A stretch of DNA of 58,790 bases, taken from assembly GCA_027013815.1 (NCBI GenBank), contig JALWFY010000029.1, positions 1-58,790 of the forward strand. Direction: 5' to 3'. The translations under genes and the position numbers were made by a program. This stretch comes from Desulfohalobiaceae bacterium (GTDB lineage: Bacteria > Desulfobacterota > Desulfovibrionia > Desulfovibrionales > Desulfothermaceae). The notes beneath the pieces are model-generated. The model worked only from the letters and a program-made list of their open reading frames with translations, was not told the origin of the DNA and did not search any database. Below are positions 1 to 58,790 of the stretch, in pieces. How positions within the stretch are numbered: the stretch's first letter is position 1; each line of letters opens with the position of its first letter.

Positions 1-124
1 TAGTTACCATTGTAGGATGAATACCAAACTCAGAGGCTATCTCTGAGGTGGTCTTTTCTTCTTTAATGGCCTCTAACGCTACCTTGGCCTTAAACCCTGC
101 TGTATAATTCCTTCTACCTTTCAT
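1..124 (-). CDS. IS3-family transposase OrfA, N-terminal part
   Basis: Reading the minus strand from the ATG at 124 gives 41 codons up to the window edge, beginning [14 protein letters not shown] and continuing through [13 protein letters not shown] to FGIHPTMVT. This is the helix-turn-helix start of the IS3 OrfA family, which binds the inverted repeats and is joined to OrfB by programmed frameshifting in intact elements. A strong ribosome binding site (AAGGGGGG) lies just ahead of the ATG. It is partial because of the window edge. Confidence 0.75.
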
Positions 125-209
125 TGGCCCCCCTTATCTTCTTTTGTTTGTTGATTACCTTTTAACAAATTTACCTTAACTTGTTGAGCAGTTTTTGGGG
201 TCCACCTCA
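1..209 (-). mobile_element. IS3-family insertion sequence, left end (runs off the window)
   Basis: The segment holds the start of an IS3-type orfA and, upstream of it, a terminus that on the minus strand reads TGAGGTGGACCCCAAAAACT from position 209. TGA...CCCCA ends are common in IS3-family elements. The end lies only 14 bases beyond the stop codon of the ORF6N gene at 224. The other end, orfB and the target duplication are outside the window, so I cannot say whether the element is complete. Confidence 0.7.
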
Positions 210-223
210 CTTCTGGTATTTTC

Positions 224-1105
224 TCACCCATCTTTCAACCTCTCCAGAATTTTCAACCCTTCTTTATCCATTTTTGAAAACGCAAATACTTTTTTGCCTA
301 AATCTTTCAAAGAGGCTCCGATATGATAAACATCTCTGTTATCTATTATTAAGAACCTGTCATGAATATTTTTTAGTTCCTTTACTTCAATAGGCGGGTA
401 CTGGGCATTATGTTTTTTTAAATCTAGCTCAATCTGTTTTGTTATCCTTCCAACAAATATAATTGCTTTTACCTCTAATTTTCTTTTAGTTAATAAAGTA
501 AATACGCTTTCATCTATATAATTATCTATTAAAATTATTAATTTTTTTGCTGAACGGATTAGATCACAAACAAATTTATAGGCATCAAAAATCTGTCCGT
601 CAAAGAATATACCTTGCGTGGGAGTTTCTCCTTTAGTCTCTAATGCATTGAATAAAGCCTCAAATTTTTTATCATGTTCAATTAACCTGTATTCAACCTT
701 TTCCAAACGAGCAAATATTTCGGCATTTTTTATTATAAATTTTCTCATGGCAACAAATGCTTTCATAATTTTTATACTGACTTCAACAGCAGTTTTACTT
801 CTCAACACAGCGGATAGCATTGCAACACCTTGCTCAGTAAAGGCATAAGGGAGATATTTTCTATGCTTTCCTCTTCCACTTTTTAAGGTCGCAAATTGCG
901 ACCTTAAAGTTTCATATTCTTCTCTGGTTAGTTGAAACATAAAATCTTCAGGAAAACGTTCTATGTTTCTCCGAACTTGTTCTAATAGCCTTTTAGTTTC
1001 TACTCCGTAAAGTTTAGCCAGATCACTATCAAGCATTACCTGAACGCCTCTTATGGTATAAATTTTAGTTTTGATATCCTCAATGCGTATTATTTCTTCA
1101 TCCAT
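224..1105 (-). CDS. ORF6N domain DNA-binding protein with C-terminal PLD-like region
   Basis: A 293-residue protein. Residues 10-130 match the ORF6N domain found in phage and mobile-element regulators: an I(Y/F)xIRGxxVMLDxDLAxLYGVxT-type start, then RFPEDFMFQLT, FATLKSGRGKHRKYLPYAFTEQG and AMLSAVL. After a short coiled stretch (about 130-150), the C-terminal third contains HDRFLIID, an HxxxxxxD pattern like that of the phospholipase-D-like regions often attached to ORF6N. Family members are thought to bind DNA; the exact role is unknown. The gene appears intact, with an IS3 end 14 bp downstream and decayed regulators upstream, so it sits in accessory DNA. Confidence 0.75.
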   Translation of the reverse strand: MDEEIIRIEDIKTKIYTIRGVQVMLDSDLAKLYGVETKRLLEQVRRNIERFPEDFMFQLTREEYETLRSQFATLKSGRGKHRKYLPYAFTEQGVAMLSAVLRSKTAVEVSIKIMKAFVAMRKFIIKNAEIFARLEKVEYRLIEHDKKFEALFNALETKGETPTQGIFFDGQIFDAYKFVCDLIRSAKKLIILIDNYIDESVFTLLTKRKLEVKAIIFVGRITKQIELDLKKHNAQYPPIEVKELKNIHDRFLIIDNRDVYHIGASLKDLGKKVFAFSKMDKEGLKILERLKDG

Positions 1106-1145
1106 TTTCTCATGTCCCTTTTATTTTGTGCCACATATATCATTT

Positions 1146-1624
1146 TTACCCTTCATCATCCACATTGCCTATTTTTTTTAAAACATAATATGTATTTCTG
1201 CCTTTTCCTTTTCTTTCTATCAAGTTTTTATTAACCAGAGAATTAAGCACCTCTTTTGTTTTTGTTCCTTTTGCGTTTATTAAATTCATGGCTTGTTTTT
1301 TAGTGATTTTTTTATTGTCTAAAAGGAAAAGTAGCACTTTCTTTTCCGCACTTTCTAATCGGTCGTAATCGGTCGCAATCGTCCGTAATGGTCCGCAGAT
1401 GCGACCTTTTGGGTTTCAGTTTCTTCTTGCTCATGATTAACTTTTTTAAATGTTATCCTGAAAGCGATTCCAGGCTCACCCCATTCCATTTTAATTTCCG
1501 GGTATTTTTTTAATTCATTTGCAATTAATCTTAATCCATTTCCCCATTGCTCTATAATTCCCAGTTTCTTAAATACAGGAGCAAGCATATTGTTTCTTAT
1601 ATCTGGAGTTAATTTAATCTTCAT
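1146..1624 (-). pseudogene. AlbA_2/HATPase-type regulator, C-terminal remnant split by a frameshift
   Basis: The upstream piece (1624-1355, 89 residues) begins inside an ATPase domain. Its NMLAPVFKKLGIIEQWGNG and MEWGEPGIAFRITF are the end of the HATPase_c_4 domain of Schlafen AlbA_2/RecG-like regulators. The downstream piece (up to 1146) is a winged-helix domain, LLFLLDNKKITKKQAMNL...LIERKGKG. In intact relatives these are one polypeptide with a repetitive linker. Here the frame breaks inside a run of 10-bp repeats at 1355-1390. The N-terminal AlbA_2 domain is missing. Start and end are those of the two open pieces; expression is doubtful. Confidence 0.65.
1355..1390. repeat. 10-bp tandem repeat at the frame break
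   Basis: On the minus strand the units CATTACGGAC, GATTGCGACC, GATTACGACC and GATTAG follow each other. They encode the linker between an ATPase remnant and a winged-helix remnant. The unit is not a multiple of three, so a change in copy number moves the reading frame. Confidence 0.75.
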
Positions 1625-2051
1625 CTGTTACAATCTCCCAATATCCGCCCTTATCAGGACCTATTCTTTTAAGAACTCCTAATGATTTCAATTTCTCAAT
1701 ATTTTTATCTATAGAAGTTGAACTTATTCCAATCACTTTTGCCATTTCCTTTTTAGTTATTTTTGCATTTTCACTAACAAGAAGAAGTATTTTTATTTGA
1801 CTTTCTACCAACCTTCTACCAACTTTTTCTACCAACTTACTACCAACCCTTTCTACCAACATGTTAAGTAAGTCGGCAATATCAGGCTTTTCTTTCATAT
1901 CTACTATTTTCTCCAAACTTTTCTCCGAACCTTTCTGGGTAGTTTTCTGGGTAATTTTCTGGGTAGTTATCTGGGTAGTTTTACCTAAGATATCCTGTTC
2001 ATGGTCAGGCAGAGAAGGAATGATAATTTTAAATACATCTTTTTCTATCAT
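1614..2051 (-). pseudogene. Second AlbA_2-type regulator remnant with wHTH
   Basis: A 145-residue open frame whose first residues (MIEKDVFKIIIPSLPDHEQD) are the end of an HATPase_c_4 domain. A linker of repeated ITTQ/KTTQ units (about residues 25-40) and another of LVE(R/K)VG units (about 65-85) follow. The end is a winged helix (LLLVSENAKITKKEMAKVIGISS...GVLKRIGPDKGGYWEI). Such repetitive linkers are typical of this regulator family. The AlbA_2 domain and most of the ATPase are absent, so this is a truncated relic. Its stop codon overlaps the start of the next relic by 11 bases. The ATG is supplied by a duplicated intergenic segment (2049-2127). Confidence 0.6.
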
Positions 2052-2127
2052 CTTTCACCCTTCACCCTTCATAATTCAGAATTCACCCTTTATCCTTTAT
2101 CCTTCAGAATTTATCTCTATTTTCTCC
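2049..2127. repeat. Direct repeat, copy 1 (second copy at 3113-3177)
   Basis: This segment matches 3113-3177: 37 identical bases, then a 15-base insertion present only here, then about 28 bases with one mismatch. It spans the end of a small open frame and the ATG of the following gene on the minus strand. The two copies bracket the RhuM-Fic pseudogene. Confidence 0.8.
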
Positions 2128-2211
2128 AGATTTTCAAGTATCAATCTATTTAATCTCTCTTCTTCTTTTAACTGATCTAAAAACTCTGACTTTTTGTATT
2201 GGATAGGCAAT

Positions 2212-3115
2212 TTAAACTCTCTCTACCATTGTAGGTCTTTCTTCAAATGCTATAAAATTCATTATTAATTTCACCAATTGCTCTTTTTGTTCAGGTGGAC
2301 TTGCTGCTACAAGATAGCAAAGAGCTGTTAGGGTATTGCTGTTAAATTTAGTAAAAAGTTCTTGTTTTGAGATATTTTCATATAAAAATTACAAAAACAA
2401 AAGCGCGCCAATTCTCTTGTTTCCATCTACAAACGGATGATTTTTTATGACTAAATAAAGTAAATTTGCGGCTTTTTCCTCAAATGAAGGATAAAGTTCT
2501 TTACCGCCAAAACTTTGATAATATGATTTCAAGTAAACCTTTTACCTCTTTTGCAGTAAGAGAAGGGGAGTTAATATTGTCTTTTATAAACTTGACAGTA
2601 TTTACAAGCTCTTTTAATTTTTCTTTTGTAAGTCTTTTTTCATTGATTACATAGCCCTTAACAAGGTAATTTTTCAAAACATTTGTTGCCTAGATTCTAA
2701 ACTTAGTTGCTTTTTTAGAATTTACACGGTAACCAACGGCGATAATTACATCAAGGTTAAAATATTCAATTGTTCTTTTTACTTTTCTCTTACCCTCAAT
2801 TTGAACTGTTGCAAATTTTGCAACAGTTGAATCTCTTTCTAACTCACCGAAGCAAAGCTTCGGTGAGTTTGGCCTTTCAGGCCAAATGTTTAAATAAGGA
2901 ATATTTCCTTATTAAAAAATATGCGTAAGCACTAAGCGGAACTTTAGTTCCGCTGATTCAAAAATATTTCTAATATGTCTTGAAATAAATGATTTATCTT
3001 TTTCAAGTAAGGTGGCAATTTGATTAAGACTCAGCCAAATTGTTTCTTCCTTTAGCTGAACTTCAATTTTTTTATCCTTATCCTCAAAAATCACTAACTG
3101 ATTTTCATCCTTCAT
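2212..3115 (-). pseudogene. rhuM: RhuM-family protein with Fic domain, broken and interrupted
   Basis: The N-terminus (from the ATG at 3115) gives IWLSLNQIATLLEKDKSF and HIRNIFE, the RhuM start. A hairpin element then intervenes (2841-2954). Coding resumes with GELERDSTVAKFATVQ, RTIEYFNLDVIIAVGYRVNS and TKFRI, where a TAG stop replaces the usual Trp. Further on comes a Fic motif, [16 protein letters not shown], followed by a TAA stop, and the frame ends with LVKLIMNFIAFEERPTMVERV. Intact relatives are RhuM-Fic fusions of mobile regions; Fic domains transfer AMP. At least two internal stops plus the insertion make this a clear pseudogene. A further short coding-like stretch (LPIQYKKSEFLDQLK...LENLEKIEI) lies at 2097-2216 and is not recognised. 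Confidence 0.8.
2841..2954. repeat. Multi-hairpin element, copy A (inside the rhuM pseudogene)
   Basis: Four palindromes in order: AACTCACCGAAGC/GCTTCGGTGAGTT with an AAA loop (2841-2869); TTTGGCCT/AGGCCAAA with a TTC loop (2868-2886); AATAAGGAA/TTCCTTATT with a TAT loop (2893-2913); then GCGTAAG (2923-2929) and AGCGGAACT/AGTTCCGCT with a TT loop (2935-2954). The same order occurs at 20150, 29704 and 54661. The outer arm AACTCACC belongs to the rhuM coding sequence. Confidence 0.85.
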
Positions 3116-3177
3116 CTTTCACCCTTCACCCTTCATAATTCAGAATTCATCCTTCAGAATTTATCTCTATCTTCTCC
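3113..3177. repeat. Direct repeat, copy 2
   Basis: Second copy of the 2049-2127 segment. It again supplies the ATG of the minus-strand gene next to it. The neighbouring stretch 3178-3440 contains no gene I can recognise, only short broken open frames on the minus strand. Confidence 0.8.
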
Positions 3178-3440
3178 CTTAATCCTCATAAGTACAATGG
3201 CTAATTTTTCATCAGCATTCCATTTGCTCCTTTTCATAGGCAATCATCCCAAATGATTTCTAAAAGTTAGAGTTTACAACCTTCATAACACTTTCCTCGA
3301 TTCTAACTCTACCTTCTTTTTGTGTCCAATCCATTTGGGAGCAGTATATTTTATCCTCTATTGCAAAATTAAAATTACACTCAAATTGTTGACAAAAATT
3401 GTTACATAACATACGTATGTTTAAAAAAAATAATACAAGA

Positions 3441-3610
3441 TATAACGTTCTAGGTACCTTTAAGGTTTAAAAGGGAATCCGGTGTAAATCCGGAGCCGGC
3501 CCGCGGCTGTAACCAAGGACGAAAGCCGCAATATGCCACTGGAAAGCAGAAGTTTTCTGGGAAGGCGCGGTGAGTAGGAAGATCTGGAAGCCAGAAGACC
3601 TGCCTGGGAT
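3441..3610 (+). promoter_or_regulatory. Cobalamin riboswitch (B12 element)
   Basis: The conserved core reads in order: GGGAATCCGGTGTAAATCCGG, then GCCGGCCCGCGGCTGTAACC, GCCACTGG, GGGAAGGCG and the B12 box AGCCAGAAGACCTGCC (3589-3604). This is the adenosylcobalamin-sensing fold that normally represses vitamin B12 uptake or synthesis genes. A perfect 10-bp hairpin (3616-3649) and an intrinsic terminator (3684-3723) follow and probably form the expression platform. The gene it should control is reduced to a fragment at 3749-3859. Confidence 0.95.
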
Positions 3611-3683
3611 TTTGCCTTTAGGTTAGACGAGGTTTATTTTAACCTAAAGAAGAACTTTCAGAAAAATTTGGGGATAAAACGGG

Positions 3684-3723
3684 AATCCCTAAATCGCTTT
3701 TATGCGGTTTAGGGATTTTTTTG
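3684..3723 (+). terminator. Intrinsic terminator of the riboswitch leader
   Basis: AATCCCTAAATCGC pairs with GCGGTTTAGGGATT (14 pairs, one G-T) around a short loop, followed by a run of T. Placed 75 bases after the B12 box, it fits the ligand-controlled terminator of a transcriptional riboswitch. Confidence 0.85.
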
Positions 3724-3748
3724 TTTAAAATCCATAAGAAAGGGAAAT

Positions 3749-3859
3749 CATGAAATCAAAGTAAAAATAGAAAACTTGTTTGATAAATATTACTATGAAA
3801 AACCAGAATATCCTCTTCCTGGTAGATCTGTGTATGTAGAATATACGTTTAACTTTTAG
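3749..3859 (+). pseudogene. btuB: TonB-dependent receptor (BtuB-type), 3' remnant
   Basis: Codons 3752-3859 give EIKVKIENLFDKYYYEKPEY and PLPGRSVYVEYTFNF then a stop. This is the last part of an outer-membrane TonB receptor: the V.NLFDK.Y.....YPLPGRS signature and a C-terminal strand ending in aromatic F. A ribosome binding site-like AGAAAGGG and ATGAAATC lie immediately before it, but that ATG is out of frame and stops after four codons. The simplest reading is that the 5' start and the 3' tail remain and the middle, some 600 codons, was deleted. The position after a cobalamin riboswitch points to BtuB. Confidence 0.75.
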
Positions 3860-4028
3860 AAATAATCAAAACAAATGATAAATGTAAAAAAATCTCTTAT
3901 CAACAATAAGATACCCTGCTTTTTTTCAAAGAAATACAAACCAACAAGGAGATTATAAAGGCAGGTAAAGACAAAAAATTTAAAAAACATGTCGTTGGGT
4001 TAATATAAGGAAATTTCTATTTTATCTA

Positions 4029-4790
4029 ATGGTGGTGTCAATGGAAAGACTGTTTTTTAACTGGGCGTGTATTTTTTATACACTTTCATATTTGACTGCA
4101 TTATTAAGGAAAAAGACCCTGTGTTATTTTAGTTTTTTTCTGGGAATATTTATTAATTTGATATCAGTTAGTATATGTTTGTATCACAGTTTACCCTTAG
4201 TCCCTGTATTTCAAAAATCTCCTTTTATACCCCTTGTCTTTGCTATTGTATCTATCTTTTTTACAAAAAAAGAGGATAGAAACATATTGACTATCTATAT
4301 TACAGGCACTGTTTGTTTTTTATCTATATTGTACTCTCTCTTTCCAAAGGACTATTATTTACCATTTTTACAGACCAAAACTGTTTTTGCATTTTTATTT
4401 TTTATTTGTGCTATAATTGGAATAAATTTTTATCTCCTTGCAGGGATAATGTCCTTAAAAAAGCTTATCTCAAAGGATTTGATAGACCTTGGACAATCAA
4501 CTATAAATAAGGCCATTATATGGGGTATATTTTTTCAAACTATTTCCATGTTTTCAGGAGAAATATGGTCTTATATAATTTCTGGTTCTCCAATTGTTTT
4601 TAAAGATGCCTCAGTACTGGCATATACCAGTATATGGTTTTATTATATTGGATTTTTGCATTTGTATTTACTAAAAAAAATAAATATATATCAAAAAAAT
4701 ATATTTCTTATAACGGGTATAGTAATTGTATTTCTATTTTTTCTATACCCTGAGACAGGACCATTTACTATTCCAGGATTGTTGCCATGA
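4029..4790 (+). CDS. CcsA/ResC-like cytochrome c biogenesis membrane protein (divergent)
   Basis: A 253-residue, very hydrophobic protein with about eight predicted membrane segments. The region SGEIWSYIISGSP...SIWFYYIGFLHLYLL resembles the CcsA/ResC haem-handling segment in position and in the trailing histidine. However, the WGxxWxWD haem-binding signature is not preserved. In system II, CcsA with ResB carries haem across the membrane and attaches it to c-type cytochromes. The call rests mainly on the overlapping ResB-like neighbour. The start could also be the ATG at 4041; an AAGGA lies near 4007, rather distant from both. Confidence 0.5.
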   Translation: MVVSMERLFFNWACIFYTLSYLTALLRKKTLCYFSFFLGIFINLISVSICLYHSLPLVPVFQKSPFIPLVFAIVSIFFTKKEDRNILTIYITGTVCFLSILYSLFPKDYYLPFLQTKTVFAFLFFICAIIGINFYLLAGIMSLKKLISKDLIDLGQSTINKAIIWGIFFQTISMFSGEIWSYIISGSPIVFKDASVLAYTSIWFYYIGFLHLYLLKKINIYQKNIFLITGIVIVFLFFLYPETGPFTIPGLLP

Positions 4791-5551
4791 ATTGTATAAA
4801 AAATTTATGGAATATAATGGGAAATATTTATATTAGCGTATATCTTATTTTATTTATTATAATAGATTTATCTATTGGATACTTTTTTATTAAAAATTAT
4901 CCAAATATATTTTCTAAAATAAATGATATTGGATTGATTAACTGGATAAATACCTATGGGTTGTCTTATATAGGATATACATTTTGGTTCTTTTTGTTTT
5001 TAATATTATTGTTTTTATTTTCAATAAACATGTTTATCTGCACTACACAAAAAGTAAACCAAATACTAACGTCAAACTACTACAAAAATAGATTAACTAG
5101 GCTATCACCTCATATTATGCATTATGCAGTGATTTTTATTTTATGTGGATTTTTAGTAAATTATCTATTCTCTGATACAAAAACAGTAATTTTAATCCCC
5201 AATAAAAAAATAAAAGTGTTTAATGACCTATCTCTGAGTTTAAAAAATTTACACATTAGATATTATATGGGGAATAGACTGTCTTTTTTAGATAAAAAGG
5301 CCCTTTCATGTAGAGCAAAGATCAAAATACAATCCCCTAAAAAAACTGTATATAAAAGCATATCTATAAATTCACCAGGTGTATACTGGATCTATACCTT
5401 ACATCTCAGGGATTTTTCCCCAAAAACTAAATTCGCCATGAGTTCAAAAAAATATATACTCTTAACTGTAAAAAAAGATTATGGCATATATATTTATCTA
5501 TCAGGTACATTGATCTTTATTTTTGGACTTTTTATATACGTCATGATCTGA
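4787..5551 (+). CDS. ResB-like cytochrome c biogenesis protein
   Basis: A 254-residue membrane protein overlapping the preceding gene by four bases (ATGA), which implies translational coupling. It starts with a WNIMGNIYISVYLILFI membrane segment like the LWxxLxSxxxAIxLL start of ResB. Other membrane segments lie near residues 65-85, 110-128 (RLSPHIMHYAVIFILCGF, typical of ResB) and 235-254. A hydrophilic region of about 100 residues, probably periplasmic, separates the last two. ResB is usually 350-450 residues, so this is a short version. It would hold apocytochrome while the partner supplies haem. Confidence 0.55.
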   Translation: MNCIKNLWNIMGNIYISVYLILFIIIDLSIGYFFIKNYPNIFSKINDIGLINWINTYGLSYIGYTFWFFLFLILLFLFSINMFICTTQKVNQILTSNYYKNRLTRLSPHIMHYAVIFILCGFLVNYLFSDTKTVILIPNKKIKVFNDLSLSLKNLHIRYYMGNRLSFLDKKALSCRAKIKIQSPKKTVYKSISINSPGVYWIYTLHLRDFSPKTKFAMSSKKYILLTVKKDYGIYIYLSGTLIFIFGLFIYVMI

Positions 5552-5632
5552 ACTAAGTTTAATAAAAAGAAAACTAAGACAAGCTGTTTAAGACCGCCCT
5601 CTGTATCAGAATAGATTCTACACAGTATTTTT

Positions 5633-5671
5633 TGGTTCAGTGTCCCTCCCCTTTGAGCTGACACTGAACCA
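5633..5671. terminator. 12-bp perfect hairpin between convergent genes
   Basis: TGGTTCAGTGTC pairs with GACACTGAACCA around a 15-base loop. It lies between the end of the ResB-like gene and the end of katG, where a two-way terminator would be expected. There is no T run directly after it on either strand, so factor-independent termination is uncertain. Confidence 0.45.
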
Positions 5672-5686
5672 GTAATCACTGGCAAA

Positions 5687-8660
<2,974 letters not shown>

Positions 8661-9062
8661 ATGGAGACTGAGCAAAAGGGAGTCTTAAAAGGCAATGTCC
8701 TGGTAATGGAAGATGATCCCATAATCTCAGAGATTACCAAGACATTCTTAGAGGAAATTGGATTCAAAGTAAAGGTTTGTTCAAATGGAGAACAGGCCAT
8801 TAAAAGATATACAGAACAAATATCCATTGGAAATAAATTTGATATAGTAATAATGGACCTCACCATACACGGAGGAATGGGTGGGGAGAAGGCAATCCAA
8901 AAAATCCTAGAAATAGACAAAGGGGCCAATGTCATAGTTACAAGTGGGCATTGTAATAATCCTCTTATTGAACACTTTAGAGACTATGGTTTTGTTGGCA
9001 AGCTAATTAAACCATTTAGTTTAGATAAACTAAAAGAGGAGGTCTATAAAATAATAAGGTAG
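8661..9062 (+). CDS. Single-domain response regulator receiver (CheY-like)
   Basis: A 133-residue protein made only of a receiver domain. The acidic pair is in VMEDDP, the phospho-acceptor Asp in IVIMDLT, the switch Thr/Ser in VIVTSGH and the conserved Lys in IKPF. The HGGMGGEKAIQKI and DYGFVGKLIKPF segments resemble receivers at the C-terminus of hybrid histidine kinases more than chemotaxis CheY. It may thus be a phosphorelay intermediate or a relic of a hybrid kinase. A good ribosome binding site (AAGGAGAGG) precedes the ATG. No kinase is adjacent. Confidence 0.85.
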   Translation: METEQKGVLKGNVLVMEDDPIISEITKTFLEEIGFKVKVCSNGEQAIKRYTEQISIGNKFDIVIMDLTIHGGMGGEKAIQKILEIDKGANVIVTSGHCNNPLIEHFRDYGFVGKLIKPFSLDKLKEEVYKIIR

Positions 9063-9081
9063 ATGATTTCCCGCTATTTTT

Positions 9082-9789
9082 TTAATTTAGCCCCCTTTTT
9101 TTTGCTATGACCTCTAAATTTTCTTCTGCATCCGATGGCCTCAAATAAATAGGAGACAGGGGGCTTGTAGAATATTCAATCTTAGATGAGTATTTAATCA
9201 GTGATTCAAGAGAAGGTCTATCAAATACAGGGTCCAGTACTGTAATTGGCCATTTATCAAACAATTCTACATACCTCCTTACTCCACTTCCCAAGACATA
9301 GACCTCACCCTTATGAGTATCAAACAGGTCCTTTACTTTGTCCAACTTACATACCTTGGGAGGATGTAGGGGAGATATTGGGTCTGGACCAACAAACCCT
9401 TGAACATATACCAGATTTATTTTTGCATACAGTATGACAAAGACCCTTCCCTTGACACTCAAAAAGGCATTATGTGCAAGGAGATCTAAATAATTTATAC
9501 CCCCCATTGGGATATTCCTTGACATGGAGATACCTGTAAGTATGGAAATGGAAATCCTAAGCCCTGTAAATGAGCCTGGCCCAATAACACATGCCAGTCT
9601 ATTAATATCTGCAAGATCACTGTCTATTACTTTTAGACAACTATTTATCAACTTAGGTGTCAATACAATACCCTGTCTCTCTGCCCTGGTCTCCATTCCA
9701 CATAGGAGCCCAGTTCCATCACCTATGGCCAGTTGAATATAATCTTCTGAAGAATTTACACAAAGAGTCTTTTTTTCCTGATTGGTCAT
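9082..9789 (-). CDS. tsaB: tRNA threonylcarbamoyladenosine biosynthesis protein TsaB
   Basis: A 235-residue ASKHA-fold protein. The start KKTLCVNSSEDYIQLAI and the GPGSFTGLRISISI motif (about residues 70-85) are diagnostic of TsaB. It forms the scaffold with TsaD and TsaE that transfers threonylcarbamoyl to A37 of ANN-decoding tRNAs. It is the last gene of the rpsB-to-tsaB block and follows rseP without a gap, so it is almost certainly co-transcribed and coupled. No TsaD is in the window. Confidence 0.93.
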   Translation of the reverse strand: MTNQEKKTLCVNSSEDYIQLAIGDGTGLLCGMETRAERQGIVLTPKLINSCLKVIDSDLADINRLACVIGPGSFTGLRISISILTGISMSRNIPMGGINYLDLLAHNAFLSVKGRVFVILYAKINLVYVQGFVGPDPISPLHPPKVCKLDKVKDLFDTHKGEVYVLGSGVRRYVELFDKWPITVLDPVFDRPSLESLIKYSSKIEYSTSPLSPIYLRPSDAEENLEVIAKKRGLN

Positions 9790-10857
9790 CTATTTATTTC
9801 CAATTATCCTATGAATATCGTTATAAACTGCTAGCATCATCAATGCGATTAGCAATGTGAGCCCTATTTTTACTGCTATTTCCTTGACCCTAGGACTTAG
9901 TGGACGCCTCATGATCATTTCAAGAAAATAAAACAGCAAATGTCCTCCATCTAATACAGGGATAGGCAATAGATTTAATAGTCCTAAATTAATGCTAATG
10001 AGTGCAGTCAATCCAAGTAAATCCCATATCCCGGCCTTTGCCTCTTGAGACACCAATTGGGCAATCATTATTGGACCGCCAATATTTTCCACTGGAACCA
10101 CCCTTTCTATCAACTTAACAATCCCTTCCACAGTAAGTTTAGTAACTACCCATGTCTGGTCAATAGATGATGTAAGGGCCTGGTATGGTCCTAGGTTTAA
10201 ATGGGTCCATTCATTTGCCGCTATAATACCGATCCTAGGAACCTTGACCTGTTCTCCAAATATGTTTTTTGCAACCTCAATCTTTGGAACAATTTTAAAC
10301 AAAAGTGTCCTATCCTGCCTTTTAATCTTAATCAATAGGGGATATTTTTTTGCCTTAGATACCACCTCCACTATGTCCTGCCAGTATTTTGTCTTCTTCC
10401 CATTGATCTCAATTATCTTATCACCTTTTTTTAGCCCTGCGAGCTTTGCAGGAGATCCATCTACTATACCCCCTATCTTTGTGGTAAGGACCTGCTGTCC
10501 AACGTTTAAAAAGATCAAAAAGTAGAGTATCCACGCAAGTATCAAGTTAAATATAGGGCCGGCAGCAACCACTAATATCCGTTGTATAGGAGGTCTTTTA
10601 GAAAAATCCTCTTTTTCTGTAAATCTTGGGTCATATTCTTCGTCTTCTTCCCCATATAATTTCACATACCCACCCAAAGGGATAACAGAAATCTTATATT
10701 CTGTTTTTCCCCAAGTAAATCCCACAAGCTTTTTTCCAAACCCAAGAGAAAAGACCTTGACTCCAATCCTTAATATTTTGGCCACCAAAAAATGTCCTAA
10801 TTCATGGAAGAATATCAAGAGCCCAAGGACAAATATCACTGCTAATATACTGACCAT
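9790..10857 (-). CDS. rseP: Site-2 intramembrane metalloprotease RseP
   Basis: A 355-residue inner-membrane zinc protease. The catalytic HELGH is in the first membrane segment (residues about 18-22) and the third zinc ligand is in NLLPIPVLDGGH near residue 310. A single PDZ domain occupies about 110-190. Membrane segments are predicted at both ends. RseP cuts anti-sigma factors and leftover signal peptides within the membrane. Gene order dxr-rseP is conserved in many bacteria, and only three bases separate it from dxr. Confidence 0.95.
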   Translation of the reverse strand: MVSILAVIFVLGLLIFFHELGHFLVAKILRIGVKVFSLGFGKKLVGFTWGKTEYKISVIPLGGYVKLYGEEDEEYDPRFTEKEDFSKRPPIQRILVVAAGPIFNLILAWILYFLIFLNVGQQVLTTKIGGIVDGSPAKLAGLKKGDKIIEINGKKTKYWQDIVEVVSKAKKYPLLIKIKRQDRTLLFKIVPKIEVAKNIFGEQVKVPRIGIIAANEWTHLNLGPYQALTSSIDQTWVVTKLTVEGIVKLIERVVPVENIGGPIMIAQLVSQEAKAGIWDLLGLTALISINLGLLNLLPIPVLDGGHLLFYFLEMIMRRPLSPRVKEIAVKIGLTLLIALMMLAVYNDIHRIIGNK

Positions 10858-10860
10858 TTT

Positions 10861-12063
10861 TTAAAGCCTCTCTATTAATCTTTGAGCTTCTATCCTAGAA
10901 ATTGCATCTACTTCAAGGATGTCTTCTATTGAAGAAATATTAACCCCTTTGTGCGCATCTAATACCATATTGTTTAACTTGATTATGTCCAAAAAAGAAA
11001 TCTTATTACTTAAAAATGCATCTACTGCAACTTCATTTGAACCATTTAATACAATTGGATAGCTCTCACCCATTTCAAGGGCCTTGGTGGCAAGACCAAG
11101 CATTGGAAAGGTCTCATTGTCTGGTGGATAGAAACTCAGTTTCCCTATGTTGCACAAATCCAGTTTCAAGTCCTTTAATGGCAACCTCTTAGGGAAATTA
11201 AGGGTATAGGCTATGGGGATAGCCATATCAGGAATCCCCATATGGGCAAATATTGACCCATCCTGAAATTCCACCATGGAATGCACTATACTCTCCCTAT
11301 GGATCACTACTGATATTTCATCTAAACTAGCACCATAAAGATAATGGGCCTCTATTACTTCTAACCCTTTATTCATCAAGGTGGCAGAATCTACTGTTAT
11401 CTTTGCTCCCATTGACCAATTGGGATGGGACAGGGCCATCTTGGGTGTAACGGTCTTTAAAAATTCCCTTTGTTTACCAAAAAAAGGCCCACCTGAGGCA
11501 GTTAAAATAATTTTCTCAACTCCCTCAAAGCCACGGGGATTCATTATTTGAAATATTGCATTGTGTTCAGAATCTATTGGAAGGATAGATGCATTAGACT
11601 TCTTGCAAACCCTTTTAATAATTGGTCCAGCCAAGACCAAAGATTCTTTATTGGCAAGTGCAACTACCTTGCTCTTTTCCAAACTACTTATAGTGGGGAT
11701 TAGGCCCGCTGCACCTGATTGTGCCTGGACCACTATATCCGCATCATCTAATGTGGCTATCTCTTTATATCCACTGATACCAACTAAGATTTCAGGGCTA
11801 TATCCATCAACCAAAAATCCCTTTAATTCTTCTACAAGTTCTTCATTTTTAACACAAAGATAAATGGGACGAAATTTATTTGCTTGCTGGGCAAGTTTAT
11901 ATACATTTTCTCCCCCAGCTAAAGCAATTATCTGAAAAATATCCTGGGCTTTCTCAATAACCCTTAAGGTGGTTTGGCCTATTGAGCCAGTAGAGCCTAA
12001 AATAGAAACCTTTCGCCTTAAAGGAAGGTTATATGCCTTATCTAATGAAGAAATATATTCCAT
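10861..12063 (-). CDS. dxr: 1-deoxy-D-xylulose 5-phosphate reductoisomerase
   Basis: A 400-residue NADPH enzyme that converts DXP to MEP, the committed step of non-mevalonate isoprenoid synthesis. The NADPH-binding start is KVSILGSTGSIGQTTLRVI. Metal and substrate residues are in LPIDSEHNAIFQ and ILTASGGPF, and the flexible active-site loop is in HPNWSMGAKITVDSATLMNKG. It supplies isoprenyl precursors for UppS, two genes upstream. About 12 residues precede the usual start; all lengths here fit the family. Confidence 0.97.
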   Translation of the reverse strand: MEYISSLDKAYNLPLRRKVSILGSTGSIGQTTLRVIEKAQDIFQIIALAGGENVYKLAQQANKFRPIYLCVKNEELVEELKGFLVDGYSPEILVGISGYKEIATLDDADIVVQAQSGAAGLIPTISSLEKSKVVALANKESLVLAGPIIKRVCKKSNASILPIDSEHNAIFQIMNPRGFEGVEKIILTASGGPFFGKQREFLKTVTPKMALSHPNWSMGAKITVDSATLMNKGLEVIEAHYLYGASLDEISVVIHRESIVHSMVEFQDGSIFAHMGIPDMAIPIAYTLNFPKRLPLKDLKLDLCNIGKLSFYPPDNETFPMLGLATKALEMGESYPIVLNGSNEVAVDAFLSNKISFLDIIKLNNMVLDAHKGVNISSIEDILEVDAISRIEAQRLIERL

Positions 12064-12087
12064 GGCTAGTAAAACACCTCTTGAGGA

Positions 12088-12984
12088 TTAAAAGAATGGA
12101 TTTAGTAGCTTAATTGTAATAAAATACAAGGGACAGACAAATAATAGGCTGTCTATCCTGTCTAAAATACCTCCATGACCTGGCAAGAGCGCACCTGAGT
12201 CCTTTACTTCTAAATACCGCTTTAAGGCCGACTCAAACAAGTCCCCCAGTTGAGCACCTAAATTCAATACAATGGCTAAGATCAAAAGGTTATACCATTT
12301 TGTATGTAGTACTATACTACCAAATAATAAAGTGAATACTAAACATCCCAAAAAACTACCAATAGACCCCATCCATGTCTTTTTAGGGCTCACCTTTATC
12401 CACAGTTTTGTACTCCCCCACCATGTACCAGCATAATAGGCACAGGTATCTGAGATAAAAGTTGCTCCAAGTACTAGGACTATTTCCCATCTACTAATGA
12501 ATTGAAAGAATTGGAGTACAAATGGAATATAAATAATTCCTAAAAACACCAATTGGAGGACCTGCCATGAGATCTTTTTTCCAAATCCATATGCAAACAA
12601 AAAGATCAAATTAATGATCCAAAAATAGATTATAACTAAATATTCAACAGGCAGTGGGGAAAAATTGTTAAACACCAAGGGAATGGATAAAATAATTCCT
12701 AGTATCTTTAAAAATAAAAGCCCATTTTCCCCATTAGATAGAGCGCCCCGTCCATAAGTGCGAGGATTAGGATTTTCTGAATGAACCATATGGGAGGGGT
12801 CTAAATCCTTTTCCAATCTAACTAGGTTTATTCCCTCAAATAGTGAGATAAACTCCCAGATTCCAAGGACACTTACAAAAAATATAAGCAATTGAAGTGA
12901 AAATCTCGATCCATATATTATAACCCAACAAAGTATTGGAAGTAAAACAAGACTGGTTATTATCCTCTTAATATGTGAACTCAT
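12088..12984 (-). CDS. cdsA: Phosphatidate cytidylyltransferase CdsA
   Basis: A 298-residue membrane enzyme with about eight segments that makes CDP-diacylglycerol from phosphatidate and CTP. The C-terminal family signature is present: LFESALKRYLEVKDSGALLP followed by GHGGILDRIDSLLF, which carries the metal-binding acidic residues. An odd feature is a hydrophilic insert at about residues 60-80 (DLDPSHMVHSENPNPRTYG) not usual in CdsA. It sits between uppS and dxr as in many proteobacteria. Confidence 0.95.
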   Translation of the reverse strand: MSSHIKRIITSLVLLPILCWVIIYGSRFSLQLLIFFVSVLGIWEFISLFEGINLVRLEKDLDPSHMVHSENPNPRTYGRGALSNGENGLLFLKILGIILSIPLVFNNFSPLPVEYLVIIYFWIINLIFLFAYGFGKKISWQVLQLVFLGIIYIPFVLQFFQFISRWEIVLVLGATFISDTCAYYAGTWWGSTKLWIKVSPKKTWMGSIGSFLGCLVFTLLFGSIVLHTKWYNLLILAIVLNLGAQLGDLFESALKRYLEVKDSGALLPGHGGILDRIDSLLFVCPLYFITIKLLNPFF

Positions 12985-13002
12985 GAAAAACCTTTCTGAT
13001 TT

Positions 13003-13707
13003 TTAGATCCCCCCAAATCTCCTATGCCTTTTAGAATAATCCTCAAGGGCCTTATGTAATTCCTGTTCATTAAAATCGGGCCAGAGCACAGGGGTAAAAT
13101 ACAGTTCTGAATATGCTGATTGAAATAATAGATAATTACTCAAGCGTAGCTCCCCACTGGTCCTGATTATCAAATCTGGGTCAGGTTGACCCTTTGTGTA
13201 TAAAAAGTCCTTAAATATATCTTCATCTAAATCCTCAGGAGAGATACCCTGTCTTATTATCCCTTTACATGCCTCTATTATTTCCTCTCTTCCAGAATAA
13301 TTCAACGCAAGATTTAAGACCATCTCCTTGCAATGTCTTGTCTTTTCTATGGTAAATTCCACGGCCTTTCTTGCAGCAAAAGGCAACTGACTATAATTTC
13401 CCAGTATGTTTAACCTAATAGATTGTTCAACTAAGGATTTATATTCTTTATTTAAAAAATTCACTAGTAGATCAAACAAAAATCTCACTTCATCCTTGGG
13501 ACGTTTCCAATTCTCTTTAGAAAAGGTATACAGGGTAAGATATTTTATATTTAGTTTTCTACACTCTTCAACTATTTTTTTTGCCACCTTAGTACCCTGT
13601 CTGTGTCCTTCATACCTCTTAAGTCCCCTTTTTTTTGCCCAGCGTCCATTACCATCCATTATAATAGCAAGATGAATTAGTGGTGGCTCATGATTTTGTT
13701 CGCTCAT
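13003..13707 (-). CDS. uppS: Undecaprenyl diphosphate synthase (isoprenyl transferase)
   Basis: A cis-prenyltransferase that elongates farnesyl diphosphate to the C55 carrier lipid for wall and O-antigen assembly. The catalytic Asp and phosphate loop are in IIMDGNGRWAKKRGLKRYEGH. RTSGELRLSNYLLFQSAYSE near the C-terminus is the second substrate motif. I prefer the ATG at 13707 (MSEQNHEPP) because TAGGG stands seven bases before it; the ATG at 13722 lies directly against the AAAGG. About 155 bases of AT-rich repeat separate it from frr. Confidence 0.95.
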   Translation of the reverse strand: MSEQNHEPPLIHLAIIMDGNGRWAKKRGLKRYEGHRQGTKVAKKIVEECRKLNIKYLTLYTFSKENWKRPKDEVRFLFDLLVNFLNKEYKSLVEQSIRLNILGNYSQLPFAARKAVEFTIEKTRHCKEMVLNLALNYSGREEIIEACKGIIRQGISPEDLDEDIFKDFLYTKGQPDPDLIIRTSGELRLSNYLLFQSAYSELYFTPVLWPDFNEQELHKALEDYSKRHRRFGGI

Positions 13708-13735
13708 AACAATCCCTATCATCCTTTAAAGAAAA

Positions 13736-13838
13736 AAATTATGGATTTTAAATTTTGTATGTTGGATTGATACTTATCAGTTTCGGCTTTAATTCCTAAA
13801 TCCAAAATTCAAAATCCATAGTTCAAAATTTTTTCAGT
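13736..13838. repeat. AT-rich inverted repeat (ATTATGGATTTTAAATTTT family)
   Basis: AAAATTATGGATTTTAAATT with TATGTTGGATT (13737-13768) is followed about 30 bases later by its near-complement, AAATCCAAAATTCAAAATCC and ATAGTTCAAAATT, ending TTTTTTCAG. The same pattern occurs at 19956-20108, and parts of it at 29836-29870 and 54769-54805. It fills the frr-uppS gap. Confidence 0.75.
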
Positions 13839-13863
13839 AGATACATTAGCTTAGGCCTTGAAA

Positions 13864-14418
13864 TTATATTTCCATAATCTCTTTTTCTTTTTCATTAAAG
13901 AGTTCTTCTGCTTTTTTAATATATTTATCTGTAATCTTCTGTATCTCTTCCTGTCCAGAAAACAAATCGTCCTCTGTTATTTCCTTATTGTTCTTCATCT
14001 TTTTTAGGGTCTCATTGCCCTCTCTTCTTATATTCCTGATAGCGATCTTTGCGTCTTCTGTGTACTTTTTTGCCACCTTGACTAGTTCCTTTCTCCTCTC
14101 TTCAGTAAGTGGGGGAATATTTATCCTGATCATCTTTCCATCATTTATTGGTGTAAGTCCCAAATCAGATTTCATAATCCCCTTTTCCACATCTGATATT
14201 GAATTCCTGTCCCAGGGCTGTATAGCAATGGTCCTACTATCAGGAATGGAAATAGATGCCACTTGTTTTAGTGGTGTAGGAGTATTATAATAATCGATCA
14301 AAATATCCTCAACTAATGAGGCTGAAGCCCTTCCAGTGCGAAGTTTATTAAAATCTTTTAATAATTTTTCGCAGGCCTTTTTCATCTTATTTTCGCACTC
14401 TTTAAATACCTTTTCCAT
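13864..14418 (-). CDS. frr: Ribosome recycling factor
   Basis: A 184-residue three-helix-bundle protein that, with EF-G, splits the post-termination ribosome. It shows the family core: [32 protein letters not shown], then [18 protein letters not shown]. The ATG at 14418 overlaps the TGA of pyrH (TGATG) and is preceded by AAAGGAGG with ideal spacing, so I prefer it to the GTG one codon earlier. Coupled to pyrH. Confidence 0.97.
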
Positions 14419-15140
14419 CACACACCTCCTTTAACCAGAGTACCCACATTATCGCCCATAACTACCCTTTTAATGTTGTGCCTTGTGAGAAGATTGAATA
14501 CCACAATAGGTAGGCCATTGTCCATACATAAAGATATGGCTGCAGAATCCATTACCTTGAGTCCTTTTTTTAAGACATCTATGTATAATATTTCAGAAAA
14601 TCTCTGTGCAGAACTGTCTTTTTCTGGGTCTTTATCATAAACCCCATCCACACGGGTGGCCTTTAATAAAACGTCTGTTTTCAATTCCATGGCCCTTAAA
14701 GCTGCTGCAGTATCAGTGGTAAAATACGGATTTCCTGTGCCAGCAGCGCATATAACTATCCTCTTTTTTTCCAGATGCCTAAGCGCCCTTCTCCTGATAT
14801 ATGGCTCAGCTACTTCCTGCATCCTGATTGCGGTCATAAGTCTTGTTGGAAGCCCAAGGCTCTCTAATCTATCCTGGAGTGCAAGCCCATTCATAACTGT
14901 GGCCAACATACCCATATAATCCGCCTGTGCCCTATCCATCCCCTTTGCAGAAGAAGATACCCCCCTAAAAATATTTCCACCACCAATTACAAGGGCTACC
15001 TCAACGCCCAATCTTGCCACCTCAGCTATGTCCTGGGAAATATTATCAATAGAGGTTATGTCTATGCCATATTTGTTTTCTCCTGCCAGGGCCTCTCCGC
15101 TAAGTTTTAATAACACCCTTTTGTATCTTATTTTCTCCAT
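14418..15140 (-). CDS. pyrH: UMP kinase PyrH
   Basis: A 240-residue amino-acid-kinase-fold enzyme that phosphorylates UMP to UDP and feeds all pyrimidine nucleotides. Motifs are [13 protein letters not shown] at the start, [11 protein letters not shown] for nucleotide binding, [16 protein letters not shown], and [17 protein letters not shown]. The usual location between tsf and frr is kept. An intrinsic terminator in front of it (15163-15189) separates it partly from rpsB-tsf. Confidence 0.97.
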
Positions 15141-15158
15141 GATTCGCTCCTTTTTTTA

Positions 15159-15189
15159 CAAAAAAAAAAGGGCCTTACGGCCCTTTTTC
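15159..15189 (-). terminator. Intrinsic terminator between tsf and pyrH
   Basis: AAAAGGGCC and GGCCCTTTT pair around TTAC, with a run of T on the minus strand after the stem. It overlaps the last bases of tsf. It may lower the level of pyrH-frr and downstream genes relative to the abundant rpsB-tsf message. Confidence 0.8.
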
Positions 15190-15791
15190 TATCCAATGTC
15201 CTCCCCAACCTCAAATCGCACAAACCTTCTAATCACTATCTTTTCCCCTAACACAGAGACCAATTCATTCAACAGGTCCTGAATGGTTATGGAATCGTCC
15301 CTAATATAGGGTTGCTCTAATAGACAGACCTCTTTGTAAAACTTTTTTAATTTTCCCTCTACTATCCTTGGAATAATATTCTCAGGCTTGCCCTCAGACT
15401 TTGCCTGATTGGAGTAAATCTCTTTTTCCTTTTCCAATACCTCTTCTGGAACATCCTCTGAAGAGACATATGCTGGATTTGCAGCAGCTATCTGCATGGC
15501 AACATTTTTGGCAAATTCTTGAAATTTATCACTCTTGGCAACAAAATCTGTTTCACAGTTGATTTCAACTAATACACCGATCTTTCCGTTCATATGGATA
15601 TATGACCCCACCATACCTTCTGATGCAGTCTTGCCTGCCCTTTTTTGGGCCTTTGAAATCCCCTTTTCCCTAAGCCAGGCCACTGCCTTTTCTTCATCTC
15701 CTGAAGAGGCCTCCAGGGCCTTTTTACAATCCATCATACCTGCCCCGGTCTTGTCCCTAAGTTGTTTCACCATCTTAGCTGTTATCTTCAT
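15189..15791 (-). CDS. tsf: Elongation factor Ts
   Basis: A 200-residue guanine-nucleotide exchange factor for EF-Tu. The N-terminal UBA-like module ([33 protein letters not shown]) and the core [11 protein letters not shown] motif with NCETD are present. It is about 80 residues shorter than the E. coli protein because it has only one core subdomain, as in several other bacterial groups. The start overlaps the end of rpsB by 17 bases. Confidence 0.96.
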
Positions 15792-16584
15792 CTTTTTCTC
15801 CCTCCACTTGAGTTTCTTCTTTATTTCCCTCTAATGTCTCCTCCACCTCCCCTTGATTTTCATCTAAGTCCTGCTTTTCTTTCACTTCTTCTTCCTCTTT
15901 CCTCCTTGCAGAACCTTCTATACAAGCATCTGCAATCTTAGAGGTAAAGAGCTTAATGGCCCTAATAGCATCATCATTTCCTGGAATTATATAGTCAATT
16001 ACATCTGGGTCACAATTGGTATCTGTAATAGCCACAATTGGTATTCCCAGTTTATTAAATTCCTTAACTGCGTTCTCTTCTTTTTTTGGATCAACTATAA
16101 ATCCTACTTGAGGATACTCTTCCATATCCCTAATACCACCAAGGGCATTTTGTAATTTTTTTAACTTTCTCTCCATCCTGATGATCTCTTTTTTAGGGAA
16201 CCTGTTTATACTTCCATCCTCAAACATCTCCTCCAGCTCTTTCATCTTTTCAATGCGCTGTTTTATGGTCTTAAAATTTGTAAGGGTCCCCCCGAGCCAA
16301 CGATGCACCACATAAAACATATTGCACCGCTCTGCCTCTTCCCTTACTATGTCTTGGGCCTGTCTTTTTGTCCCAACAAAAAGGACCTTACCACCATTTG
16401 CAACCACATCTGACACAAATTCATAGGCACGGTCAAACAAAGGTATGGTCTTTTGTAAGTCAATAATATGTATTCCCTTTCTGGCTCCAAATATAAAGGG
16501 TTTCATCTTGGGATTCCATCGTCTGGTCTGATGACCAAAATGCACACCTGATTCTAGCATCTCCTTCATGGTTATTCTTGGCAT
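15775..16584 (-). CDS. rpsB: 30S ribosomal protein S2
   Basis: A 269-residue protein of the small subunit, needed for binding S1 and initiator complexes. Family motifs: [21 protein letters not shown] near the start, HIIDLQKT, and [14 protein letters not shown]. The start at 16584 (MPRITMKE) is chosen because AAAGGAGG lies four bases before it; the upstream ATG at 16611 has none. The last 40 residues form a Glu/Lys-rich acidic tail ([15 protein letters not shown]...), longer than in E. coli and probably disordered. Confidence 0.96.
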
Positions 16585-16763
16585 AATACCTCCTTTGGGT
16601 TTTTCCTCCACCCTGGCAAGCTATGTGCCCATCTTAAAACCCTCATAAGACGGGACCCAAAGTCCTGGCCTAGGTGTGTGGGATTGAAATGAAAAACAAA
16701 ATTATCTAAACTAAAAAAAAATAGTTTGCAAGCCAAAATTCTGGCTAAATCTCAAGAACTATA

Positions 16764-17513
16764 TCACTCCTCTTGTACTACTTTGTTTATTAGGGTTCCA
16801 AGCCCTTCTATTTCCACATGTACCTCGTCACCTGGGACCAACTCACCTACCCCAGGCGGAGTACCAGTCAAAATCACATCACCAGGCATTAAGGTCATTA
16901 TCTGGGAGATATAACTCAATAATTCATAAGGGTTTATTATCATATCAGAGGTCCTACCCTCTTGTTTTAGCTCCCCATTTACCTTTGTCTGGATCAATAG
17001 GTCATCCATTTCCTTGAACTCAGTCTCTATCCAAGGTCCCACTGGACAAAAGGTATCAAACCCCTTTGCCCTGGTAAACTGAGAATCCTTTTGCTGAAGA
17101 TCCCTTGCTGTCACATCATTTGCACAGGTAAAACCAAATATATGCTTTGGAGCATCCTCCACTGAAATATTTTTCCCTTGTTTTCCAATTACAACTGCCA
17201 ACTCCCCTTCATAGTGCACATTTTTTGACATCTTGGGGTACATAATATTCTCTCCTGTGCCAATTACAGAGGAAGGGGGTTTTAAGAACAACATTGGCTC
17301 CTCAGGTATCTCCATTCCAAGTTCCTTTGCATGGGCATTGTAATTTAACCCTATACAAATTATTTTTGTTGGAACAACAAGGGGCAGTAGTTGTAAATCT
17401 TTTAGGGGTATAGGCCCATATTTTTTTAAACCCTTGTCTAGGGGATATACTTGATTTTCTGAAATTGCTCCATAAAAAGACTTGCCTTGACAATATGCCC
17501 TAATTAATTTCAT
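16764..17513 (-). CDS. Fumarylacetoacetate hydrolase family protein
   Basis: A 249-residue metal-dependent hydrolase/decarboxylase. The catalytic domain begins at about residue 50: KIICIGLNYNAHAKELG, then metal ligands in HYEGELAVVIG and CANDVTARDLQ, and TGTPPGVG near the end. The short N-terminal region (VYPLDKG) is of the DUF2437 type. Members include acylpyruvases, oxaloacetate decarboxylases and hydrolases of aromatic breakdown; I cannot assign a substrate. It is 27 bases downstream of the RNase J gene and is probably co-transcribed. Confidence 0.85.
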   Translation of the reverse strand: MKLIRAYCQGKSFYGAISENQVYPLDKGLKKYGPIPLKDLQLLPLVVPTKIICIGLNYNAHAKELGMEIPEEPMLFLKPPSSVIGTGENIMYPKMSKNVHYEGELAVVIGKQGKNISVEDAPKHIFGFTCANDVTARDLQQKDSQFTRAKGFDTFCPVGPWIETEFKEMDDLLIQTKVNGELKQEGRTSDMIINPYELLSYISQIMTLMPGDVILTGTPPGVGELVPGDEVHVEIEGLGTLINKVVQEE

Positions 17514-17540
17514 GATATCTTCCTTTAAATTAAAAACTAA

Positions 17541-19205
17541 TTAAACTCCAATAATTACAGGGATCACCACAGGATCTCTCTCCAATGTCCGCCTAAAGTA
17601 TCTCCTCAAAGAATTCTTTACCTTTTTCTTTAGACTCGACTTAGAGATCTTTCCTGTTTTTTCATATATGTCTAACACGATCTCCTCTGCCTCTTCTAAG
17701 ATATAAGAATATTCCTGTTCAAATATAAAACCCTTTGACTGAAGTTTAGGTCCAATTAATATCTCCCCTGTCCCATTGTCCAGCACCATAATTAATATAA
17801 CCAATCCTTCGTCTGCCAAGAGCTGTCTTTCTTTTAAAATAGTTGTGCCAACGTCCCCAACACCTTTGCCATCCACCAGCACAACATTTGCAGGAAAACT
17901 CTCTTCAAACCTTATCCCGTGCTTTAAAAAAGTAATTGGATTCCCGTCTTCAATCACCAGTGCCCTTTCTGGGGCCACCCCACACTCTATAGCCAGATTT
18001 TTGTGCTTTACAAGGTGTCTGTATTCCCCATGGATAGGTATAAAGAACTTTGGATTCACAGTCTTTAACATGAGTTTGAGCTCTTCTTTGTGCGCATGGC
18101 CAGAGGCATGTACATCTTGTACTTTTTCATATAATACCTCTGCACCTAATTTATACAATTTATTTATAACAGAGGTAATTGCCTTGGTGTTACCTGGGAT
18201 AAACCTAGAAGACATAATAACTGTATCACCTGAATGGATCCTCAAATGTCTATGGCTACCTTCAGCAAGCCTTGTAAGTGCACTCATTGGCTCGCCTTGA
18301 GACCCGGTAACTAAGAGTACCACTTCCTCGTCCTTTAAGGAATTTAACTCTTCCAAAGGACACAGATAATCTTCATCTAGTTTTAATAACCCCAACCTCC
18401 TGGCTATTTCAACATTGGAAACCAAGCTCCTTCCACTAATTGCCATCTTCCTGTTTAGGCTCTTTGTTAACTCAAATATCTCTTGAATCCTCTGTATATG
18501 ACTAGAAAAAAGGGTGATCAATATCCTGCCCTTGGCAATTTGAAAGATCTTCTCCAAAGAAGCCATGACCTCCCTCTCAGTCAGGGCAAACCCTTCTAAT
18601 TCCACATTTGTGGAATCTGACAACAACAAGATCACCCCATCTTTTGAGAAATCCCCAATCCCTTGGAGATCTGTCTTATGCCCACCCAATGGGTTTCTGT
18701 CTATTTTAAAGTCACCAGAGTGCACTATCTTTCCAACAGGGGTCTCAATACCCAGTGCATATCCTTGGATAATAGAATGACATACAGGAAAGAACTGAAA
18801 CCTTAAGTCTCCAATCTCTACTCTATCCCTTGGAAGGATTTGATTTAATTTGAGATTTCTTGCATCAGAAAGATTATAATCCTTTATTTTATTTTCAACT
18901 AGTGCCAGAGTAAATGTGGAACCATATATTGGTACATCTATGTCCTTCATAAGCCAGGGGAGTGCGCCTATGTGGTCCTCGTGTCCATGGGTCAACACTA
19001 TGCCTTTTAATTTATCCCTTTTGGACAAAATAAAATCAAGCCTTGGTATCACCACATCAACGCCATAATGAAAGGTATCAGGAAACATAAGTCCACAATC
19101 TATCAAAACACCTGTTTCCTCTGTCTCTAAATAAAGACAATTTATTCCTATCTCTCCTAAACCTCCTATAGGATATATTGTTACCCTCTCTTTTTCATTA
19201 CCCAT
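17541..19205 (-). CDS. rnj: Ribonuclease J
   Basis: A 554-residue beta-CASP metallo-beta-lactamase RNase with 5'-3' exonuclease and endonuclease activity. Seen: the N-terminal fold (GGLGEIGINC, DCGLMFPD), zinc motif LTHGHEDHIGALPW, HSGDFKID, LLLSDSTNVE, then beta-CASP motifs (SGRSL, VTGSQGEP, SGHAHKEELKLML) and FIPIHGEYRHL. The C-terminal domain is of normal length. It overlaps the end of plsC by 25 bases. Such enzymes replace or supplement RNase E in mRNA decay in many bacteria, which is relevant to the many stable hairpins in this window's gaps. Confidence 0.95.
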   Translation of the reverse strand: MGNEKERVTIYPIGGLGEIGINCLYLETEETGVLIDCGLMFPDTFHYGVDVVIPRLDFILSKRDKLKGIVLTHGHEDHIGALPWLMKDIDVPIYGSTFTLALVENKIKDYNLSDARNLKLNQILPRDRVEIGDLRFQFFPVCHSIIQGYALGIETPVGKIVHSGDFKIDRNPLGGHKTDLQGIGDFSKDGVILLLSDSTNVELEGFALTEREVMASLEKIFQIAKGRILITLFSSHIQRIQEIFELTKSLNRKMAISGRSLVSNVEIARRLGLLKLDEDYLCPLEELNSLKDEEVVLLVTGSQGEPMSALTRLAEGSHRHLRIHSGDTVIMSSRFIPGNTKAITSVINKLYKLGAEVLYEKVQDVHASGHAHKEELKLMLKTVNPKFFIPIHGEYRHLVKHKNLAIECGVAPERALVIEDGNPITFLKHGIRFEESFPANVVLVDGKGVGDVGTTILKERQLLADEGLVILIMVLDNGTGEILIGPKLQSKGFIFEQEYSYILEEAEEIVLDIYEKTGKISKSSLKKKVKNSLRRYFRRTLERDPVVIPVIIGV

Positions 19206-19936
19206 TTAACTAACTCCAAATATTTTTGTTGCATATATTCCCTTGTACGTTTTTTTAGCTCCTCTCTTTTCTTAATATTACATTCCTTTGGCCATGAAAG
19301 AGGAGGAAATGATCTAATATACACCTTTCTGGGCCTCACCCAAATAGACCCTCTAGGGAGACATTCATTGCTACCATATATTATAACAGGGACCATCTCC
19401 AATCCCAGTTTAATTGCAAGTATAAACGCCCCTGTTTGAAATTCTTGTAGATTCATTGATTTTGTGTTTCTAGTGCCCTCAGGGAATAAGAGCACTGACT
19501 CCCCTTGTTTTAATCTTTCCACTGCGTGATTTAAGTCTTTAAGTGCCTTTCTCATATTGTCCCGATGGATAGGTATGTGCCCAGCACAGAGCATTCCCCG
19601 TCCAAACAAGGGGATCTTAAATAGGGTATGTTTTGCCACAAATCTAGGAGCATGCCCTTTAAATATGCTCATGATTATTGGAACATCTAGGTGGGAGAGG
19701 TGATTTGATACAAATACATAACACTTGTCTTTGTCTAAAGGGGAGAGGTCTGCGTCTATTTTTATACCTGATCCCCAAACAATGGACCTTGCCCACAAAT
19801 ACTCAATTTTTTTAATTAATGGGCTCTTTTTTGAAAATAGACTCACAATAATCACCAAAGACGAACATACTATACTTGAAAAAATAACCGTTGGAATAAA
19901 GATTAAATTCCTAAGGATATATGAGACTCTGTACAT
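19181..19936 (-). CDS. plsC: 1-acyl-sn-glycerol-3-phosphate acyltransferase (PlsC family)
   Basis: A 251-residue membrane-bound acyltransferase making phosphatidate, the substrate of CdsA. An N-terminal membrane segment (FIPTVIFSSIVCSSLVII) is followed by the catalytic motif VSNHLSHLDVP (NHxxxxD), substrate motifs GRGMLCAGHIPIHRD and LFPEGTRNT, and VPVIIYG. The order and spacing fit the family. It overlaps rnj and may be co-transcribed with it. Confidence 0.92.
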   Translation of the reverse strand: MYRVSYILRNLIFIPTVIFSSIVCSSLVIIVSLFSKKSPLIKKIEYLWARSIVWGSGIKIDADLSPLDKDKCYVFVSNHLSHLDVPIIMSIFKGHAPRFVAKHTLFKIPLFGRGMLCAGHIPIHRDNMRKALKDLNHAVERLKQGESVLLFPEGTRNTKSMNLQEFQTGAFILAIKLGLEMVPVIIYGSNECLPRGSIWVRPRKVYIRSFPPLSWPKECNIKKREELKKRTREYMQQKYLELVKWVMKKRG

Positions 19937-19955
19937 GAAATCTGCTCTTATGCTT

Positions 19956-20108
19956 AAAAAATTTTGGATTTTAAATTTTAGATGTTGGATTAATATTCAT
20001 TTTACTGTGAATTGTGAGCAGTGAACTGTCAATGTTTTATACACCTATTCTACCTTGAACATAGAACATAATTTAAAATCCATAATCCAAAATTCAAAAC
20101 CTTTTCAG
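19956..20108. repeat. AT-rich inverted repeat, second copy
   Basis: AATTTTGGATTTTAAATTTT with GATGTTGGATTAATATTCA (from 19959) is answered about 85 bases later by AAAATCCATAATCCAAAATT and CAAAACCTTTTCAG. The layout and the TTTTCAG end match the copy at 13736. The inner part contains GTGAATTGTGAGCAGTGAACTG. It lies directly upstream of hairpin element copy B. Confidence 0.75.
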
Positions 20109-20149
20109 ATCGAGCCTTATAACAGGGTTTACAGTTTGCCTTTGACCTT

Positions 20150-20263
20150 AAAGTGAAGCTCTGCTTCACTTTATAGTGGCCTTTCAGGCCATTTTTAATA
20201 AGGAATAAATCCTTATAATAGGCGTAAGACCTTAGAAGTGGAACTCCGTTCCACTTCTAAGGT
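20150..20263. repeat. Multi-hairpin element, copy B (plsC-dedA gap)
   Basis: In order: AAAGTGAAGC/GCTTCACTTT with a TCT loop (20150-20172); ATAG; TGGCCT/AGGCCA with a TTC loop (20177-20191); ATAAGGA/TCCTTAT (20198-20216); GCGTAAG (20222-20228); and a perfect 16-bp stem, ACCTTAGAAGTGGAAC with its complement and a TCC loop (20229-20263). It has the same orientation as copy A. It lies between the 5' ends of no gene: both neighbours are on the minus strand, so it would be transcribed if dedA and plsC share a message. Confidence 0.85.
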
Positions 20264-20341
20264 TGAAAGGTACTTATTTTTTACTAAAAATGCAACTCAA
20301 ATAACCCCTCATCAGTCCATAGGAAGCAAAAAAACAATCTA

Positions 20342-20950
20342 TCACTCTTGTTTATCCCTTATTTTTTTCCAGAAATACCAAATCACCAAAAATATTGCCA
20401 CTAGGACTGCTAACTTGATGCCTGTAATATTCCATTTAGCAAGACCTACCCCAAATAAATAACCAGCCCCATAGTATGAAATTGCCCACAAGATACCACT
20501 CAAGGAAGAATATATTAAAAATAGCCCCTTTTTCATATTAAGGAGACCTGCCACAAAAGGAACTACAGGTCTGGTAAATCCAATAAACCTACCCAAAAAA
20601 ATGCTCACAGGCCCAAACCTTTGAAAGAAATCTTCTCCTTTTTTAATATATATACCATATTTTTTTTCTATCCATGAAAAAAAATCCCTGTCCCTAACAT
20701 ACCTGGCAAGGAAAAAACTCGATATATCTGCCAAAATAGCCCCTATACATCCAGCTACCATCAAATAATAGATATTAAACACATGATGATATGCCAAGAT
20801 CCCAACAGAAAAGGCAAACCCTGCCCCAGGCATAATTAGCCCAACAAAGGCAAAAGACTCTAGATAGGACATCAAAAAAACAACTACATAACACAAAAAA
20901 ATATGTTCTCTAGCAAGGTTCCTTGTTAATTCCAAAAGATTATTCAACAT
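20342..20950 (-). CDS. DedA family membrane protein
   Basis: A 202-residue protein with about five membrane segments. Family signatures are visible: ESFAFVGLIMPG near the N-terminus, GAILADISSFFLARYVR (E/D replaced region of the DedA motif), FGPVSIFLGRFIGFTRPVVPFVAGLLNM and the SGILWAISYYGAGYLFG segment. DedA proteins move undecaprenyl phosphate or other lipids across the membrane and support membrane potential. It is 15 bases downstream of the methyltransferase gene. Confidence 0.9.
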   Translation of the reverse strand: MLNNLLELTRNLAREHIFLCYVVVFLMSYLESFAFVGLIMPGAGFAFSVGILAYHHVFNIYYLMVAGCIGAILADISSFFLARYVRDRDFFSWIEKKYGIYIKKGEDFFQRFGPVSIFLGRFIGFTRPVVPFVAGLLNMKKGLFLIYSSLSGILWAISYYGAGYLFGVGLAKWNITGIKLAVLVAIFLVIWYFWKKIRDKQE

Positions 20951-20965
20951 AACTCATTAAAATCC

Positions 20966-21706
20966 CTACTTAAGAAAAGGACAAAATTCAATAGCCTCTT
21001 CTGTATATAGATTTTTCCCTTTAAAATCACGATATTGAAAAATGGGGGGTTCTACCTCCAAAGAGGGCTTCCCATTCTTTATTGCATGGATCAAAAAAAT
21101 CTTAGCCGATTTCAACCTATGTCCATGGATGAATTTGATCCTCTTGGGTTCAAATTTATATTTTTTAAGCACTTCAAATAAATAATTGGCCCGCTCACTT
21201 AGATAACACATATATAAATGACCTTTATTTTTTACCAGGTATCTTGCCGTATTTATAAAATCCTGCAAACTAGCTTCCTGCTCAAACCTTGCCTTATTTT
21301 TTTGGTCCCAGGGAGACAGCCTTCCACTACTTAGCTCTCGGTATGGGGGATTCATAACTGCTACATCAAATTGCTCTGGGGAAAATTTATCTGAACCTCT
21401 AATCTGCCTTAAATCGATCAGGACAGGGGAAAAATAATTTTCAATCTCGAATTTTTGGGCATTTGACCTAGCGCACGACACCATTTGTTTATCGCTATCT
21501 ATACCTATTATTCTAATGAGCTTATCCTTATTTCTCATAAGGATACCAATGGAGATAACCCCACAACCACACCCTATATCCGCTATCTTATCCCCTGCTG
21601 ATGCACGCACAAAACAGGACAAAAATAGAGAGTCTGTTGAAAACCTATGACCTTTTTCTGGTTGAAATAGGCCCTTTGGAAACCTGGATGGTTGATTTAC
21701 AGACAT
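20966..21706 (-). CDS. tRNA1(Val) A37 N6-methyltransferase-like enzyme
   Basis: A 246-residue class I SAM methyltransferase. The early FQPEKGHRFSTDSLFLSCFV corresponds to the Q.x.GYRFsTDSllLa segment of TrmN6/YfiC. The SAM loop is DIGCGCGVISIGIL and the catalytic motif is VMNPPY (NPPY, for amino-group methylation). The family modifies A37 of tRNA1(Val) in E. coli. Broader relatives also include protein-directed enzymes, so the substrate is inferred. Confidence 0.85.
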   Translation of the reverse strand: MSVNQPSRFPKGLFQPEKGHRFSTDSLFLSCFVRASAGDKIADIGCGCGVISIGILMRNKDKLIRIIGIDSDKQMVSCARSNAQKFEIENYFSPVLIDLRQIRGSDKFSPEQFDVAVMNPPYRELSSGRLSPWDQKNKARFEQEASLQDFINTARYLVKNKGHLYMCYLSERANYLFEVLKKYKFEPKRIKFIHGHRLKSAKIFLIHAIKNGKPSLEVEPPIFQYRDFKGKNLYTEEAIEFCPFLK

Positions 21707-21721
21707 GAGCCTCTTAAATTT

Positions 21722-22324
21722 TTAGGACAATATAAGTGGAACTAAAATAGGCACAAGTATACTAAGTATAGCCCCGTTTATAACTGCAATAACTGCATAA
21801 TCTTTTCCTGAATACCTATAGATCACCCCAAGTGTAGTGTCCATAGAGGTGGCACCTCCACTTGCTATAGGTGCAAGCCTTGCTATGTACCTACACATAA
21901 CAGGTGCTAGCAACAAGGTAGTAACCTCTCTAAATATATTTGACATCAGGGCTATGCCCCCTATGGCCTCTCCCCTTAATTTTCCGATGATTACACTTGA
22001 TAAGCTATAATATCCAAATCCAGCCCCCACTGCCATACACTCTCTTAAATCTGGTATCCTTACAAAAAGGCTTCCAAATCCAGCTCCTCCAATGGAACCT
22101 ATTGCCACCATTATGGGTATTAATATTATAACAAGATTTACCTTGAATAACCCCTGTATTGCCTTAGTATCACTTCCCACAGAAATCCCCACTAAAAAAA
22201 GCAACACATAGAGGAGATAATCTTCAAAAGAGGACGTGTACACAGAGGGAATAGATATTAACCCAAAATAACCAACTACACTGCCTAACACAAAAAAAAC
22301 AAGTAAAATAAGACTAAATCTCAT
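21722..22324 (-). CDS. LysO-type amino-acid exporter, C-terminal part
   Basis: A 200-residue membrane protein with six or seven segments. It has YLLYVLLFLVGISVGSD and GAGFGYYSLSSVIIGKLRGE, characteristic of the DUF340/LysO family, which exports lysine in E. coli. In E. coli this is one protein of about 300 residues; here the first part is a separate gene overlapping by four bases. The two products presumably assemble. Confidence 0.8.
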   Translation of the reverse strand: MRFSLILLVFFVLGSVVGYFGLISIPSVYTSSFEDYLLYVLLFLVGISVGSDTKAIQGLFKVNLVIILIPIMVAIGSIGGAGFGSLFVRIPDLRECMAVGAGFGYYSLSSVIIGKLRGEAIGGIALMSNIFREVTTLLLAPVMCRYIARLAPIASGGATSMDTTLGVIYRYSGKDYAVIAVINGAILSILVPILVPLILS

Positions 22325-22563
22325 CTCAACCTCTTTTCAAAGGGCAAGATTGCAAGGATACTACCAATAATAGAGAATACACTTAAAAGCACTGCATCTA
22401 TTCCCATTGAAAGGACATTTTTTATCACTGGACTGCCCCCCATTAAAAATCCCAGCAAAAACAGTAATAAAAAAATCGTATACTCACTGAGCCTTGCACA
22501 TATCTTTATTATGCCCTGTTTTTTTCTAAGACCTACCACAAAAAAAATTATTAACTTCCACAT
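22321..22563 (-). CDS. LysO-type exporter, N-terminal part
   Basis: An 80-residue protein with two clear membrane segments (about residues 28-45 and 55-72), equivalent to the N-terminal third of LysO: ARLSEYTIFLLLFLLGFLMG. Its end overlaps the start of the larger part (ATGA), so the two are translated together. A split LysO is found in other bacteria; it is not an obvious frameshift, because both halves keep proper start sites. Confidence 0.75.
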   Translation of the reverse strand: MWKLIIFFVVGLRKKQGIIKICARLSEYTIFLLLFLLGFLMGGSPVIKNVLSMGIDAVLLSVFSIIGSILAILPFEKRLR

Positions 22564-22811
22564 AAAATCTCCTTAAAGGGTTATACCAATTAGTCAACTA
22601 TTATTTATGTAATAGAACCTTTATTCTTATGGCCCATGCTCTAAAAACCAAATAAATACAGGCACACAGATGAAGTTTACAGTTGGTTACAATTCTGTTA
22701 AAAAATTTTTGTGTGTTGACAAAATAGCCGGTCCAAAAATCCAAGCTAAGTTATATGGAATTGTTTCAAATTTCAAATAGAATCTAACTAAAAAATATTA
22801 AGGAGTTAAAA
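22564..22811. other. Divergent promoter gap between lysO and the aminotransferase
   Basis: A gap of 248 bases that must contain promoters for both directions. TTGACA occurs at 22716-22721 on the plus strand, but I see no convincing -10 at the right distance. AAGGAG at 22800 is the ribosome binding site of the aminotransferase. Confidence 0.35.
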
Positions 22812-23990
22812 ATGATAAAATTTTCCAAAAGAATACAAAAGGTAAAACCATCTGCTACCTTGACCATAAATGCAAAGGCAGCAGAACTACGTGCACAGGG
22901 CAAGGAAATAATAAGCCTAGCAGTAGGTCAACCTGACCTTGCCCCTCCAGAGTCTGTTCTAGTAGGGGCAAGGGAGGCCATTGATAAAGTAATGACAAAA
23001 TATACTCCAGCAGGTGGCTTGCCTGAGGTCCTAGACGCAGTTGCCAGTTATTACAATAAATTTTATGATACTGATGCTAAAAAAGAAAATATAATCGTGA
23101 CCAATGGTGGTAAACAAGCCCTCTACAATCTACTACAAATCTTGATCGATCCTGGAGATGAGGTACTTATCCCATCCCCCTATTGGCTCAGCTATCCTGA
23201 TATGGTGCTTTTAGCTGAAGGAGAATCTGTTATTGTGCCCACGGAACCAGAACAAAATTTCATGGTAACCCCACAGGAGTTAGAAAAATTCTTTACCTCA
23301 AAGACCAAGGTCTTGATATTAAACACCCCTTCGAATCCAACAGGATGTCATTATGACCAGGAATTATTTGACGAAATATGCAACTGGGCCATTTCAAAAG
23401 ATATCTTTATAATTTCTGATGAAATCTATGACCAATTAGTCTATCCCCCTGCTACCCCTACCTCAGCATCTAAATGGTTTAAGTCAAACCCTGAGAACGT
23501 GGCCATAGTAAATGGACTTGCCAAAAGTTTTGCAATCCCTGGCTGGAGGGTAGGTTATGTAATAACCCATCCAGATATAATAAAAAATTTGTCCAAGCTC
23601 CAAGGCCAGTCTACTTCAAATGTCTGTTCTATAGCACAGATGGCAACATTAAGGGGTTTAACTGGTGAACTTGATTTTTTAGAAAAGAACAGGAAAAAAT
23701 TTATCCAAAGGAGGGATTATATAGTAGATAGGATTTCTTTTATAAAAGGAATAGTATGTCCCAAACCAATGGGTGCATTTTATGTATTCCCCAAAATAGA
23801 TAAGTTGTATACCAAAGAGATAAACAGCTCTACTAGATTTTGTGAATACCTCTTAGACGAAGCCTGTGTTGCACTTGTACCAGGAATAGCCTTTGGAGAC
23901 GATAGGTGTATAAGGTTCTCATATGCAGTTGATATCTCAATACTTGAAAAGGCACTAGACGCCATAGAAAAGGCCATTGAAAAATTATGA
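22812..23990 (+). CDS. Class I aminotransferase (aspartate aminotransferase-like)
   Basis: A 392-residue PLP enzyme of the bacterial AspB/AspC subgroup Ib. Seen: GQPDLAPPESV, YTPAGGLPEV, NTPSNPTGCHYD with the PLP-contacting Asn, SDEIYDQLVYP with Asp and Tyr, the lysine in GLAKSFAIPGWRVGYV, and the substrate Arg in CIRFSYAVD. It transfers amino groups between aspartate or an aromatic amino acid and 2-oxoglutarate. Its stop overlaps the ATG of the sensor kinase by four bases. Confidence 0.92.
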   Translation: MIKFSKRIQKVKPSATLTINAKAAELRAQGKEIISLAVGQPDLAPPESVLVGAREAIDKVMTKYTPAGGLPEVLDAVASYYNKFYDTDAKKENIIVTNGGKQALYNLLQILIDPGDEVLIPSPYWLSYPDMVLLAEGESVIVPTEPEQNFMVTPQELEKFFTSKTKVLILNTPSNPTGCHYDQELFDEICNWAISKDIFIISDEIYDQLVYPPATPTSASKWFKSNPENVAIVNGLAKSFAIPGWRVGYVITHPDIIKNLSKLQGQSTSNVCSIAQMATLRGLTGELDFLEKNRKKFIQRRDYIVDRISFIKGIVCPKPMGAFYVFPKIDKLYTKEINSSTRFCEYLLDEACVALVPGIAFGDDRCIRFSYAVDISILEKALDAIEKAIEKL

Positions 23991-25399
23991 TAACCCCTAG
24001 ACTTACTCCTGATCCTGCACATCCCTTTCAACTGGCCAAATTTCTGTCCTGGACATCCCTAATCCTTATAATTGGCTCTGGGCTATTTTTAACTGTAATT
24101 ATCAGTAACTATGCAAAAGATACTATGCTAAAAAAGGATCAGGAGTTTGCCAAGTTACTTGCAGAGAATTTAAATCACCAAATATATCAACGTTTCATTT
24201 TGCCAACAGTACTGGGATTTGGACGAGTGGAATTAAGTCAAAGACCCCAATACGAGAGGCTGTCACTAGTTGTACAGTCCACTATACACGGTTTTAAAGT
24301 ATTAAATGTGACTATTTATGACCTTAAAGATACTGTCTCTTATTCGACCAATAGTAGTTTGGTAGGGACAAAAGTTGCCTGGCCAGATATTAATAAAGCC
24401 CGGTTGGGAAAGATATTTTTTAAGGTGATAAAAAATCCTAGGATTTCCATATGGCCATTTAAATTAAAAAAAGGGTCAGTAGTATTAAAGACCATCTACC
24501 CCCTTAGAGTAGAGAGAGAACTGTTTCCTAAAAATGCTGGTGAAATAATTGGGATCTTAGAATTTTCTCAAGACATATCCAAAGATTATGAGACCATATA
24601 CTATTTTCAATTTTTAATCACATTAGCTGTATTTTTCTCTTCTTTTATCCTTTTTATCCTCTTATACGTTGTTATTCTCAGGGCAGACAAGATACTCCAG
24701 GAGAGGATACAAGAAAAGGAAGAATTGGAAAGGGTGTTATATCAAAATGAAAAACTTGCTTCCATGGGCAGGATGCTGGCAACTATCTCCCATGAGATAA
24801 AAAATCCCCTTGGCATAATCCAGGGCAGTGCTGAGATGCTCTCAAAAAAATTCTCAAAAGACAATTCCTCATTGGCAAGACTGGCACATGCTATTTTTGA
24901 AGAATCTAAAAGGCTATCTAACATAGTCAATGACTTCTTAGACTATGCCAGGCCCAAAGAACCCAAGGTAGAAGAGATTAATCTTGTGGAAATCATTATG
25001 GAATGCCTAAATTTCTTTAGGTCTGAATTTAATAAAAGACATATTGAAGTTGATCTAAATTTACCTAAAAATATAGATTTTTTAGGGGATAAGAGATTAT
25101 TGTACAGGGCATTTTATAATATTATAAACAATGCAATAGATGCAATCAAAGAGAATGGAAAGATTGAGATAACATATGAAGATCACACCATTATAATAAA
25201 AGACACAGGACCAGGGTTTGAGGAATCTTTTAAGGAAAAATATTTTGAGCCTTTTTTTACCACCAAGGACTTTGGGACTGGACTTGGCCTACCCATTGCT
25301 TATAATATTTTTAAGAGCCACAAGATAGAGCTCTCTCTGTCCAATGATAGGGGAGGGGTCGTGAGTCTTAAACTACCCTATGATGGTGAACTGTCATGA
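23987..25399 (+). CDS. Membrane sensor histidine kinase (NtrB/ZraS type)
   Basis: A 470-residue kinase. Membrane segments near residues 18-42 and 205-230 enclose a periplasmic sensor of about 160 residues. A coiled linker leads to the dimer domain with the phosphorylated His in MLATISHEIKNPLG (about residue 268). The ATPase domain has NIINNAIDAI (N box), DTGPGF, FEPFFTTKDFGTGLGL (F/G2 boxes). It should phosphorylate the regulator encoded 82 bases downstream. The start overlaps the aminotransferase stop. Confidence 0.92.
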   Translation: MITPRLTPDPAHPFQLAKFLSWTSLILIIGSGLFLTVIISNYAKDTMLKKDQEFAKLLAENLNHQIYQRFILPTVLGFGRVELSQRPQYERLSLVVQSTIHGFKVLNVTIYDLKDTVSYSTNSSLVGTKVAWPDINKARLGKIFFKVIKNPRISIWPFKLKKGSVVLKTIYPLRVERELFPKNAGEIIGILEFSQDISKDYETIYYFQFLITLAVFFSSFILFILLYVVILRADKILQERIQEKEELERVLYQNEKLASMGRMLATISHEIKNPLGIIQGSAEMLSKKFSKDNSSLARLAHAIFEESKRLSNIVNDFLDYARPKEPKVEEINLVEIIMECLNFFRSEFNKRHIEVDLNLPKNIDFLGDKRLLYRAFYNIINNAIDAIKENGKIEITYEDHTIIIKDTGPGFEESFKEKYFEPFFTTKDFGTGLGLPIAYNIFKSHKIELSLSNDRGGVVSLKLPYDGELS

Positions 25400-25481
25400 T
25401 GAACTATATTCTACCTTTCACGTTCGTTTTCACTGTTCACTCCTTTTAGCCCATTAAACAACAATTATTGGAGGGAAATCC

Positions 25482-26861
25482 ATGTCTGCTCCACACATCT
25501 TAGTAGTTGACGATGAAAAAAACTATCTCCTTTTATTAGATGCACTTTTAACAGACCAGGGATACGAGGTCACCACTATCCCTGACCCTGAAATGGCGCT
25601 TATGTATTTAAAAGAATCTGAAGTAGATGTGGTGATTACAGACTTTAAGATGCCAGGTATGAGTGGACAGGAACTCCTTGAAAAGGTGAGGTCATTATTT
25701 CCCTATTTGCCTGTAATTATAATGACTGCCTATGGATCTGTTGATGGGGCTGTGGAGGCTATGAAATGTGGGGCATTTGACTATATAAACAAACCATTCT
25801 CCAACGATGACTTACTCCTTTCTGTAAACAAGGCAACAAAAATGAGTGAGGCCTACAGGAAAAACAAACTCCTCATGGAATCCCTAAAAGACTCCCATGC
25901 AATTAAAAGGATAATTGGGGCAAGTCCTGCCATTAAAAAGGTCCATTCCTTGATACAAAAGGTGGCCTCCACACATGCAAATGTACTCATTACAGGAGAA
26001 TCTGGCACAGGTAAGGAGTTAGTGGCCAAGGCCATTCACTATCTCTCCCCTAGAAAGGACGAGCCATTTGTGGCGATCAATTGCACTGCCTTAAACCCAG
26101 GGGTACTGGAAAGTGAACTATTTGGTCATGAAAAAGGGTCTTTTACAGGGGCCATTGCTCAAAAAAGGGGTAAATTTGAGCTCGCCCACAAGGGCACAAT
26201 CTTTTTAGACGAGATAGGAGAATTCCCTCTAGAACTACAACCTAAACTCCTCAGGGTCTTACAAGAACACGCATTTGAGAGGGTTGGAGGGATTAAGACC
26301 ATTAGTAGTGATTTCAGGGTTATTGCAGCAACAAATAAGGATCTAAAGCAAGAAACCCTGAAGGGCAATTTTAGAGAAGACCTATATTATAGGCTAAATG
26401 TTGTAAATATACATATCCCCCCATTGAGAGAAAGGGCAGAAGACATACCCCTGCTAGCAATGCATTTTTTAAAAAAATTTAGCAAAGAAAACGAAAAAAA
26501 TATCAAGGGATTCTCCACAGACGCAATGCATGCCCTTACTGCATATAACTGGCCTGGAAATGTAAGGCAACTTGAAAACTTAATTGAGAGCATGGTAGTA
26601 CTCGCCCAGTCAGATATAATTGATCTAAATGACCTACCACCTGAACTAAAAGACGAAACAAGACAATTCAAGAGTGCAGTAGATATGCTCCCTGACAATA
26701 TAAATTTAAGCGAAGCACTGGAAAAAATAGAGGCAGCCCTCATTAAAAGGGCCCTGGTTAAGAGCAATTTTGTCCAGGTCCAGGCCGCAAAAATGCTTGG
26801 CATATCCAAGAGTTTGCTTCAATATAAGTTAAAAAAATACAATATCTCTGTAAAGCCATGA
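25482..26861 (+). CDS. Sigma-54-dependent response regulator (NtrC family)
   Basis: A 459-residue regulator in three parts. Residues 1-120 form a receiver (DDEK, phospho-Asp in VVITDFKMPG, Lys in INKPFSN). Residues about 140-375 form the AAA+ domain with Walker A GESGTGKE, the sigma-54 loop GSFTGA (Ser instead of the common Ala), and LDEIGEFPLELQ. Residues about 410-455 form a Fis-type HTH (AAKMLGISKSLLQYKLKKY). It activates RpoN promoters when phosphorylated by the upstream kinase. Its stop overlaps the start of the helicase (ATGA), tying helicase translation to it. Confidence 0.94.
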   Translation: MSAPHILVVDDEKNYLLLLDALLTDQGYEVTTIPDPEMALMYLKESEVDVVITDFKMPGMSGQELLEKVRSLFPYLPVIIMTAYGSVDGAVEAMKCGAFDYINKPFSNDDLLLSVNKATKMSEAYRKNKLLMESLKDSHAIKRIIGASPAIKKVHSLIQKVASTHANVLITGESGTGKELVAKAIHYLSPRKDEPFVAINCTALNPGVLESELFGHEKGSFTGAIAQKRGKFELAHKGTIFLDEIGEFPLELQPKLLRVLQEHAFERVGGIKTISSDFRVIAATNKDLKQETLKGNFREDLYYRLNVVNIHIPPLRERAEDIPLLAMHFLKKFSKENEKNIKGFSTDAMHALTAYNWPGNVRQLENLIESMVVLAQSDIIDLNDLPPELKDETRQFKSAVDMLPDNINLSEALEKIEAALIKRALVKSNFVQVQAAKMLGISKSLLQYKLKKYNISVKP

Positions 26862-29701
26862 AAAACAATAAGTGGAGCTTTGGAGAGTTCTTATCTGCAA
26901 TAAAAAATTCTAATCTGTTTAAAGACCAGGTGGTATTTGAAAAGGAATTTACAGAGATCCCTCCAAGATATAAAGAGATAAATCCTGAATTTCCCCATCC
27001 TATACAGAGATTACTAGAAAAATCCTCTATCAACTCCCTATATTCTCATCAAGTGGATGCAATAGAAAAAATAAGGTCCTCACAGGATGTGGTTGTGGCA
27101 ACCCCAACTGCCAGTGGGAAATCTCTTATTTATTACCTGGCCCTTCTTGAAAATTATTTAAAAAATCCCAACCATACCTATTTGTTCCTATTTCCATTAA
27201 AGGCCCTTGCCCAGGATCAATTAAAGGAATTTACCCAATTTGTGTCTAACCTTGCACATGATATTAAGCCACCTAGAGCAGAGGTCTATGATGGGGATAC
27301 ACCACCTTTAAAAAGAGAGCTTATCAGGAAAAGTCCCCCTCAAATACTTATAACCAATCCAGATATGCTACATCTTGGCATCTTGCCCCATCATATGCTC
27401 TGGAAAAAATTTTTTGAAAATCTAAGATTCATAGTGGTAGATGAAGTACACACATACAGGGGTGTCATGGGCTCTCATATGGCATGGGTCTTTAGGAGGT
27501 TGATCAGGATCTCTAAGTTTTATGGCAAGGACCCTACCTTTATCCTGTGCTCTGCCACAATAGGTAATCCAATAGAGCTCATAAAAAACTTAATCGGCAA
27601 AGAACCCTATCTCATATCTAAAGGTGGGAGTCCTAGGGGGAAACAGACATTTGTATTTCTAAATCCTGCCCTTTATGGACCAGCAAAAACAGGTTTTTTA
27701 TTGTTTAAATCAGCAATACTTAGAAACCTAAAGACAATTGTTTATACCAATTCTAGGAAATTAACAGAATTAATTGGGATGTGGACCAAAAAACAACTAG
27801 GGACAATGCAAGACAAGATAAGTATTTACCGTGCAGGTCTGCTTCCAGAGCACAGGAGGGATATAGAAAAAAGGCTTATGCAAGGCAAATTAAAGGGAGT
27901 AGTGTCTACTAGTGCACTGGAAGCTGGGATAAATATTGGCGGTTTAGACGTGTGTATACTAGTTGGATATCCTGGTTCTGTAATGTCCACATATCAGAGG
28001 GCAGGTAGGGTTGGTAGAAAAATGCAGGAAAGTGGAGTTATCATGATTGGTGGCGAGGACAACCTAGATCAATATTTTATGCAACATCCCCAAAAATTCT
28101 TTGAACTATCCCCAGAACAAGTAGCCATAAATCCATATAATAAACAGATCATGCAAAGACATCTTATGTGTGCTGCATTTGATTTGCCAATTAGGCCAAG
28201 AGAATTTACCCATTCAAAAGAAATTAAATGTATCCAATGGTTAATAAATCAAGGATATTTAACTCAGGATGAGATAACAGAGGAAATATTTTGTTTTGAC
28301 AATCAGATACATAAAAAAACCCATTTGCGATCATCTGCATATAATTTAAACATATTTGACGAAAAAGGAGATATCATTGGAAACATAGACCTATACAGGG
28401 CATGTCACGAGACCTATCCTGGGGCAATCTATTTGCATAATACCATTAGTTTTAAGGTAAAAGAACTTAATTTAGAACAAAGACAGGTTGTCTGTAATAG
28501 GACAGAGGTAAAATATTTCACAAAATTAATAACAGAAAAACAAACAGAGATACTAACGAAACTGGACACCAAAAGGTTTAACTCCCTTAAAATTAGTTTT
28601 GGGGACTTAAAGATAAGTGAATTTTTTAAAGGATTTGAAAAAAGACGAATAAAAGACCATACACTAATTAACTTCATAGATCTTGATATGGACCCTATTT
28701 CTTTTGAAACACAAGGCTTTTGGATAGAATTCCCAATAGAATATAAACAAAGATGTGAACAAAAATACTTACATTTTATGGGAGGCATCCACGGGCTAGA
28801 ACACCTATTTATTGGGGCAATGCCACACATTGTATTAATGGACAGAAATGATATTGGTGGGATCTCTCAGGTGTATAATGAACAATTAAACTCTCCAGTT
28901 ATTTTTATTTATGACGGTGTACCAGGGGGTATAGGAATAGCCAAAGAGGGGTATGAAAAAATAGATGAGCTCTTTGAAATAGCAGGAGATATTCTAAATT
29001 CCTGTGAATGTGAAATAGGGTGTTTTAGGTGTATTTATTCCCCAAAATGTGGATCAGGCAATAAGCCCTTGGACAAAGTCTGTAGCGTGTATCTAATGGA
29101 TATGATACACAAAAAACAAACAACTCAAAAACAAAATCAACCCACAGTGCGAAATGTATTTGCTAAGCCAAAGAGTTTTGGGGTCCTAGATATTGAGACC
29201 CAAAAATCTGCAAAAGAGGTAGGTGGATGGCAAAATGCAGCTGCCATGAGGGTTAGTTGTGCAGTACTCTATCATAGTGAAAAAAAGGAATTTCTAGTAT
29301 TTAAAGAAAAAGATATAAAAGAATTATTCAATATATTAAAAGAATTAGACCTAGTAATTGGATTTAATATAATAAAATTTGACTATCTTGTACTCTCTGC
29401 ATATTCAGATATGAAATTACCCTCCCTTCCTACCTTGGATTTACTCAAAAAGGTACACAGCAGACTTGGATACAGGGTTTCTTTGGACAACATAGCACAT
29501 GCCACATTAAACGCCAAAAAAAGCGCAAATGGGCTCCTTGCCCTTAAATGGTTTAAACAGGGTAAGATAGATAACATAATAAAATATTGTAAAAAAGACG
29601 TTGAAATCACACGGGACGTATATTTATTTGGCAAGGAGAATGGTCATATATTCTTCACAAATAAAGACAAGAAAAAGGTAAAGTTAGAGATTAATTGGTA
29701 G
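26858..29701 (+). CDS. DEAD/DEAH helicase fused to an RNase H-like exonuclease (MrfA-MrfB type)
   Basis: A 947-residue protein. The helicase core has Walker A VATPTASGKSLIYYLALL (about residue 80), DEVH (about 193), CSATIGNP, and the second RecA domain with STSALEAGINIGGLDV and YQRAGRVGRK. A DUF1998-type region with four cysteines (SCECEIGCFRCIYSPKCGSG, about 715) follows, as in YprA/MrfA and Hrq1. From about 770 there is a separate domain: FGVLDIETQ, GFNIIKFDYLVL and YCKKDVEITRD, the DEDDy residues of YprB/MrfB. In Bacillus subtilis MrfA and MrfB are adjacent proteins repairing mitomycin C lesions; the fusion suggests the same pathway here. Confidence 0.88.
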   Translation: MKNNKWSFGEFLSAIKNSNLFKDQVVFEKEFTEIPPRYKEINPEFPHPIQRLLEKSSINSLYSHQVDAIEKIRSSQDVVVATPTASGKSLIYYLALLENYLKNPNHTYLFLFPLKALAQDQLKEFTQFVSNLAHDIKPPRAEVYDGDTPPLKRELIRKSPPQILITNPDMLHLGILPHHMLWKKFFENLRFIVVDEVHTYRGVMGSHMAWVFRRLIRISKFYGKDPTFILCSATIGNPIELIKNLIGKEPYLISKGGSPRGKQTFVFLNPALYGPAKTGFLLFKSAILRNLKTIVYTNSRKLTELIGMWTKKQLGTMQDKISIYRAGLLPEHRRDIEKRLMQGKLKGVVSTSALEAGINIGGLDVCILVGYPGSVMSTYQRAGRVGRKMQESGVIMIGGEDNLDQYFMQHPQKFFELSPEQVAINPYNKQIMQRHLMCAAFDLPIRPREFTHSKEIKCIQWLINQGYLTQDEITEEIFCFDNQIHKKTHLRSSAYNLNIFDEKGDIIGNIDLYRACHETYPGAIYLHNTISFKVKELNLEQRQVVCNRTEVKYFTKLITEKQTEILTKLDTKRFNSLKISFGDLKISEFFKGFEKRRIKDHTLINFIDLDMDPISFETQGFWIEFPIEYKQRCEQKYLHFMGGIHGLEHLFIGAMPHIVLMDRNDIGGISQVYNEQLNSPVIFIYDGVPGGIGIAKEGYEKIDELFEIAGDILNSCECEIGCFRCIYSPKCGSGNKPLDKVCSVYLMDMIHKKQTTQKQNQPTVRNVFAKPKSFGVLDIETQKSAKEVGGWQNAAAMRVSCAVLYHSEKKEFLVFKEKDIKELFNILKELDLVIGFNIIKFDYLVLSAYSDMKLPSLPTLDLLKKVHSRLGYRVSLDNIAHATLNAKKSANGLLALKWFKQGKIDNIIKYCKKDVEITRDVYLFGKENGHIFFTNKDKKKVKLEINW

Positions 29702-29703
29702 CT

Positions 29704-29893
29704 AAAGTGGAGCAAAGCTCCGCTTTAAAAACTTACGTTTATTATAAGGATTTTTTCCTTATTAAATTTGGCCTGCAAGGCCACTATAAAGTGAAGCAGA
29801 GCTTCACTTTAAGGGCTTACGCGTTTCATGATGAAAAATTATGGATTTTAAATTTTGAATTTTGGATTATAAAGCGGAATAGAGTTCCACTCT
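29704..29893. repeat. Multi-hairpin element, copy C (array of three stems, reverse orientation)
   Basis: It begins three bases after the helicase stop. Plus-strand order: AAAGTGGAGC/GCTCCGCTTT with an AAA loop (29704-29726); CTTACGT; ATAAGGA/TCCTTAT (29744-29762); TGGCCT/AGGCCA with a GCA loop (29769-29783); AAAGTGAAGC/GCTTCACTTT with an AGA loop (29788-29810); AAGGGCTTACGC; an AT-rich spacer (ATTATGGATTTTAAATTTTG); and AAAGCGGAAT..GTTCCACTCT (29871-29893). Read on the minus strand it has the order of copies A and B, extended by one stem and an alternative spacer. Confidence 0.85.
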
Positions 29894-30093
29894 ATTGAAA
29901 GACCAATTCCCTGTGAATTAGATATAAGTCCATAAAAAGGTCTTGACAAAATCCATATTATTCCATAGCTAATTTTAATTATGGTACTTAATATCGCATC
30001 TATCCCCGATATTTGGAATATGAATTGGTGGCGTTTTTGGGGAGAGGTGCGGTCTGGCCTAGATTCTGTTTAGGTTGAGGTATAAAAAAGGTC

Positions 30094-30132
30094 AAAGGCC
30101 GCAGGCAAAATAAAGTCTGCGGCCTTTTTTTT
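30094..30132 (+). terminator. Strong hairpin with T run just ahead of dctP
   Basis: AAAGGCCGCAG pairs with CTGCGGCCTTT around a 12-base loop, followed by eight T. It ends only about ten bases before the dctP ribosome binding site. Two readings are possible: the terminator of a small RNA that begins near the TTGACA at 29943, or an attenuator in the dctP leader. The 29894-30093 region has no gene. Confidence 0.8.
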
Positions 30133-30154
30133 AACCAAAAAAAAGGAGGTAGTT

Positions 30155-31171
30155 ATGGACCGAAAAGAATTTTTTTGCACAGTACTTTGTTTATTGTTCT
30201 TAGCAACAGCGGTATTTACCATCCCCTCTAATGCCAAGACCATACAGCTCACCTATGCGAATTTTCCTCCAGCTTCTACATTTCCGTGCATTCAAATGGA
30301 GAGATGGAAAAAAGAAGTTGAAAAAAGGACTAACAACAGGGTAAAGGTACTCACATTTCCTGGGGGGACACTGCTTGGGGCAAAGGACATGTTAAGGGGG
30401 GTTATACAGGGACAGGCAGACATTGGTTGCCTTTGTATGGCATATCAGCCAGGGGTATTCCCTTTGACCACAGTTATCGGGCTCCCCCTTGGTTTTAAAG
30501 ACGCAAAGACTGCGTCTTTAGTGCTCTGGGAGATCTACAACAAATACAGACCCAAGGAATTTTCTAAGGTAAAGGTGATTACTCTTTTTACATCTGCCCC
30601 TTCCAATATAATGTCCAAGGTGCCAATAAGGTCTTTAAAGGACTTAAAAGGATTAGAGCTCAGGGCATCTGGAACTGCATCTAAGATATTGGAACTACTT
30701 GGAGCCACACCTGTATCCATGCCCATGTCTGAGACTCCAGAGGCCATACAAAAAGGAATTGTAAAAGGGCTTTTATCTTCCCTTGAAGTATTAAAGGACC
30801 TAAATTTTGCTGCATATTGCCCATATGAGACTATTACAAACTTTCAAGTCTATCCATTTGCCGTGGTAATGAACAAACAAAAATGGAACTCCCTTCCTAA
30901 ACAAGTAAAGGAAGTAATTAATTCCATGTCAAAGGAACAAGCAGCATGGACAGGGGAATACATGGATAACCATGTAAAAGAAGCAATTCAATTTGCAAGA
31001 CAAAAATATAATGCAAAGCTCTTCCATTTTTCTAAACAAGATTCTATAAAGGCAAAAAAGCTATGTAAAAAAGTAATACTTGACTGGAAAAAAATGGCTG
31101 TTAAATCTTCTATCCCTGCAGATAAGGTCTTAGAAGATGTATATGCTTTTAAAGCAAAATATGAACATTAA
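30155..31171 (+). CDS. dctP: TRAP transporter substrate-binding protein DctP
   Basis: A 338-residue periplasmic protein. A signal peptide covers about residues 1-27 (hydrophobic CTVLCLLFLATAVFTI then NAKT). The mature part has family features: GTLLGAKDMLRGVIQGQADIG, LKDLKGLELRASGTAS (the substrate-contacting Arg), and ILELLGATPVSMPMSETPEAIQKG. DctP binds a carboxylate (often C4-dicarboxylates or other organic acids) and delivers it to the DctQM membrane complex. AAAAGGAGG precedes the ATG. The substrate cannot be deduced here. Confidence 0.92.
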   Translation: MDRKEFFCTVLCLLFLATAVFTIPSNAKTIQLTYANFPPASTFPCIQMERWKKEVEKRTNNRVKVLTFPGGTLLGAKDMLRGVIQGQADIGCLCMAYQPGVFPLTTVIGLPLGFKDAKTASLVLWEIYNKYRPKEFSKVKVITLFTSAPSNIMSKVPIRSLKDLKGLELRASGTASKILELLGATPVSMPMSETPEAIQKGIVKGLLSSLEVLKDLNFAAYCPYETITNFQVYPFAVVMNKQKWNSLPKQVKEVINSMSKEQAAWTGEYMDNHVKEAIQFARQKYNAKLFHFSKQDSIKAKKLCKKVILDWKKMAVKSSIPADKVLEDVYAFKAKYEH

Positions 31172-31182
31172 AAACTAATAAC

Positions 31183-31390
31183 AAACTAAAGTTCCGAAAA
31201 CTGCAGGTTAATATGAAAGGTGGCAAAAGGCACATGAGGCAAAAGGCTAAAGGCAGAAGGCGAAAACCATTAATATAATTTTAGATGTTGAATTTTGGAT
31301 TTTGGATTAATTCTTTTTTCATTCAAAATTTAGAATTTATAATTCAAAATTAAAATTAAAAAATAGCCTTTAGCCTTCAGCCTTTAGCCT
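31183..31390. repeat. AT-rich repeat with AAAGGCTAAAGGC arms, in the dctP-dctQ gap
   Basis: It starts AAACTAAAGTTCCGAAAACT and runs through AAAGGCTAAAGGCAGAAGGC, then AT-rich ATTTTAGATGTTGAATTTTG and TTCATTCAAAATTTAGAATT, and ends AATAGCCTTTAGCC. A related copy with the same parts in the same order lies at 58499-58665 between pstS and pstC. The remaining gap to dctQ (31391-31642) holds only a short imperfect inverted repeat (GCAGACTACAG/CTGTAGCCTGC). Confidence 0.75.
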
Positions 31391-31642
31391 AAGGTGGATT
31401 TAGAAAAAACGTAAATTTTTTCATGTTGTTGAAACAAAAAGCCTATTAATAGCAGACTACAGGTATCAGATAGGAGGATAAAATCCATCAAAAAACTGTA
31501 GCCTGCAACCTAATTATATATAATTGATAATTGAAAATGGAGAATGGAGAATTAAAAACATATTGAACATATTGATAATCTTAGACAAAAATGAGATAAA
31601 AATATATTGCCAAAGCCAAAAACTAAAATCCAAGATATAGAT

Positions 31643-32098
31643 ATGAAGACCATACGAAAAATAAATTATACCCTTAATTTTATAGGCGGGATATTTTTAT
31701 TCATAATGATGCTTATTGCCACATCTAATATTGTGTTTAGACTCTTTGGACATCCAATAAAAGGTACTTTTGAATTATTGGGTTTTTTAGGTGCCTTGGT
31801 ATGTAGCCTATCCTTAGCAGAAACAGAAGAGAAGGGCGGACATATCCAAGTTGGACTAATCTATGAAAAAATGCCCAAAAGGATAAAATCAATATTAGAT
31901 GTAATAACCTTAATTTTTTCCATTGGATTCTGGTCACTTATATCATTTAAACTCTTTCAATTGGGACTTACAATAAAACAATCTGGGGAATTGTCAGAAA
32001 CCTTACAAATTCCATATTATCCAGTGGTCTTTATTTGTGCAATTGGGGTACTTGCATCAATTGTTTTTATCTCTCTAAAATTTCTAAAAAAGCAGTAA
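31643..32098 (+). CDS. dctQ: TRAP transporter small permease DctQ
   Basis: A membrane protein of about 151 residues with four segments, as in DctQ. I start at the ATG at 31643 (MKTIRKINYTLNFIGG); the frame is open from a TTG at 31607 but the extra residues are hydrophilic and atypical. It has the family feature VFRLFGHPIKGTFELLGFLG and an AETEEKGGHIQVGL stretch, comparable to the A..R..GHI.VD pattern. It forms the permease with DctM, 71 bases downstream. Confidence 0.88.
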   Translation: MKTIRKINYTLNFIGGIFLFIMMLIATSNIVFRLFGHPIKGTFELLGFLGALVCSLSLAETEEKGGHIQVGLIYEKMPKRIKSILDVITLIFSIGFWSLISFKLFQLGLTIKQSGELSETLQIPYYPVVFICAIGVLASIVFISLKFLKKQ

Positions 32099-32169
32099 GA
32101 GATATAGGGTCCAACACACTAAAAACTAATTTAAGGTCTACCACTTAATTATCAACAAGGGACAAGCAT

Positions 32170-33480
32170 ATGGATTTTACACTCCTTGGTATATATGGAA
32201 TTATTTTTCTTCTGAGTATCATGTTCTTATTGCCCATACCAGTTGGACTGGCAATGGGGATAGTTGGGTTCTTGGGGTTTTGGTTGTGCATAAATTTTAA
32301 TGCTGCAATTGGCATGATTGGAGAAGAGACATGGAAGGTCTTTTCTTCATATGGACTTACTGTGATCCCGTTATTTATATTTATGGGACAGATATGCTTT
32401 TATTCAGGGGTTAACAAGAGGATGTATAAGTGGGCCAATATACTCTTAGGTGAGGTCAAAGGTGGCCTTGCAATGGCAACTATCCTAGCTTGTGCAGGCT
32501 TTGCTGCCATTTGTGGTTCTAATACTGCAACAGCTGCTACCATGGCCACTGTGGCCCTGCCTGAGATGAAAAAATATAAATATGACCCAGGATTTAGTGC
32601 AGGGGTAGTTGCAACAGGGGCTACACTTGGGGTCATGATCCCGCCTAGCGTAGTATTGATCATAATTGGACTTCAAACAGGGCAATCAATAGGGACATTG
32701 TTCCTTGGTTCAGTTATCCCTGGCATAATGCTTACAATTGGTTTTCTGATTGCAGTGTATATTATCTGCAAAATACATCCCAATTTAGCACCTTCCACTG
32801 AACCTACCCCATTAAAAGACAAGTTTAAGGCCATATTGGGCTTTTGGGAGATATTTTTATTGTTCTCTCTGGTAATGGGTGGATTGACCTTTGGTATATT
32901 TACACCAAGTGAGGCTGGAGCCGCAGGTTCATCTCTGGCCCTGTTAATCAGTTTATCCAGGAAAAATTTAGGGATAAAGGGACTTTCAAAGGCCATCTAT
33001 GACACCTTAAAGATCAGTTGTATGATATATATAATCATTCTTGGGGCAGTTATATTTGGCCGTTTTTTGACTATTACACGTATCCCTTATGATGCTGCAG
33101 CATATGTTGCAGGGTTAAACCTGCCCTCATGGATCATAATGGGATTTGTGTTTTTGATATATTTAATAGGTGGAGCAATCATGGATGCACTTGCCCTGCT
33201 TCTTATTACTATCCCAATTTTCTTTCCAATTGCCAAATCCCTTGGATATGACCCAGTCTGGTTTGGGGTCTGGATAACCCTAGTTACCACCATGGGGGCC
33301 GTGACCCCACCTGTGGGTATAAATGTGTTTGTGGTCTCGGCAATGGACAAGGAATTAAATATTGCCAAAGTAATAAAAGGAATTGTTTATTTTTTACCTG
33401 TATTTATAGTGTTGATATTTTTGCTCATAGGCTTCCCAAAACTAGCCACTTGGCTCCCTTCATCCTTTGGATTGACTTAA
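32170..33480 (+). CDS. dctM: TRAP transporter large permease DctM
   Basis: A 436-residue membrane protein with about twelve segments, the catalytic subunit of the Na+-coupled TRAP transporter. Typical features: PIPVGLAMGIVGF, AGFAAICGSNTATAATMATVALPEMKKY (inner hairpin loop), GATLGVMIPPSVVLIIIG, and in the second half PSEAGAAGSS, GGAIMDALALLLITIPIFFP and TPPVGINVFV. Length and topology are standard. Confidence 0.95.
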   Translation: MDFTLLGIYGIIFLLSIMFLLPIPVGLAMGIVGFLGFWLCINFNAAIGMIGEETWKVFSSYGLTVIPLFIFMGQICFYSGVNKRMYKWANILLGEVKGGLAMATILACAGFAAICGSNTATAATMATVALPEMKKYKYDPGFSAGVVATGATLGVMIPPSVVLIIIGLQTGQSIGTLFLGSVIPGIMLTIGFLIAVYIICKIHPNLAPSTEPTPLKDKFKAILGFWEIFLLFSLVMGGLTFGIFTPSEAGAAGSSLALLISLSRKNLGIKGLSKAIYDTLKISCMIYIIILGAVIFGRFLTITRIPYDAAAYVAGLNLPSWIIMGFVFLIYLIGGAIMDALALLLITIPIFFPIAKSLGYDPVWFGVWITLVTTMGAVTPPVGINVFVVSAMDKELNIAKVIKGIVYFLPVFIVLIFLLIGFPKLATWLPSSFGLT

Positions 33481-33530
33481 TCAACTCCCCTAACTATCTT
33501 TAATGGCAACCAAAAAAGGAGACAAAGGAT

Positions 33531-34436
33531 ATGACACAATACAAATTGTCAGTGGTGTTCCCTGGCCAGGGATCCCAAGAAAAAGGTATGGGAAGGGACC
33601 TGGCAGAAAAATACAAAGACATTATGGAGTTGTGGAAAAGGGCAGAAAAGATCTCAGGTTTTCCATTAAGGGAAATATACTGGGATGGGGATAAGGATGA
33701 AATGATAAAAACCATGTATCAACAGCCAGCCCTATGTGTTGTGGGTCTTGGTTTATGGGACAAATTAAGACCAAAGGCCCAATGTGTTGCTGGACACAGT
33801 GTTGGAGAGTTCCCAGCACTTATAGTATCCAAGGTGCTCTCTTTTGAACACGGGCTAAAGTTAGTGAGCCTTAGAGGGAGGCTCATGTATGAGGCTGGGC
33901 TTACTATCCCAGGTAAAATGGCAGCAATATTAAAATTGACCCAGGACAAGGTGGAAGAGATTGTAAACCAGGTCAGGGAGCAGACAAACAAAATTATATG
34001 TATAGCCAATTACAATAGTCCCAAACAACTGGTTATAAGTGGAGAAATAGAGCCTGTGGATATGGCAGCCCACCTTGCAAAACAAAACAAGGGCAAGGCC
34101 GTGATATTGCCTGTTTCAGGTGCATTTCATTCACCATTAATGAATGAGCCTGCAAAAGAGTTGGCAAAATTCATGGACAAAATGGACTGGAGGGATGCAG
34201 TAGTTCCCATTTATCTAAATGCCACTGGGAAAAAGGAGACATCAGGGGAAAAAATAAAACAAATAATGAAGACACAGATGATCTCTCCTGTATTTTTTAA
34301 TCAAATAATTGAAGCGCAATGGGAGAGTGGAATTAGAAAGTGGTTGGAACTAGGCCCAAAAGGGGTGCTATGTGGACTTATAAAAAGGATCCTCGCCCCA
34401 AAACAAGAAGAATGGGAAGCAACATACAGTAATTAG
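33531..34436 (+). CDS. fabD: Malonyl-CoA:ACP transacylase FabD
   Basis: A 301-residue enzyme loading malonyl groups on acyl carrier protein for fatty-acid synthesis. Seen: VVFPGQGSQEKGMG at the start, the nucleophile Ser in AGHSVGEFPAL (about residue 90), the Arg in SLRGRLMYEAG, and the catalytic His in VSGAFHSPLM. The rest of the fab cluster is not adjacent. AAAGGA ahead of the ATG at 33531 supports the start. Confidence 0.94.
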   Translation: MTQYKLSVVFPGQGSQEKGMGRDLAEKYKDIMELWKRAEKISGFPLREIYWDGDKDEMIKTMYQQPALCVVGLGLWDKLRPKAQCVAGHSVGEFPALIVSKVLSFEHGLKLVSLRGRLMYEAGLTIPGKMAAILKLTQDKVEEIVNQVREQTNKIICIANYNSPKQLVISGEIEPVDMAAHLAKQNKGKAVILPVSGAFHSPLMNEPAKELAKFMDKMDWRDAVVPIYLNATGKKETSGEKIKQIMKTQMISPVFFNQIIEAQWESGIRKWLELGPKGVLCGLIKRILAPKQEEWEATYSN

Positions 34437-34515
34437 TAATTAGTGATTAGCGGTTAATGAGCTGAAGTATGAATACAGATCACTATTCACTAATTACTAA
34501 TCACTAATTATTATT
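34433..34515. repeat. AGTAATTAGTGATTAG palindromic repeat before argS
   Basis: AGTAATTAGTAATTAGTGATTAG-type sequence (first half up to 34452) is followed after CTGAAGTATGAATACAGATC by ACTAATTACTAATCACTAATT, its complement. The pattern CTGAAGTATGAATACAGATC followed by ACTAATCACT and ATTTAAAAG recurs at 39282-39366, again just before a ribosome binding site. Confidence 0.75.
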
Positions 34516-34533
34516 TAAAAGGAGCGTATACAA

Positions 34534-36192
34534 ATGAGTGCAACCTTGGTTATTAGAGAGATATTGAAAGACACAGTGTCTATTTTAGGTGTAGAACTCC
34601 CAAAAAAGGTACAGATAGAGCCCCCTAGAGAAAAAAAATTTGGAGACATTGCCACTAATATAGCAATGCTACTTGCTTCCACCCTAAAAGACTCCCCAAG
34701 AAATATTGCCAAGAAGATAAAGGACTTGATCTTAGAAAGACACAGCACCCATATTGAGAAAATTGATATAGCTGGTCCTGGATTTATAAATTTTTTCCTC
34801 TCAAAATCCTTTTGGCAGTCAGAAGTCCTTAAGATTCTAAATAAAGGAGAAGATTATGGGAGATCAGATCTCGGCATGGGAAAAAAGGTATTAGTGGAAT
34901 ATGTATCTGCCAATCCCACAGGGCCATTACATGTGGGACATGGGAGGGGAGCAGCAGTAGGGGATAGCCTTGCACGTATCTTAAAATTTTGTGGCTATGA
35001 GGTAACTACAGAATATTATATAAATGATGCTGGGAGACAAATAACACTCCTAGGCAAAAGCATCTATATAAGATATAAACAATTATTTGGATTTGAAGAT
35101 GAAATTTGCGATGATTGCTACAAAGGGGAATACATAATCGATATTGCAAACAAGATAAAACAAGAACTGGGTGATGCACTTTTAAAAAAAGAACCCAATG
35201 ATGCCATTCAATTCTGCTCTCAATTTGGACAAGACCTCATACTTGAACAAATAAAACAGGACTTAAAGAACTTTAGGGTATTACACGAAAATTGGTTTTC
35301 TGAAAAATCCCTGGTCGCTGAAAATTTTGTGGACAAGACAATTGAGTTACTCAAACAAAAGGGCCTTGTATATGAAAAAGAGGGTGCACTTTGGTTTAGT
35401 TCATCAAAATTTGGGGACGATAAAGATAGGGTATTGAAAAAGTCTTCAGGGGACCTCACATATTTTGCGTCAGATATAGCCTATCATAAAGACAAATTAG
35501 ACAGGGGATTTGATCTATTAATAGACATTTGGGGGGCAGACCATCATGGATATATCCCCAGGATGAAGGCAGCAATTTGCGCCCTTGGAAGGGACAAACA
35601 GGACTTGCAGGTGATATTGATCCAACTGGTGAATCTTTTAAGGGGAGGGAAACAAGTATCTATGTCCACAAGGTCAGGGGAATTTGTTACCCTAGAAGAG
35701 GTGTTAAATGAAGTTGGACCTGACGCCGCAAGGTTCATATTTTTATCCAGAAAAAGCGATAGTCACCTTGACTTTGACCTTGAGCTTGCAAAACAAAGGA
35801 CCATGGAAAACCCCGTGTACTATGTACAATATGCCCACGCCAGGATCTGTTCTGTGTTTGCCAAGGCAAAAGAGAGACACATAGATATCTCAATGAAGCC
35901 CAATGAAGTAATAAATTATTTGACCTTAGATTTAGAGATTGACATTTTAAAGAAGTTAAATGAATTTCAGGATATAGTACTTACTTGCGCCAGAATACTG
36001 TCCCCTCACATGCTTACCTTTTATCTGATGGAGCTTGCAGGGATGTTTCATCAATATTACAATAAATGCCCGGTGCTAGGAGCAGAACAAAAAGAACTGA
36101 TTTTTGCCAGGTGCTACTTGCTTATGGCAATAAGACAGGTAATTGCACAGGGTTTATATTTACTTGGTGTAAATGCCCCTGAAAGGATGTGA
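34534..36192 (+). CDS. argS: Arginyl-tRNA synthetase
   Basis: A 552-residue class I synthetase. The HIGH motif appears as GPLHVGHGRGAAVGD and the KMSKS region as KQVSMSTRSGEFVTL. The ArgS-specific N-terminal domain (FGDIATNIAM) and the C-terminal DALR anticodon domain (PVYYVQYAHARICSVF...MLTFYLMELAGMFHQYYN) are present. The ribosome binding site AAAGGAG follows the repeat. Its last codons overlap the start of the SPOR gene. Confidence 0.96.
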   Translation: MSATLVIREILKDTVSILGVELPKKVQIEPPREKKFGDIATNIAMLLASTLKDSPRNIAKKIKDLILERHSTHIEKIDIAGPGFINFFLSKSFWQSEVLKILNKGEDYGRSDLGMGKKVLVEYVSANPTGPLHVGHGRGAAVGDSLARILKFCGYEVTTEYYINDAGRQITLLGKSIYIRYKQLFGFEDEICDDCYKGEYIIDIANKIKQELGDALLKKEPNDAIQFCSQFGQDLILEQIKQDLKNFRVLHENWFSEKSLVAENFVDKTIELLKQKGLVYEKEGALWFSSSKFGDDKDRVLKKSSGDLTYFASDIAYHKDKLDRGFDLLIDIWGADHHGYIPRMKAAICALGRDKQDLQVILIQLVNLLRGGKQVSMSTRSGEFVTLEEVLNEVGPDAARFIFLSRKSDSHLDFDLELAKQRTMENPVYYVQYAHARICSVFAKAKERHIDISMKPNEVINYLTLDLEIDILKKLNEFQDIVLTCARILSPHMLTFYLMELAGMFHQYYNKCPVLGAEQKELIFARCYLLMAIRQVIAQGLYLLGVNAPERM

Positions 36193-36809
36193 CCTTGAGC
36201 AATTCAAAGACCAAAAAAAAGGAAACCAAGTCCAGATTCCAATTGATTTTGGACTTAAAGGCAATAATAACCATTGGTTCAATAATGGTACTGGCCATAT
36301 GCTGGGCATTTATATTAGGTGTTATTATTGGAAGGGGATATGAACCAATTGACCTAATAGATAGGGCACGCAAAAAAATAAGTTTATCGAACAAAAAAAA
36401 CAAGAAACCAACCCAAGCTCCCAAAGATCAGGTATTAAAACCCACACAACTCACCTTTTATAAAAGGGTAAAACAAGATAGTGTTGAAAAATTTCTAGAT
36501 ATTTCTAATCCTCAAAAAAGGGCTCAGGGATCCCCAAAAAAAATAATTTCAGACAATAAGGGGACAAAATATCAGTATATGATCCAGGTAAGCTCCTTTT
36601 CAAATAAAAGAGATGCCTCTGCACTGTGTAAAAGACTTGAGAAAAAACAAATACCCTCAATGGTAAAAGGAGTTAGGATAAATAAAAAAACATGGTACAG
36701 GGTGTATATTATTTTTGCTGGTACAAATAATACCTTAGAGCAAAAAATGATACTATTAAAGAAAATGGGATTTAAAGACTTCATTGTAAAGGCCAAGAAA
36801 ATTAATTAA
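36189..36809 (+). CDS. SPOR domain protein anchored in the inner membrane
   Basis: A 206-residue protein: a basic N-terminus, one membrane helix (about residues 27-48), a disordered basic stretch, and a C-terminal SPOR domain (YMIQVSSFSNKRDASALCKRL, then WYRVYIIFAG and LKKMGFKDFIVK). SPOR domains bind denuded glycan strands at the septum, so a role in cell division or wall remodelling is likely. The GTG start overlaps argS (ATGTGA); a TTG six bases on would suit the AAAGG better. Association with argS is common in this group of bacteria. Confidence 0.85.
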   Translation: MTLSNSKTKKKETKSRFQLILDLKAIITIGSIMVLAICWAFILGVIIGRGYEPIDLIDRARKKISLSNKKNKKPTQAPKDQVLKPTQLTFYKRVKQDSVEKFLDISNPQKRAQGSPKKIISDNKGTKYQYMIQVSSFSNKRDASALCKRLEKKQIPSMVKGVRINKKTWYRVYIIFAGTNNTLEQKMILLKKMGFKDFIVKAKKIN

Positions 36810-36852
36810 AAGAAATTAAACTTAATTGCATAAATATTATTTAAGGAGAGAA

Positions 36853-37104
36853 ATGGTGCCAATTATTGCGAGATTTTATGGTATTATAATAAAAATGTAT
36901 TTTAAAGAACACGGAATTCCCCATTTTCATGCTATCTATGGTGAATATAATGGTATTTTTAGTATAGAAACTCTTGAAATGATTGAAGGGGATCTTCCTA
37001 ATAGAGCTCAGAAGATGATAAAAGAATGGGGAATGATGTATAAAGATGAATTGATGAAATTATGGAGAACACAAAAATTTAGGAAACTTCCTGGATTAGA
37101 ATAA
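36853..37104 (+). CDS. DUF4160 protein (cassette gene 1)
   Basis: An 83-residue protein from the ATG at 36853, preceded by AAGGAGAG; nine upstream codons in the open frame are ignored. It has the DUF4160 pattern: MVPIIARFYGIIIKMYFKEH, IPHFHAIYGEY and an acidic/basic C-terminus. DUF4160 is regularly paired with DUF2442 and is suspected, without proof, to be part of a toxin-antitoxin-like pair. Both genes are followed by an attC-like site, so I read them as an integron cassette. Confidence 0.8.
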   Translation: MVPIIARFYGIIIKMYFKEHGIPHFHAIYGEYNGIFSIETLEMIEGDLPNRAQKMIKEWGMMYKDELMKLWRTQKFRKLPGLE

Positions 37105-37120
37105 GAGGAGGATCATTAAA

Positions 37121-37387
37121 ATGTTTCCAAAAATTAAATCAATACAGCCTCTAGAGGGAAAAAAACTATTAGTCACTTTTGATAATGATGTTAAAAAAAT
37201 ATATGACTGTGCTTCTCTTCTCTCTGAAGATGCATTTTATCCATTAAAGGACGAGGCTCTATTTAGGAATGTAAAAATTGATCCAGGTGGTTATGGCATT
37301 AGTTGGAATGAAGAGATTGATTTAAGTGAGGCAGAACTTTGGATAAATGGAATATTAGTCGAACAACTCGCTGAAGCTGACCGCTAA
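37121..37387 (+). CDS. DUF2442 protein (cassette gene 2)
   Basis: An 88-residue protein 16 bases after its partner, with AGAGGAGG before the ATG. It matches DUF2442: IKSIQPLEGKKLLVTFDNDV, IYDCASLL, GYGISWNEEIDLSEAELW. Its last ten codons overlap the attC-like site, as is usual for integron cassette genes. Function unknown; DUF2442 proteins are small and may bind the DUF4160 partner. Confidence 0.85.
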   Translation: MFPKIKSIQPLEGKKLLVTFDNDVKKIYDCASLLSEDAFYPLKDEALFRNVKIDPGGYGISWNEEIDLSEAELWINGILVEQLAEADR

Positions 37388-37431
37388 ACTCGCTGCGCTC
37401 GTTTAGCAGCAGCTTAGCTTTCACGTTAGGT
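37358..37431 (+). repeat. Integron attC-like recombination site
   Basis: R'' GTCGAAC (37358-37364), spacer AACTC, L'' GCTGAAGC, a central stem GCTAAAC/GTTTAGC (37383-37389/37401-37407) with an 11-base loop, L' AGCTTAGCTTTCAC, and R' GTTAGGT (37425-37431, matching GTTRRRY). The whole aligns by eye with the known aadA-type attC (GTCTAAC-AATTC-GTTCAAGC...GCTTAACTCAAGC-GTTAGAT). R'' differs from RYYYAAC at one position. The extra base in L' relative to L'' fits the extrahelical bases of attC. Confidence 0.7.
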
Positions 37432-37790
37432 TGTAGGTATTAGTTTTTAAGTATTGAGTAAAAATATTAGTTAGGCAAAGATAAAAAAGAGGAGCACATA
37501 ATGAACCTGTTCCGCCATCCATAGATGAAGAAATTGTAGAGGTAGCAGTGTGAGTGTGCTTCCACATAATTTTCTGTACCTGACCACAAGTTGGCTGGTA
37601 TTCCATAGCGGCAAGGGAGCTTGGTCTGTATATAGGTACTGGGTGTTGAGTTAATCACCACCCTAAATAAATTTCAGGAACTAGAACCTATATGAGCTAG
37701 TGTTTTTTTAGAATCTGTTATTGAACAGTGAAATCTATGTAGACATTTTATATCTGTTTATGCACACATATTTATAAGAAGGAGAAAGAA
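37432..37790. other. Gap between the cassette and the polyamine genes
   Basis: About 360 bases without a supported gene. It holds a second GTTAGGC (37471-37477), which would fit an integron crossover sequence, and a ribosome-binding-site-like AGAGGAG followed by an ATG at 37501 whose frame closes after seven codons (MNLFRHP). It probably holds the promoter of the arginine decarboxylase gene; I see no convincing -35/-10 pair. Confidence 0.35.
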
Positions 37791-38336
37791 ATGACCTTTG
37801 TACCTAAAAAGGCCTTTTTCACCAAGGGAATAGGCAGACACAAAAACAAGCTCCAGTCCTTTGAATTGGCTCTGAGGGATGCGAGGATAGAAAAACAAAA
37901 CCTCGTATATGTATCCAGCATCTTTCCCCCAAAGTGTGAGGTCATTGATTTAGATAAGGGCATAGAACAACTCAGGCCTGGACAAATCACATATTGCGTT
38001 ATGGCCAGAAATGCCACAAATGAAAAGGGTAGGCTAGTAGGGGCAGCAGTTGGAATAGCCTTTCCTGCAGATGAATCCCACTATGGGTATATCTCTGAAC
38101 ACCATGCCTTTGGCGCAGATGAAAAGGAGATTGGAGACTTTGCTGAAGACCTTGCCTCTACTATGCTTGCTACCACACTGGGGATAGAATTTGACCCAGA
38201 AAAGGACTATGATGAGAGACGTGAGATATACCTAATGAGTGGGAAGATAATAGATTCTATGTCTGCCCCTTGTGTAACCATGGGGGTGGGAGGGATGTGG
38301 ACCACTACCATCTCAGCAGTGGTATTTTTACCATAG
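37791..38336 (+). CDS. Pyruvoyl-dependent arginine decarboxylase
   Basis: A 181-residue proenzyme of the PvlArgDC family that converts arginine to agmatine. Self-cleavage is expected between Ser42 and Ser43 in [10 protein letters not shown], giving the pyruvoyl group on the larger chain. Other family motifs: [35 protein letters not shown] and [25 protein letters not shown] precedes the ATG. It begins a polyamine operon with agmatinase 10 bases downstream. Confidence 0.94.
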
Positions 38337-38346
38337 GGAACTTAAA

Positions 38347-39237
38347 ATGTATTCAAAATATGCTGATGATGAAGGACAGGGCTTAGAAATAATAGTATTA
38401 CCTGTGCCATATGAAGGCGCTATATCCTATGGGTCTGGGACCAGAGAAGGACCAAGGGCCATACTCAGAGCATCTTTAGAAATAGAGACCTGGGACCAAG
38501 AGCTTGGCTATGACCTGTTGGACATAGTAAAATTCAGGACCCTTGAATACTTTGAACCCCCTGTGGAAGGTCCTAAGATGGTATTTCAGTCTTTATACAG
38601 CCTTTTAAAATTTGGTTTTGATCCAAGTAAACATTTCTTCTTGACCATAGGAGGAGATCATTCTGTTGCCCTGGCCCCAATAAAATTCTATAGGGATTTT
38701 TATGATAATCTATATGTAATTCAAGTCGATGCCCATTCAGACTTGAGGTCTTGTTTTCAACAGAGCAAATATTCACATGGGTCTGTAATGGCAAGGGTAA
38801 GGGAGTTTAATACACCTATTATACAACTCGGCATCAGGAGCTTGTGTAAGGAAGAATCTCAGAGGATACATGATGACCCTATGATACACACATTTTTTGC
38901 CTGGGACATAATAAACACTCCACCTGAAATTATTGCAAGGGATGTGAGGAAGATAATCAAAGACTCTCCTATCTATATATCCTTTGACGTAGATGGAATA
39001 GATCCAGGGGCTATTCCTGGAACTGGGACCCCAGAACCAGGTGGAATACCGTTTCTTTGGATACAGGACTTTTGGAGATATCTATTTAAAGGAAAAAACA
39101 AATTAGTTGGCATGGATGTTTGCGAACTATCTCCAATCCCAAACCAAGTATTGTCAGAGTCCTGTGCAGTAAAATGTATTAACAGGATATTAACTTCATA
39201 CTTATTACAAAGTTCAAAAGAATTAGACTTTGAGTAA
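38347..39237 (+). CDS. speB: Agmatinase (ureohydrolase family)
   Basis: A 296-residue Mn-dependent ureohydrolase. Metal ligands are in GGDHSVALAP, VIQVDAHSDLR and YISFDVDGIDP, and YSHGSVMARV is the SHG substrate-binding motif. Standing directly after arginine decarboxylase, it most likely hydrolyses agmatine to putrescine and urea. PGTGTPEPGG near residue 222 is the conserved loop of the family. Confidence 0.93.
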   Translation: MYSKYADDEGQGLEIIVLPVPYEGAISYGSGTREGPRAILRASLEIETWDQELGYDLLDIVKFRTLEYFEPPVEGPKMVFQSLYSLLKFGFDPSKHFFLTIGGDHSVALAPIKFYRDFYDNLYVIQVDAHSDLRSCFQQSKYSHGSVMARVREFNTPIIQLGIRSLCKEESQRIHDDPMIHTFFAWDIINTPPEIIARDVRKIIKDSPIYISFDVDGIDPGAIPGTGTPEPGGIPFLWIQDFWRYLFKGKNKLVGMDVCELSPIPNQVLSESCAVKCINRILTSYLLQSSKELDFE

Positions 39238-39281
39238 GGATTTGCATCCAGGTTAATATGAAAGGTTGCAAAAGGCGAAAG

Positions 39282-39366
39282 GCAAAATTAGTGAATAGTA
39301 ATTAGTGAACTGAAGTATGAAGGCAAAAGGATGAAGTATGAATACAGATCACTAATCACTATTTAA
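39282..39366. repeat. AGTAATTAGTGA...GAATACAGATCACT repeat, second copy
   Basis: It contains ATTAGTGAATAGTAATTAGTG, GAAGTATGAAGGC, then GAAGTATGAATACAGATCAC, TAATCACTATTTAAAAGAGG. The second half is nearly the same as 34459-34522. It abuts the ribosome binding site of the deoxyhypusine-synthase-like gene, and separates it from speB. The segment before it, 39241-39281, carries AGGTTAATATGAAAGG, also seen at 31206. Confidence 0.7.
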
Positions 39367-39380
39367 AAGAGGAAATACAA

Positions 39381-40472
39381 ATGGAAAAAGGTCTAGTTAG
39401 GGATCAAAATAAATATTTAGACCCTGAAAAAGCAGGACTTATTCCCTTAGAGCCATTTGACCCCGATAAAATACATGATTTTGATGAATTATTAAGGGCC
39501 ATGGCTAAGACTGCCTTTGGAGGGAGACAACTAGGTGAGGCATTAGACGTTTTAGAAACTATGGTCATGGACCCTGATTGCCATGTTGTTGCCACTTTTT
39601 CAGGTGCAATGACAGTTGCCAAGATGGGTAGGCTTATCTGCAAGATGATTGATGAGGGGTGGGTTCAGAGTATTGTGTCCACTGGTGCGCTTATGGCCCA
39701 TGGATTCATTGAGGCCATTGGCATGAAACACTATAAATATGATTTTGGGGAAATGGACGACAAAGAGCTTTGTCAGGCTGGGTTAAACAGGGTATATGAC
39801 ACCTTAGAGCCAGAAAAAAACTTTATCCAGTCAGAGACAATAGTAAGGGAGGTCTTTAAAAGACTTAAAAGAGAAAAATATCTATCCTCTTATATGATAT
39901 GCAGAGAATTGGGGAAATACTTACATGAAAATTTTCAGGATAAGGGCATACTTAAAAGCGCTTATGAAAAAGACGTGCCTGTGTACATCCCAGCATTTAC
40001 TGATTCAGAGCTTGCCCTTAGTATTGCATGTAATTTTTTAGAATCAGATCCCAAAATTGCCTCAGACCTAAACCCTGAGAAACTCCCTTTTCAATTCAAT
40101 CCATATGTTGACCTATTTCACTATACCCAGAGGATTTCAGGGGCAAAAAAGATAGGCATCTTTACAATTGGGGGGGGAGTTCCAAGGAATTGGGCCCAAC
40201 AGGTTGGCCCATTTTTAGAGATGAGCCTGCAACAGTTCCCCAATCTAAATTGGAATATAAAGAGGTTTCACTATGGAGTGAGGATCTGTCCAGAGCCAGT
40301 TCACTGGGGAGGGCTTTCTGGATGCACCTATGAAGAAGGAATTTCCTGGGGCAAATTTATCCCAAGGGACAAAGGGGGAAGGTTTGCTGAGGTTTTCTGT
40401 GATGCAACCATTGCCTGGCCCATATTGATAATGGGACTGGACTGGAGATTAAAAAAACAAAAAAAGGACTAG
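39381..40472 (+). CDS. Deoxyhypusine synthase-like enzyme (possible homospermidine synthase)
   Basis: A 363-residue protein of the DHS family. NAD-fold features include VATFSGAMTVAKMGRLI, SIVSTGALMAHGFIEAIG and KIGIFTIGGGVPRNWAQQ; the catalytic lysine is conserved in EEGISWGKFIP (about residue 324). Bacteria lack eIF5A, so the substrate cannot be that protein. In the context of arginine decarboxylase and agmatinase, transfer of an aminobutyl group from spermidine or putrescine to putrescine, giving homospermidine, is the likely reaction, as reported for other bacterial DHS-like enzymes. The specificity is inferred. Confidence 0.85.
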   Translation: MEKGLVRDQNKYLDPEKAGLIPLEPFDPDKIHDFDELLRAMAKTAFGGRQLGEALDVLETMVMDPDCHVVATFSGAMTVAKMGRLICKMIDEGWVQSIVSTGALMAHGFIEAIGMKHYKYDFGEMDDKELCQAGLNRVYDTLEPEKNFIQSETIVREVFKRLKREKYLSSYMICRELGKYLHENFQDKGILKSAYEKDVPVYIPAFTDSELALSIACNFLESDPKIASDLNPEKLPFQFNPYVDLFHYTQRISGAKKIGIFTIGGGVPRNWAQQVGPFLEMSLQQFPNLNWNIKRFHYGVRICPEPVHWGGLSGCTYEEGISWGKFIPRDKGGRFAEVFCDATIAWPILIMGLDWRLKKQKKD

Positions 40473-40475
40473 GTT

Positions 40476-40874
40476 ATGCCAAAACCAGAAGGTTTGAGCT
40501 TTTCTTTTAAAGGACATGAACATATACGTCCTGACTTTTTAGAGACATTTGAATTTAATGGAAAGGACGAATATATCAAGACAGAGACCAAGGAATTTAT
40601 AGCAGTATGTCCCTTTAGTGGCCTTCCAGATGTTGCCCACCTTATTATTGAATATTACCCTGATGGGGGCAAATGCATTGAACTCAAGTCTTTAAAATAT
40701 TATATTGTAAGTTTTAAAGAGGTTGGAATTTATCAAGAAGAGGCCACAAAGAGGATATATGAAGACTTAAAAAACGCCTTGGATACTGAAAGATTAAAGG
40801 TCACAACTGTGTACAATATTAGGGGAGGATTTAAGACCACAGCAATATACGGTTCATTGGAAAAGGGAAAATAG
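40476..40874 (+). CDS. queF: NADPH-dependent 7-cyano-7-deazaguanine reductase QueF
   Basis: A 132-residue type I QueF. It reduces preQ0 to preQ1 in queuosine synthesis. The nucleophilic Cys45 is in [12 protein letters not shown], the conserved [13 protein letters not shown] segment contacts substrate and NADPH, and HLIIEYYPD precedes it. Only three bases separate it from the upstream gene, so it shares the operon. No preQ1 riboswitch was seen before it, and no other queuosine genes are here. Confidence 0.92.
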
Positions 40875-41966
40875 ATGCTAAAGAGCTTAGGCAAATTAAA
40901 TACCACCTCCATGGGTATCCTCCCTCATTTAGATGAAGACAGGGCCATTGATCTATCCCTTAAACTAGATATCCCATTTTGGCCCCAGCTCCCTTTAAAG
41001 GATTTTATTGACGATATGTGGGTGCAATTTTCTCGAAGATTTCCTGGGATTATAGTAGATTTTTCCGAAAAAAAGGTAAGGTTTGACACAAAAAAATTTT
41101 ACAGGGAATTTGAAGAATATTCCCTACATATAGACGAGCTTGATTTTTTTGAAATAAAAAAGGAAGATTCCACAACATTTCATAAATTTTTACAAAGAGA
41201 CCTATCCATCTATCCAGGTATCAGGGGTCAGGTAAACGGTCCACTAAACCTTGGATTCAGGATCCTTGATGAAGAAAACCGCCCTATTATTTATCATGAT
41301 GATGTACGGGAATTGCTCTTTGACTATGTAAAAAAAAAGATAATCTGGCAAATAAATAAATTAAAGAAAAAAAATAAAAACTGTTTTGTGTGGATAGACG
41401 AACCAGGTATTGCTTGGACATTTTCTTCTTTTTCTGGATACACAGATATCCAGGCAAGAGAGGACCTAAAAAATTTTTTTTCAGCCCTTCCAAGGCCTAG
41501 GGGCCTTCACCTGTGCATAAATGTAGATATGAATTTCCTCACATCCCTTGGCATTCAGATCCTATCCATAGAAACGTATCAAATGGATATCCTGCCTAGG
41601 TCTGCTGCAATAGCCCTAGCTAAATTTTTAAAAAACAATGGAATAATTTGTTGGGGGATAGTTCCCACGGTCTCTGTTTTTCTGGATAAAGAGAGTACAG
41701 ATAGTTTGAAAAAAAGACTTATAAATTACATGGGTGAGGTTGCAAGATGGGGGGATATGCCTATACAAGAGGTGGCCAGGAACTCCTTGATTGCACCAGC
41801 AAGGTGTTGTTTAAAGAATGCAGACTTAACTGACCTCAAAAAAAATCCTCAACACAAGATACAGGAGATCTCCCAAGGATTAGAGCAAGAATTAATGGAA
41901 AGGGCAATTGAATATACCTTAGAGGTCTCAAAGGTATTAAAAAAACAATTTGATCTATATGATTGA
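40875..41966 (+). CDS. MetE/UROD-superfamily protein of unknown substrate
   Basis: A 363-residue protein starting right at the queF stop. It begins TTSMGILPHLDEDRAIDLSL, then FWPQLPLKDF and IYPGIRGQVNGP, features of the TIM-barrel superfamily containing cobalamin-independent methionine synthase C-termini and uroporphyrinogen decarboxylases. VWIDEPGI recalls the Asp-Glu-Pro motif of MetE (DEPA). The zinc-binding His-x-Cys of MetE is possibly in LHLCINVD. I cannot assign a function; methyl transfer is plausible. Confidence 0.65.
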   Translation: MLKSLGKLNTTSMGILPHLDEDRAIDLSLKLDIPFWPQLPLKDFIDDMWVQFSRRFPGIIVDFSEKKVRFDTKKFYREFEEYSLHIDELDFFEIKKEDSTTFHKFLQRDLSIYPGIRGQVNGPLNLGFRILDEENRPIIYHDDVRELLFDYVKKKIIWQINKLKKKNKNCFVWIDEPGIAWTFSSFSGYTDIQAREDLKNFFSALPRPRGLHLCINVDMNFLTSLGIQILSIETYQMDILPRSAAIALAKFLKNNGIICWGIVPTVSVFLDKESTDSLKKRLINYMGEVARWGDMPIQEVARNSLIAPARCCLKNADLTDLKKNPQHKIQEISQGLEQELMERAIEYTLEVSKVLKKQFDLYD

Positions 41967-43113
41967 GCTTGAAGTTGAAAGAATTATATGGCGGGGCAGA
42001 GGGCTTGCCCGTACTCCATCAGGAAAAAGGGCAATTATTTTGCCCCCTGTTTTACCTGGTGAGAGGATCTTGGGGAAAATTATCAGGGAAAAAAGAGACT
42101 ATGTGGAAATCCTGCCAAAGGAAATAATCTGTCCCTCAAAAAATAGGAAACAACACCCATGCAAATTGTCTCAGAGATGTGGAGGCTGTAGCTTTGGCAT
42201 CCTGGAATATAGGGATGAAATTTCTTTAAAAAAAGAGGTAATTAAAAGGGAATTTGCTAGAGCACTTAAACAAAAAAATATAATTGGAAATAATAATATT
42301 ATTGTATTCCCTTCACCTAAAAAATGGGGATATAGATGGAGGGGACAGGTCTATGCAAGACATGGCTCTCCTCATTTTATGCAGTTAAATTCCAATAAGC
42401 TTGGGGTGTTAAATGAATGTTTATTGTTTTCCTCTCCAATAAATGAAAGACTGCCCCACATAGTAAGAGGGGTTGAAGACAAAAAAGTAGTAATATGCGC
42501 AAGTCCTTATAACCATAAGGTGTTCACACACATGGATGTAGGCCCTTTGATACTACCCTTTTATGCTTATGACCTATACTTGGAAATAATGCCTGGTTCA
42601 TTCTTTCAGGCAAATTGGAACCTAAATCAGGCTTTGATAGACTTTGTTGTGGGCAAGACACATGGTTTTGATGTAATTGCAGACCTATATGCAGGGTGTG
42701 GAAACTTTAGTCTCCCTTTGGCAAAATTAGAAAAAAAGGTGATAGCCATTGAAAATAATATACATGCAATTTATGCCCTGCAAAACTTCTGCACAAAAAA
42801 CGGATTTTGGATACTTATAAAAAAGAAAGACCTGTTTAAGGATCCTTGTATCTCCCTATTAAACAGTGAAAAGGTAGAATGTATAGTCGTTGATCCACCT
42901 AGGAGTGGAGGGGGTAAATTTATCTCCCATATACCAGAATTAAAATATATTAAAAGGATTATCTGGGTCTCATGCGACATTGTGAACACAGCAAGGGACC
43001 TTACTCCTATTTTAAGGGAAGGATGGGAGATAAAGGATATTGCCCTTTTTGATATGTTTCCAAGGACATTTCACATGGAAGTGGTCTTAATCCTGGATAA
43101 AAAACAAGGTTAA
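41959..43113 (+). CDS. 23S rRNA/tRNA (uracil-5-)-methyltransferase family (RlmD/TrmA-like)
   Basis: A protein of about 384 residues. The N-terminus is a TRAM-like RNA-binding domain (RIIWRGRGLARTPSGK). An iron-sulfur cluster motif follows, with cysteines in ICPSKN, PCKLSQRCGGCSFG. The SAM domain has DLYAGCGNFSLPLA, VVDPPRSGG, and the catalytic Cys in IWVSCDIVNTARD. I start at the ATG at 41959; the frame is also open from a TTG at 41950. It overlaps the end of the MetE-like gene by eight bases. Confidence 0.88.
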   Translation: MIELEVERIIWRGRGLARTPSGKRAIILPPVLPGERILGKIIREKRDYVEILPKEIICPSKNRKQHPCKLSQRCGGCSFGILEYRDEISLKKEVIKREFARALKQKNIIGNNNIIVFPSPKKWGYRWRGQVYARHGSPHFMQLNSNKLGVLNECLLFSSPINERLPHIVRGVEDKKVVICASPYNHKVFTHMDVGPLILPFYAYDLYLEIMPGSFFQANWNLNQALIDFVVGKTHGFDVIADLYAGCGNFSLPLAKLEKKVIAIENNIHAIYALQNFCTKNGFWILIKKKDLFKDPCISLLNSEKVECIVVDPPRSGGGKFISHIPELKYIKRIIWVSCDIVNTARDLTPILREGWEIKDIALFDMFPRTFHMEVVLILDKKQG

Positions 43114-43215
43114 ATAGATTCACATGCAGGATGCATAACGCAGGTAAGAGATAAACTTTTCCATACCATGTTATCTTAAATATCATATCTAGTATATTAA
43201 AAGGAGTATTTTTAA

Positions 43216-43755
43216 ATGATCGAAAACATTGCAAATGATATAAAGGCGGAAAAACTGGCCATAACCATTGGTGAAGACTTCCTCACATGGCTTTGGTTTA
43301 AGAGCGAAAAAAATAATGGGATGTTCACTTCGACCACAAATGAGGTGTTTTCTATTACCATGGGGGACAAGATAGTTGTTACAGGTGGAGAAGGGGAATT
43401 TAAGGAAAGCGCTATGTCTTCTGGAAAAAATTCCTCTTTTAAAGAGGCAAAACAAGGACTTAAAACAGGTAAAAAGGTTTGCTCTGCCAAGATAATTATT
43501 GAATACAATGGGGAAGAATGGAGTTTTCAAATAAAGAGTGAGGACTTTTCGTTGACTTCCTTTAAGACCCCAAAGGTAGCAAAAAACATACAAGAGGATG
43601 AAGACCCTGATGGAGCTTTTTTTGAAAAAATATACTTGATTGAAAAGGGATTGGAACTGTTGGATGATGTATTCAGCCAATTCTTAAAGCTCAAATTAGA
43701 TGAAACATGGGACGAAGAATTAGAGGAGATGAAAAATTGGATAAATATAGGGTGA
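43216..43755 (+). CDS. RdgC C-terminal-like protein
   Basis: A 179-residue protein. IGEDFLTWLWFKSE near residue 20 matches the LGxxFLTWLWY.SE segment of RdgC proteins, which bind duplex DNA and restrain RecA. The N-terminal half of E. coli RdgC is missing. Remaining parts (ITMGDKIVVTGGEGEFKES, and a coiled C-terminus LELLDDVFSQFLKLKLDETW) would fit the rest of that domain. It may be a shorter family type rather than a truncation. AAGGAG precedes the ATG. Confidence 0.55.
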   Translation: MIENIANDIKAEKLAITIGEDFLTWLWFKSEKNNGMFTSTTNEVFSITMGDKIVVTGGEGEFKESAMSSGKNSSFKEAKQGLKTGKKVCSAKIIIEYNGEEWSFQIKSEDFSLTSFKTPKVAKNIQEDEDPDGAFFEKIYLIEKGLELLDDVFSQFLKLKLDETWDEELEEMKNWINIG

Positions 43756-43829
43756 AGTATGAAGGAGGAAGGGTGAAGGATGAAGGCTAATTTTTATTCA
43801 GAATTCAGAATTCATAATTCAGAATTAAA
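43747..43829. repeat. AAGGGTGAAGGATGAAGG / AATTCAGAATTCATAATTC repeat
   Basis: GAAGTATGAAGGAGGAAGGG then TGAAGGATGAAGG, followed by ATTCAGAATTCAGAATTCAT and AATTCAGAATTAAAA. The same words, inverted, form the direct repeats at 2049 and 3113. It overlaps the start of the YkgJ-family gene, contributing its first codons. Confidence 0.7.
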
Positions 43830-44487
43830 AAAATGTAGATTGATACAAAAAAAATGTAAAAGGTGTGGGATATGTTGTATGAAAAACCCACCAGCCTTAC
43901 ATAAACAGGATATTGAATTCATAAAGGGAAAAAAGATAACCTTTTCAAATTTAATAACATATAGAACAGGTGAACCCATGTATGACAATATAAATAACAA
44001 GGTCATTTCCTTGGATAGAGAGATTATAAAGCTCAGGACAAAACAGGGTTCAACAGAATGTATTTTTTATAATGACAAAAAAAAAGAATGCGCCATTTAT
44101 GATGTAAGACCTATTGAGTGTAGGAAATTAAAGTGTTGGGAACCAGAGGAATTAATGGCTTTTTACGAAAAAGACAGGATTGATAGATTCTCATTGATAA
44201 ATAAGCACAGTGCCATAGGAGAGATAATATGCCTCCATGAGGAAAAAACAGACTTAAAGGAATTTAAAAGGATTTTTTTTGCATTTAGAGAAACAAAAGA
44301 TCCAAAATTAAAATCCAAATTAGAACAAATGATATCTTATGACTTAAATGTTAGGGAGTTTATTAAAGATAAAACAGGGGCTACTAAAGAAATGGATTTT
44401 TTCTTTGGTAGGCCCTTAACTGAAATACTATCTATTTTATCAGATTACAGATATACAAGGGCATATCACTGTGAACTGTGTTCATAG
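43780..44487 (+). CDS. YkgJ-family cysteine cluster protein
   Basis: A 235-residue protein with the KCKRCGICC cluster near residue 25 and later cysteines in TECIFYNDKKKECAIYDV and RPIECRKLKCW. This arrangement of eight or so cysteines defines the UPF0153/YkgJ family, thought to bind zinc or an iron-sulfur cluster; the role is unknown. The first 16 residues (MKANFYSEFRIHNSEL) are encoded by an intergenic repeat, so the ancestral start was probably further in, for example a TTG at 43840. Confidence 0.8.
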   Translation: MKANFYSEFRIHNSELKKCRLIQKKCKRCGICCMKNPPALHKQDIEFIKGKKITFSNLITYRTGEPMYDNINNKVISLDREIIKLRTKQGSTECIFYNDKKKECAIYDVRPIECRKLKCWEPEELMAFYEKDRIDRFSLINKHSAIGEIICLHEEKTDLKEFKRIFFAFRETKDPKLKSKLEQMISYDLNVREFIKDKTGATKEMDFFFGRPLTEILSILSDYRYTRAYHCELCS

Positions 44488-44535
44488 CTCATTCTATACT
44501 TTAAACATAGAAGATAAAATATAGTTACTTAAATA

Positions 44536-44564
44536 TTGACAACCATATATAACACCTATAGATT
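44536..44564 (+). promoter_or_regulatory. Candidate sigma-70-type promoter
   Basis: TTGACA (44536-44541) and TAGATT (44559-44564) are 17 bases apart. It lies 230 bases before the alcohol dehydrogenase gene in a 300-base gap (44488-44790) that otherwise has no gene. GTTCCGAAAACTG at 44591 also occurs at 31191 beside dctP. Confidence 0.4.
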
Positions 44565-44790
44565 TATAAAAACTATTTTACATAAACCAATGTTCCGAAA
44601 ACTGTATGTTGTTTTTAAGTGTTAGGTAAATTAAATTCTAGGTTTTAGTTTTTTTTGTAATTTGATACATATTTACAACTAGCGAGGGGCAATTTATGAA
44701 TTTTCTCTACTAAAAAACGCAATTTTTTTATTTTTTAAAAGAAAAAGCTTAGAGATGTAGGTTAAAGATTTTATAACTAGGAGCCGAACA

Positions 44791-45819
44791 ATGTCCAATA
44801 AAATGAAGGCCTGGCGATATTATGGCAGAAGAGACCTTCGTCTGGAAGAAGTTCCCATTCCTATCCCTGGACCTGATCAGGTTTTGATCAAGGTAACCAG
44901 GTGCGGTATATGCCAAACTGATCTGGATGAATTCATGGCCGGACCAAAACTATTCAGTAAAATTCCTTTTATTCCTGGCCATGAGTTCGGAGGAAGAATA
45001 ATTGATGTGGGAGAGAATGTATCCAAGTCAATGATAGATAAGACTGTGTCAGTAATCCCTCTCATATTTTGTGGAAAATGTAAATTTTGCCAAGTGGACC
45101 TAGAAAATTTATGCGAAAAAAGAGGTTATTATGGCATTTTAAATCATAATGGTGGTTTTGCTGAATATGCCGTGATAAAAGAAAGCAATGTTGTGCCCAT
45201 TGATAATCCAGACATAGTCCATTTTGGAGAAATAATCACTATTGGTTTGCGGGCCTTACATATAGCCAATAACTATGCATTTCTGGATAAAAAAGTTCTT
45301 GTTACTGGAGCCGGTCCAGTGGGATTAGCTACTGCATTGATTTTAAAAAAAGAGGACTGGAGTGTAGAGATTTGTGAGATCAGGAAAAAAAGGAGAGACT
45401 TTGCTGCTTCTCTAGGCTTTCAAACATGGAACTCCATTTATGACGTTCCACAAAACAATTATTCCCTAGTTATTGATTGCGCAGGCGATGACCCTGTGCT
45501 CCCATATGTTATCTCTGATGAATCCCTTAAAATCTTACCAGGTGGAGCTATTATACTGATAGGTGTATATTGGGAAGATATAATTTTTAACTCCTTGAGA
45601 TTACTGGCAAATGAAATTGATATTCGACCAATTTTTTTGTACTCTTTTAAAAATATTACAGGATTAAAACAAATCATGACCGACTTACATGAACCTTTAC
45701 AAAAAATGACTTCAAAAAAAGTACCTTTAGATTCTCTAGTTGAGAGTTTAATAAAGATTGAGGCAGACAAAGATAATTATATAAAGGTTGCAATAGTAAA
45801 TGAAGATAACCAGTCTTAA
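44791..45819 (+). CDS. Zinc-dependent alcohol dehydrogenase (MDR family)
   Basis: A 342-residue medium-chain dehydrogenase. The catalytic zinc site has Cys in RCGICQTDLDEF and His-Glu in GHEFGG. Four structural zinc cysteines are in CGKCKFCQVDLENLC. The NAD(P) fold is KVLVTGAGPVGLATALIL. Members oxidise secondary alcohols or diols such as butanediol or sorbitol; the substrate here is unknown. AGGAG precedes the ATG. Its last 20 bases overlap the HD-GYP gene. Confidence 0.9.
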   Translation: MSNKMKAWRYYGRRDLRLEEVPIPIPGPDQVLIKVTRCGICQTDLDEFMAGPKLFSKIPFIPGHEFGGRIIDVGENVSKSMIDKTVSVIPLIFCGKCKFCQVDLENLCEKRGYYGILNHNGGFAEYAVIKESNVVPIDNPDIVHFGEIITIGLRALHIANNYAFLDKKVLVTGAGPVGLATALILKKEDWSVEICEIRKKRRDFAASLGFQTWNSIYDVPQNNYSLVIDCAGDDPVLPYVISDESLKILPGGAIILIGVYWEDIIFNSLRLLANEIDIRPIFLYSFKNITGLKQIMTDLHEPLQKMTSKKVPLDSLVESLIKIEADKDNYIKVAIVNEDNQS

Positions 45820-47767
45820 TATAATAGACAGGGAACTACATAATTTTTTACAGGATTTTGTCTTCTCTATCTCTCTAATTACTGAGTCGAAATCCTGTAT
45901 ATTGCATGTGACAAATAATGTAATAGATGTGAAATATATATTTGGAGAAAATGATACAAACATACAAAATGCACTTTGTATTTCTAGTAAACAAAGAAAA
46001 CATATAAACTGTGTTTTATACATAGAAGGACCACAAAATATAAATCCTAAATTACATATACATATAAAGAGAGAACTTGAGTTAGTTAGGAAGTTTATTG
46101 AAATAAAACTACAACTATTTTTTAGACAAAAATGGCAAAACAGATATTATTTCTTAGAAACTTGTTCAAAAAACAGAGAATCTATTGATGAAATATTTAA
46201 ACTCTCATTGGAATTTATAAATAAATTTATTGATATAGATTTACAGGCAATATATTATTCTGACAACAAAGGAATAATTTCTTACGCATCATATAATAAT
46301 GATAAGGAGTTATTAGAAAATTTTATTACTAATATACATAATAGCCTTAAACACAACAATCTGACAAGCTTATACAAACGAATTGCCAATTATTACATCT
46401 ATGCCCGCCAATCTGGAGACTATTTTTTATGCCTTTTCTTTAAAGAAGACATTCATCCTATCTACTTTTTAGCGATTTCATTTTTTGTTAACGAACTATT
46501 ATGGCTTACCGCGTCTATAAAGTGGCATCAAAGAGAAAAGGATGTTTTCAAAAGTTTAATAAAGTCTTTTGTTGCCTCTCTTGAGGCCAAGGATCTCTAT
46601 ACTAGAGGACATTCAGAAGGTGTAGCTTATTATAGCCGGCATATAGGAAAGGCCCTGGGCCTATCAGAATTAGATCAAAAAGTTCTCCATCAGGCCGCGC
46701 TCCTTCACGATATTGGCAAAGTCGGCATTCCCGATTATGTGCTTTTAAAGCCAAAAAAATTGACCAAAAAAGAATTTAAGATCATTAAATTGCACCCAAT
46801 TATTGGGGAAGAACTGACTGCCAAAATAAAGGATTTGTCTGAGATTGCACTCATAGTCAGACACCACCACGAAAGATGGGATGGCTTAGGCTATCCTGAC
46901 AGATTAAAAGGCGAAGACATTCCTTTTTTTTCCAGAATAATAGCAGTAGCTGATGCCTTTGATGCCATGATTAACAAACGCATTTATAGACAGGCCAAAA
47001 AAAAGGAAATTGCTTTAAAGGAACTTGCCCAAAATGCAGGGACACAGTTTGATCCTAATATCATTGAAAAGGCTATTAATAGTCTAGAAAAAATTGATGT
47101 TTATTCACCTCAAAAAAACTCTTTTATCCCAGAACATGTGGAAATAGCTCGAAAGGAATTTTTCTATCGCGACATGTTAACTGGATGTAAAAATGCAATT
47201 TCTCTTTCTCTAGACTCCAGGAATATGAATATAGATGCCCAATTTGTTTTTTTTGATATTAGAAATTTTCAACAGCTAAATTTGATCTACGGATTTATGC
47301 AAGCAGATAAAATCTTAGTCAAGTTTTATAATCTATTATGTAACTTTTTTGATGAAGATAATATCTATAGGATAGGAGCAGATGAATTTGTTATTGTCTT
47401 GTTAACCGTAAAAAAAGCAGGAGAAATTACCGATATAGTAAAAAAGATAGAAAAAAATCTGGGAGTAGAGATAAATCTCAATATCTTCTTTGAAGAATTC
47501 TCCCCACAAAACGTGAATTCTCTGATTAATAAATTTAAGCTAAAAAAATATTATCTCTCTCAATTAAGTGGTTGTTTTAATGTCTTTAGCCAACTTTACA
47601 ATTCTGTGGCTATTTTTGATAATGATCTAAAACTAGTTTATAAAAAAAAGGTCAATCCCTTAATGCTTTCCCGGATAAAACAAGAAAAAGACAAACTTCA
47701 TCCCATAACCAAATATGGTCAAATAATAGGATATGTTTATTATGAGGATCCCTGTACAAAAAACTAA
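45800..47767 (+). CDS. HD-GYP phosphodiesterase with C-terminal GGDEF-like domain
   Basis: A 655-residue signalling protein. Residues 1-245 resemble a GAF-like sensor but are not recognised. The HD-GYP domain (about 257-430) is complete: RGHSEGVAYYSRHIG, LLHDIGKVGIPD, HHHERWDGLGYPDRLKGEDI. A GGDEF-like domain follows (about 457-580): RDMLTGCKNA, FFDIRNFQQLN, YRIGADEFVIVLL. GGDEF reads GADEF; whether cyclase activity remains is open. HD-GYP domains hydrolyse c-di-GMP. The order HD-GYP then GGDEF is uncommon. It overlaps the dehydrogenase, so the two are coupled. Confidence 0.88.
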   Translation: MKITSLNIIDRELHNFLQDFVFSISLITESKSCILHVTNNVIDVKYIFGENDTNIQNALCISSKQRKHINCVLYIEGPQNINPKLHIHIKRELELVRKFIEIKLQLFFRQKWQNRYYFLETCSKNRESIDEIFKLSLEFINKFIDIDLQAIYYSDNKGIISYASYNNDKELLENFITNIHNSLKHNNLTSLYKRIANYYIYARQSGDYFLCLFFKEDIHPIYFLAISFFVNELLWLTASIKWHQREKDVFKSLIKSFVASLEAKDLYTRGHSEGVAYYSRHIGKALGLSELDQKVLHQAALLHDIGKVGIPDYVLLKPKKLTKKEFKIIKLHPIIGEELTAKIKDLSEIALIVRHHHERWDGLGYPDRLKGEDIPFFSRIIAVADAFDAMINKRIYRQAKKKEIALKELAQNAGTQFDPNIIEKAINSLEKIDVYSPQKNSFIPEHVEIARKEFFYRDMLTGCKNAISLSLDSRNMNIDAQFVFFDIRNFQQLNLIYGFMQADKILVKFYNLLCNFFDEDNIYRIGADEFVIVLLTVKKAGEITDIVKKIEKNLGVEINLNIFFEEFSPQNVNSLINKFKLKKYYLSQLSGCFNVFSQLYNSVAIFDNDLKLVYKKKVNPLMLSRIKQEKDKLHPITKYGQIIGYVYYEDPCTKN

Positions 47768-47769
47768 AA

Positions 47770-49302
47770 TTAGTTACAAACTAAATCATTCAAGAGTTTC
47801 CTTTTGAATATTTTCCTAAAAATGTCTATTCCATAGCTTGTTCTAAGTGGCTCTCCTTGGATTAGCCTGTAAGTACGCTCTCCATTGGGCAACCTTTGTG
47901 CACGTAAAAAAAGTGGGTTATAATCTCTTGTCTTATAAAAATAGTGGGCAAGCTCATACATGTGGGTGACGTAAAATACCTTGATTTTCTTTTGTAATAA
48001 CGCCCTTATTATTTGAATGGAGACCTCTGAGCCTTCACGTTCATTGGTTGAGGCAAAAGATTCATTGAAAAGGATCAAACCATTTTGACTGATCTGATCT
48101 ACAATTGTGCTCATTCGCTGAAGCTCTTCTTTAAATTTTCCCATCTCCATGTCCCTATCTTCTTGCTGTTTAAAATGGGTAAACACACCAGTAACTAGAT
48201 TGGAGCAAAAAGAGACAGCAGGCACAAACATACCTGATTGCATCATTAAATGTGCTAGACCAACGCTACGCAAAAACGTGGTCTTTCCACCTTGATTGGG
48301 TCCTGTGATTATTATTAACGAGCTGTTATGTGGGGATATGTTGTTACCTATTACTCTTTTATTTTTTATCAATGCCAAGGAGATGTCATATAACCCCTTA
48401 CAAGAAAATGTAAATTCATCTTTAGGCAAAGGTCTTGGGAAGCTAATACATGCATCTATTTTTTTTAGTTGTTCATAAAGGTTTAAACACCCTATATAAA
48501 ACCCCAGTTCCCATCTCAGGGTATTGAAAAAATTATCTAAATATTCTGCTGCCTGTGCTACGATATTGGCAGCTCTGGTCAACCCTTGGTTTCTGAGTTC
48601 AGATAGTATTCGTGCCCCAGCCTCATCTCTAGGATGGAGTTTGTAAGTATAAGTTGGAGTTTTTGAAAATAATATATGCTTAAACCAACCTCTACTTTCC
48701 TCTCTAGGCTTTAAAAGTGTATAATTTATCCCTTCATTACCCTTACCCAATTGGGCGCTAACCAATACTCCCTGGGGAAAAGAGAGCTTTTTTATATGAT
48801 ATTTAAACTCATTTAGATATTCATGGCTCAATTCCCTTAAAATAGTGGAAAAAAATCTTTTAAGACCTTGCGATGTAAAATTATTGATATTTTTTTGGGA
48901 TATTTCACGAAGCTCCCACAAGAGGGCCAAGGATACATCAAGGAGCCGTCTCCCATCACTTAATATAAAACTAGGACTAGCATGAGTATGAGATATCCAT
49001 AACCATCCCTTTCTTTTTTGTTCTAAAAATTTCATAGAAATTTGATATAGTTCCTTTATAATACCTGGATTGTTGATACAGTCCTGTAAAACGTCCTGAC
49101 GAAAGATTATAGTGGAAATATCTGTTTGTAGAGACATAAGGGTGTGTTGTGCCACTTGATACAAAAAATCATCTCCTAGGGCCATGGCTTTAAGTAAGAC
49201 ATCTAGACCTAAATCTTGTGCCAGTATATTGGCATGGGGAGGTAGATGAATTTTTATTGGTTTTGGATCTTTGTCTGGAAATAAAAGGGAGAGTGCTATC
49301 AT
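47770..49302 (-). CDS. MutS-core ATPase, second of a pair
   Basis: A 510-residue protein with the MutS lever/clamp-like helical region and ATPase domain, but no mismatch-binding domain and no Smr nuclease. Walker A is IIITGPNQGGKTTFLRSVG (about residue 330). Walker B reads LILFNESFAST: Asn takes the place of the usual Asp before Glu. IKVFYVTHMYELAHYFY is the switch-histidine motif. It ends three bases from the convergent HD-GYP gene and overlaps the other MutS-like gene by four bases, so the pair likely forms a heterodimer. Role unknown. Confidence 0.82.
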   Translation of the reverse strand: MIALSLLFPDKDPKPIKIHLPPHANILAQDLGLDVLLKAMALGDDFLYQVAQHTLMSLQTDISTIIFRQDVLQDCINNPGIIKELYQISMKFLEQKRKGWLWISHTHASPSFILSDGRRLLDVSLALLWELREISQKNINNFTSQGLKRFFSTILRELSHEYLNEFKYHIKKLSFPQGVLVSAQLGKGNEGINYTLLKPREESRGWFKHILFSKTPTYTYKLHPRDEAGARILSELRNQGLTRAANIVAQAAEYLDNFFNTLRWELGFYIGCLNLYEQLKKIDACISFPRPLPKDEFTFSCKGLYDISLALIKNKRVIGNNISPHNSSLIIITGPNQGGKTTFLRSVGLAHLMMQSGMFVPAVSFCSNLVTGVFTHFKQQEDRDMEMGKFKEELQRMSTIVDQISQNGLILFNESFASTNEREGSEVSIQIIRALLQKKIKVFYVTHMYELAHYFYKTRDYNPLFLRAQRLPNGERTYRLIQGEPLRTSYGIDIFRKIFKRKLLNDLVCN

Positions 49303-50885
49303 GGGATGCGCTCCATTATTTGTTCATAGGTAAGTCCGTGTTTTCTGGCCAAAGATAATGCATAGGCAAGGCCATTTGGAGCCTGTCTAACAATCTTAAA
49401 GGTCCGAGATGTGGGATCTTCAGGATCAATTAGGGCCACCATACTTATGGTTTTATCACTTATAGATGCCAGTTCGTCCAAAAAAGTTACAAAGACTCCT
49501 AATGCATCCAAATTTATTATCCGATGTATTATTTCTTTGCTCAAAAATATTGCATCTTGCACTGTTGTGGAGGAAAAGATCTCATTTAGGAGAAAAATAC
49601 TCTTTGGAGTAGCAGAACTTAGCATATTATATATCCTATATATATCATCTTCCAGCTTTCCCCTTAAGTTTGAAATCTCCTCCCTTTTCTCGAAATGGGT
49701 AAAAATATTGTCAAACAAAAAAAGTAATGCCTCACGGCCTGGCACTGGACATCCCAAACTGGCAAGATAATGGAGTTGTCCAAACATCCTAGCAAAGGTA
49801 GTCTTGCCTCCTTGGTTTGGACCAGTTACTATAATCATTCGCTCTGGTCCTTTGAGGGAAAAATCATTTAGCACAATAGGTACCTGGTCATTTGAATGGG
49901 CATAGGCTAGGGCCAGGTCAAAACCTCCCCTAACAAATATTTCTTTATCTTTTGTGGTTAACCTTGGGTAACAAAAGGATAGCCCCTTGTCCTTGATATT
50001 TGATATATAGTCTAGATAGCCAAGATAAAACTGGAGTTCCCTATCAAATCTTTGGATATTTTGATCCATAAAATCTTTGTAGTTAATATAAAATTCATCC
50101 AATCTAGCAAAGGTTTGTGGATGGAGTTTTGCTACAAATTCTAATATCTTTCCGCTAATGTGGTTCATACCTATATGTTTTTCAACTAGTTTGTGATAAT
50201 CCTTTGTCTCTACATGTCTAAACTTTTCAAATATTTTTTTTAGCTCCTCTGTATAATCCTCTTCCCCTTCATATGGTTTTACTTTAAACCTTCCGCCTTC
50301 AAATATAATACAATATTTAATCTGTGATAGTTCTTTTTTTAGTATTTCAGCCTCTGTTTTTAAGGAAAGAAACTTTGGCGACTGGGTATAATAAATTAGA
50401 TATCTCAAGACATTAGATAATCCTCTAGATTTAGGTATTGCAGTAGAAAGATTTTTGGTTAAAGAGAGTATAGAACTAGTATATATGAGTATGGCTTCTA
50501 ATATCCATCCCTTTTTGTTGTAATCAATATCTAGATGTTTTACCATTTCAAGATAATCACGAATTAATTTCATGTCATGGACAAAATTTTTAATATGTTC
50601 CATTATATAAGTATTTTCCAGATCTTTAAATATTTCCTGTCGATAGTATATACAGTTTCTGTCCTGTAGTGTGTTCCAAAAAACAGGCTCTAGGTTATAT
50701 TCACCCTTATCTTTAAGAATTACATCCATGACCTGGTCTATATTTAGATCCTGTAAAAAATCAGGAGGGGTAATTGATTTTAATTCACCATTATTTGCAC
50801 AATAAAGAATGCTAATATAATTATATCCTAATGTACTTTTATTTGAGCCTTTATTTTCATTAAATGATTCCATACCTGATAACAT
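49299..50885 (-). CDS. MutS-core ATPase, first of a pair
   Basis: A 528-residue relative of the downstream gene. The ATPase domain has MIIVTGPNQGGKTTFARMFG (Walker A, about residue 350), FTHFEKREEISNLRGKLEDD and SIFLLNEIFSSTTVQDA, again with Asn-Glu instead of Asp-Glu at Walker B. The switch region is ALGVFVTFLDELA, in which the histidine of TH is replaced by F. No mismatch-binding domain is present. AAGGGAAGGG before the ATG supports the start. Its stop overlaps the start of the second gene. Confidence 0.8.
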   Translation of the reverse strand: MLSGMESFNENKGSNKSTLGYNYISILYCANNGELKSITPPDFLQDLNIDQVMDVILKDKGEYNLEPVFWNTLQDRNCIYYRQEIFKDLENTYIMEHIKNFVHDMKLIRDYLEMVKHLDIDYNKKGWILEAILIYTSSILSLTKNLSTAIPKSRGLSNVLRYLIYYTQSPKFLSLKTEAEILKKELSQIKYCIIFEGGRFKVKPYEGEEDYTEELKKIFEKFRHVETKDYHKLVEKHIGMNHISGKILEFVAKLHPQTFARLDEFYINYKDFMDQNIQRFDRELQFYLGYLDYISNIKDKGLSFCYPRLTTKDKEIFVRGGFDLALAYAHSNDQVPIVLNDFSLKGPERMIIVTGPNQGGKTTFARMFGQLHYLASLGCPVPGREALLFLFDNIFTHFEKREEISNLRGKLEDDIYRIYNMLSSATPKSIFLLNEIFSSTTVQDAIFLSKEIIHRIINLDALGVFVTFLDELASISDKTISMVALIDPEDPTSRTFKIVRQAPNGLAYALSLARKHGLTYEQIMERIP

Positions 50886-51276
50886 ATACCCTTCCCTTGA
50901 CCTGTTTTTATATGTTTAGAATAAGACACTAAAAAATTATTCATGTTCCAACTAGTTAGGACATGATGTTGATCCAGAAGAGGTTCTTTTTTTGGATAGT
51001 AAATATATAGGGATAGATAAAAATTAAGGCATGTTAAAAACATTATGGAGTCCCCTTTTAAATCACAATTTCCTGCTGAAAATTAATTATTTTACAATAG
51101 GAGTCATCAGCCCATGTACTGCAGGCAGTTTAAGGGGGACTCCGTCCCCATCTTTATTTAAAAGATTCTATATATTAAGGATCAAAATTGTCAAGCGATG
51201 CCTAAAAAAGGAGCTATAAAAACTTTGTAATAAGATTATCCCATAAGGAATACATACATATAATTTCCAATATTTT
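50886..51276. other. Gap between the mutS-like pair and the LOG gene
   Basis: About 390 bases without a supported gene. A short stem GGGGAC/GTCCCC with a TCC loop (51135-51149) resembles, on a small scale, the end stems of the multi-hairpin elements. The promoter of the mutS-like pair must lie here, but I see no convincing motif. Confidence 0.4.
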
Positions 51277-51930
51277 TTAAATTATCACTAATTTCTTTAT
51301 CAAATTTATCACTTCATCAGGCTCATCTTTAACTGAGAATATTTCAAAATCCTGTTCCTTTATGTATTTTCTTGTAAGTAACTTGTTTTTAAACCAATCA
51401 ATAAGTGGAGACCAGAAATCTCTGTCAACCAATATTATTGGAAAGGGCTTTATCCTCTTGGTCTGAGTAAGAACAAGGGCTTCACTTAGTTCATCTAAGG
51501 TACCAAAACCCCCAGGCATTACTATATATGCAAGGGCGTATTTTATAAACATCACCTTTCTCACAAAAAAATATCTAAAATCGCATTTTACGTCTAAAAA
51601 ATTATTTGGCTGTTGTTCCAAAGGAAGATGTATATGCAACCCCACAGATGTCCCACCTCCATCAACTGCCCCTTTATTTCCCGCCTCCATAATCCCTGGG
51701 CCTCCACCTGTGATTATAGTATAACCAGCCTCAGCCAGCCCCTTTGCTATATCATATGCCAGCCCATATACAGGGTCCTCTTTGGGCACCCTGGCTGAAC
51801 CAAAAATGGAAACAGCTGGACCAATTTCATTTAGAGAATCAAACCCATCTACAAATTCTGCCATGATCTTAAAAAGTCTCCATGAATCCCTATGGGATAG
51901 GTCATCAATCACATATTGTTTATGGTTCAT
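51277..51930 (-). CDS. LOG family nucleotide phosphoribohydrolase-like protein
   Basis: A 217-residue Rossmann-fold protein. The hallmark PGGFGTLDE is in YIVMPGGFGTLDELSEAL, with the partner motif ITGGGPGIMEAGNKGA before it. LOG enzymes cleave cytokinin-type nucleoside monophosphates; bacterial members often remove ribose 5-phosphate from AMP or IMP, and were long mislabelled lysine decarboxylases. Expressed alone or as the last gene after the RRM gene, but a strong terminator lies between. Confidence 0.88.
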   Translation of the reverse strand: MNHKQYVIDDLSHRDSWRLFKIMAEFVDGFDSLNEIGPAVSIFGSARVPKEDPVYGLAYDIAKGLAEAGYTIITGGGPGIMEAGNKGAVDGGGTSVGLHIHLPLEQQPNNFLDVKCDFRYFFVRKVMFIKYALAYIVMPGGFGTLDELSEALVLTQTKRIKPFPIILVDRDFWSPLIDWFKNKLLTRKYIKEQDFEIFSVKDEPDEVINLIKKLVII

Positions 51931-51965
51931 TAATAAACTCCGTTATTGTTTTTTTATTGATATTA

Positions 51966-52005
51966 AAAAAGCCGCCTTTAATTTTATCTTAAAGGCGGCT
52001 TTTTG
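51966..52005 (-). terminator. Strong intrinsic terminator, usable in both directions
   Basis: AAAAGCCGCCTTTA and TAAAGGCGGCTTTT pair perfectly over 14 bases around a nine-base loop, with T runs on either strand. On the minus strand it terminates the RRM gene. It separates that gene from the LOG gene. Confidence 0.9.
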
Positions 52006-52028
52006 CCCAGTTCATCTATTTAACTATC

Positions 52029-52274
52029 TTATCTTCTGGCCCTTGCCTCATTTACTCTAATTCTACGTCCACCAAACTCTGTTCCATCTAAAGATTCCAT
52101 AGCTTTTTTTGCATCTTCTTCTTTCATTTCCACAAAGCCAAAACCCCTGGGCCTCCCTGTCTGGCGATCTTTGATTAGGTTTACGTCAGTTACTTCGCCA
52201 AACTGAGAAAAAAGTTCCCTTACATCTTCCTCTTTTGAAGAAAAAGGAAGATTTCCAACATACATCCTCTTCAT
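52029..52274 (-). CDS. RRM-domain RNA-binding protein
   Basis: An 81-residue protein with one RNA recognition motif: RNP2 MYVGNLPF at the start and RNP1 RPRGFGFVEM in the middle. It ends with a basic tail (RIRVNEARARR). I use the ATG at 52274, preceded by TAGGAG; 18 upstream open codons are hydrophobic and unlike the family. Short bacterial RRM proteins of this type are found in cyanobacteria and in several other groups, often linked to cold response or RNA binding. Confidence 0.92.
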   Translation of the reverse strand: MKRMYVGNLPFSSKEEDVRELFSQFGEVTDVNLIKDRQTGRPRGFGFVEMKEEDAKKAMESLDGTEFGGRRIRVNEARARR

Positions 52275-52383
52275 AAAAAAAACTCCTACCAAAAAATTTA
52301 AAAAGTCAAACAAAAAAACAAAAGCCATTTTTAACTTGCTCTAAAACCTTATAATTGTCAAGTCAAAAAATAAAATCTATGTA

Positions 52384-53070
52384 TTATAATTTCAATTTAT
52401 AGCCCACTCCCCTGATTGTCTTTATTATATTTGCATATTGTCCAAGCTTCTTTCTAAGTCTCCTTATATGGGTGTCAACTGTCCTTGCATAACCCTCAAA
52501 ATCATATCCCCAGACTTTGGTTAAGAGGAAATCCCTTGATAATACTTGTCCCTTAGCATCTATTAATTCCATAAGTAGTTTCCATTCTGTAACAGTTAAA
52601 TCCACTTCCTCTCCATCTATATATATTTCCATCCTCTGCCGATCAATTACTATTCCCTTATATCTCCATTTTGTCTCTTCTAGACTGGATATCTTGGTCC
52701 TCTTAAGCAATCCTTTTACCCGTAACTTTAATTCCCTTATACTAAAGGGCTTTATTACATAGTCATCTGCACCAAGCTCAAGCCCTAATATCCTGTCTAT
52801 TTCTTCCCCTTTAGCACTTAATATAATTACGGCAATGTCCTTTAACCTATTGTCAAGTTTTATGTTCTTTAAAATATCCAATCCATCTATATCTGGCAAC
52901 ATCAAGTCCAATACTACCAAATCAACCACATGTTCTCTGAGAAGTTCAAATGACTCTTGTCCGTTCTTTACAGAAAAAACTGTAAAACCTTCCTTTTCAA
53001 GATTAAAATGCAATAGTTCCCTAATATCCTGATCATCTTCTACAATGAGTATCTTTTTACCATTTTCCAT
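52384..53070 (-). CDS. phoB: Phosphate regulon response regulator PhoB
   Basis: A 228-residue OmpR/PhoB regulator. The receiver has VEDDQDI, the phospho-Asp in VVLDLMLPDIDG, and the Lys in VIKPFSI. The winged-helix domain (about 130-225) includes VDLTVTEWKLLMELI and RTVDTHIRRLRKKLG. It is the last gene of the pst-pho cluster, 18 bases after phoU. It is activated by PhoR, also in this cluster, when phosphate is scarce. Confidence 0.93.
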   Translation of the reverse strand: MENGKKILIVEDDQDIRELLHFNLEKEGFTVFSVKNGQESFELLREHVVDLVVLDLMLPDIDGLDILKNIKLDNRLKDIAVIILSAKGEEIDRILGLELGADDYVIKPFSIRELKLRVKGLLKRTKISSLEETKWRYKGIVIDRQRMEIYIDGEEVDLTVTEWKLLMELIDAKGQVLSRDFLLTKVWGYDFEGYARTVDTHIRRLRKKLGQYANIIKTIRGVGYKLKL

Positions 53071-53087
53071 AACATGGCCATCTTAAT

Positions 53088-53759
53088 CTAACTTCTATTG
53101 TCAAACTGACAGTAGTGTTTTATGTTTATCCCCCTGCTAATAAAAACCGCACTTTCAGCTATATTAGTAGCCAGGTCTGATATGCGCTCAAACCTTCTCG
53201 CAATATTAATGCAATAAACTGATCTTTCAATGGCTGGAGTTTCATTGTACATATATTCTATTATCTCCTTAATTATCTTAGAATATAGCTCATTCACGTT
53301 ACAGTCCATTTTACATACATTTAAAGCCAGGTCTGGGTCAGGGGCAAAAAATGCCTCTATTGCTTTTTCCAGCATTGTCTTAGATCTCTGACCCATTGTC
53401 TCCAACCTAGAATAAAAGGGCAAGATTGGTTTTAAACTAAGTACTATAGTTGCTTGTGCCACATTGGCTGTTTCATCACCCATCCTCTCTAAATCAATTG
53501 AGGCCCTCATACAGCCTATAATAAATCTCAGGTCTTTTGCCACTGGGGCTTCTAGGGCAAGTAACTTTAAGCATGTTTTATCTATCCTCACCTCTAATTC
53601 ATTTATCCTATCATCCCCTGCAATAATTTCTTGGGCAAGATTGGCATCCATTTTAGAGAATGCGTCTATTGTCATACCCAATGCATCCTTGACCCTGGTA
53701 GCCATTTTTAAGACCAGATCCCTGAGCTCTAATATTTCTTGTTGTAGGTGTGTATACAT
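53088..53759 (-). CDS. phoU: Phosphate transport regulator PhoU
   Basis: A protein of about 223 residues made of two three-helix bundles. Family motifs recur: MGDETANVAQATI in the first and FERISDLATNIAES in the second, each with the metal-binding E/DxxxD pattern. It links the Pst transporter to PhoR and turns off phosphate starvation signalling. I start at the ATG at 53759 (MYTHLQQE) with AAGGGG before it; the frame is open to 53780. It begins just after pstB. Confidence 0.94.
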   Translation of the reverse strand: MYTHLQQEILELRDLVLKMATRVKDALGMTIDAFSKMDANLAQEIIAGDDRINELEVRIDKTCLKLLALEAPVAKDLRFIIGCMRASIDLERMGDETANVAQATIVLSLKPILPFYSRLETMGQRSKTMLEKAIEAFFAPDPDLALNVCKMDCNVNELYSKIIKEIIEYMYNETPAIERSVYCINIARRFERISDLATNIAESAVFISRGINIKHYCQFDNRS

Positions 53760-53772
53760 ATATAAAATCCCC

Positions 53773-54534
53773 TTAACCAAATCTACCTGTTATATAATCC
53801 TCTGTTTCTTTTTTCCTTGGACTTGTAAATATATTTTCTGTTTTATCAAACTCTATGAGTTTCCCCATTAAAAAAAATGCTGTATAATCTGCAACCCTTG
53901 CTGCTTGTTGCATATTGTGGGTTACGATTACAATGGTAAATTCTTTTTTTAATTCATAGATTAGTTCTTCTATCTTCTTTGTGGCTATGGGATCAAGTGC
54001 AGAGGCAGGCTCATCCATTAAGAGTACCTCAGGTTCCACTGCCACTGCCCTGGCTATACAAAGCCTTTGCTGTTGTCCACCAGATAGTCCCAGGGCTGAA
54101 CTACTTAACCTATCATGGACCTCCTCCCAAAGCCCCGCCATCCTGAGACTGGTTTTAACACGCTCATCTATAAAGTCCTTGTCTTTTATCCCCTTTATCC
54201 TAAACCCATATGCTACATTTTCAAAGATAGACTTGGGAAATGGGTTTGGTTTTTGAAACACCATGCCCACTTTGGATCTTAGCTTTACCACATCTACCCC
54301 TGTATCATAAATGTCTTGCCCATCTAAGATTATTTTACCCCTTACCTTAATACCTGGTATAAGATCATTCATCCTGTTTAAACATCTAAGAAATGTACTT
54401 TTACCACATCCAGAAGGACCAATTAATGCAGTCACCTTTTTTTCAGGTATGTCTAAATTTATATTATATAATACCTGATTTTCTCCATAAAAAAAATCTA
54501 AATCCTTCACTTGTATCTTTTTTTTATGTTCCAT
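53773..54534 (-). CDS. pstB: Phosphate ABC transporter ATP-binding protein PstB
   Basis: A 253-residue ATPase. Walker A is [16 protein letters not shown], the Q loop is in [15 protein letters not shown], the ABC signature is [16 protein letters not shown], Walker B is [13 protein letters not shown] and the switch His is in IVTHNMQQA. The ATG at 54534 (MEHKKKIQ) gives the normal PstB length; 18 upstream codons are ignored. About 290 bases, including hairpin array D, separate it from phoR. Confidence 0.96.
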
Positions 54535-54660
54535 ATCTTTATTCCTCATGAAATTATATCTATGGACGCTCAACCTAGAGGGAGACAAAGCTTCCCTCTA
54601 CTAAGGAATTTTATAATAATTTTGAATTATGGCTTTTGAATTAAAAATAACATCTTACTG

Positions 54661-54850
54661 AAAGTGGAACAAAATTCCACTTTATCTTGGCCTTTCAGGC
54701 CATTTTTAACAAGGAATAAATTCCTTATAATAAGCGTAAACCCTTAAAGTGAAGCTCTGCTTCACTTTATAATCCAACATCCAAAATTTAAAATCCAAAA
54801 TTTTTCCTTATAATAGGCGTAAGCCCTTAAAGTGGAACTCTATTCTGCTT
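54661..54850. repeat. Multi-hairpin element, copy D (array of three stems, phoR-pstB gap)
   Basis: Order: AAAGTGGAAC..ATTCCACTTT with an AAA loop (54661-54683); TGGCCT/AGGCCA with a TTC loop (54688-54702); AAGGAA/TTCCTT (54711-54726); GCGTAAA; CCCTT and AAAGTGAAGC/GCTTCACTTT with a TCT loop (54746-54768); an AT-rich spacer, ATAATCCAACATCCAAAATT; GCGTAAG (54817-54823); CCCTT and AAAGTGGAAC..ATTCTGCTT (54829-54850). The last stem forms the end of phoR: the final seven codons and stop lie in it. Confidence 0.87.
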
Positions 54851-56608
54851 AGGTATTGAAAACCAGATAATGGTGCCTGAAATATCTCCTTTAACTGGGC
54901 TTTCCACCCAGATCTCTCCACCAAAATACGTTACTATATGTTTACAAATGGACAGTCCAAGACCAGTTCCCCTCCTATTTGTCCTATCCTTATATCCTGA
55001 TTGATAAAACCTCTCAAAAATCCTAGATTGTTCTTGCTCTGAAATGCCTGGGCCATTGTCCTTTACACCAATAAGATAAAATTCATCGTCTTGCTTTATT
55101 AAAATCTCTATACACCCCCTATAGGGACTAAACTTTAAACTATTGTGGATTAAATTTTTTAGTACCGTATATAGCTTTTCTCTATCATAATATAAGCTAA
55201 AGGGAAGATCCAACTTTTTTATAGTTATTTCCTTCTCTTCAATAATTGAGCTCATATCTTCTATTATCTCATCAATAATCTCATTTACCTCAATCTGCTC
55301 AATTTTTACTTCAATTTTCTTGGATTCAATCCTAGATAAATTTAATATATCCTGAATAAGTATAATCATCTCTTTACTATTTTTATATATTTTTTCTAAA
55401 AAATTTTTCTTTTGTTCCTCTGATAGATCTAAATTATCTAGTAAGGTTTCAGTATATCCCACAATAGAAGTTATAGGAGTCTTTAATTCGTGTGAAATAT
55501 TTGCTACAAAATCCCTTCTCATAATTTCTAGTTTTTTTTGTTCTGTTATGTCATGGATAATAATAATTGCTTCAATCTCATATATATTTTTTAATGGGAT
55601 AATATTTATATTATAAAATCTACCTCTTAGACTAATAATAAGACCCATTGTCTCTTTATTCTTATCTAATGCATTTTTTAATCTTTTTATAAATTCCATA
55701 TTTATTATAATTGTTGTAATATCTCTATTCAATAACTTCCCATGAGATCTGAAATTCAGATAAAAAGATTTATTATGTCTAATAATTTTCCTCTCTTTAT
55801 TTATAGCTATTACCATGGAATCAATGCCGTCGAGTATGGCCTTTAATTCGTCTTTTTGTTGTGAAATGAGCCTCATGTTCTCCCTAATATTTATTGACAT
55901 CTTATTTATTGCATGTATTAAAGGTTCAAATTCTTTCCCAGGAGAATCCTGAATTAATTGAACATCCTCTCCCCTACCTATATCAACTGCCATGTCTACT
56001 ATGGGAGATATCTTTTTTGTGATACTATATACAAAAAATATTATTATTATACCTGAACCTATAAAGGAAAATAGTAATATTATAAATACCTGCCTTGACA
56101 TATTGTTCAACGTAGCATCAATTGCTGAATATGGCCTCGCTATCCTTAAAAATCCCTTTAAGTTAGAATTTATATTTAATTTTTCTGCATAATATATTAA
56201 TTTTTTCTGCAGGGTCCTACTATATCTTATTCTACTTCCATATCCATTATGTCTTGCAGATATAATCTCTGGCCTAGTTGCATGGTTATCCATATACTTT
56301 ATCTTGTTATGTGGTACCTTTGAATCTGCGATTACTATACCATCTTCTCTTATAAATGTTATTCTATCATTTATTCTTTTTCCTATATCTTTTATAACAT
56401 AATCCAAATTATCCTTTGAAATATTATCCTTAGATAGGAGCATTTTAACTAATGTGAGTTCTTTCTTTACATTAAATATAACATCTGTTCGTATTTCTTG
56501 TTTTAATAGATTTATAAAATATATACCAGGCAAAAGGAGGGCACAAAAAATAACACCCCATACTATTAAAATAATTTTTGTCTTTAAGGAAAATTTATGC
56601 TTGACCAT
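54827..56608 (-). CDS. phoR: Phosphate regulon sensor histidine kinase PhoR
   Basis: A 593-residue kinase. Membrane segments at about 12-32 and 165-190 flank a periplasmic domain. A HAMP-like and a PAS domain (about 195-350) follow. The dimer domain has the phosphorylated His in FVANISHELKTPITSIVG. The ATPase shows VLKNLIHNSLKF, GVKDNGPGI, FERFYQ, RRGTGLGLSI. It phosphorylates PhoB. Its C-terminus (KQNRVPL) is encoded by a hairpin element. Its location between pstA and pstB is unusual. Confidence 0.93.
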   Translation of the reverse strand: MVKHKFSLKTKIILIVWGVIFCALLLPGIYFINLLKQEIRTDVIFNVKKELTLVKMLLSKDNISKDNLDYVIKDIGKRINDRITFIREDGIVIADSKVPHNKIKYMDNHATRPEIISARHNGYGSRIRYSRTLQKKLIYYAEKLNINSNLKGFLRIARPYSAIDATLNNMSRQVFIILLFSFIGSGIIIIFFVYSITKKISPIVDMAVDIGRGEDVQLIQDSPGKEFEPLIHAINKMSINIRENMRLISQQKDELKAILDGIDSMVIAINKERKIIRHNKSFYLNFRSHGKLLNRDITTIIINMEFIKRLKNALDKNKETMGLIISLRGRFYNINIIPLKNIYEIEAIIIIHDITEQKKLEIMRRDFVANISHELKTPITSIVGYTETLLDNLDLSEEQKKNFLEKIYKNSKEMIILIQDILNLSRIESKKIEVKIEQIEVNEIIDEIIEDMSSIIEEKEITIKKLDLPFSLYYDREKLYTVLKNLIHNSLKFSPYRGCIEILIKQDDEFYLIGVKDNGPGISEQEQSRIFERFYQSGYKDRTNRRGTGLGLSICKHIVTYFGGEIWVESPVKGDISGTIIWFSIPKQNRVPL

Positions 56609-56610
56609 AC

Positions 56611-57459
56611 TTAATTCTTTGCCTGTTTTTTGGACCTAATCATAATTGCTATAAAATTCATCAAAAATATAAGTCCCACTAGGACAAGGGCTGTGCCATA
56701 TTGCAATGGCCTTGTCTTGTCAATATTAGTACCAGCAGTTGCAAGGACATATATATGATAAGGCAGGGCCATAACAGGTTGAAATATAGAGGTTGGCAGG
56801 TGAGGAGAATAAAACACAGCAGCTGTATACATAATGGCCGCAGTTTCTCCAGCTACCCTGCTTATACTCAGGATAACCCCAGTCATAATCCCTGGAATTG
56901 CTGAAGGCAATATTATTTTGTAGATAGTCTGCCATTTTGTTGCTCCAAGGGCAATAGATGCCTCTTTATACGTATCTGGCACAGACCTTATTGCCTCCTC
57001 TGAAGTCCCAATTATTACAGGGAGGCTCAAAAGTCCAAGAGTAAGGATCCCAGTAAGTATACTTACCTTAAAATGTAAATAAGTTGCAAAAAATGCCAAC
57101 CCAAACAGACCAAATACAATAGATGGTACTCCAGCTAAATTGTTTATACCAAGCCTTATTATCCTGAGCATCTTCCCCTGTTTTGCATACTCACATAAAT
57201 ATATAGCTGCACCCACTCCTAAAGGAAGAGAGACAATTATCGAACCTAAGCTCAAAACAAGTGTGCCCACAATACAGGGCATGATCCCACCCTTTGTCAT
57301 CATATCCCTTGGGGGCAGGACTAGAAATTTCCAGGAAATTGCAGAAATTCCATTTTTTACTAAAAAAAACAAAAAAATAGTAAGTGCCAACAGATTTAAA
57401 AATGCAGCAGATTTTATGACCCAAAACACAATATTTTCTTTGATCTTTTTTATATCCAT
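56611..57459 (-). CDS. pstA: Phosphate ABC transporter permease PstA
   Basis: A 282-residue permease with six membrane segments. Typical motifs: GGIMPCIVGTLVLSLGSI, GVGAAIYLCEYA, NLAGVPSIVFGLFGLAFF, the EAA-loop EAIRSVPDTYKEASIALGA interacting with PstB, and SRVAGETAAIMYTA. The start at 57459 is within 100 bases of pstC. Two bases separate its stop from phoR. Confidence 0.95.
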   Translation of the reverse strand: MDIKKIKENIVFWVIKSAAFLNLLALTIFLFFLVKNGISAISWKFLVLPPRDMMTKGGIMPCIVGTLVLSLGSIIVSLPLGVGAAIYLCEYAKQGKMLRIIRLGINNLAGVPSIVFGLFGLAFFATYLHFKVSILTGILTLGLLSLPVIIGTSEEAIRSVPDTYKEASIALGATKWQTIYKIILPSAIPGIMTGVILSISRVAGETAAIMYTAAVFYSPHLPTSIFQPVMALPYHIYVLATAGTNIDKTRPLQYGTALVLVGLIFLMNFIAIMIRSKKQAKN

Positions 57460-57555
57460 TGTTTTATGCTCTTTTTACATCTTACTACCAATATATATAT
57501 CTGTTTAAAATTATCAATATATGCAGTATGGTTGAATTCTCAATTCTCTATTTAG

Positions 57556-58446
57556 TTAAAGGGTAGAGGCGCCTACTTGTTTATATTTATGCGAGATATG
57601 ATCAGCTATTAGGTTGAATATTAAGGTCAAGAAAAAAAGTACTATACCAATTGCAAATAGGGCAAAATAATGCTCACTGTGATAGGGGGCCTCTCCCATC
57701 TCTGCTGCTATACTTGCAGGCATTGGCCTCACAGGATCAAATATAGATTCAGGTATCATTGCTGCGCCCCCTGCCACCATCAAGACTACCATGGTTTCTC
57801 CTATTGCCCTTGACATCCCCAATATAACACCTGTAGATATGCCAGATATAGATGCAGGTAGTATTACCCTAATTATTGTCTGCAAATGGGTTGCTCCAAG
57901 GGCTAGAGAACCTTCCTTTAATTCCCTTGGCACACTATAGATAGCGTCTTCAGATATAGAACAAATAGTGGGAATAGACATAAATGCAAGCATTAGTGCT
58001 GCATTAAACATATTTAGACCTGTGTCTAGGTCTAAATATTTCTGTAAAAAGGGTGCTACCACTACCATCCCAAAAAAACCAATAACTACAGAAGGAAGGG
58101 CGGCTAGAAGTTCAATTATTGGCTTTATAATACTCCTTGTCTTAGGGTTGGCGATTTCTGCTAGATAAATTGCTGTTAGCACCCCAAGGGGAATTGAAAA
58201 CACCGATGATAGCCCTGTTACATAAATGGATCCTAAAAATAATGGAAGTATCCCAAATGAAGGGGGATCAGATGTAGGATACCAGTATTTTCCAAACAAG
58301 AAATCTTTAAAAGACACCACCTTAAATATAGGAACCCCTTCAATAAACAAAAAATAAACTATAAGTCCAAGCACCAACACAGACACCAAGGCACACAGGA
58401 AAAATAGATATTTTATAATATTGTCTTTTGTCTTATAAGATAACAA
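57556..58446 (-). CDS. pstC: Phosphate ABC transporter permease PstC
   Basis: A 296-residue permease if translation begins at the TTG at 58446, which has AAGGAGAAGG just before it. An ATG far upstream (58608) is open in frame, but those 54 codons are from an AT-rich repeat. Family features: FLFGKYWYPTSDPPSFGILP, PLGVLTAIYLAEIA, ELLAALPSVVIGFFGM, EAA-loop EDAIYSVPRELKEGSLALGA and SRAIGETMVVLMVAGGAAM. It forms the channel with PstA. Confidence 0.93.
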   Translation of the reverse strand: MLSYKTKDNIIKYLFFLCALVSVLVLGLIVYFLFIEGVPIFKVVSFKDFLFGKYWYPTSDPPSFGILPLFLGSIYVTGLSSVFSIPLGVLTAIYLAEIANPKTRSIIKPIIELLAALPSVVIGFFGMVVVAPFLQKYLDLDTGLNMFNAALMLAFMSIPTICSISEDAIYSVPRELKEGSLALGATHLQTIIRVILPASISGISTGVILGMSRAIGETMVVLMVAGGAAMIPESIFDPVRPMPASIAAEMGEAPYHSEHYFALFAIGIVLFFLTLIFNLIADHISHKYKQVGASTL

Positions 58447-58498
58447 ACTCCCTTCTCCTTGTATTTGGGTATTTGGGGACCGTCCTTTATTTAATAAT

Positions 58499-58665
58499 AA
58501 ACTAAAGTCCCGAAGATTGCATATTGGTATAAAAGGCCACAAGGGACTAAAGGCTAAAGGCATTGGTATAATTTTGGATATTGAATTTTGTATTGATCTC
58601 TTTTTCATTCAAAATCCAAAATTTATAATTCAGAATTAAAATTCAAAAATAGCCCTTAGCCTTTT
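58499..58665. repeat. AT-rich repeat with AAAGGCTAAAGGC arms, pstS-pstC gap
   Basis: Plus-strand order: AAACTAAAGTCCCGAAG, ATTGCATATTGGTATAAAAGG, ACTAAAGGCTAAAGGC, ATTTTGGATATTGAATTTTG, TTCATTCAAAATCC, TTCAGAATTAAAATTC, AATAGCCCTTAGCC. This matches the order at 31183-31390. The two arms (AAAGGCTAAAGGC and GCCCTTAGCC) allow a long foldback. It lies between the binding-protein gene and the first permease gene. Confidence 0.75.
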
Positions 58666-58670
58666 TCATA

Positions 58671-58790
58671 CTAATACAAGGGAATATAGCCTGCTTTTTT
58701 TACTAACTTTTGGCCTTTATATGGATTTAATACATAATTTATAAATTTTGCCACATCCCCTTTGGGCCATCCACTTGTAAACATATATAA
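58671..58790 (-). CDS. pstS: Phosphate-binding protein PstS, C-terminal part
   Basis: The last 39 codons, running off the window, read LYMFTSGWPKGDVAKFINYV then LNPYKGQKLVKKAGYIPLY and a TAG. This is the C-terminal signature of PstS-type periplasmic phosphate-binding proteins (GxVaxFIxFvLSPeGQkIVEkeGYIPl). It is the first gene of the pst cluster, upstream of pstC on the same strand. Confidence 0.85.
   Translation of the reverse strand, partial: LYMFTSGWPKGDVAKFINYVLNPYKGQKLVKKAGYIPLY

Follow-up and report, generated by a model that had tools for sequence, protein, structure and literature searches.

The window analysed here, that is the whole stretch of 58,790 nucleotides, is an entire contig (C29), one of 219 contigs in the 2.59 Mb genome of a Desulfohalobiaceae bacterium. 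Close to its start the forward strand carries a cobalamin riboswitch aptamer (3435–3621), an intrinsic-terminator-like hairpin with a T run (3681–3720), a ribosome-binding-site-like sequence with an ATG (3737–3764), the remnant of a TonB-dependent receptor gene (3746–3859) and two genes encoding membrane proteins, one CcsA-like (4029–4790) and one ResB-like (4787–5551). Inspection of all six frames by eye revealed no recognisable gene in the 169 bases between the remnant and ccsA (3860–4028). Upstream of the riboswitch, at 2389–3115 on the reverse strand, short successive ORFs resemble pieces of one broken gene, possibly of RhuM- or Fic-like origin, and are interrupted by a short inverted-repeat-rich stretch at about 2840–2930. 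A fluoride riboswitch (RF01734, 49.4 bits) is located at 51091–51158 on the reverse strand.

The aptamer matches the covariance model RF00174 over its full length (1–189; E 2.7e-32), and its score of 129.5 bits exceeds the gathering score of 31.5. It is the highest scoring of the six cobalamin riboswitches in its own genome, and ranks second among the matches listed for 61 related genomes, where the best reaches 132.6 bits. The hairpin that follows has 17 pairs, six of them G-C, and is the only terminator-like site found on the forward strand between 3200 and 4100. An earlier sequence-only reading of the locus described a complete B12 element with a terminator behind it, and both are borne out. 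When the full-length RNA is folded with ViennaRNA, the inner pairs of the terminator have a probability of about 1.0. For an RNA ending at 3700, an antiterminator hairpin (3666–3694), exclusive with the terminator, is predicted instead, in which 3666–3675 pairs with 3685–3694 at probabilities of 0.69–1.0. The 5' arm of the terminator (3685–3694) is thus predicted to change its partner from 3666–3675 to the 3' arm once the RNA is complete. A terminator-like hairpin together with an alternative pairing constitutes a predicted expression platform, and the arrangement would suit transcription attenuation. Antiterminator-like sequences are also found ahead of the terminators of the riboswitch on contig C87 of the same genome (L056) and of a riboswitch in genome G001 (L052).

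A possible promoter (3389–3421) can be read from the sequence in front of the aptamer, with TTGACA at 3389–3394 and TACGTA at 3412–3417, 17 nt apart. This pair is absent from the promoter-scan listing of the region, and the scan gave another weak forward site at 3406–3434 (9 of 12). The 14-bp perfect palindrome AACATACGTATGTT (3408–3421) covers what is probably the -10 element of the promoter for the riboswitch, and is perhaps an operator.

The ribosome-binding-site-like sequence AGAAAGGG is followed by an ATG at 3750, which opens a frame of four codons only, M-K-S-K-stop. In another frame 3746–3856 translates as NHEIKVKIENLFDKYYYEKPEYPLPGRSVYVEYTFNF, with a stop codon ending at 3859. Long TonB receptors in genomes G026 (47%, E 1.3e-7) and G015 (59%, E 1.4e-6), each encoded just 3' of a cobalamin riboswitch, end in a C-terminus that matches this tail. 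Because its matches are long, riboswitch-led receptors, the tail is not a chance similarity. For a plug and a 22-stranded barrel, the window offers the last approximately 36 codons only. The earlier description of a ribosome-binding site and ATG, followed in another frame by the last 35 codons of a receptor, was accurate.

The accompanying claim that the regulated gene had been deleted stands as far as the loss of the receptor gene is concerned, which is well supported by the remnant. A relative with the undeleted locus was found neither among the 61 related genomes, where the downstream CcsA-like protein matches only its own genome and G005, nor among 348 genomes of the order, where strong profile matches are limited to the same two (E 1.8e-80 and 1.5e-84) and three weaker ones occur in G007, G009 and G010 (6e-22 to 9e-24). 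The G005 copy falls in another clade of CcsA-like proteins. A comparison with relatives for an intact btuB at this position had been proposed; it yielded none. The loss is hence read from the remnant and not from an undeleted relative, and the picture would be no different had the locus undergone some rearrangement that was not a simple deletion. Since the tail frame runs through the ATG at 3750 and no undeleted copy was found, the breakpoint can be placed only somewhere about 3725–3764, and the ATG may or may not be the old start.

Another explanation for a receptor reduced to its tail would be misassembly or a mixture of strains, with an intact receptor at this place in the real genome. The fragmentation of the draft into 219 contigs speaks for it. 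Against it, neither flank is repeated in the genome, the tail gives one 100% match (its own site) and one of 38%, the four receptors retrieved by a barrel search have ends unlike the tail, and a degenerate receptor fragment on contig C170 is not an intact copy; we consider such an artefact quite improbable. The C170 fragment (L089, about 3440–3720, forward strand) comprises the plug and the start of the barrel of another TonB receptor, with a stop nearby, which suggests that the receptor genes of the genome undergo turnover. Frameshifts in the receptor gene of G001 are judged likely to be sequencing error and not decay, as they are located at A runs in a genome that is 43% complete.

Contig C171 encodes an intact receptor of 668 aa. 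Its closest counterparts are two receptors led by riboswitches, in G001 (72% over 399 aa) and G006 (54% over 656 aa), together with a fragment in G003 (76% over 218 aa). No riboswitch was found on C171, which ends about 400 bases upstream of the receptor gene. The possibility that the genome had lost its only candidate B12 receptor was rejected in view of this intact related receptor.

The CcsA-like protein of 253 aa was identified with a profile of four relatives, and its start may be at 4041. It has no Pfam or NCBIfam match at E 0.001; its relatives L121 and L122 match Cytochrom_C_asm. The gene for the ResB-like protein overlaps the ccsA stop codon, and its 254-aa product was identified by the Pfam ResB model (E 8.9e-08) and by alignment with relatives. 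The AlphaFold model of the CcsA-like protein (pLDDT 86.0, pTM 0.86) gave no match with E below 0.001 in plain Foldseek. A second look with VIA-align matched it to CcmF (6zmq; Z 19.0, rmsd 3.6, 238 residues) and CcsBA (7s9y; Z 18.8, rmsd 3.2, 236 residues, 13% identity). Next in rank came another CcsBA entry and CcmC, and no unrelated fold scored above Z 11.0. In sequence searches of the PDB the CcsA-like profile had no match, and the ResB-like one had just three, all weak and to ribosomal proteins (E 0.18–0.94).

When 395 genomes of the phylum were searched with the profile, 23 gave E-values of 1e-25 or better, followed by a step to 6e-22 and weaker, where the canonical CcsA proteins begin. 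A tree of 32 CcsA-type proteins, from which L138 and L140 were excluded for their broken or partial frames, places the window protein in a clade of 14 (support 99/99), and the canonical CcsA proteins in a separate group (100/100). The 13 other members of the clade have a binding protein of the same kind encoded beside the CcsA-like gene; in the genome studied here, its gene is on contig C165. The gene order in L121 and L122 is receptor, CcsA-like, ResB-like, binding protein, FecCD permease and ATPase. An ExbD gene is present in L131 and chelatase-like genes in L123 and L135. The binding protein also adjoins the CcsA-like gene in L133 (G397), yet this locus falls outside the clade.

Of the 14 members, 11 have a same-strand cobalamin riboswitch upstream (the window, L047, L048, L122, L124, L125, L128, L130, L131, L135 and L137). 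No gene intervenes in L048, L130, L135 and L137; the distance is about 5 kb in L047 and about 8 kb in L125 and L128, where receptor-like genes lie in between, joined in L125 by a CobN-like gene. For the remaining three, no riboswitch was found upstream in L121, where the contig ends inside the receptor gene, nor in L123 and L132 despite long upstream flanks. Among the 11 clade genomes included in a placement test, 8 have a riboswitch within 10 kb, and the probability of at least 8 under uniform placement is 8e-14, an optimistic value given that the clade was defined after looking. Contig ends often cut the flanks. Outside the clade, the stretches scanned contained no riboswitch near any of 13 CcsA-like loci, nor near any of four canonical CcsA loci (L148–L150 lay outside the scan).

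The histidines of the pair bear on its function. CcsBA, the cytochrome c synthetase of System II, also exports heme. It binds heme in the membrane through two transmembrane His, has two periplasmic His that flank the WWD domain and serve an external site, and cannot mature cytochrome c unless all four are present (PMC6299221); we named the alignment columns by position after this source. The TM-His2 column is His in every full-length CcsA row, and the TM-His1 column in 26 of 26 ResB rows, the window proteins included in both cases. At the P-His1 column the window CcsA-like protein has Phe, and it lacks any His near its C-terminus; both periplasmic positions are His in 7 of 7 canonical CcsA proteins. 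Within the clade, His occupies the P-His1 column in three of 14 members (L132, L135 and L137) and the position two residues before it in nine, L132 having both, while the window protein, L048 and L130 have neither. The loss of the periplasmic His is therefore clear for the sequences of these three and less so for the rest of the clade. Furthermore, all 15 ResB-like proteins linked to the binding protein carry an additional His, three residues ahead of TM-His1 (PHIMH), which is found in none of 10 others and is absent from the one canonical ResB compared.

These features were weighed against the view that the pair forms a normal cytochrome c synthetase of System II and follows a riboswitch by chance. 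In its favour, the fold resembles CcsBA and CcmF and the transmembrane His are kept. As compared with CcsBA (PMC6299221), however, the predicted fold and both transmembrane His positions are shared, whereas the WWD-like segment is altered, the ResB part is much smaller at 254 aa, and the genes are tied to those for a TonB receptor, FecCD permease and binding protein. Because the window CcsA-like protein is without the two periplasmic heme-ligand His, cytochrome c synthesis is unlikely; with the canonical CcsA proteins grouping apart and the clade linked to uptake genes, we rejected a role in cytochrome c maturation, and chance placement of a System II enzyme is very improbable indeed. The best inference is that the pair forms a membrane device for a tetrapyrrole, heme or corrinoid, in corrinoid uptake.

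The other cobalamin riboswitches of the genome lie on contigs C79, C119, C165 and C87. Downstream of the one on C79 lies a BtuC/D/F-like set, and downstream of that on C119 lies CbiK. On C165 one riboswitch leads a unit of binding protein, FecCD permease and ATPase. At 8459–10262 on the forward strand of L054, from the same contig, another cobalamin riboswitch precedes the gene for a radical SAM peptide maturase of the CbpB type (TIGR04163, 641.8 bits), a neighbourhood found again in G001 and G002. The binding protein and permease of C165 are closer to the counterparts in CcsA/ResB clusters than are those of C79, and for this reason the uptake system seems, as judged by sequence similarity, to be split into two riboswitch units in this genome. 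The riboswitch and terminator on C87 (L056, 2913–3179, forward strand) are followed by no forward-strand ORF of at least 80 aa in the stretch fetched downstream, and the next gene is convergent. This riboswitch is a better candidate for a true orphan than the one in the window.

The binding protein on C165 (L054, 3303–4367, reverse strand) has an in-frame TGA at residue 259, where homologues have Cys. Among the 17 family members read, the column holds UGA in six (own genome, L048, L121, L122, G431 and G225) and Cys in 11, a count that leaves out six weaker matches (C182 and C226 of G351, C62 and two on C148 of G424, and one in G397); a distant paralogue in G351 (L154) has Thr. The family occurs in 16 of 395 phylum-sample genomes at E 1e-40. 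A SECIS-like hairpin 3' of the UGA was obtained in all four sequences folded (own genome, L048, L121 and L122), with a stem of at least 7 bp, a loop of 4–6 nt, a G in the first two positions of the loop, a distance of about 19–20 nt from the UGA and energies of -8.8 to -12.4 over 42 nt, which places them inside published bacterial SECIS limits. One of six intended Cys homologues, L135, was left out of the folding, and another, L047, folds a weaker hairpin at the same place, so that the fold alone is not proof. SelB, by which alone the Sec machinery was scored, is above the cut-off in 7 of 7 genomes searched (392 bits against 242 in the own genome). The C165 binding protein is thus a probable selenoprotein on sequence grounds.

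A 2026 inventory (PMC13188914) lists predicted selenoprotein binding proteins of ABC transporters, namely BtuF (cd01144, with a CxxU motif), SaoX and SaoB, and these resemble the C165 protein in combining that function with Sec. The CxxU BtuF is credited there to PMC5029168, in whose main text, as far as accessible, the name BtuF does not occur. In the six UGA proteins read here Gly stands three residues before U, giving GxxU instead of CxxU. The C165 protein probably represents a new selenoprotein subfamily, set apart from the BtuF of the inventory by this motif and not by a comparison of BtuF sequences. It reaches the cut-off of no NCBIfam family. A search with its predicted structure (pLDDT 91.6) placed BtuF at ranks 9 and 18, interspersed with proteins that bind heme or siderophores; the fold search cannot separate B12 from heme or siderophore as substrate. 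As the model matches all three kinds of binder alike, a corrinoid substrate is suggested by the link to the riboswitch.

The sequence-only reading regarded the riboswitch as an orphan. This is not supported, because the genes that follow it fall in a clade most of whose members are preceded by a cobalamin riboswitch. The riboswitch probably still controls ccsA/resB. Of the two roles that had been left to it, a short transcript only or read-through into ccsA/resB, the clade-wide link favours the latter. We consider it probable, with some reservation, that the riboswitch is the former leader of a receptor-first uptake operon and now directly leads ccsA/resB for corrinoid uptake. Ancestrally it would have led a corrinoid-uptake operon starting with the TonB receptor, followed by the CcsA-like/ResB-like pair, and loss of the receptor except for its end would have made it the direct leader of the pair. 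With little B12, the nascent RNA would form the antiterminator and RNA polymerase would read into ccsA-resB; with B12 bound, the terminator would form and the pair would be switched off, a response it would share with the binding protein–FecCD–ATPase unit under the C165 riboswitch. The pair would then serve the C165-type uptake system as a membrane tetrapyrrole device rather than as a cytochrome c synthetase.

The main competitor is a truly orphan or decaying locus, which yields a short terminated transcript only, with ccsA/resB independently expressed or disappearing. The receptor is gone, and the same genome has a candidate true orphan in the C87 riboswitch. Moreover, the end branch of the window CcsA-like protein (1.61) is among the two longest (L130 1.62; median 0.58), its composition was flagged as deviating in the tree analysis, and nearly invariant tryptophans are missing, the LGWGSPVVW of the family being replaced by IISGSPIVF. 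The long branch and the missing tryptophans fit relaxed selection on this protein, and a recent relaxation following the loss of the receptor is possible. Against decay stand the high rank of the aptamer, the clade-wide tie of the gene pair to cobalamin riboswitches, and both frames being intact; the well-kept aptamer and the two frames speak for continued use. In neutral simulations, 15–18% of runs kept a frame open at a rate of 0.05 hits per site, and 0–0.25% did so at 0.2 hits per site. Codon-position base composition gave no means of telling selection from decay. Weighing against the main reading, besides the points on the CcsA-like protein, are the 169 bases ahead of ccsA with no recognisable gene, the lack of a riboswitch upstream of L123 and L132, and the outcome of the searches for an undeleted copy of the locus, which found none. 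On balance we regard an orphan or decaying locus as unlikely, and prefer continued control of ccsA/resB by the riboswitch.

Loci in which a cobalamin riboswitch leads btuB and B12 transport genes have been described for deltaproteobacteria (PMC545781). The window shares with them the aptamer, the terminator and transport genes under riboswitch control, but its receptor is only a tail and the next genes are CcsA/ResB-like, which the part of that source available does not mention. The module has in common with BtuBFCD the TonB receptor, a binding protein of BtuF/heme/siderophore fold, the FecCD permease, the ATPase and riboswitch control; it differs by the added CcsA/ResB-like pair, by the probable Sec in the binding protein of some genomes and by a substrate that is putative. 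To our knowledge, neither a CcsA/ResB-like pair nor a binding protein with Sec in place of its conserved Cys in some lineages is known for B12 uptake. Searches of the open-access literature (PMC) found nothing joining a cobalamin riboswitch with ResB, for cytochrome c biogenesis only a paper on Magnetospirillum, and no description of a B12-riboswitch-linked uptake module with a CcsA/ResB-like pair.

It is conceivable, at slightly less than even chances, that anaerobes possess a riboswitch-controlled corrinoid-uptake module to which a CcsA/ResB-like pair and a Sec/Cys binding protein have been added, and which is split in this genome with its own receptor lost. The pair would in that case keep the transmembrane tetrapyrrole site and not the active site for cytochrome c, and may pass electrons to, or directly handle, the corrinoid held by the Sec/Cys protein. 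The present data do not distinguish between these two roles. The locus illustrates how a riboswitch may survive the loss of its operon's leading gene and be taken over by the genes that follow. On a wider view, it brings to light a conserved association of B12 riboswitches with a membrane pair of heme-handling fold and a probable selenoprotein binding protein, and through this association a possible redox or tetrapyrrole-handling step in the import of corrinoids becomes accessible to direct tests.

What the first reader, a model, noticed from the sequence alone, without database searches (positions are those of the whole stretch)
20150..20263. A family of modular multi-hairpin elements with fixed order and tri-nucleotide loops
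Seen directly: at 2841, 20150, 29704 and 54661 the same parts occur in the same order: a GAAGC/GGAAC-type stem, TGGCCT..AGGCCA, AAGGA..TCCTT, GCGTAAG, then another GAAGC/GGAAC-type stem. Stems are kept even when their sequence differs, and loops are mostly three bases (TCT, TTC, TCC, AAA, GCA). Arrays C and D show the unit can be extended in tandem, with either the TGGCC/AAGGA spacer or an AT-rich spacer between stems. A tetramer-plus-stem layout recalls REP elements with GTAG, but the architecture is different. I know of no described family with this order. Inference: a non-autonomous mobile element or an RNA-level regulator.
Basis: seen in the sequence. Interest (0 to 1): 0.78.

Follow-up and report, generated by a model that had tools for sequence, protein, structure and literature searches.

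The report
Species-specific modular multi-hairpin DNA repeats
This bacterium's genome carries about 60 scattered copies of a roughly 115-base repeat made of five tiny back-to-back hairpins, a mobile-looking element found in no other genome searched, whose perfectly matched hairpins look maintained by DNA copying rather than by a job as RNA.

Summary
The four window copies (one on the minus strand) belong to a family with about 60 sites in this 2.59 Mb genome and none in three congeners or 27 other relatives. An exact-pattern scan of 85,000 species genomes gave only chance hits. Fifteen of 34 tested pairs show changes on both sides (0/500 shuffles). Units chain by sharing the end hairpin. There are three subfamilies. 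One sits inside a second repeat that has at least 20 copies without it, others lie in a RhuM gene and a transposase gene, so the element looks mobile. The covariation need not mean RNA function: H1/H5 mismatches are strand-symmetric, and loops are almost all RRR or YYY in near-equal numbers, as expected if polymerase template switching repairs arms and flips loops. No RAYT/IS200 transposase, end tag or target-site duplication was found, so it is not filed as a REP, REPIN, BOX or MITE. Best reading: a new non-autonomous hairpin element with an unknown mobiliser, placed like REPs beside gene ends.

The parts
2841..2954 (+). Copy A, subfamily III unit (H1 ACCGAAGC-type, H2, H3, H4 TGC-GTAA-GCA, H5 AGCGGAAC); interrupts a RhuM-family gene on the minus strand
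   Evidence: (89.2 bits)
20146..20262 (+). Copy B, subfamily I unit; H1 about 20149-20173, H2 about 20177-20191, H3 about 20198-20216, H5 about 20230-20262 (15 bp perfect stem)
   Evidence: (117.9 bits)
29702..29814 (-). Copy C, subfamily I unit, starts 1 base after the stop codon of a helicase gene
   Evidence: (114.1 bits)
29786..29897 (-). Second, AT-rich-spacer unit of copy C, sharing the hairpin at 29786-29814
   Evidence: 49.9 bits
54657..54770 (+). Copy D, subfamily I unit
   Evidence: 113.7 bits
54742..54853 (+). Second, AT-rich-spacer unit of copy D, sharing the hairpin at 54745-54769; ends over the 3' end of a histidine kinase gene
   Evidence: (54.6 bits)
31176..31442 (+). Copy of a second repeat family ('RepB', ~270 nt) WITHOUT the hairpin unit; about 17 other copies in the genome carry a subfamily II unit at the place that corresponds to ~31207-31219 here

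Best explanation
A short (110-120 bp, up to ~240 bp with an AT-rich insert) non-autonomous interspersed DNA element that has multiplied in one lineage. Each unit is a chain of five hairpins, and the two end hairpins H1/H5 are near-equivalent palindromes that also serve as the joints of tandem arrays. Shown: copy number, fixed order, pairing kept across sequence change, three subfamilies, insertion into another repeat, into a RhuM-family gene and into a transposase gene, near-exclusive intergenic placement, and absence from relatives. Inferred: (1) it is spread as DNA by an enzyme acting in trans that recognises the end hairpins; (2) the perfect arms and flipped loops come from polymerase template switching inside each hairpin; (3) it persists because it lands beside gene ends where damage is small, possibly acting there as a weak terminator or mRNA 3' protector, as REPs are thought to.
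For: About 60 sites in this genome, none in 3 congeners and 27 further relatives with the same model, and no real hit in 85,000 species genomes with an exact pattern (all 7 hits read as chance). Covariation: 15 of 34 pairs changed on both sides, score 0.256 against 0.146 shuffled, 0/500; one-base slides drop pairing from 90.5% to 47-49%. Insertion into RepB: at least 20 copies run straight through the site without it, about 17 carry it. Copy A splits a RhuM-family gene; a unit follows LLVLKK in an IS3-type transposase gene on C205. Syntenic loci B and C in congeners lack it. DNA-level signature: in subfamilies I/III 27 loops are all-purine, 24 all-pyrimidine and only 2 mixed (after removing 5 spurious matches to ACAAAGT-TCC), with both kinds at the same position; H1 and H5 mismatches are 10 G.T against 11 A.C and 8 against 9. 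Template switching is known to homogenise arms and invert spacers (PMC8604942, abstract; PMC8794818). Congener samples have 0.6-0.7 perfect GC-containing hairpins per 10 kb and no adjacent pairs, the window 1.9 and 4.
Against: No target-site duplication above permuted flanks (mean longest shared string 4.79 against 4.47, 35/500). In RepB the insertion replaces about 7 bases rather than adding cleanly. No RAYT; the only reverse transcriptase is a DGR; one broken IS110 fragment. No clean empty site in another genome. Subfamily II copies are ~96% identical and may descend from a single insertion carried along by RepB.
Confidence: 0.62

Rival explanations
1. RNA-level element: the units are kept because, once transcribed, they act as 3' mRNA stabilisers, attenuators or terminators, and structure is under selection in RNA.
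For: Very close to gene 3' ends and stop codons and to the 3' ends of tRNA-Ser and tRNA-Leu; a GTAA (GNRA) loop is common in H4; strong RNA folding z-scores; G.T exceeds A.C in H2 and H3 (9 against 1, 10 against 4).
Against: Both orientations relative to genes; no U-tract after the stems; H1/H5 mismatches strand-symmetric; loops flip between purine and pyrimidine; H4 also uses GTTA and GAA; both strands fold equally well; total absence from congeners.
Confidence: 0.18
2. By-product of replication or repair: no transposase; copies arise by template switching and non-homologous recombination among hairpins, as suggested for hairpin repeats of organelle genomes.
For: No TSD; chimeric junctions between repeat families (L041, L099, L104); messy, non-clean insertions; no candidate transposase; no SbcD-family match over the curated cut-off in any of the four genomes of the genus.
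Against: Copies have well-kept ends at H1 and H5, and solo hairpins are nearly absent (about 1 of 50), which suggests a defined unit. The lack of a clear SbcD is shared with the congeners, which have no such repeats.
Confidence: 0.15
3. Relics of the ends of an insertion sequence or phage that has since been lost.
For: Cluster of four units around a transposase fragment on C205.
Against: That transposase is single copy, the unit lies inside it rather than at IS ends, and no phage or viral contig holds the element.
Confidence: 0.05

Closest known systems
REP / REPIN / BIME elements with RAYT (TnpA-REP)
   Same: Short extragenic palindromes, placed near gene 3' ends and supplying stop codons, paired units, compensatory changes, clusters (PMC3733652, PMC3116915)
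   Different: No Y1 transposase in the genome, no GTAG or CGTC end tag seen, end hairpins almost never solo, three further hairpins between them
BOX elements of Streptococcus pneumoniae (boxA-boxB-boxC)
   Same: Modular unit with repeatable middle, species burst, insertion of families into one another, intergenic (PMC3049150)
   Different: BOX has TIRs and TSDs and folds its ends together; here every module is a local hairpin and arrays share the end hairpin; no direct sequence comparison was run
Rickettsia palindromic elements (RPE)
   Same: Palindromic repeats that can sit in frame inside genes; here a partial unit is in frame near the C-terminus of a DHH/DHHA1 protein
   Different: Nearly all copies here are intergenic; sequence and architecture differ (RPE comparison from general knowledge and PMC3733652)
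Repetitive / double hairpin elements of mitochondrial genomes (sponges, Allomyces)
   Same: Chains of small hairpins, tandem joining, lack of flanking duplications reported for Allomyces, species-level spread (PMC2800124)
   Different: Organelle genomes; in sponges stems are conserved and loops vary, here stems covary and loops invert
MITEs in general
   Same: Short, AT-rich, structured, many copies, no coding capacity
   Different: No TSD and no parent transposon found

Membership tests
REP/REPIN (RAYT-mobilised) | Extragenic palindromes in tens of copies | tested here: met
REP/REPIN (RAYT-mobilised) | Y1 (RAYT/IS200-like) transposase in the genome | tested here: not met
   PF01797 absent from own genome, found in 5 of 14 controls; assembly 95% complete
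REP/REPIN (RAYT-mobilised) | GTAG or CGTC unpaired end tag | tested here: not met
   no constant tetramer seen by inspection outside H1 or H5 in the copies and their flanks
REP/REPIN (RAYT-mobilised) | Solo palindromes common as remnants | tested here: not met
   about 1 of 50 exact end hairpins is solo
MITE | Target-site duplication | tested here: not met
   19 copies only, no strain-level empty site available
MITE | Terminal inverted repeats shared with an IS of the host | tested here: inconclusive
   ends are palindromes; no IS with such ends found, but the genome could not be scanned for all IS
BOX | boxA/boxC ends that pair with each other around boxB | tested here: not met
   local hairpins only; no direct sequence comparison with BOX was run
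Structured RNA family in Rfam | Match to a curated covariance model | tested here: not met
   only cobalamin and fluoride riboswitches in the window, elsewhere
Template-switch-maintained inverted repeats | Arm homogenisation and spacer inversion | tested here: met
   patterns across copies; direct mutation events not observed

The most novel reading that the evidence does not exclude
A self-contained class of bacterial mobile DNA whose unit is a chain of single-strand hairpins, spread by an as yet unknown hairpin-recognising enzyme other than RAYT, and in which the hairpins flip in place (loop inversion), so that each copy records template-switch or cruciform-resolution events.
Probability: 0.2. 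Interest if true: 0.75.

Novelty: new variant of a known kind. Interest (0 to 1): 0.45.

Why it matters
It adds a family with an unusual five-hairpin, joint-sharing architecture to the small palindromic repeats of bacteria, in a genome that lacks the usual REP transposase, so its spread needs another explanation. Its loops and stems give a natural test of an open point: how far compensatory changes in repeated hairpins reflect RNA selection and how far they are printed by DNA polymerase template switching. That matters to anyone who reads covariation as proof of a functional RNA.

Tried and rejected
RAYT/IS200 partner: absent. Retron or group II intron partner: the only RT belongs to a diversity-generating retroelement with bAvd. 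IS110 partner: one broken fragment at a contig end. IS3-type transposase on C205 as partner: single copy, unit lies inside it. Species-specific loss of SbcD as the permissive cause: no match over the curated cut-off in any of the four genomes of the genus, so it does not discriminate. Phage or plasmid origin: no phage match, viral hits are chance matches; plasmid records were not searched. Rfam: no family. Integron attC sites: the GTTAGCA string resembles a core site but does not fit GTTRRRY and subfamily I lacks it (inspection). TSD search: negative. Own multi-hairpin families in congeners: none in 230 kb of G003 and 396 kb of G001.

Full report
OBSERVATION. The four copies were read directly. 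Copies A, B and D are on the plus strand; copy C is on the minus strand. Each unit is H1 - H2 - H3 - H4 - H5. H1 is AAAGTGGAAC-NNN-GTTCCACTTT (or GTGAAGC, GCGGAGC, GCGAAAC, ACCGAAGC types). H2 is TGGCCT-NNN-AGGCCA, or TTGGCC-ATT-GGCCAA-like in subfamily II. H3 is TAAGGAAT..ATCCTTA. H5 is of the H1 type. Folding of either strand as DNA or RNA gives this chain of local hairpins, with z-scores of -8 to -11 for DNA and -6 to -9 for RNA.

COPY NUMBER AND RANGE. The window is contig C29 of a draft genome (2.59 Mb, 219 contigs, 95% complete). A blastn query with copy B gives 75 matches there and none in 60 relatives. A covariance model (R1, from 22 copies) gives 103 matches at E <= 0.01. Many of these are the two orientations of one nearly symmetric site, and I count about 65-70 units at roughly 60 sites. 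The same model finds nothing in 30 relatives, including three of the same genus. A loose exact pattern over 85,000 species genomes gave 7 hits, about the number expected by chance by my estimate, and none continues as the element on inspection. Phage records and viral contigs do not hold it. Limits: the model search scores only the best candidates of a first look in each genome, and near relatives of the source record may be left out of the public collections.

SUBFAMILIES AND MODULARITY. Subfamily I (copies B, C, D; 21 high-scoring copies, mean identity 73%), subfamily II (12 copies, 96%) and subfamily III (copy A, L108, C205; about 79%) were separated by sequence (one RepB copy, L031, fell into the group of five called III by that script). 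Subfamily I also has a long form in which H3 is split by an AT-rich palindrome of about 80-110 bases (L003, L040, L043, L011). That palindrome also exists alone in the window at about 13737-13837 and 19957-20115. Arrays share the joint hairpin: tandem units on C54 and C99, and unit plus AT-spacer unit at copies C and D. End hairpins outside units are rare: of 50 exact matches to AAGYGRARCNNNGYTYCRCTT (0 for the reversed control) only C170:22001 appears solo.

MOBILITY. Four kinds of evidence. (1) The family is absent from congeners that keep gene order at about 73% identity; at loci B and C their intergenic regions contain other sequence. (2) Subfamily II sits at one position of a second repeat, RepB (about 270 nt): at least 20 RepB copies, including window 31176-31442, run through that position without it, while about 17 have it. 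The filled form replaces about 7 bases (ATATGAA), so the insertion is not clean, and the composite may have spread as one. (3) Copy A interrupts a RhuM-family gene; the downstream piece matches PF13310. On C205 a unit ends the reading frame of an IS3-type transposase (PF01527). (4) Chimeric junctions between element families occur (L041, L099, L104). Not found: target-site duplications, RAYT, a retron or group II intron (the one RT is a DGR), or a multi-copy transposase with matching ends (not exhaustive).

WHERE IT SITS. Of 68 matches (some sites counted twice), 37 lie between genes read in the same direction, 10 between convergent and 11 between divergent genes, 3 overlap an ORF, and 7 could not be classed, mostly because a contig or stretch ends there. 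Many abut stop codons or the 3' ends of tRNA-Ser and tRNA-Leu within a few bases, as described for REPs (PMC3733652). A partial unit (C27:14913-15009) is in frame near the C-terminus of a DHH/DHHA1 protein, as RPEs do. In subfamilies I/III my hand count of units between co-directional genes gave about 7 in the gene direction and 17 against it, a weak bias.

WHAT THE COVARIATION MEANS. Pairing is kept through change: 15 of 34 pairs have changes on both sides, and every measure exceeds all 500 shuffles (relatedness inflates this, but slid controls collapse). Three facts point to DNA rather than RNA as the level at which this arises. First, mismatches in H1 and H5 are as often A.C as G.T (11 v 10; 9 v 8); H2 and H3 lean to G.T, so this is not uniform. 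Second, loops of H1/H5 in subfamilies I/III are all-purine 27, all-pyrimidine 24, mixed 2 (after removing five spurious matches), where about a quarter would be expected to be unmixed by chance; identical stems carry AAA or TTT, TCT or AGA. That is most simply in-place inversion of the hairpin. Third, some arms match through indels and long extensions (L021, L033, copy B). Template switching between arms is known to homogenise arms and invert spacers (PMC8604942) and to create and maintain hairpins (PMC8794818). I therefore read the stems as maintained by this process, with selection on RNA possible but not required.

COMPARISON. Closest in placement are REP/REPIN elements, but the transposase test fails and no end tag was seen. 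Closest in modularity is BOX, but ends do not pair and no TSD was found. Closest in appearance are the multi-hairpin repeats of some mitochondrial genomes (PMC2800124), where a lack of flanking duplications was noted for Allomyces. I file it in none of these. It works like a REP-type, non-autonomous dispersed palindrome and is a new family with a new architecture.

VERDICT. Real, structured, lineage-specific and probably mobile; mechanism of spread unknown; RNA function unproven.

Noticed in passing
window 31176-31442, 58492-58690, 44577-44750; about 50 matches in the genome: A second interspersed repeat ('RepB'), left end CAAACTAAAGTTCCGAAAACTGCAGG, right end AACGTAAATTTTTTTCACGTTTTTGAAATAAAAAGC, with nested AAGGC/GCCTT and AT-rich inverted repeats; mostly upstream of and co-directional with genes. 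Its left motif also occurs in repeated form in congener G003 (L163, L199/L200), with a different interior.
   Followed up: partly
window 13737-13837, 19957-20115: Stand-alone AT-rich palindromic repeats (GGATTTTAAATTTT..AAAATCCAAAATTC) that also form the insert of the long form and the spacer of arrays.
   Followed up: partly
L182 963-2283 (genome contig C137): Diversity-generating retroelement: bAvd-like accessory protein (PF22296) and a 336 aa reverse transcriptase.
   Followed up: partly
L105 1470-2489 (C27:14869-15888): DHH/DHHA1 protein whose C-terminal region is encoded in frame by part of the hairpin element (H3-H5).
   Followed up: partly
window 3435-3621 (+), 51091-51158 (-): Cobalamin and fluoride riboswitches (Rfam matches).
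   Followed up: no
L045 1596-2084 (C205): IS3-type transposase gene cut short by a subfamily I unit and flanked on both sides by subfamily III units.
   Followed up: partly
genus G000-G003: No SbcD-family match over the curated cut-off in any of the four genomes (only weak, below-cut-off matches in three).
   Followed up: no
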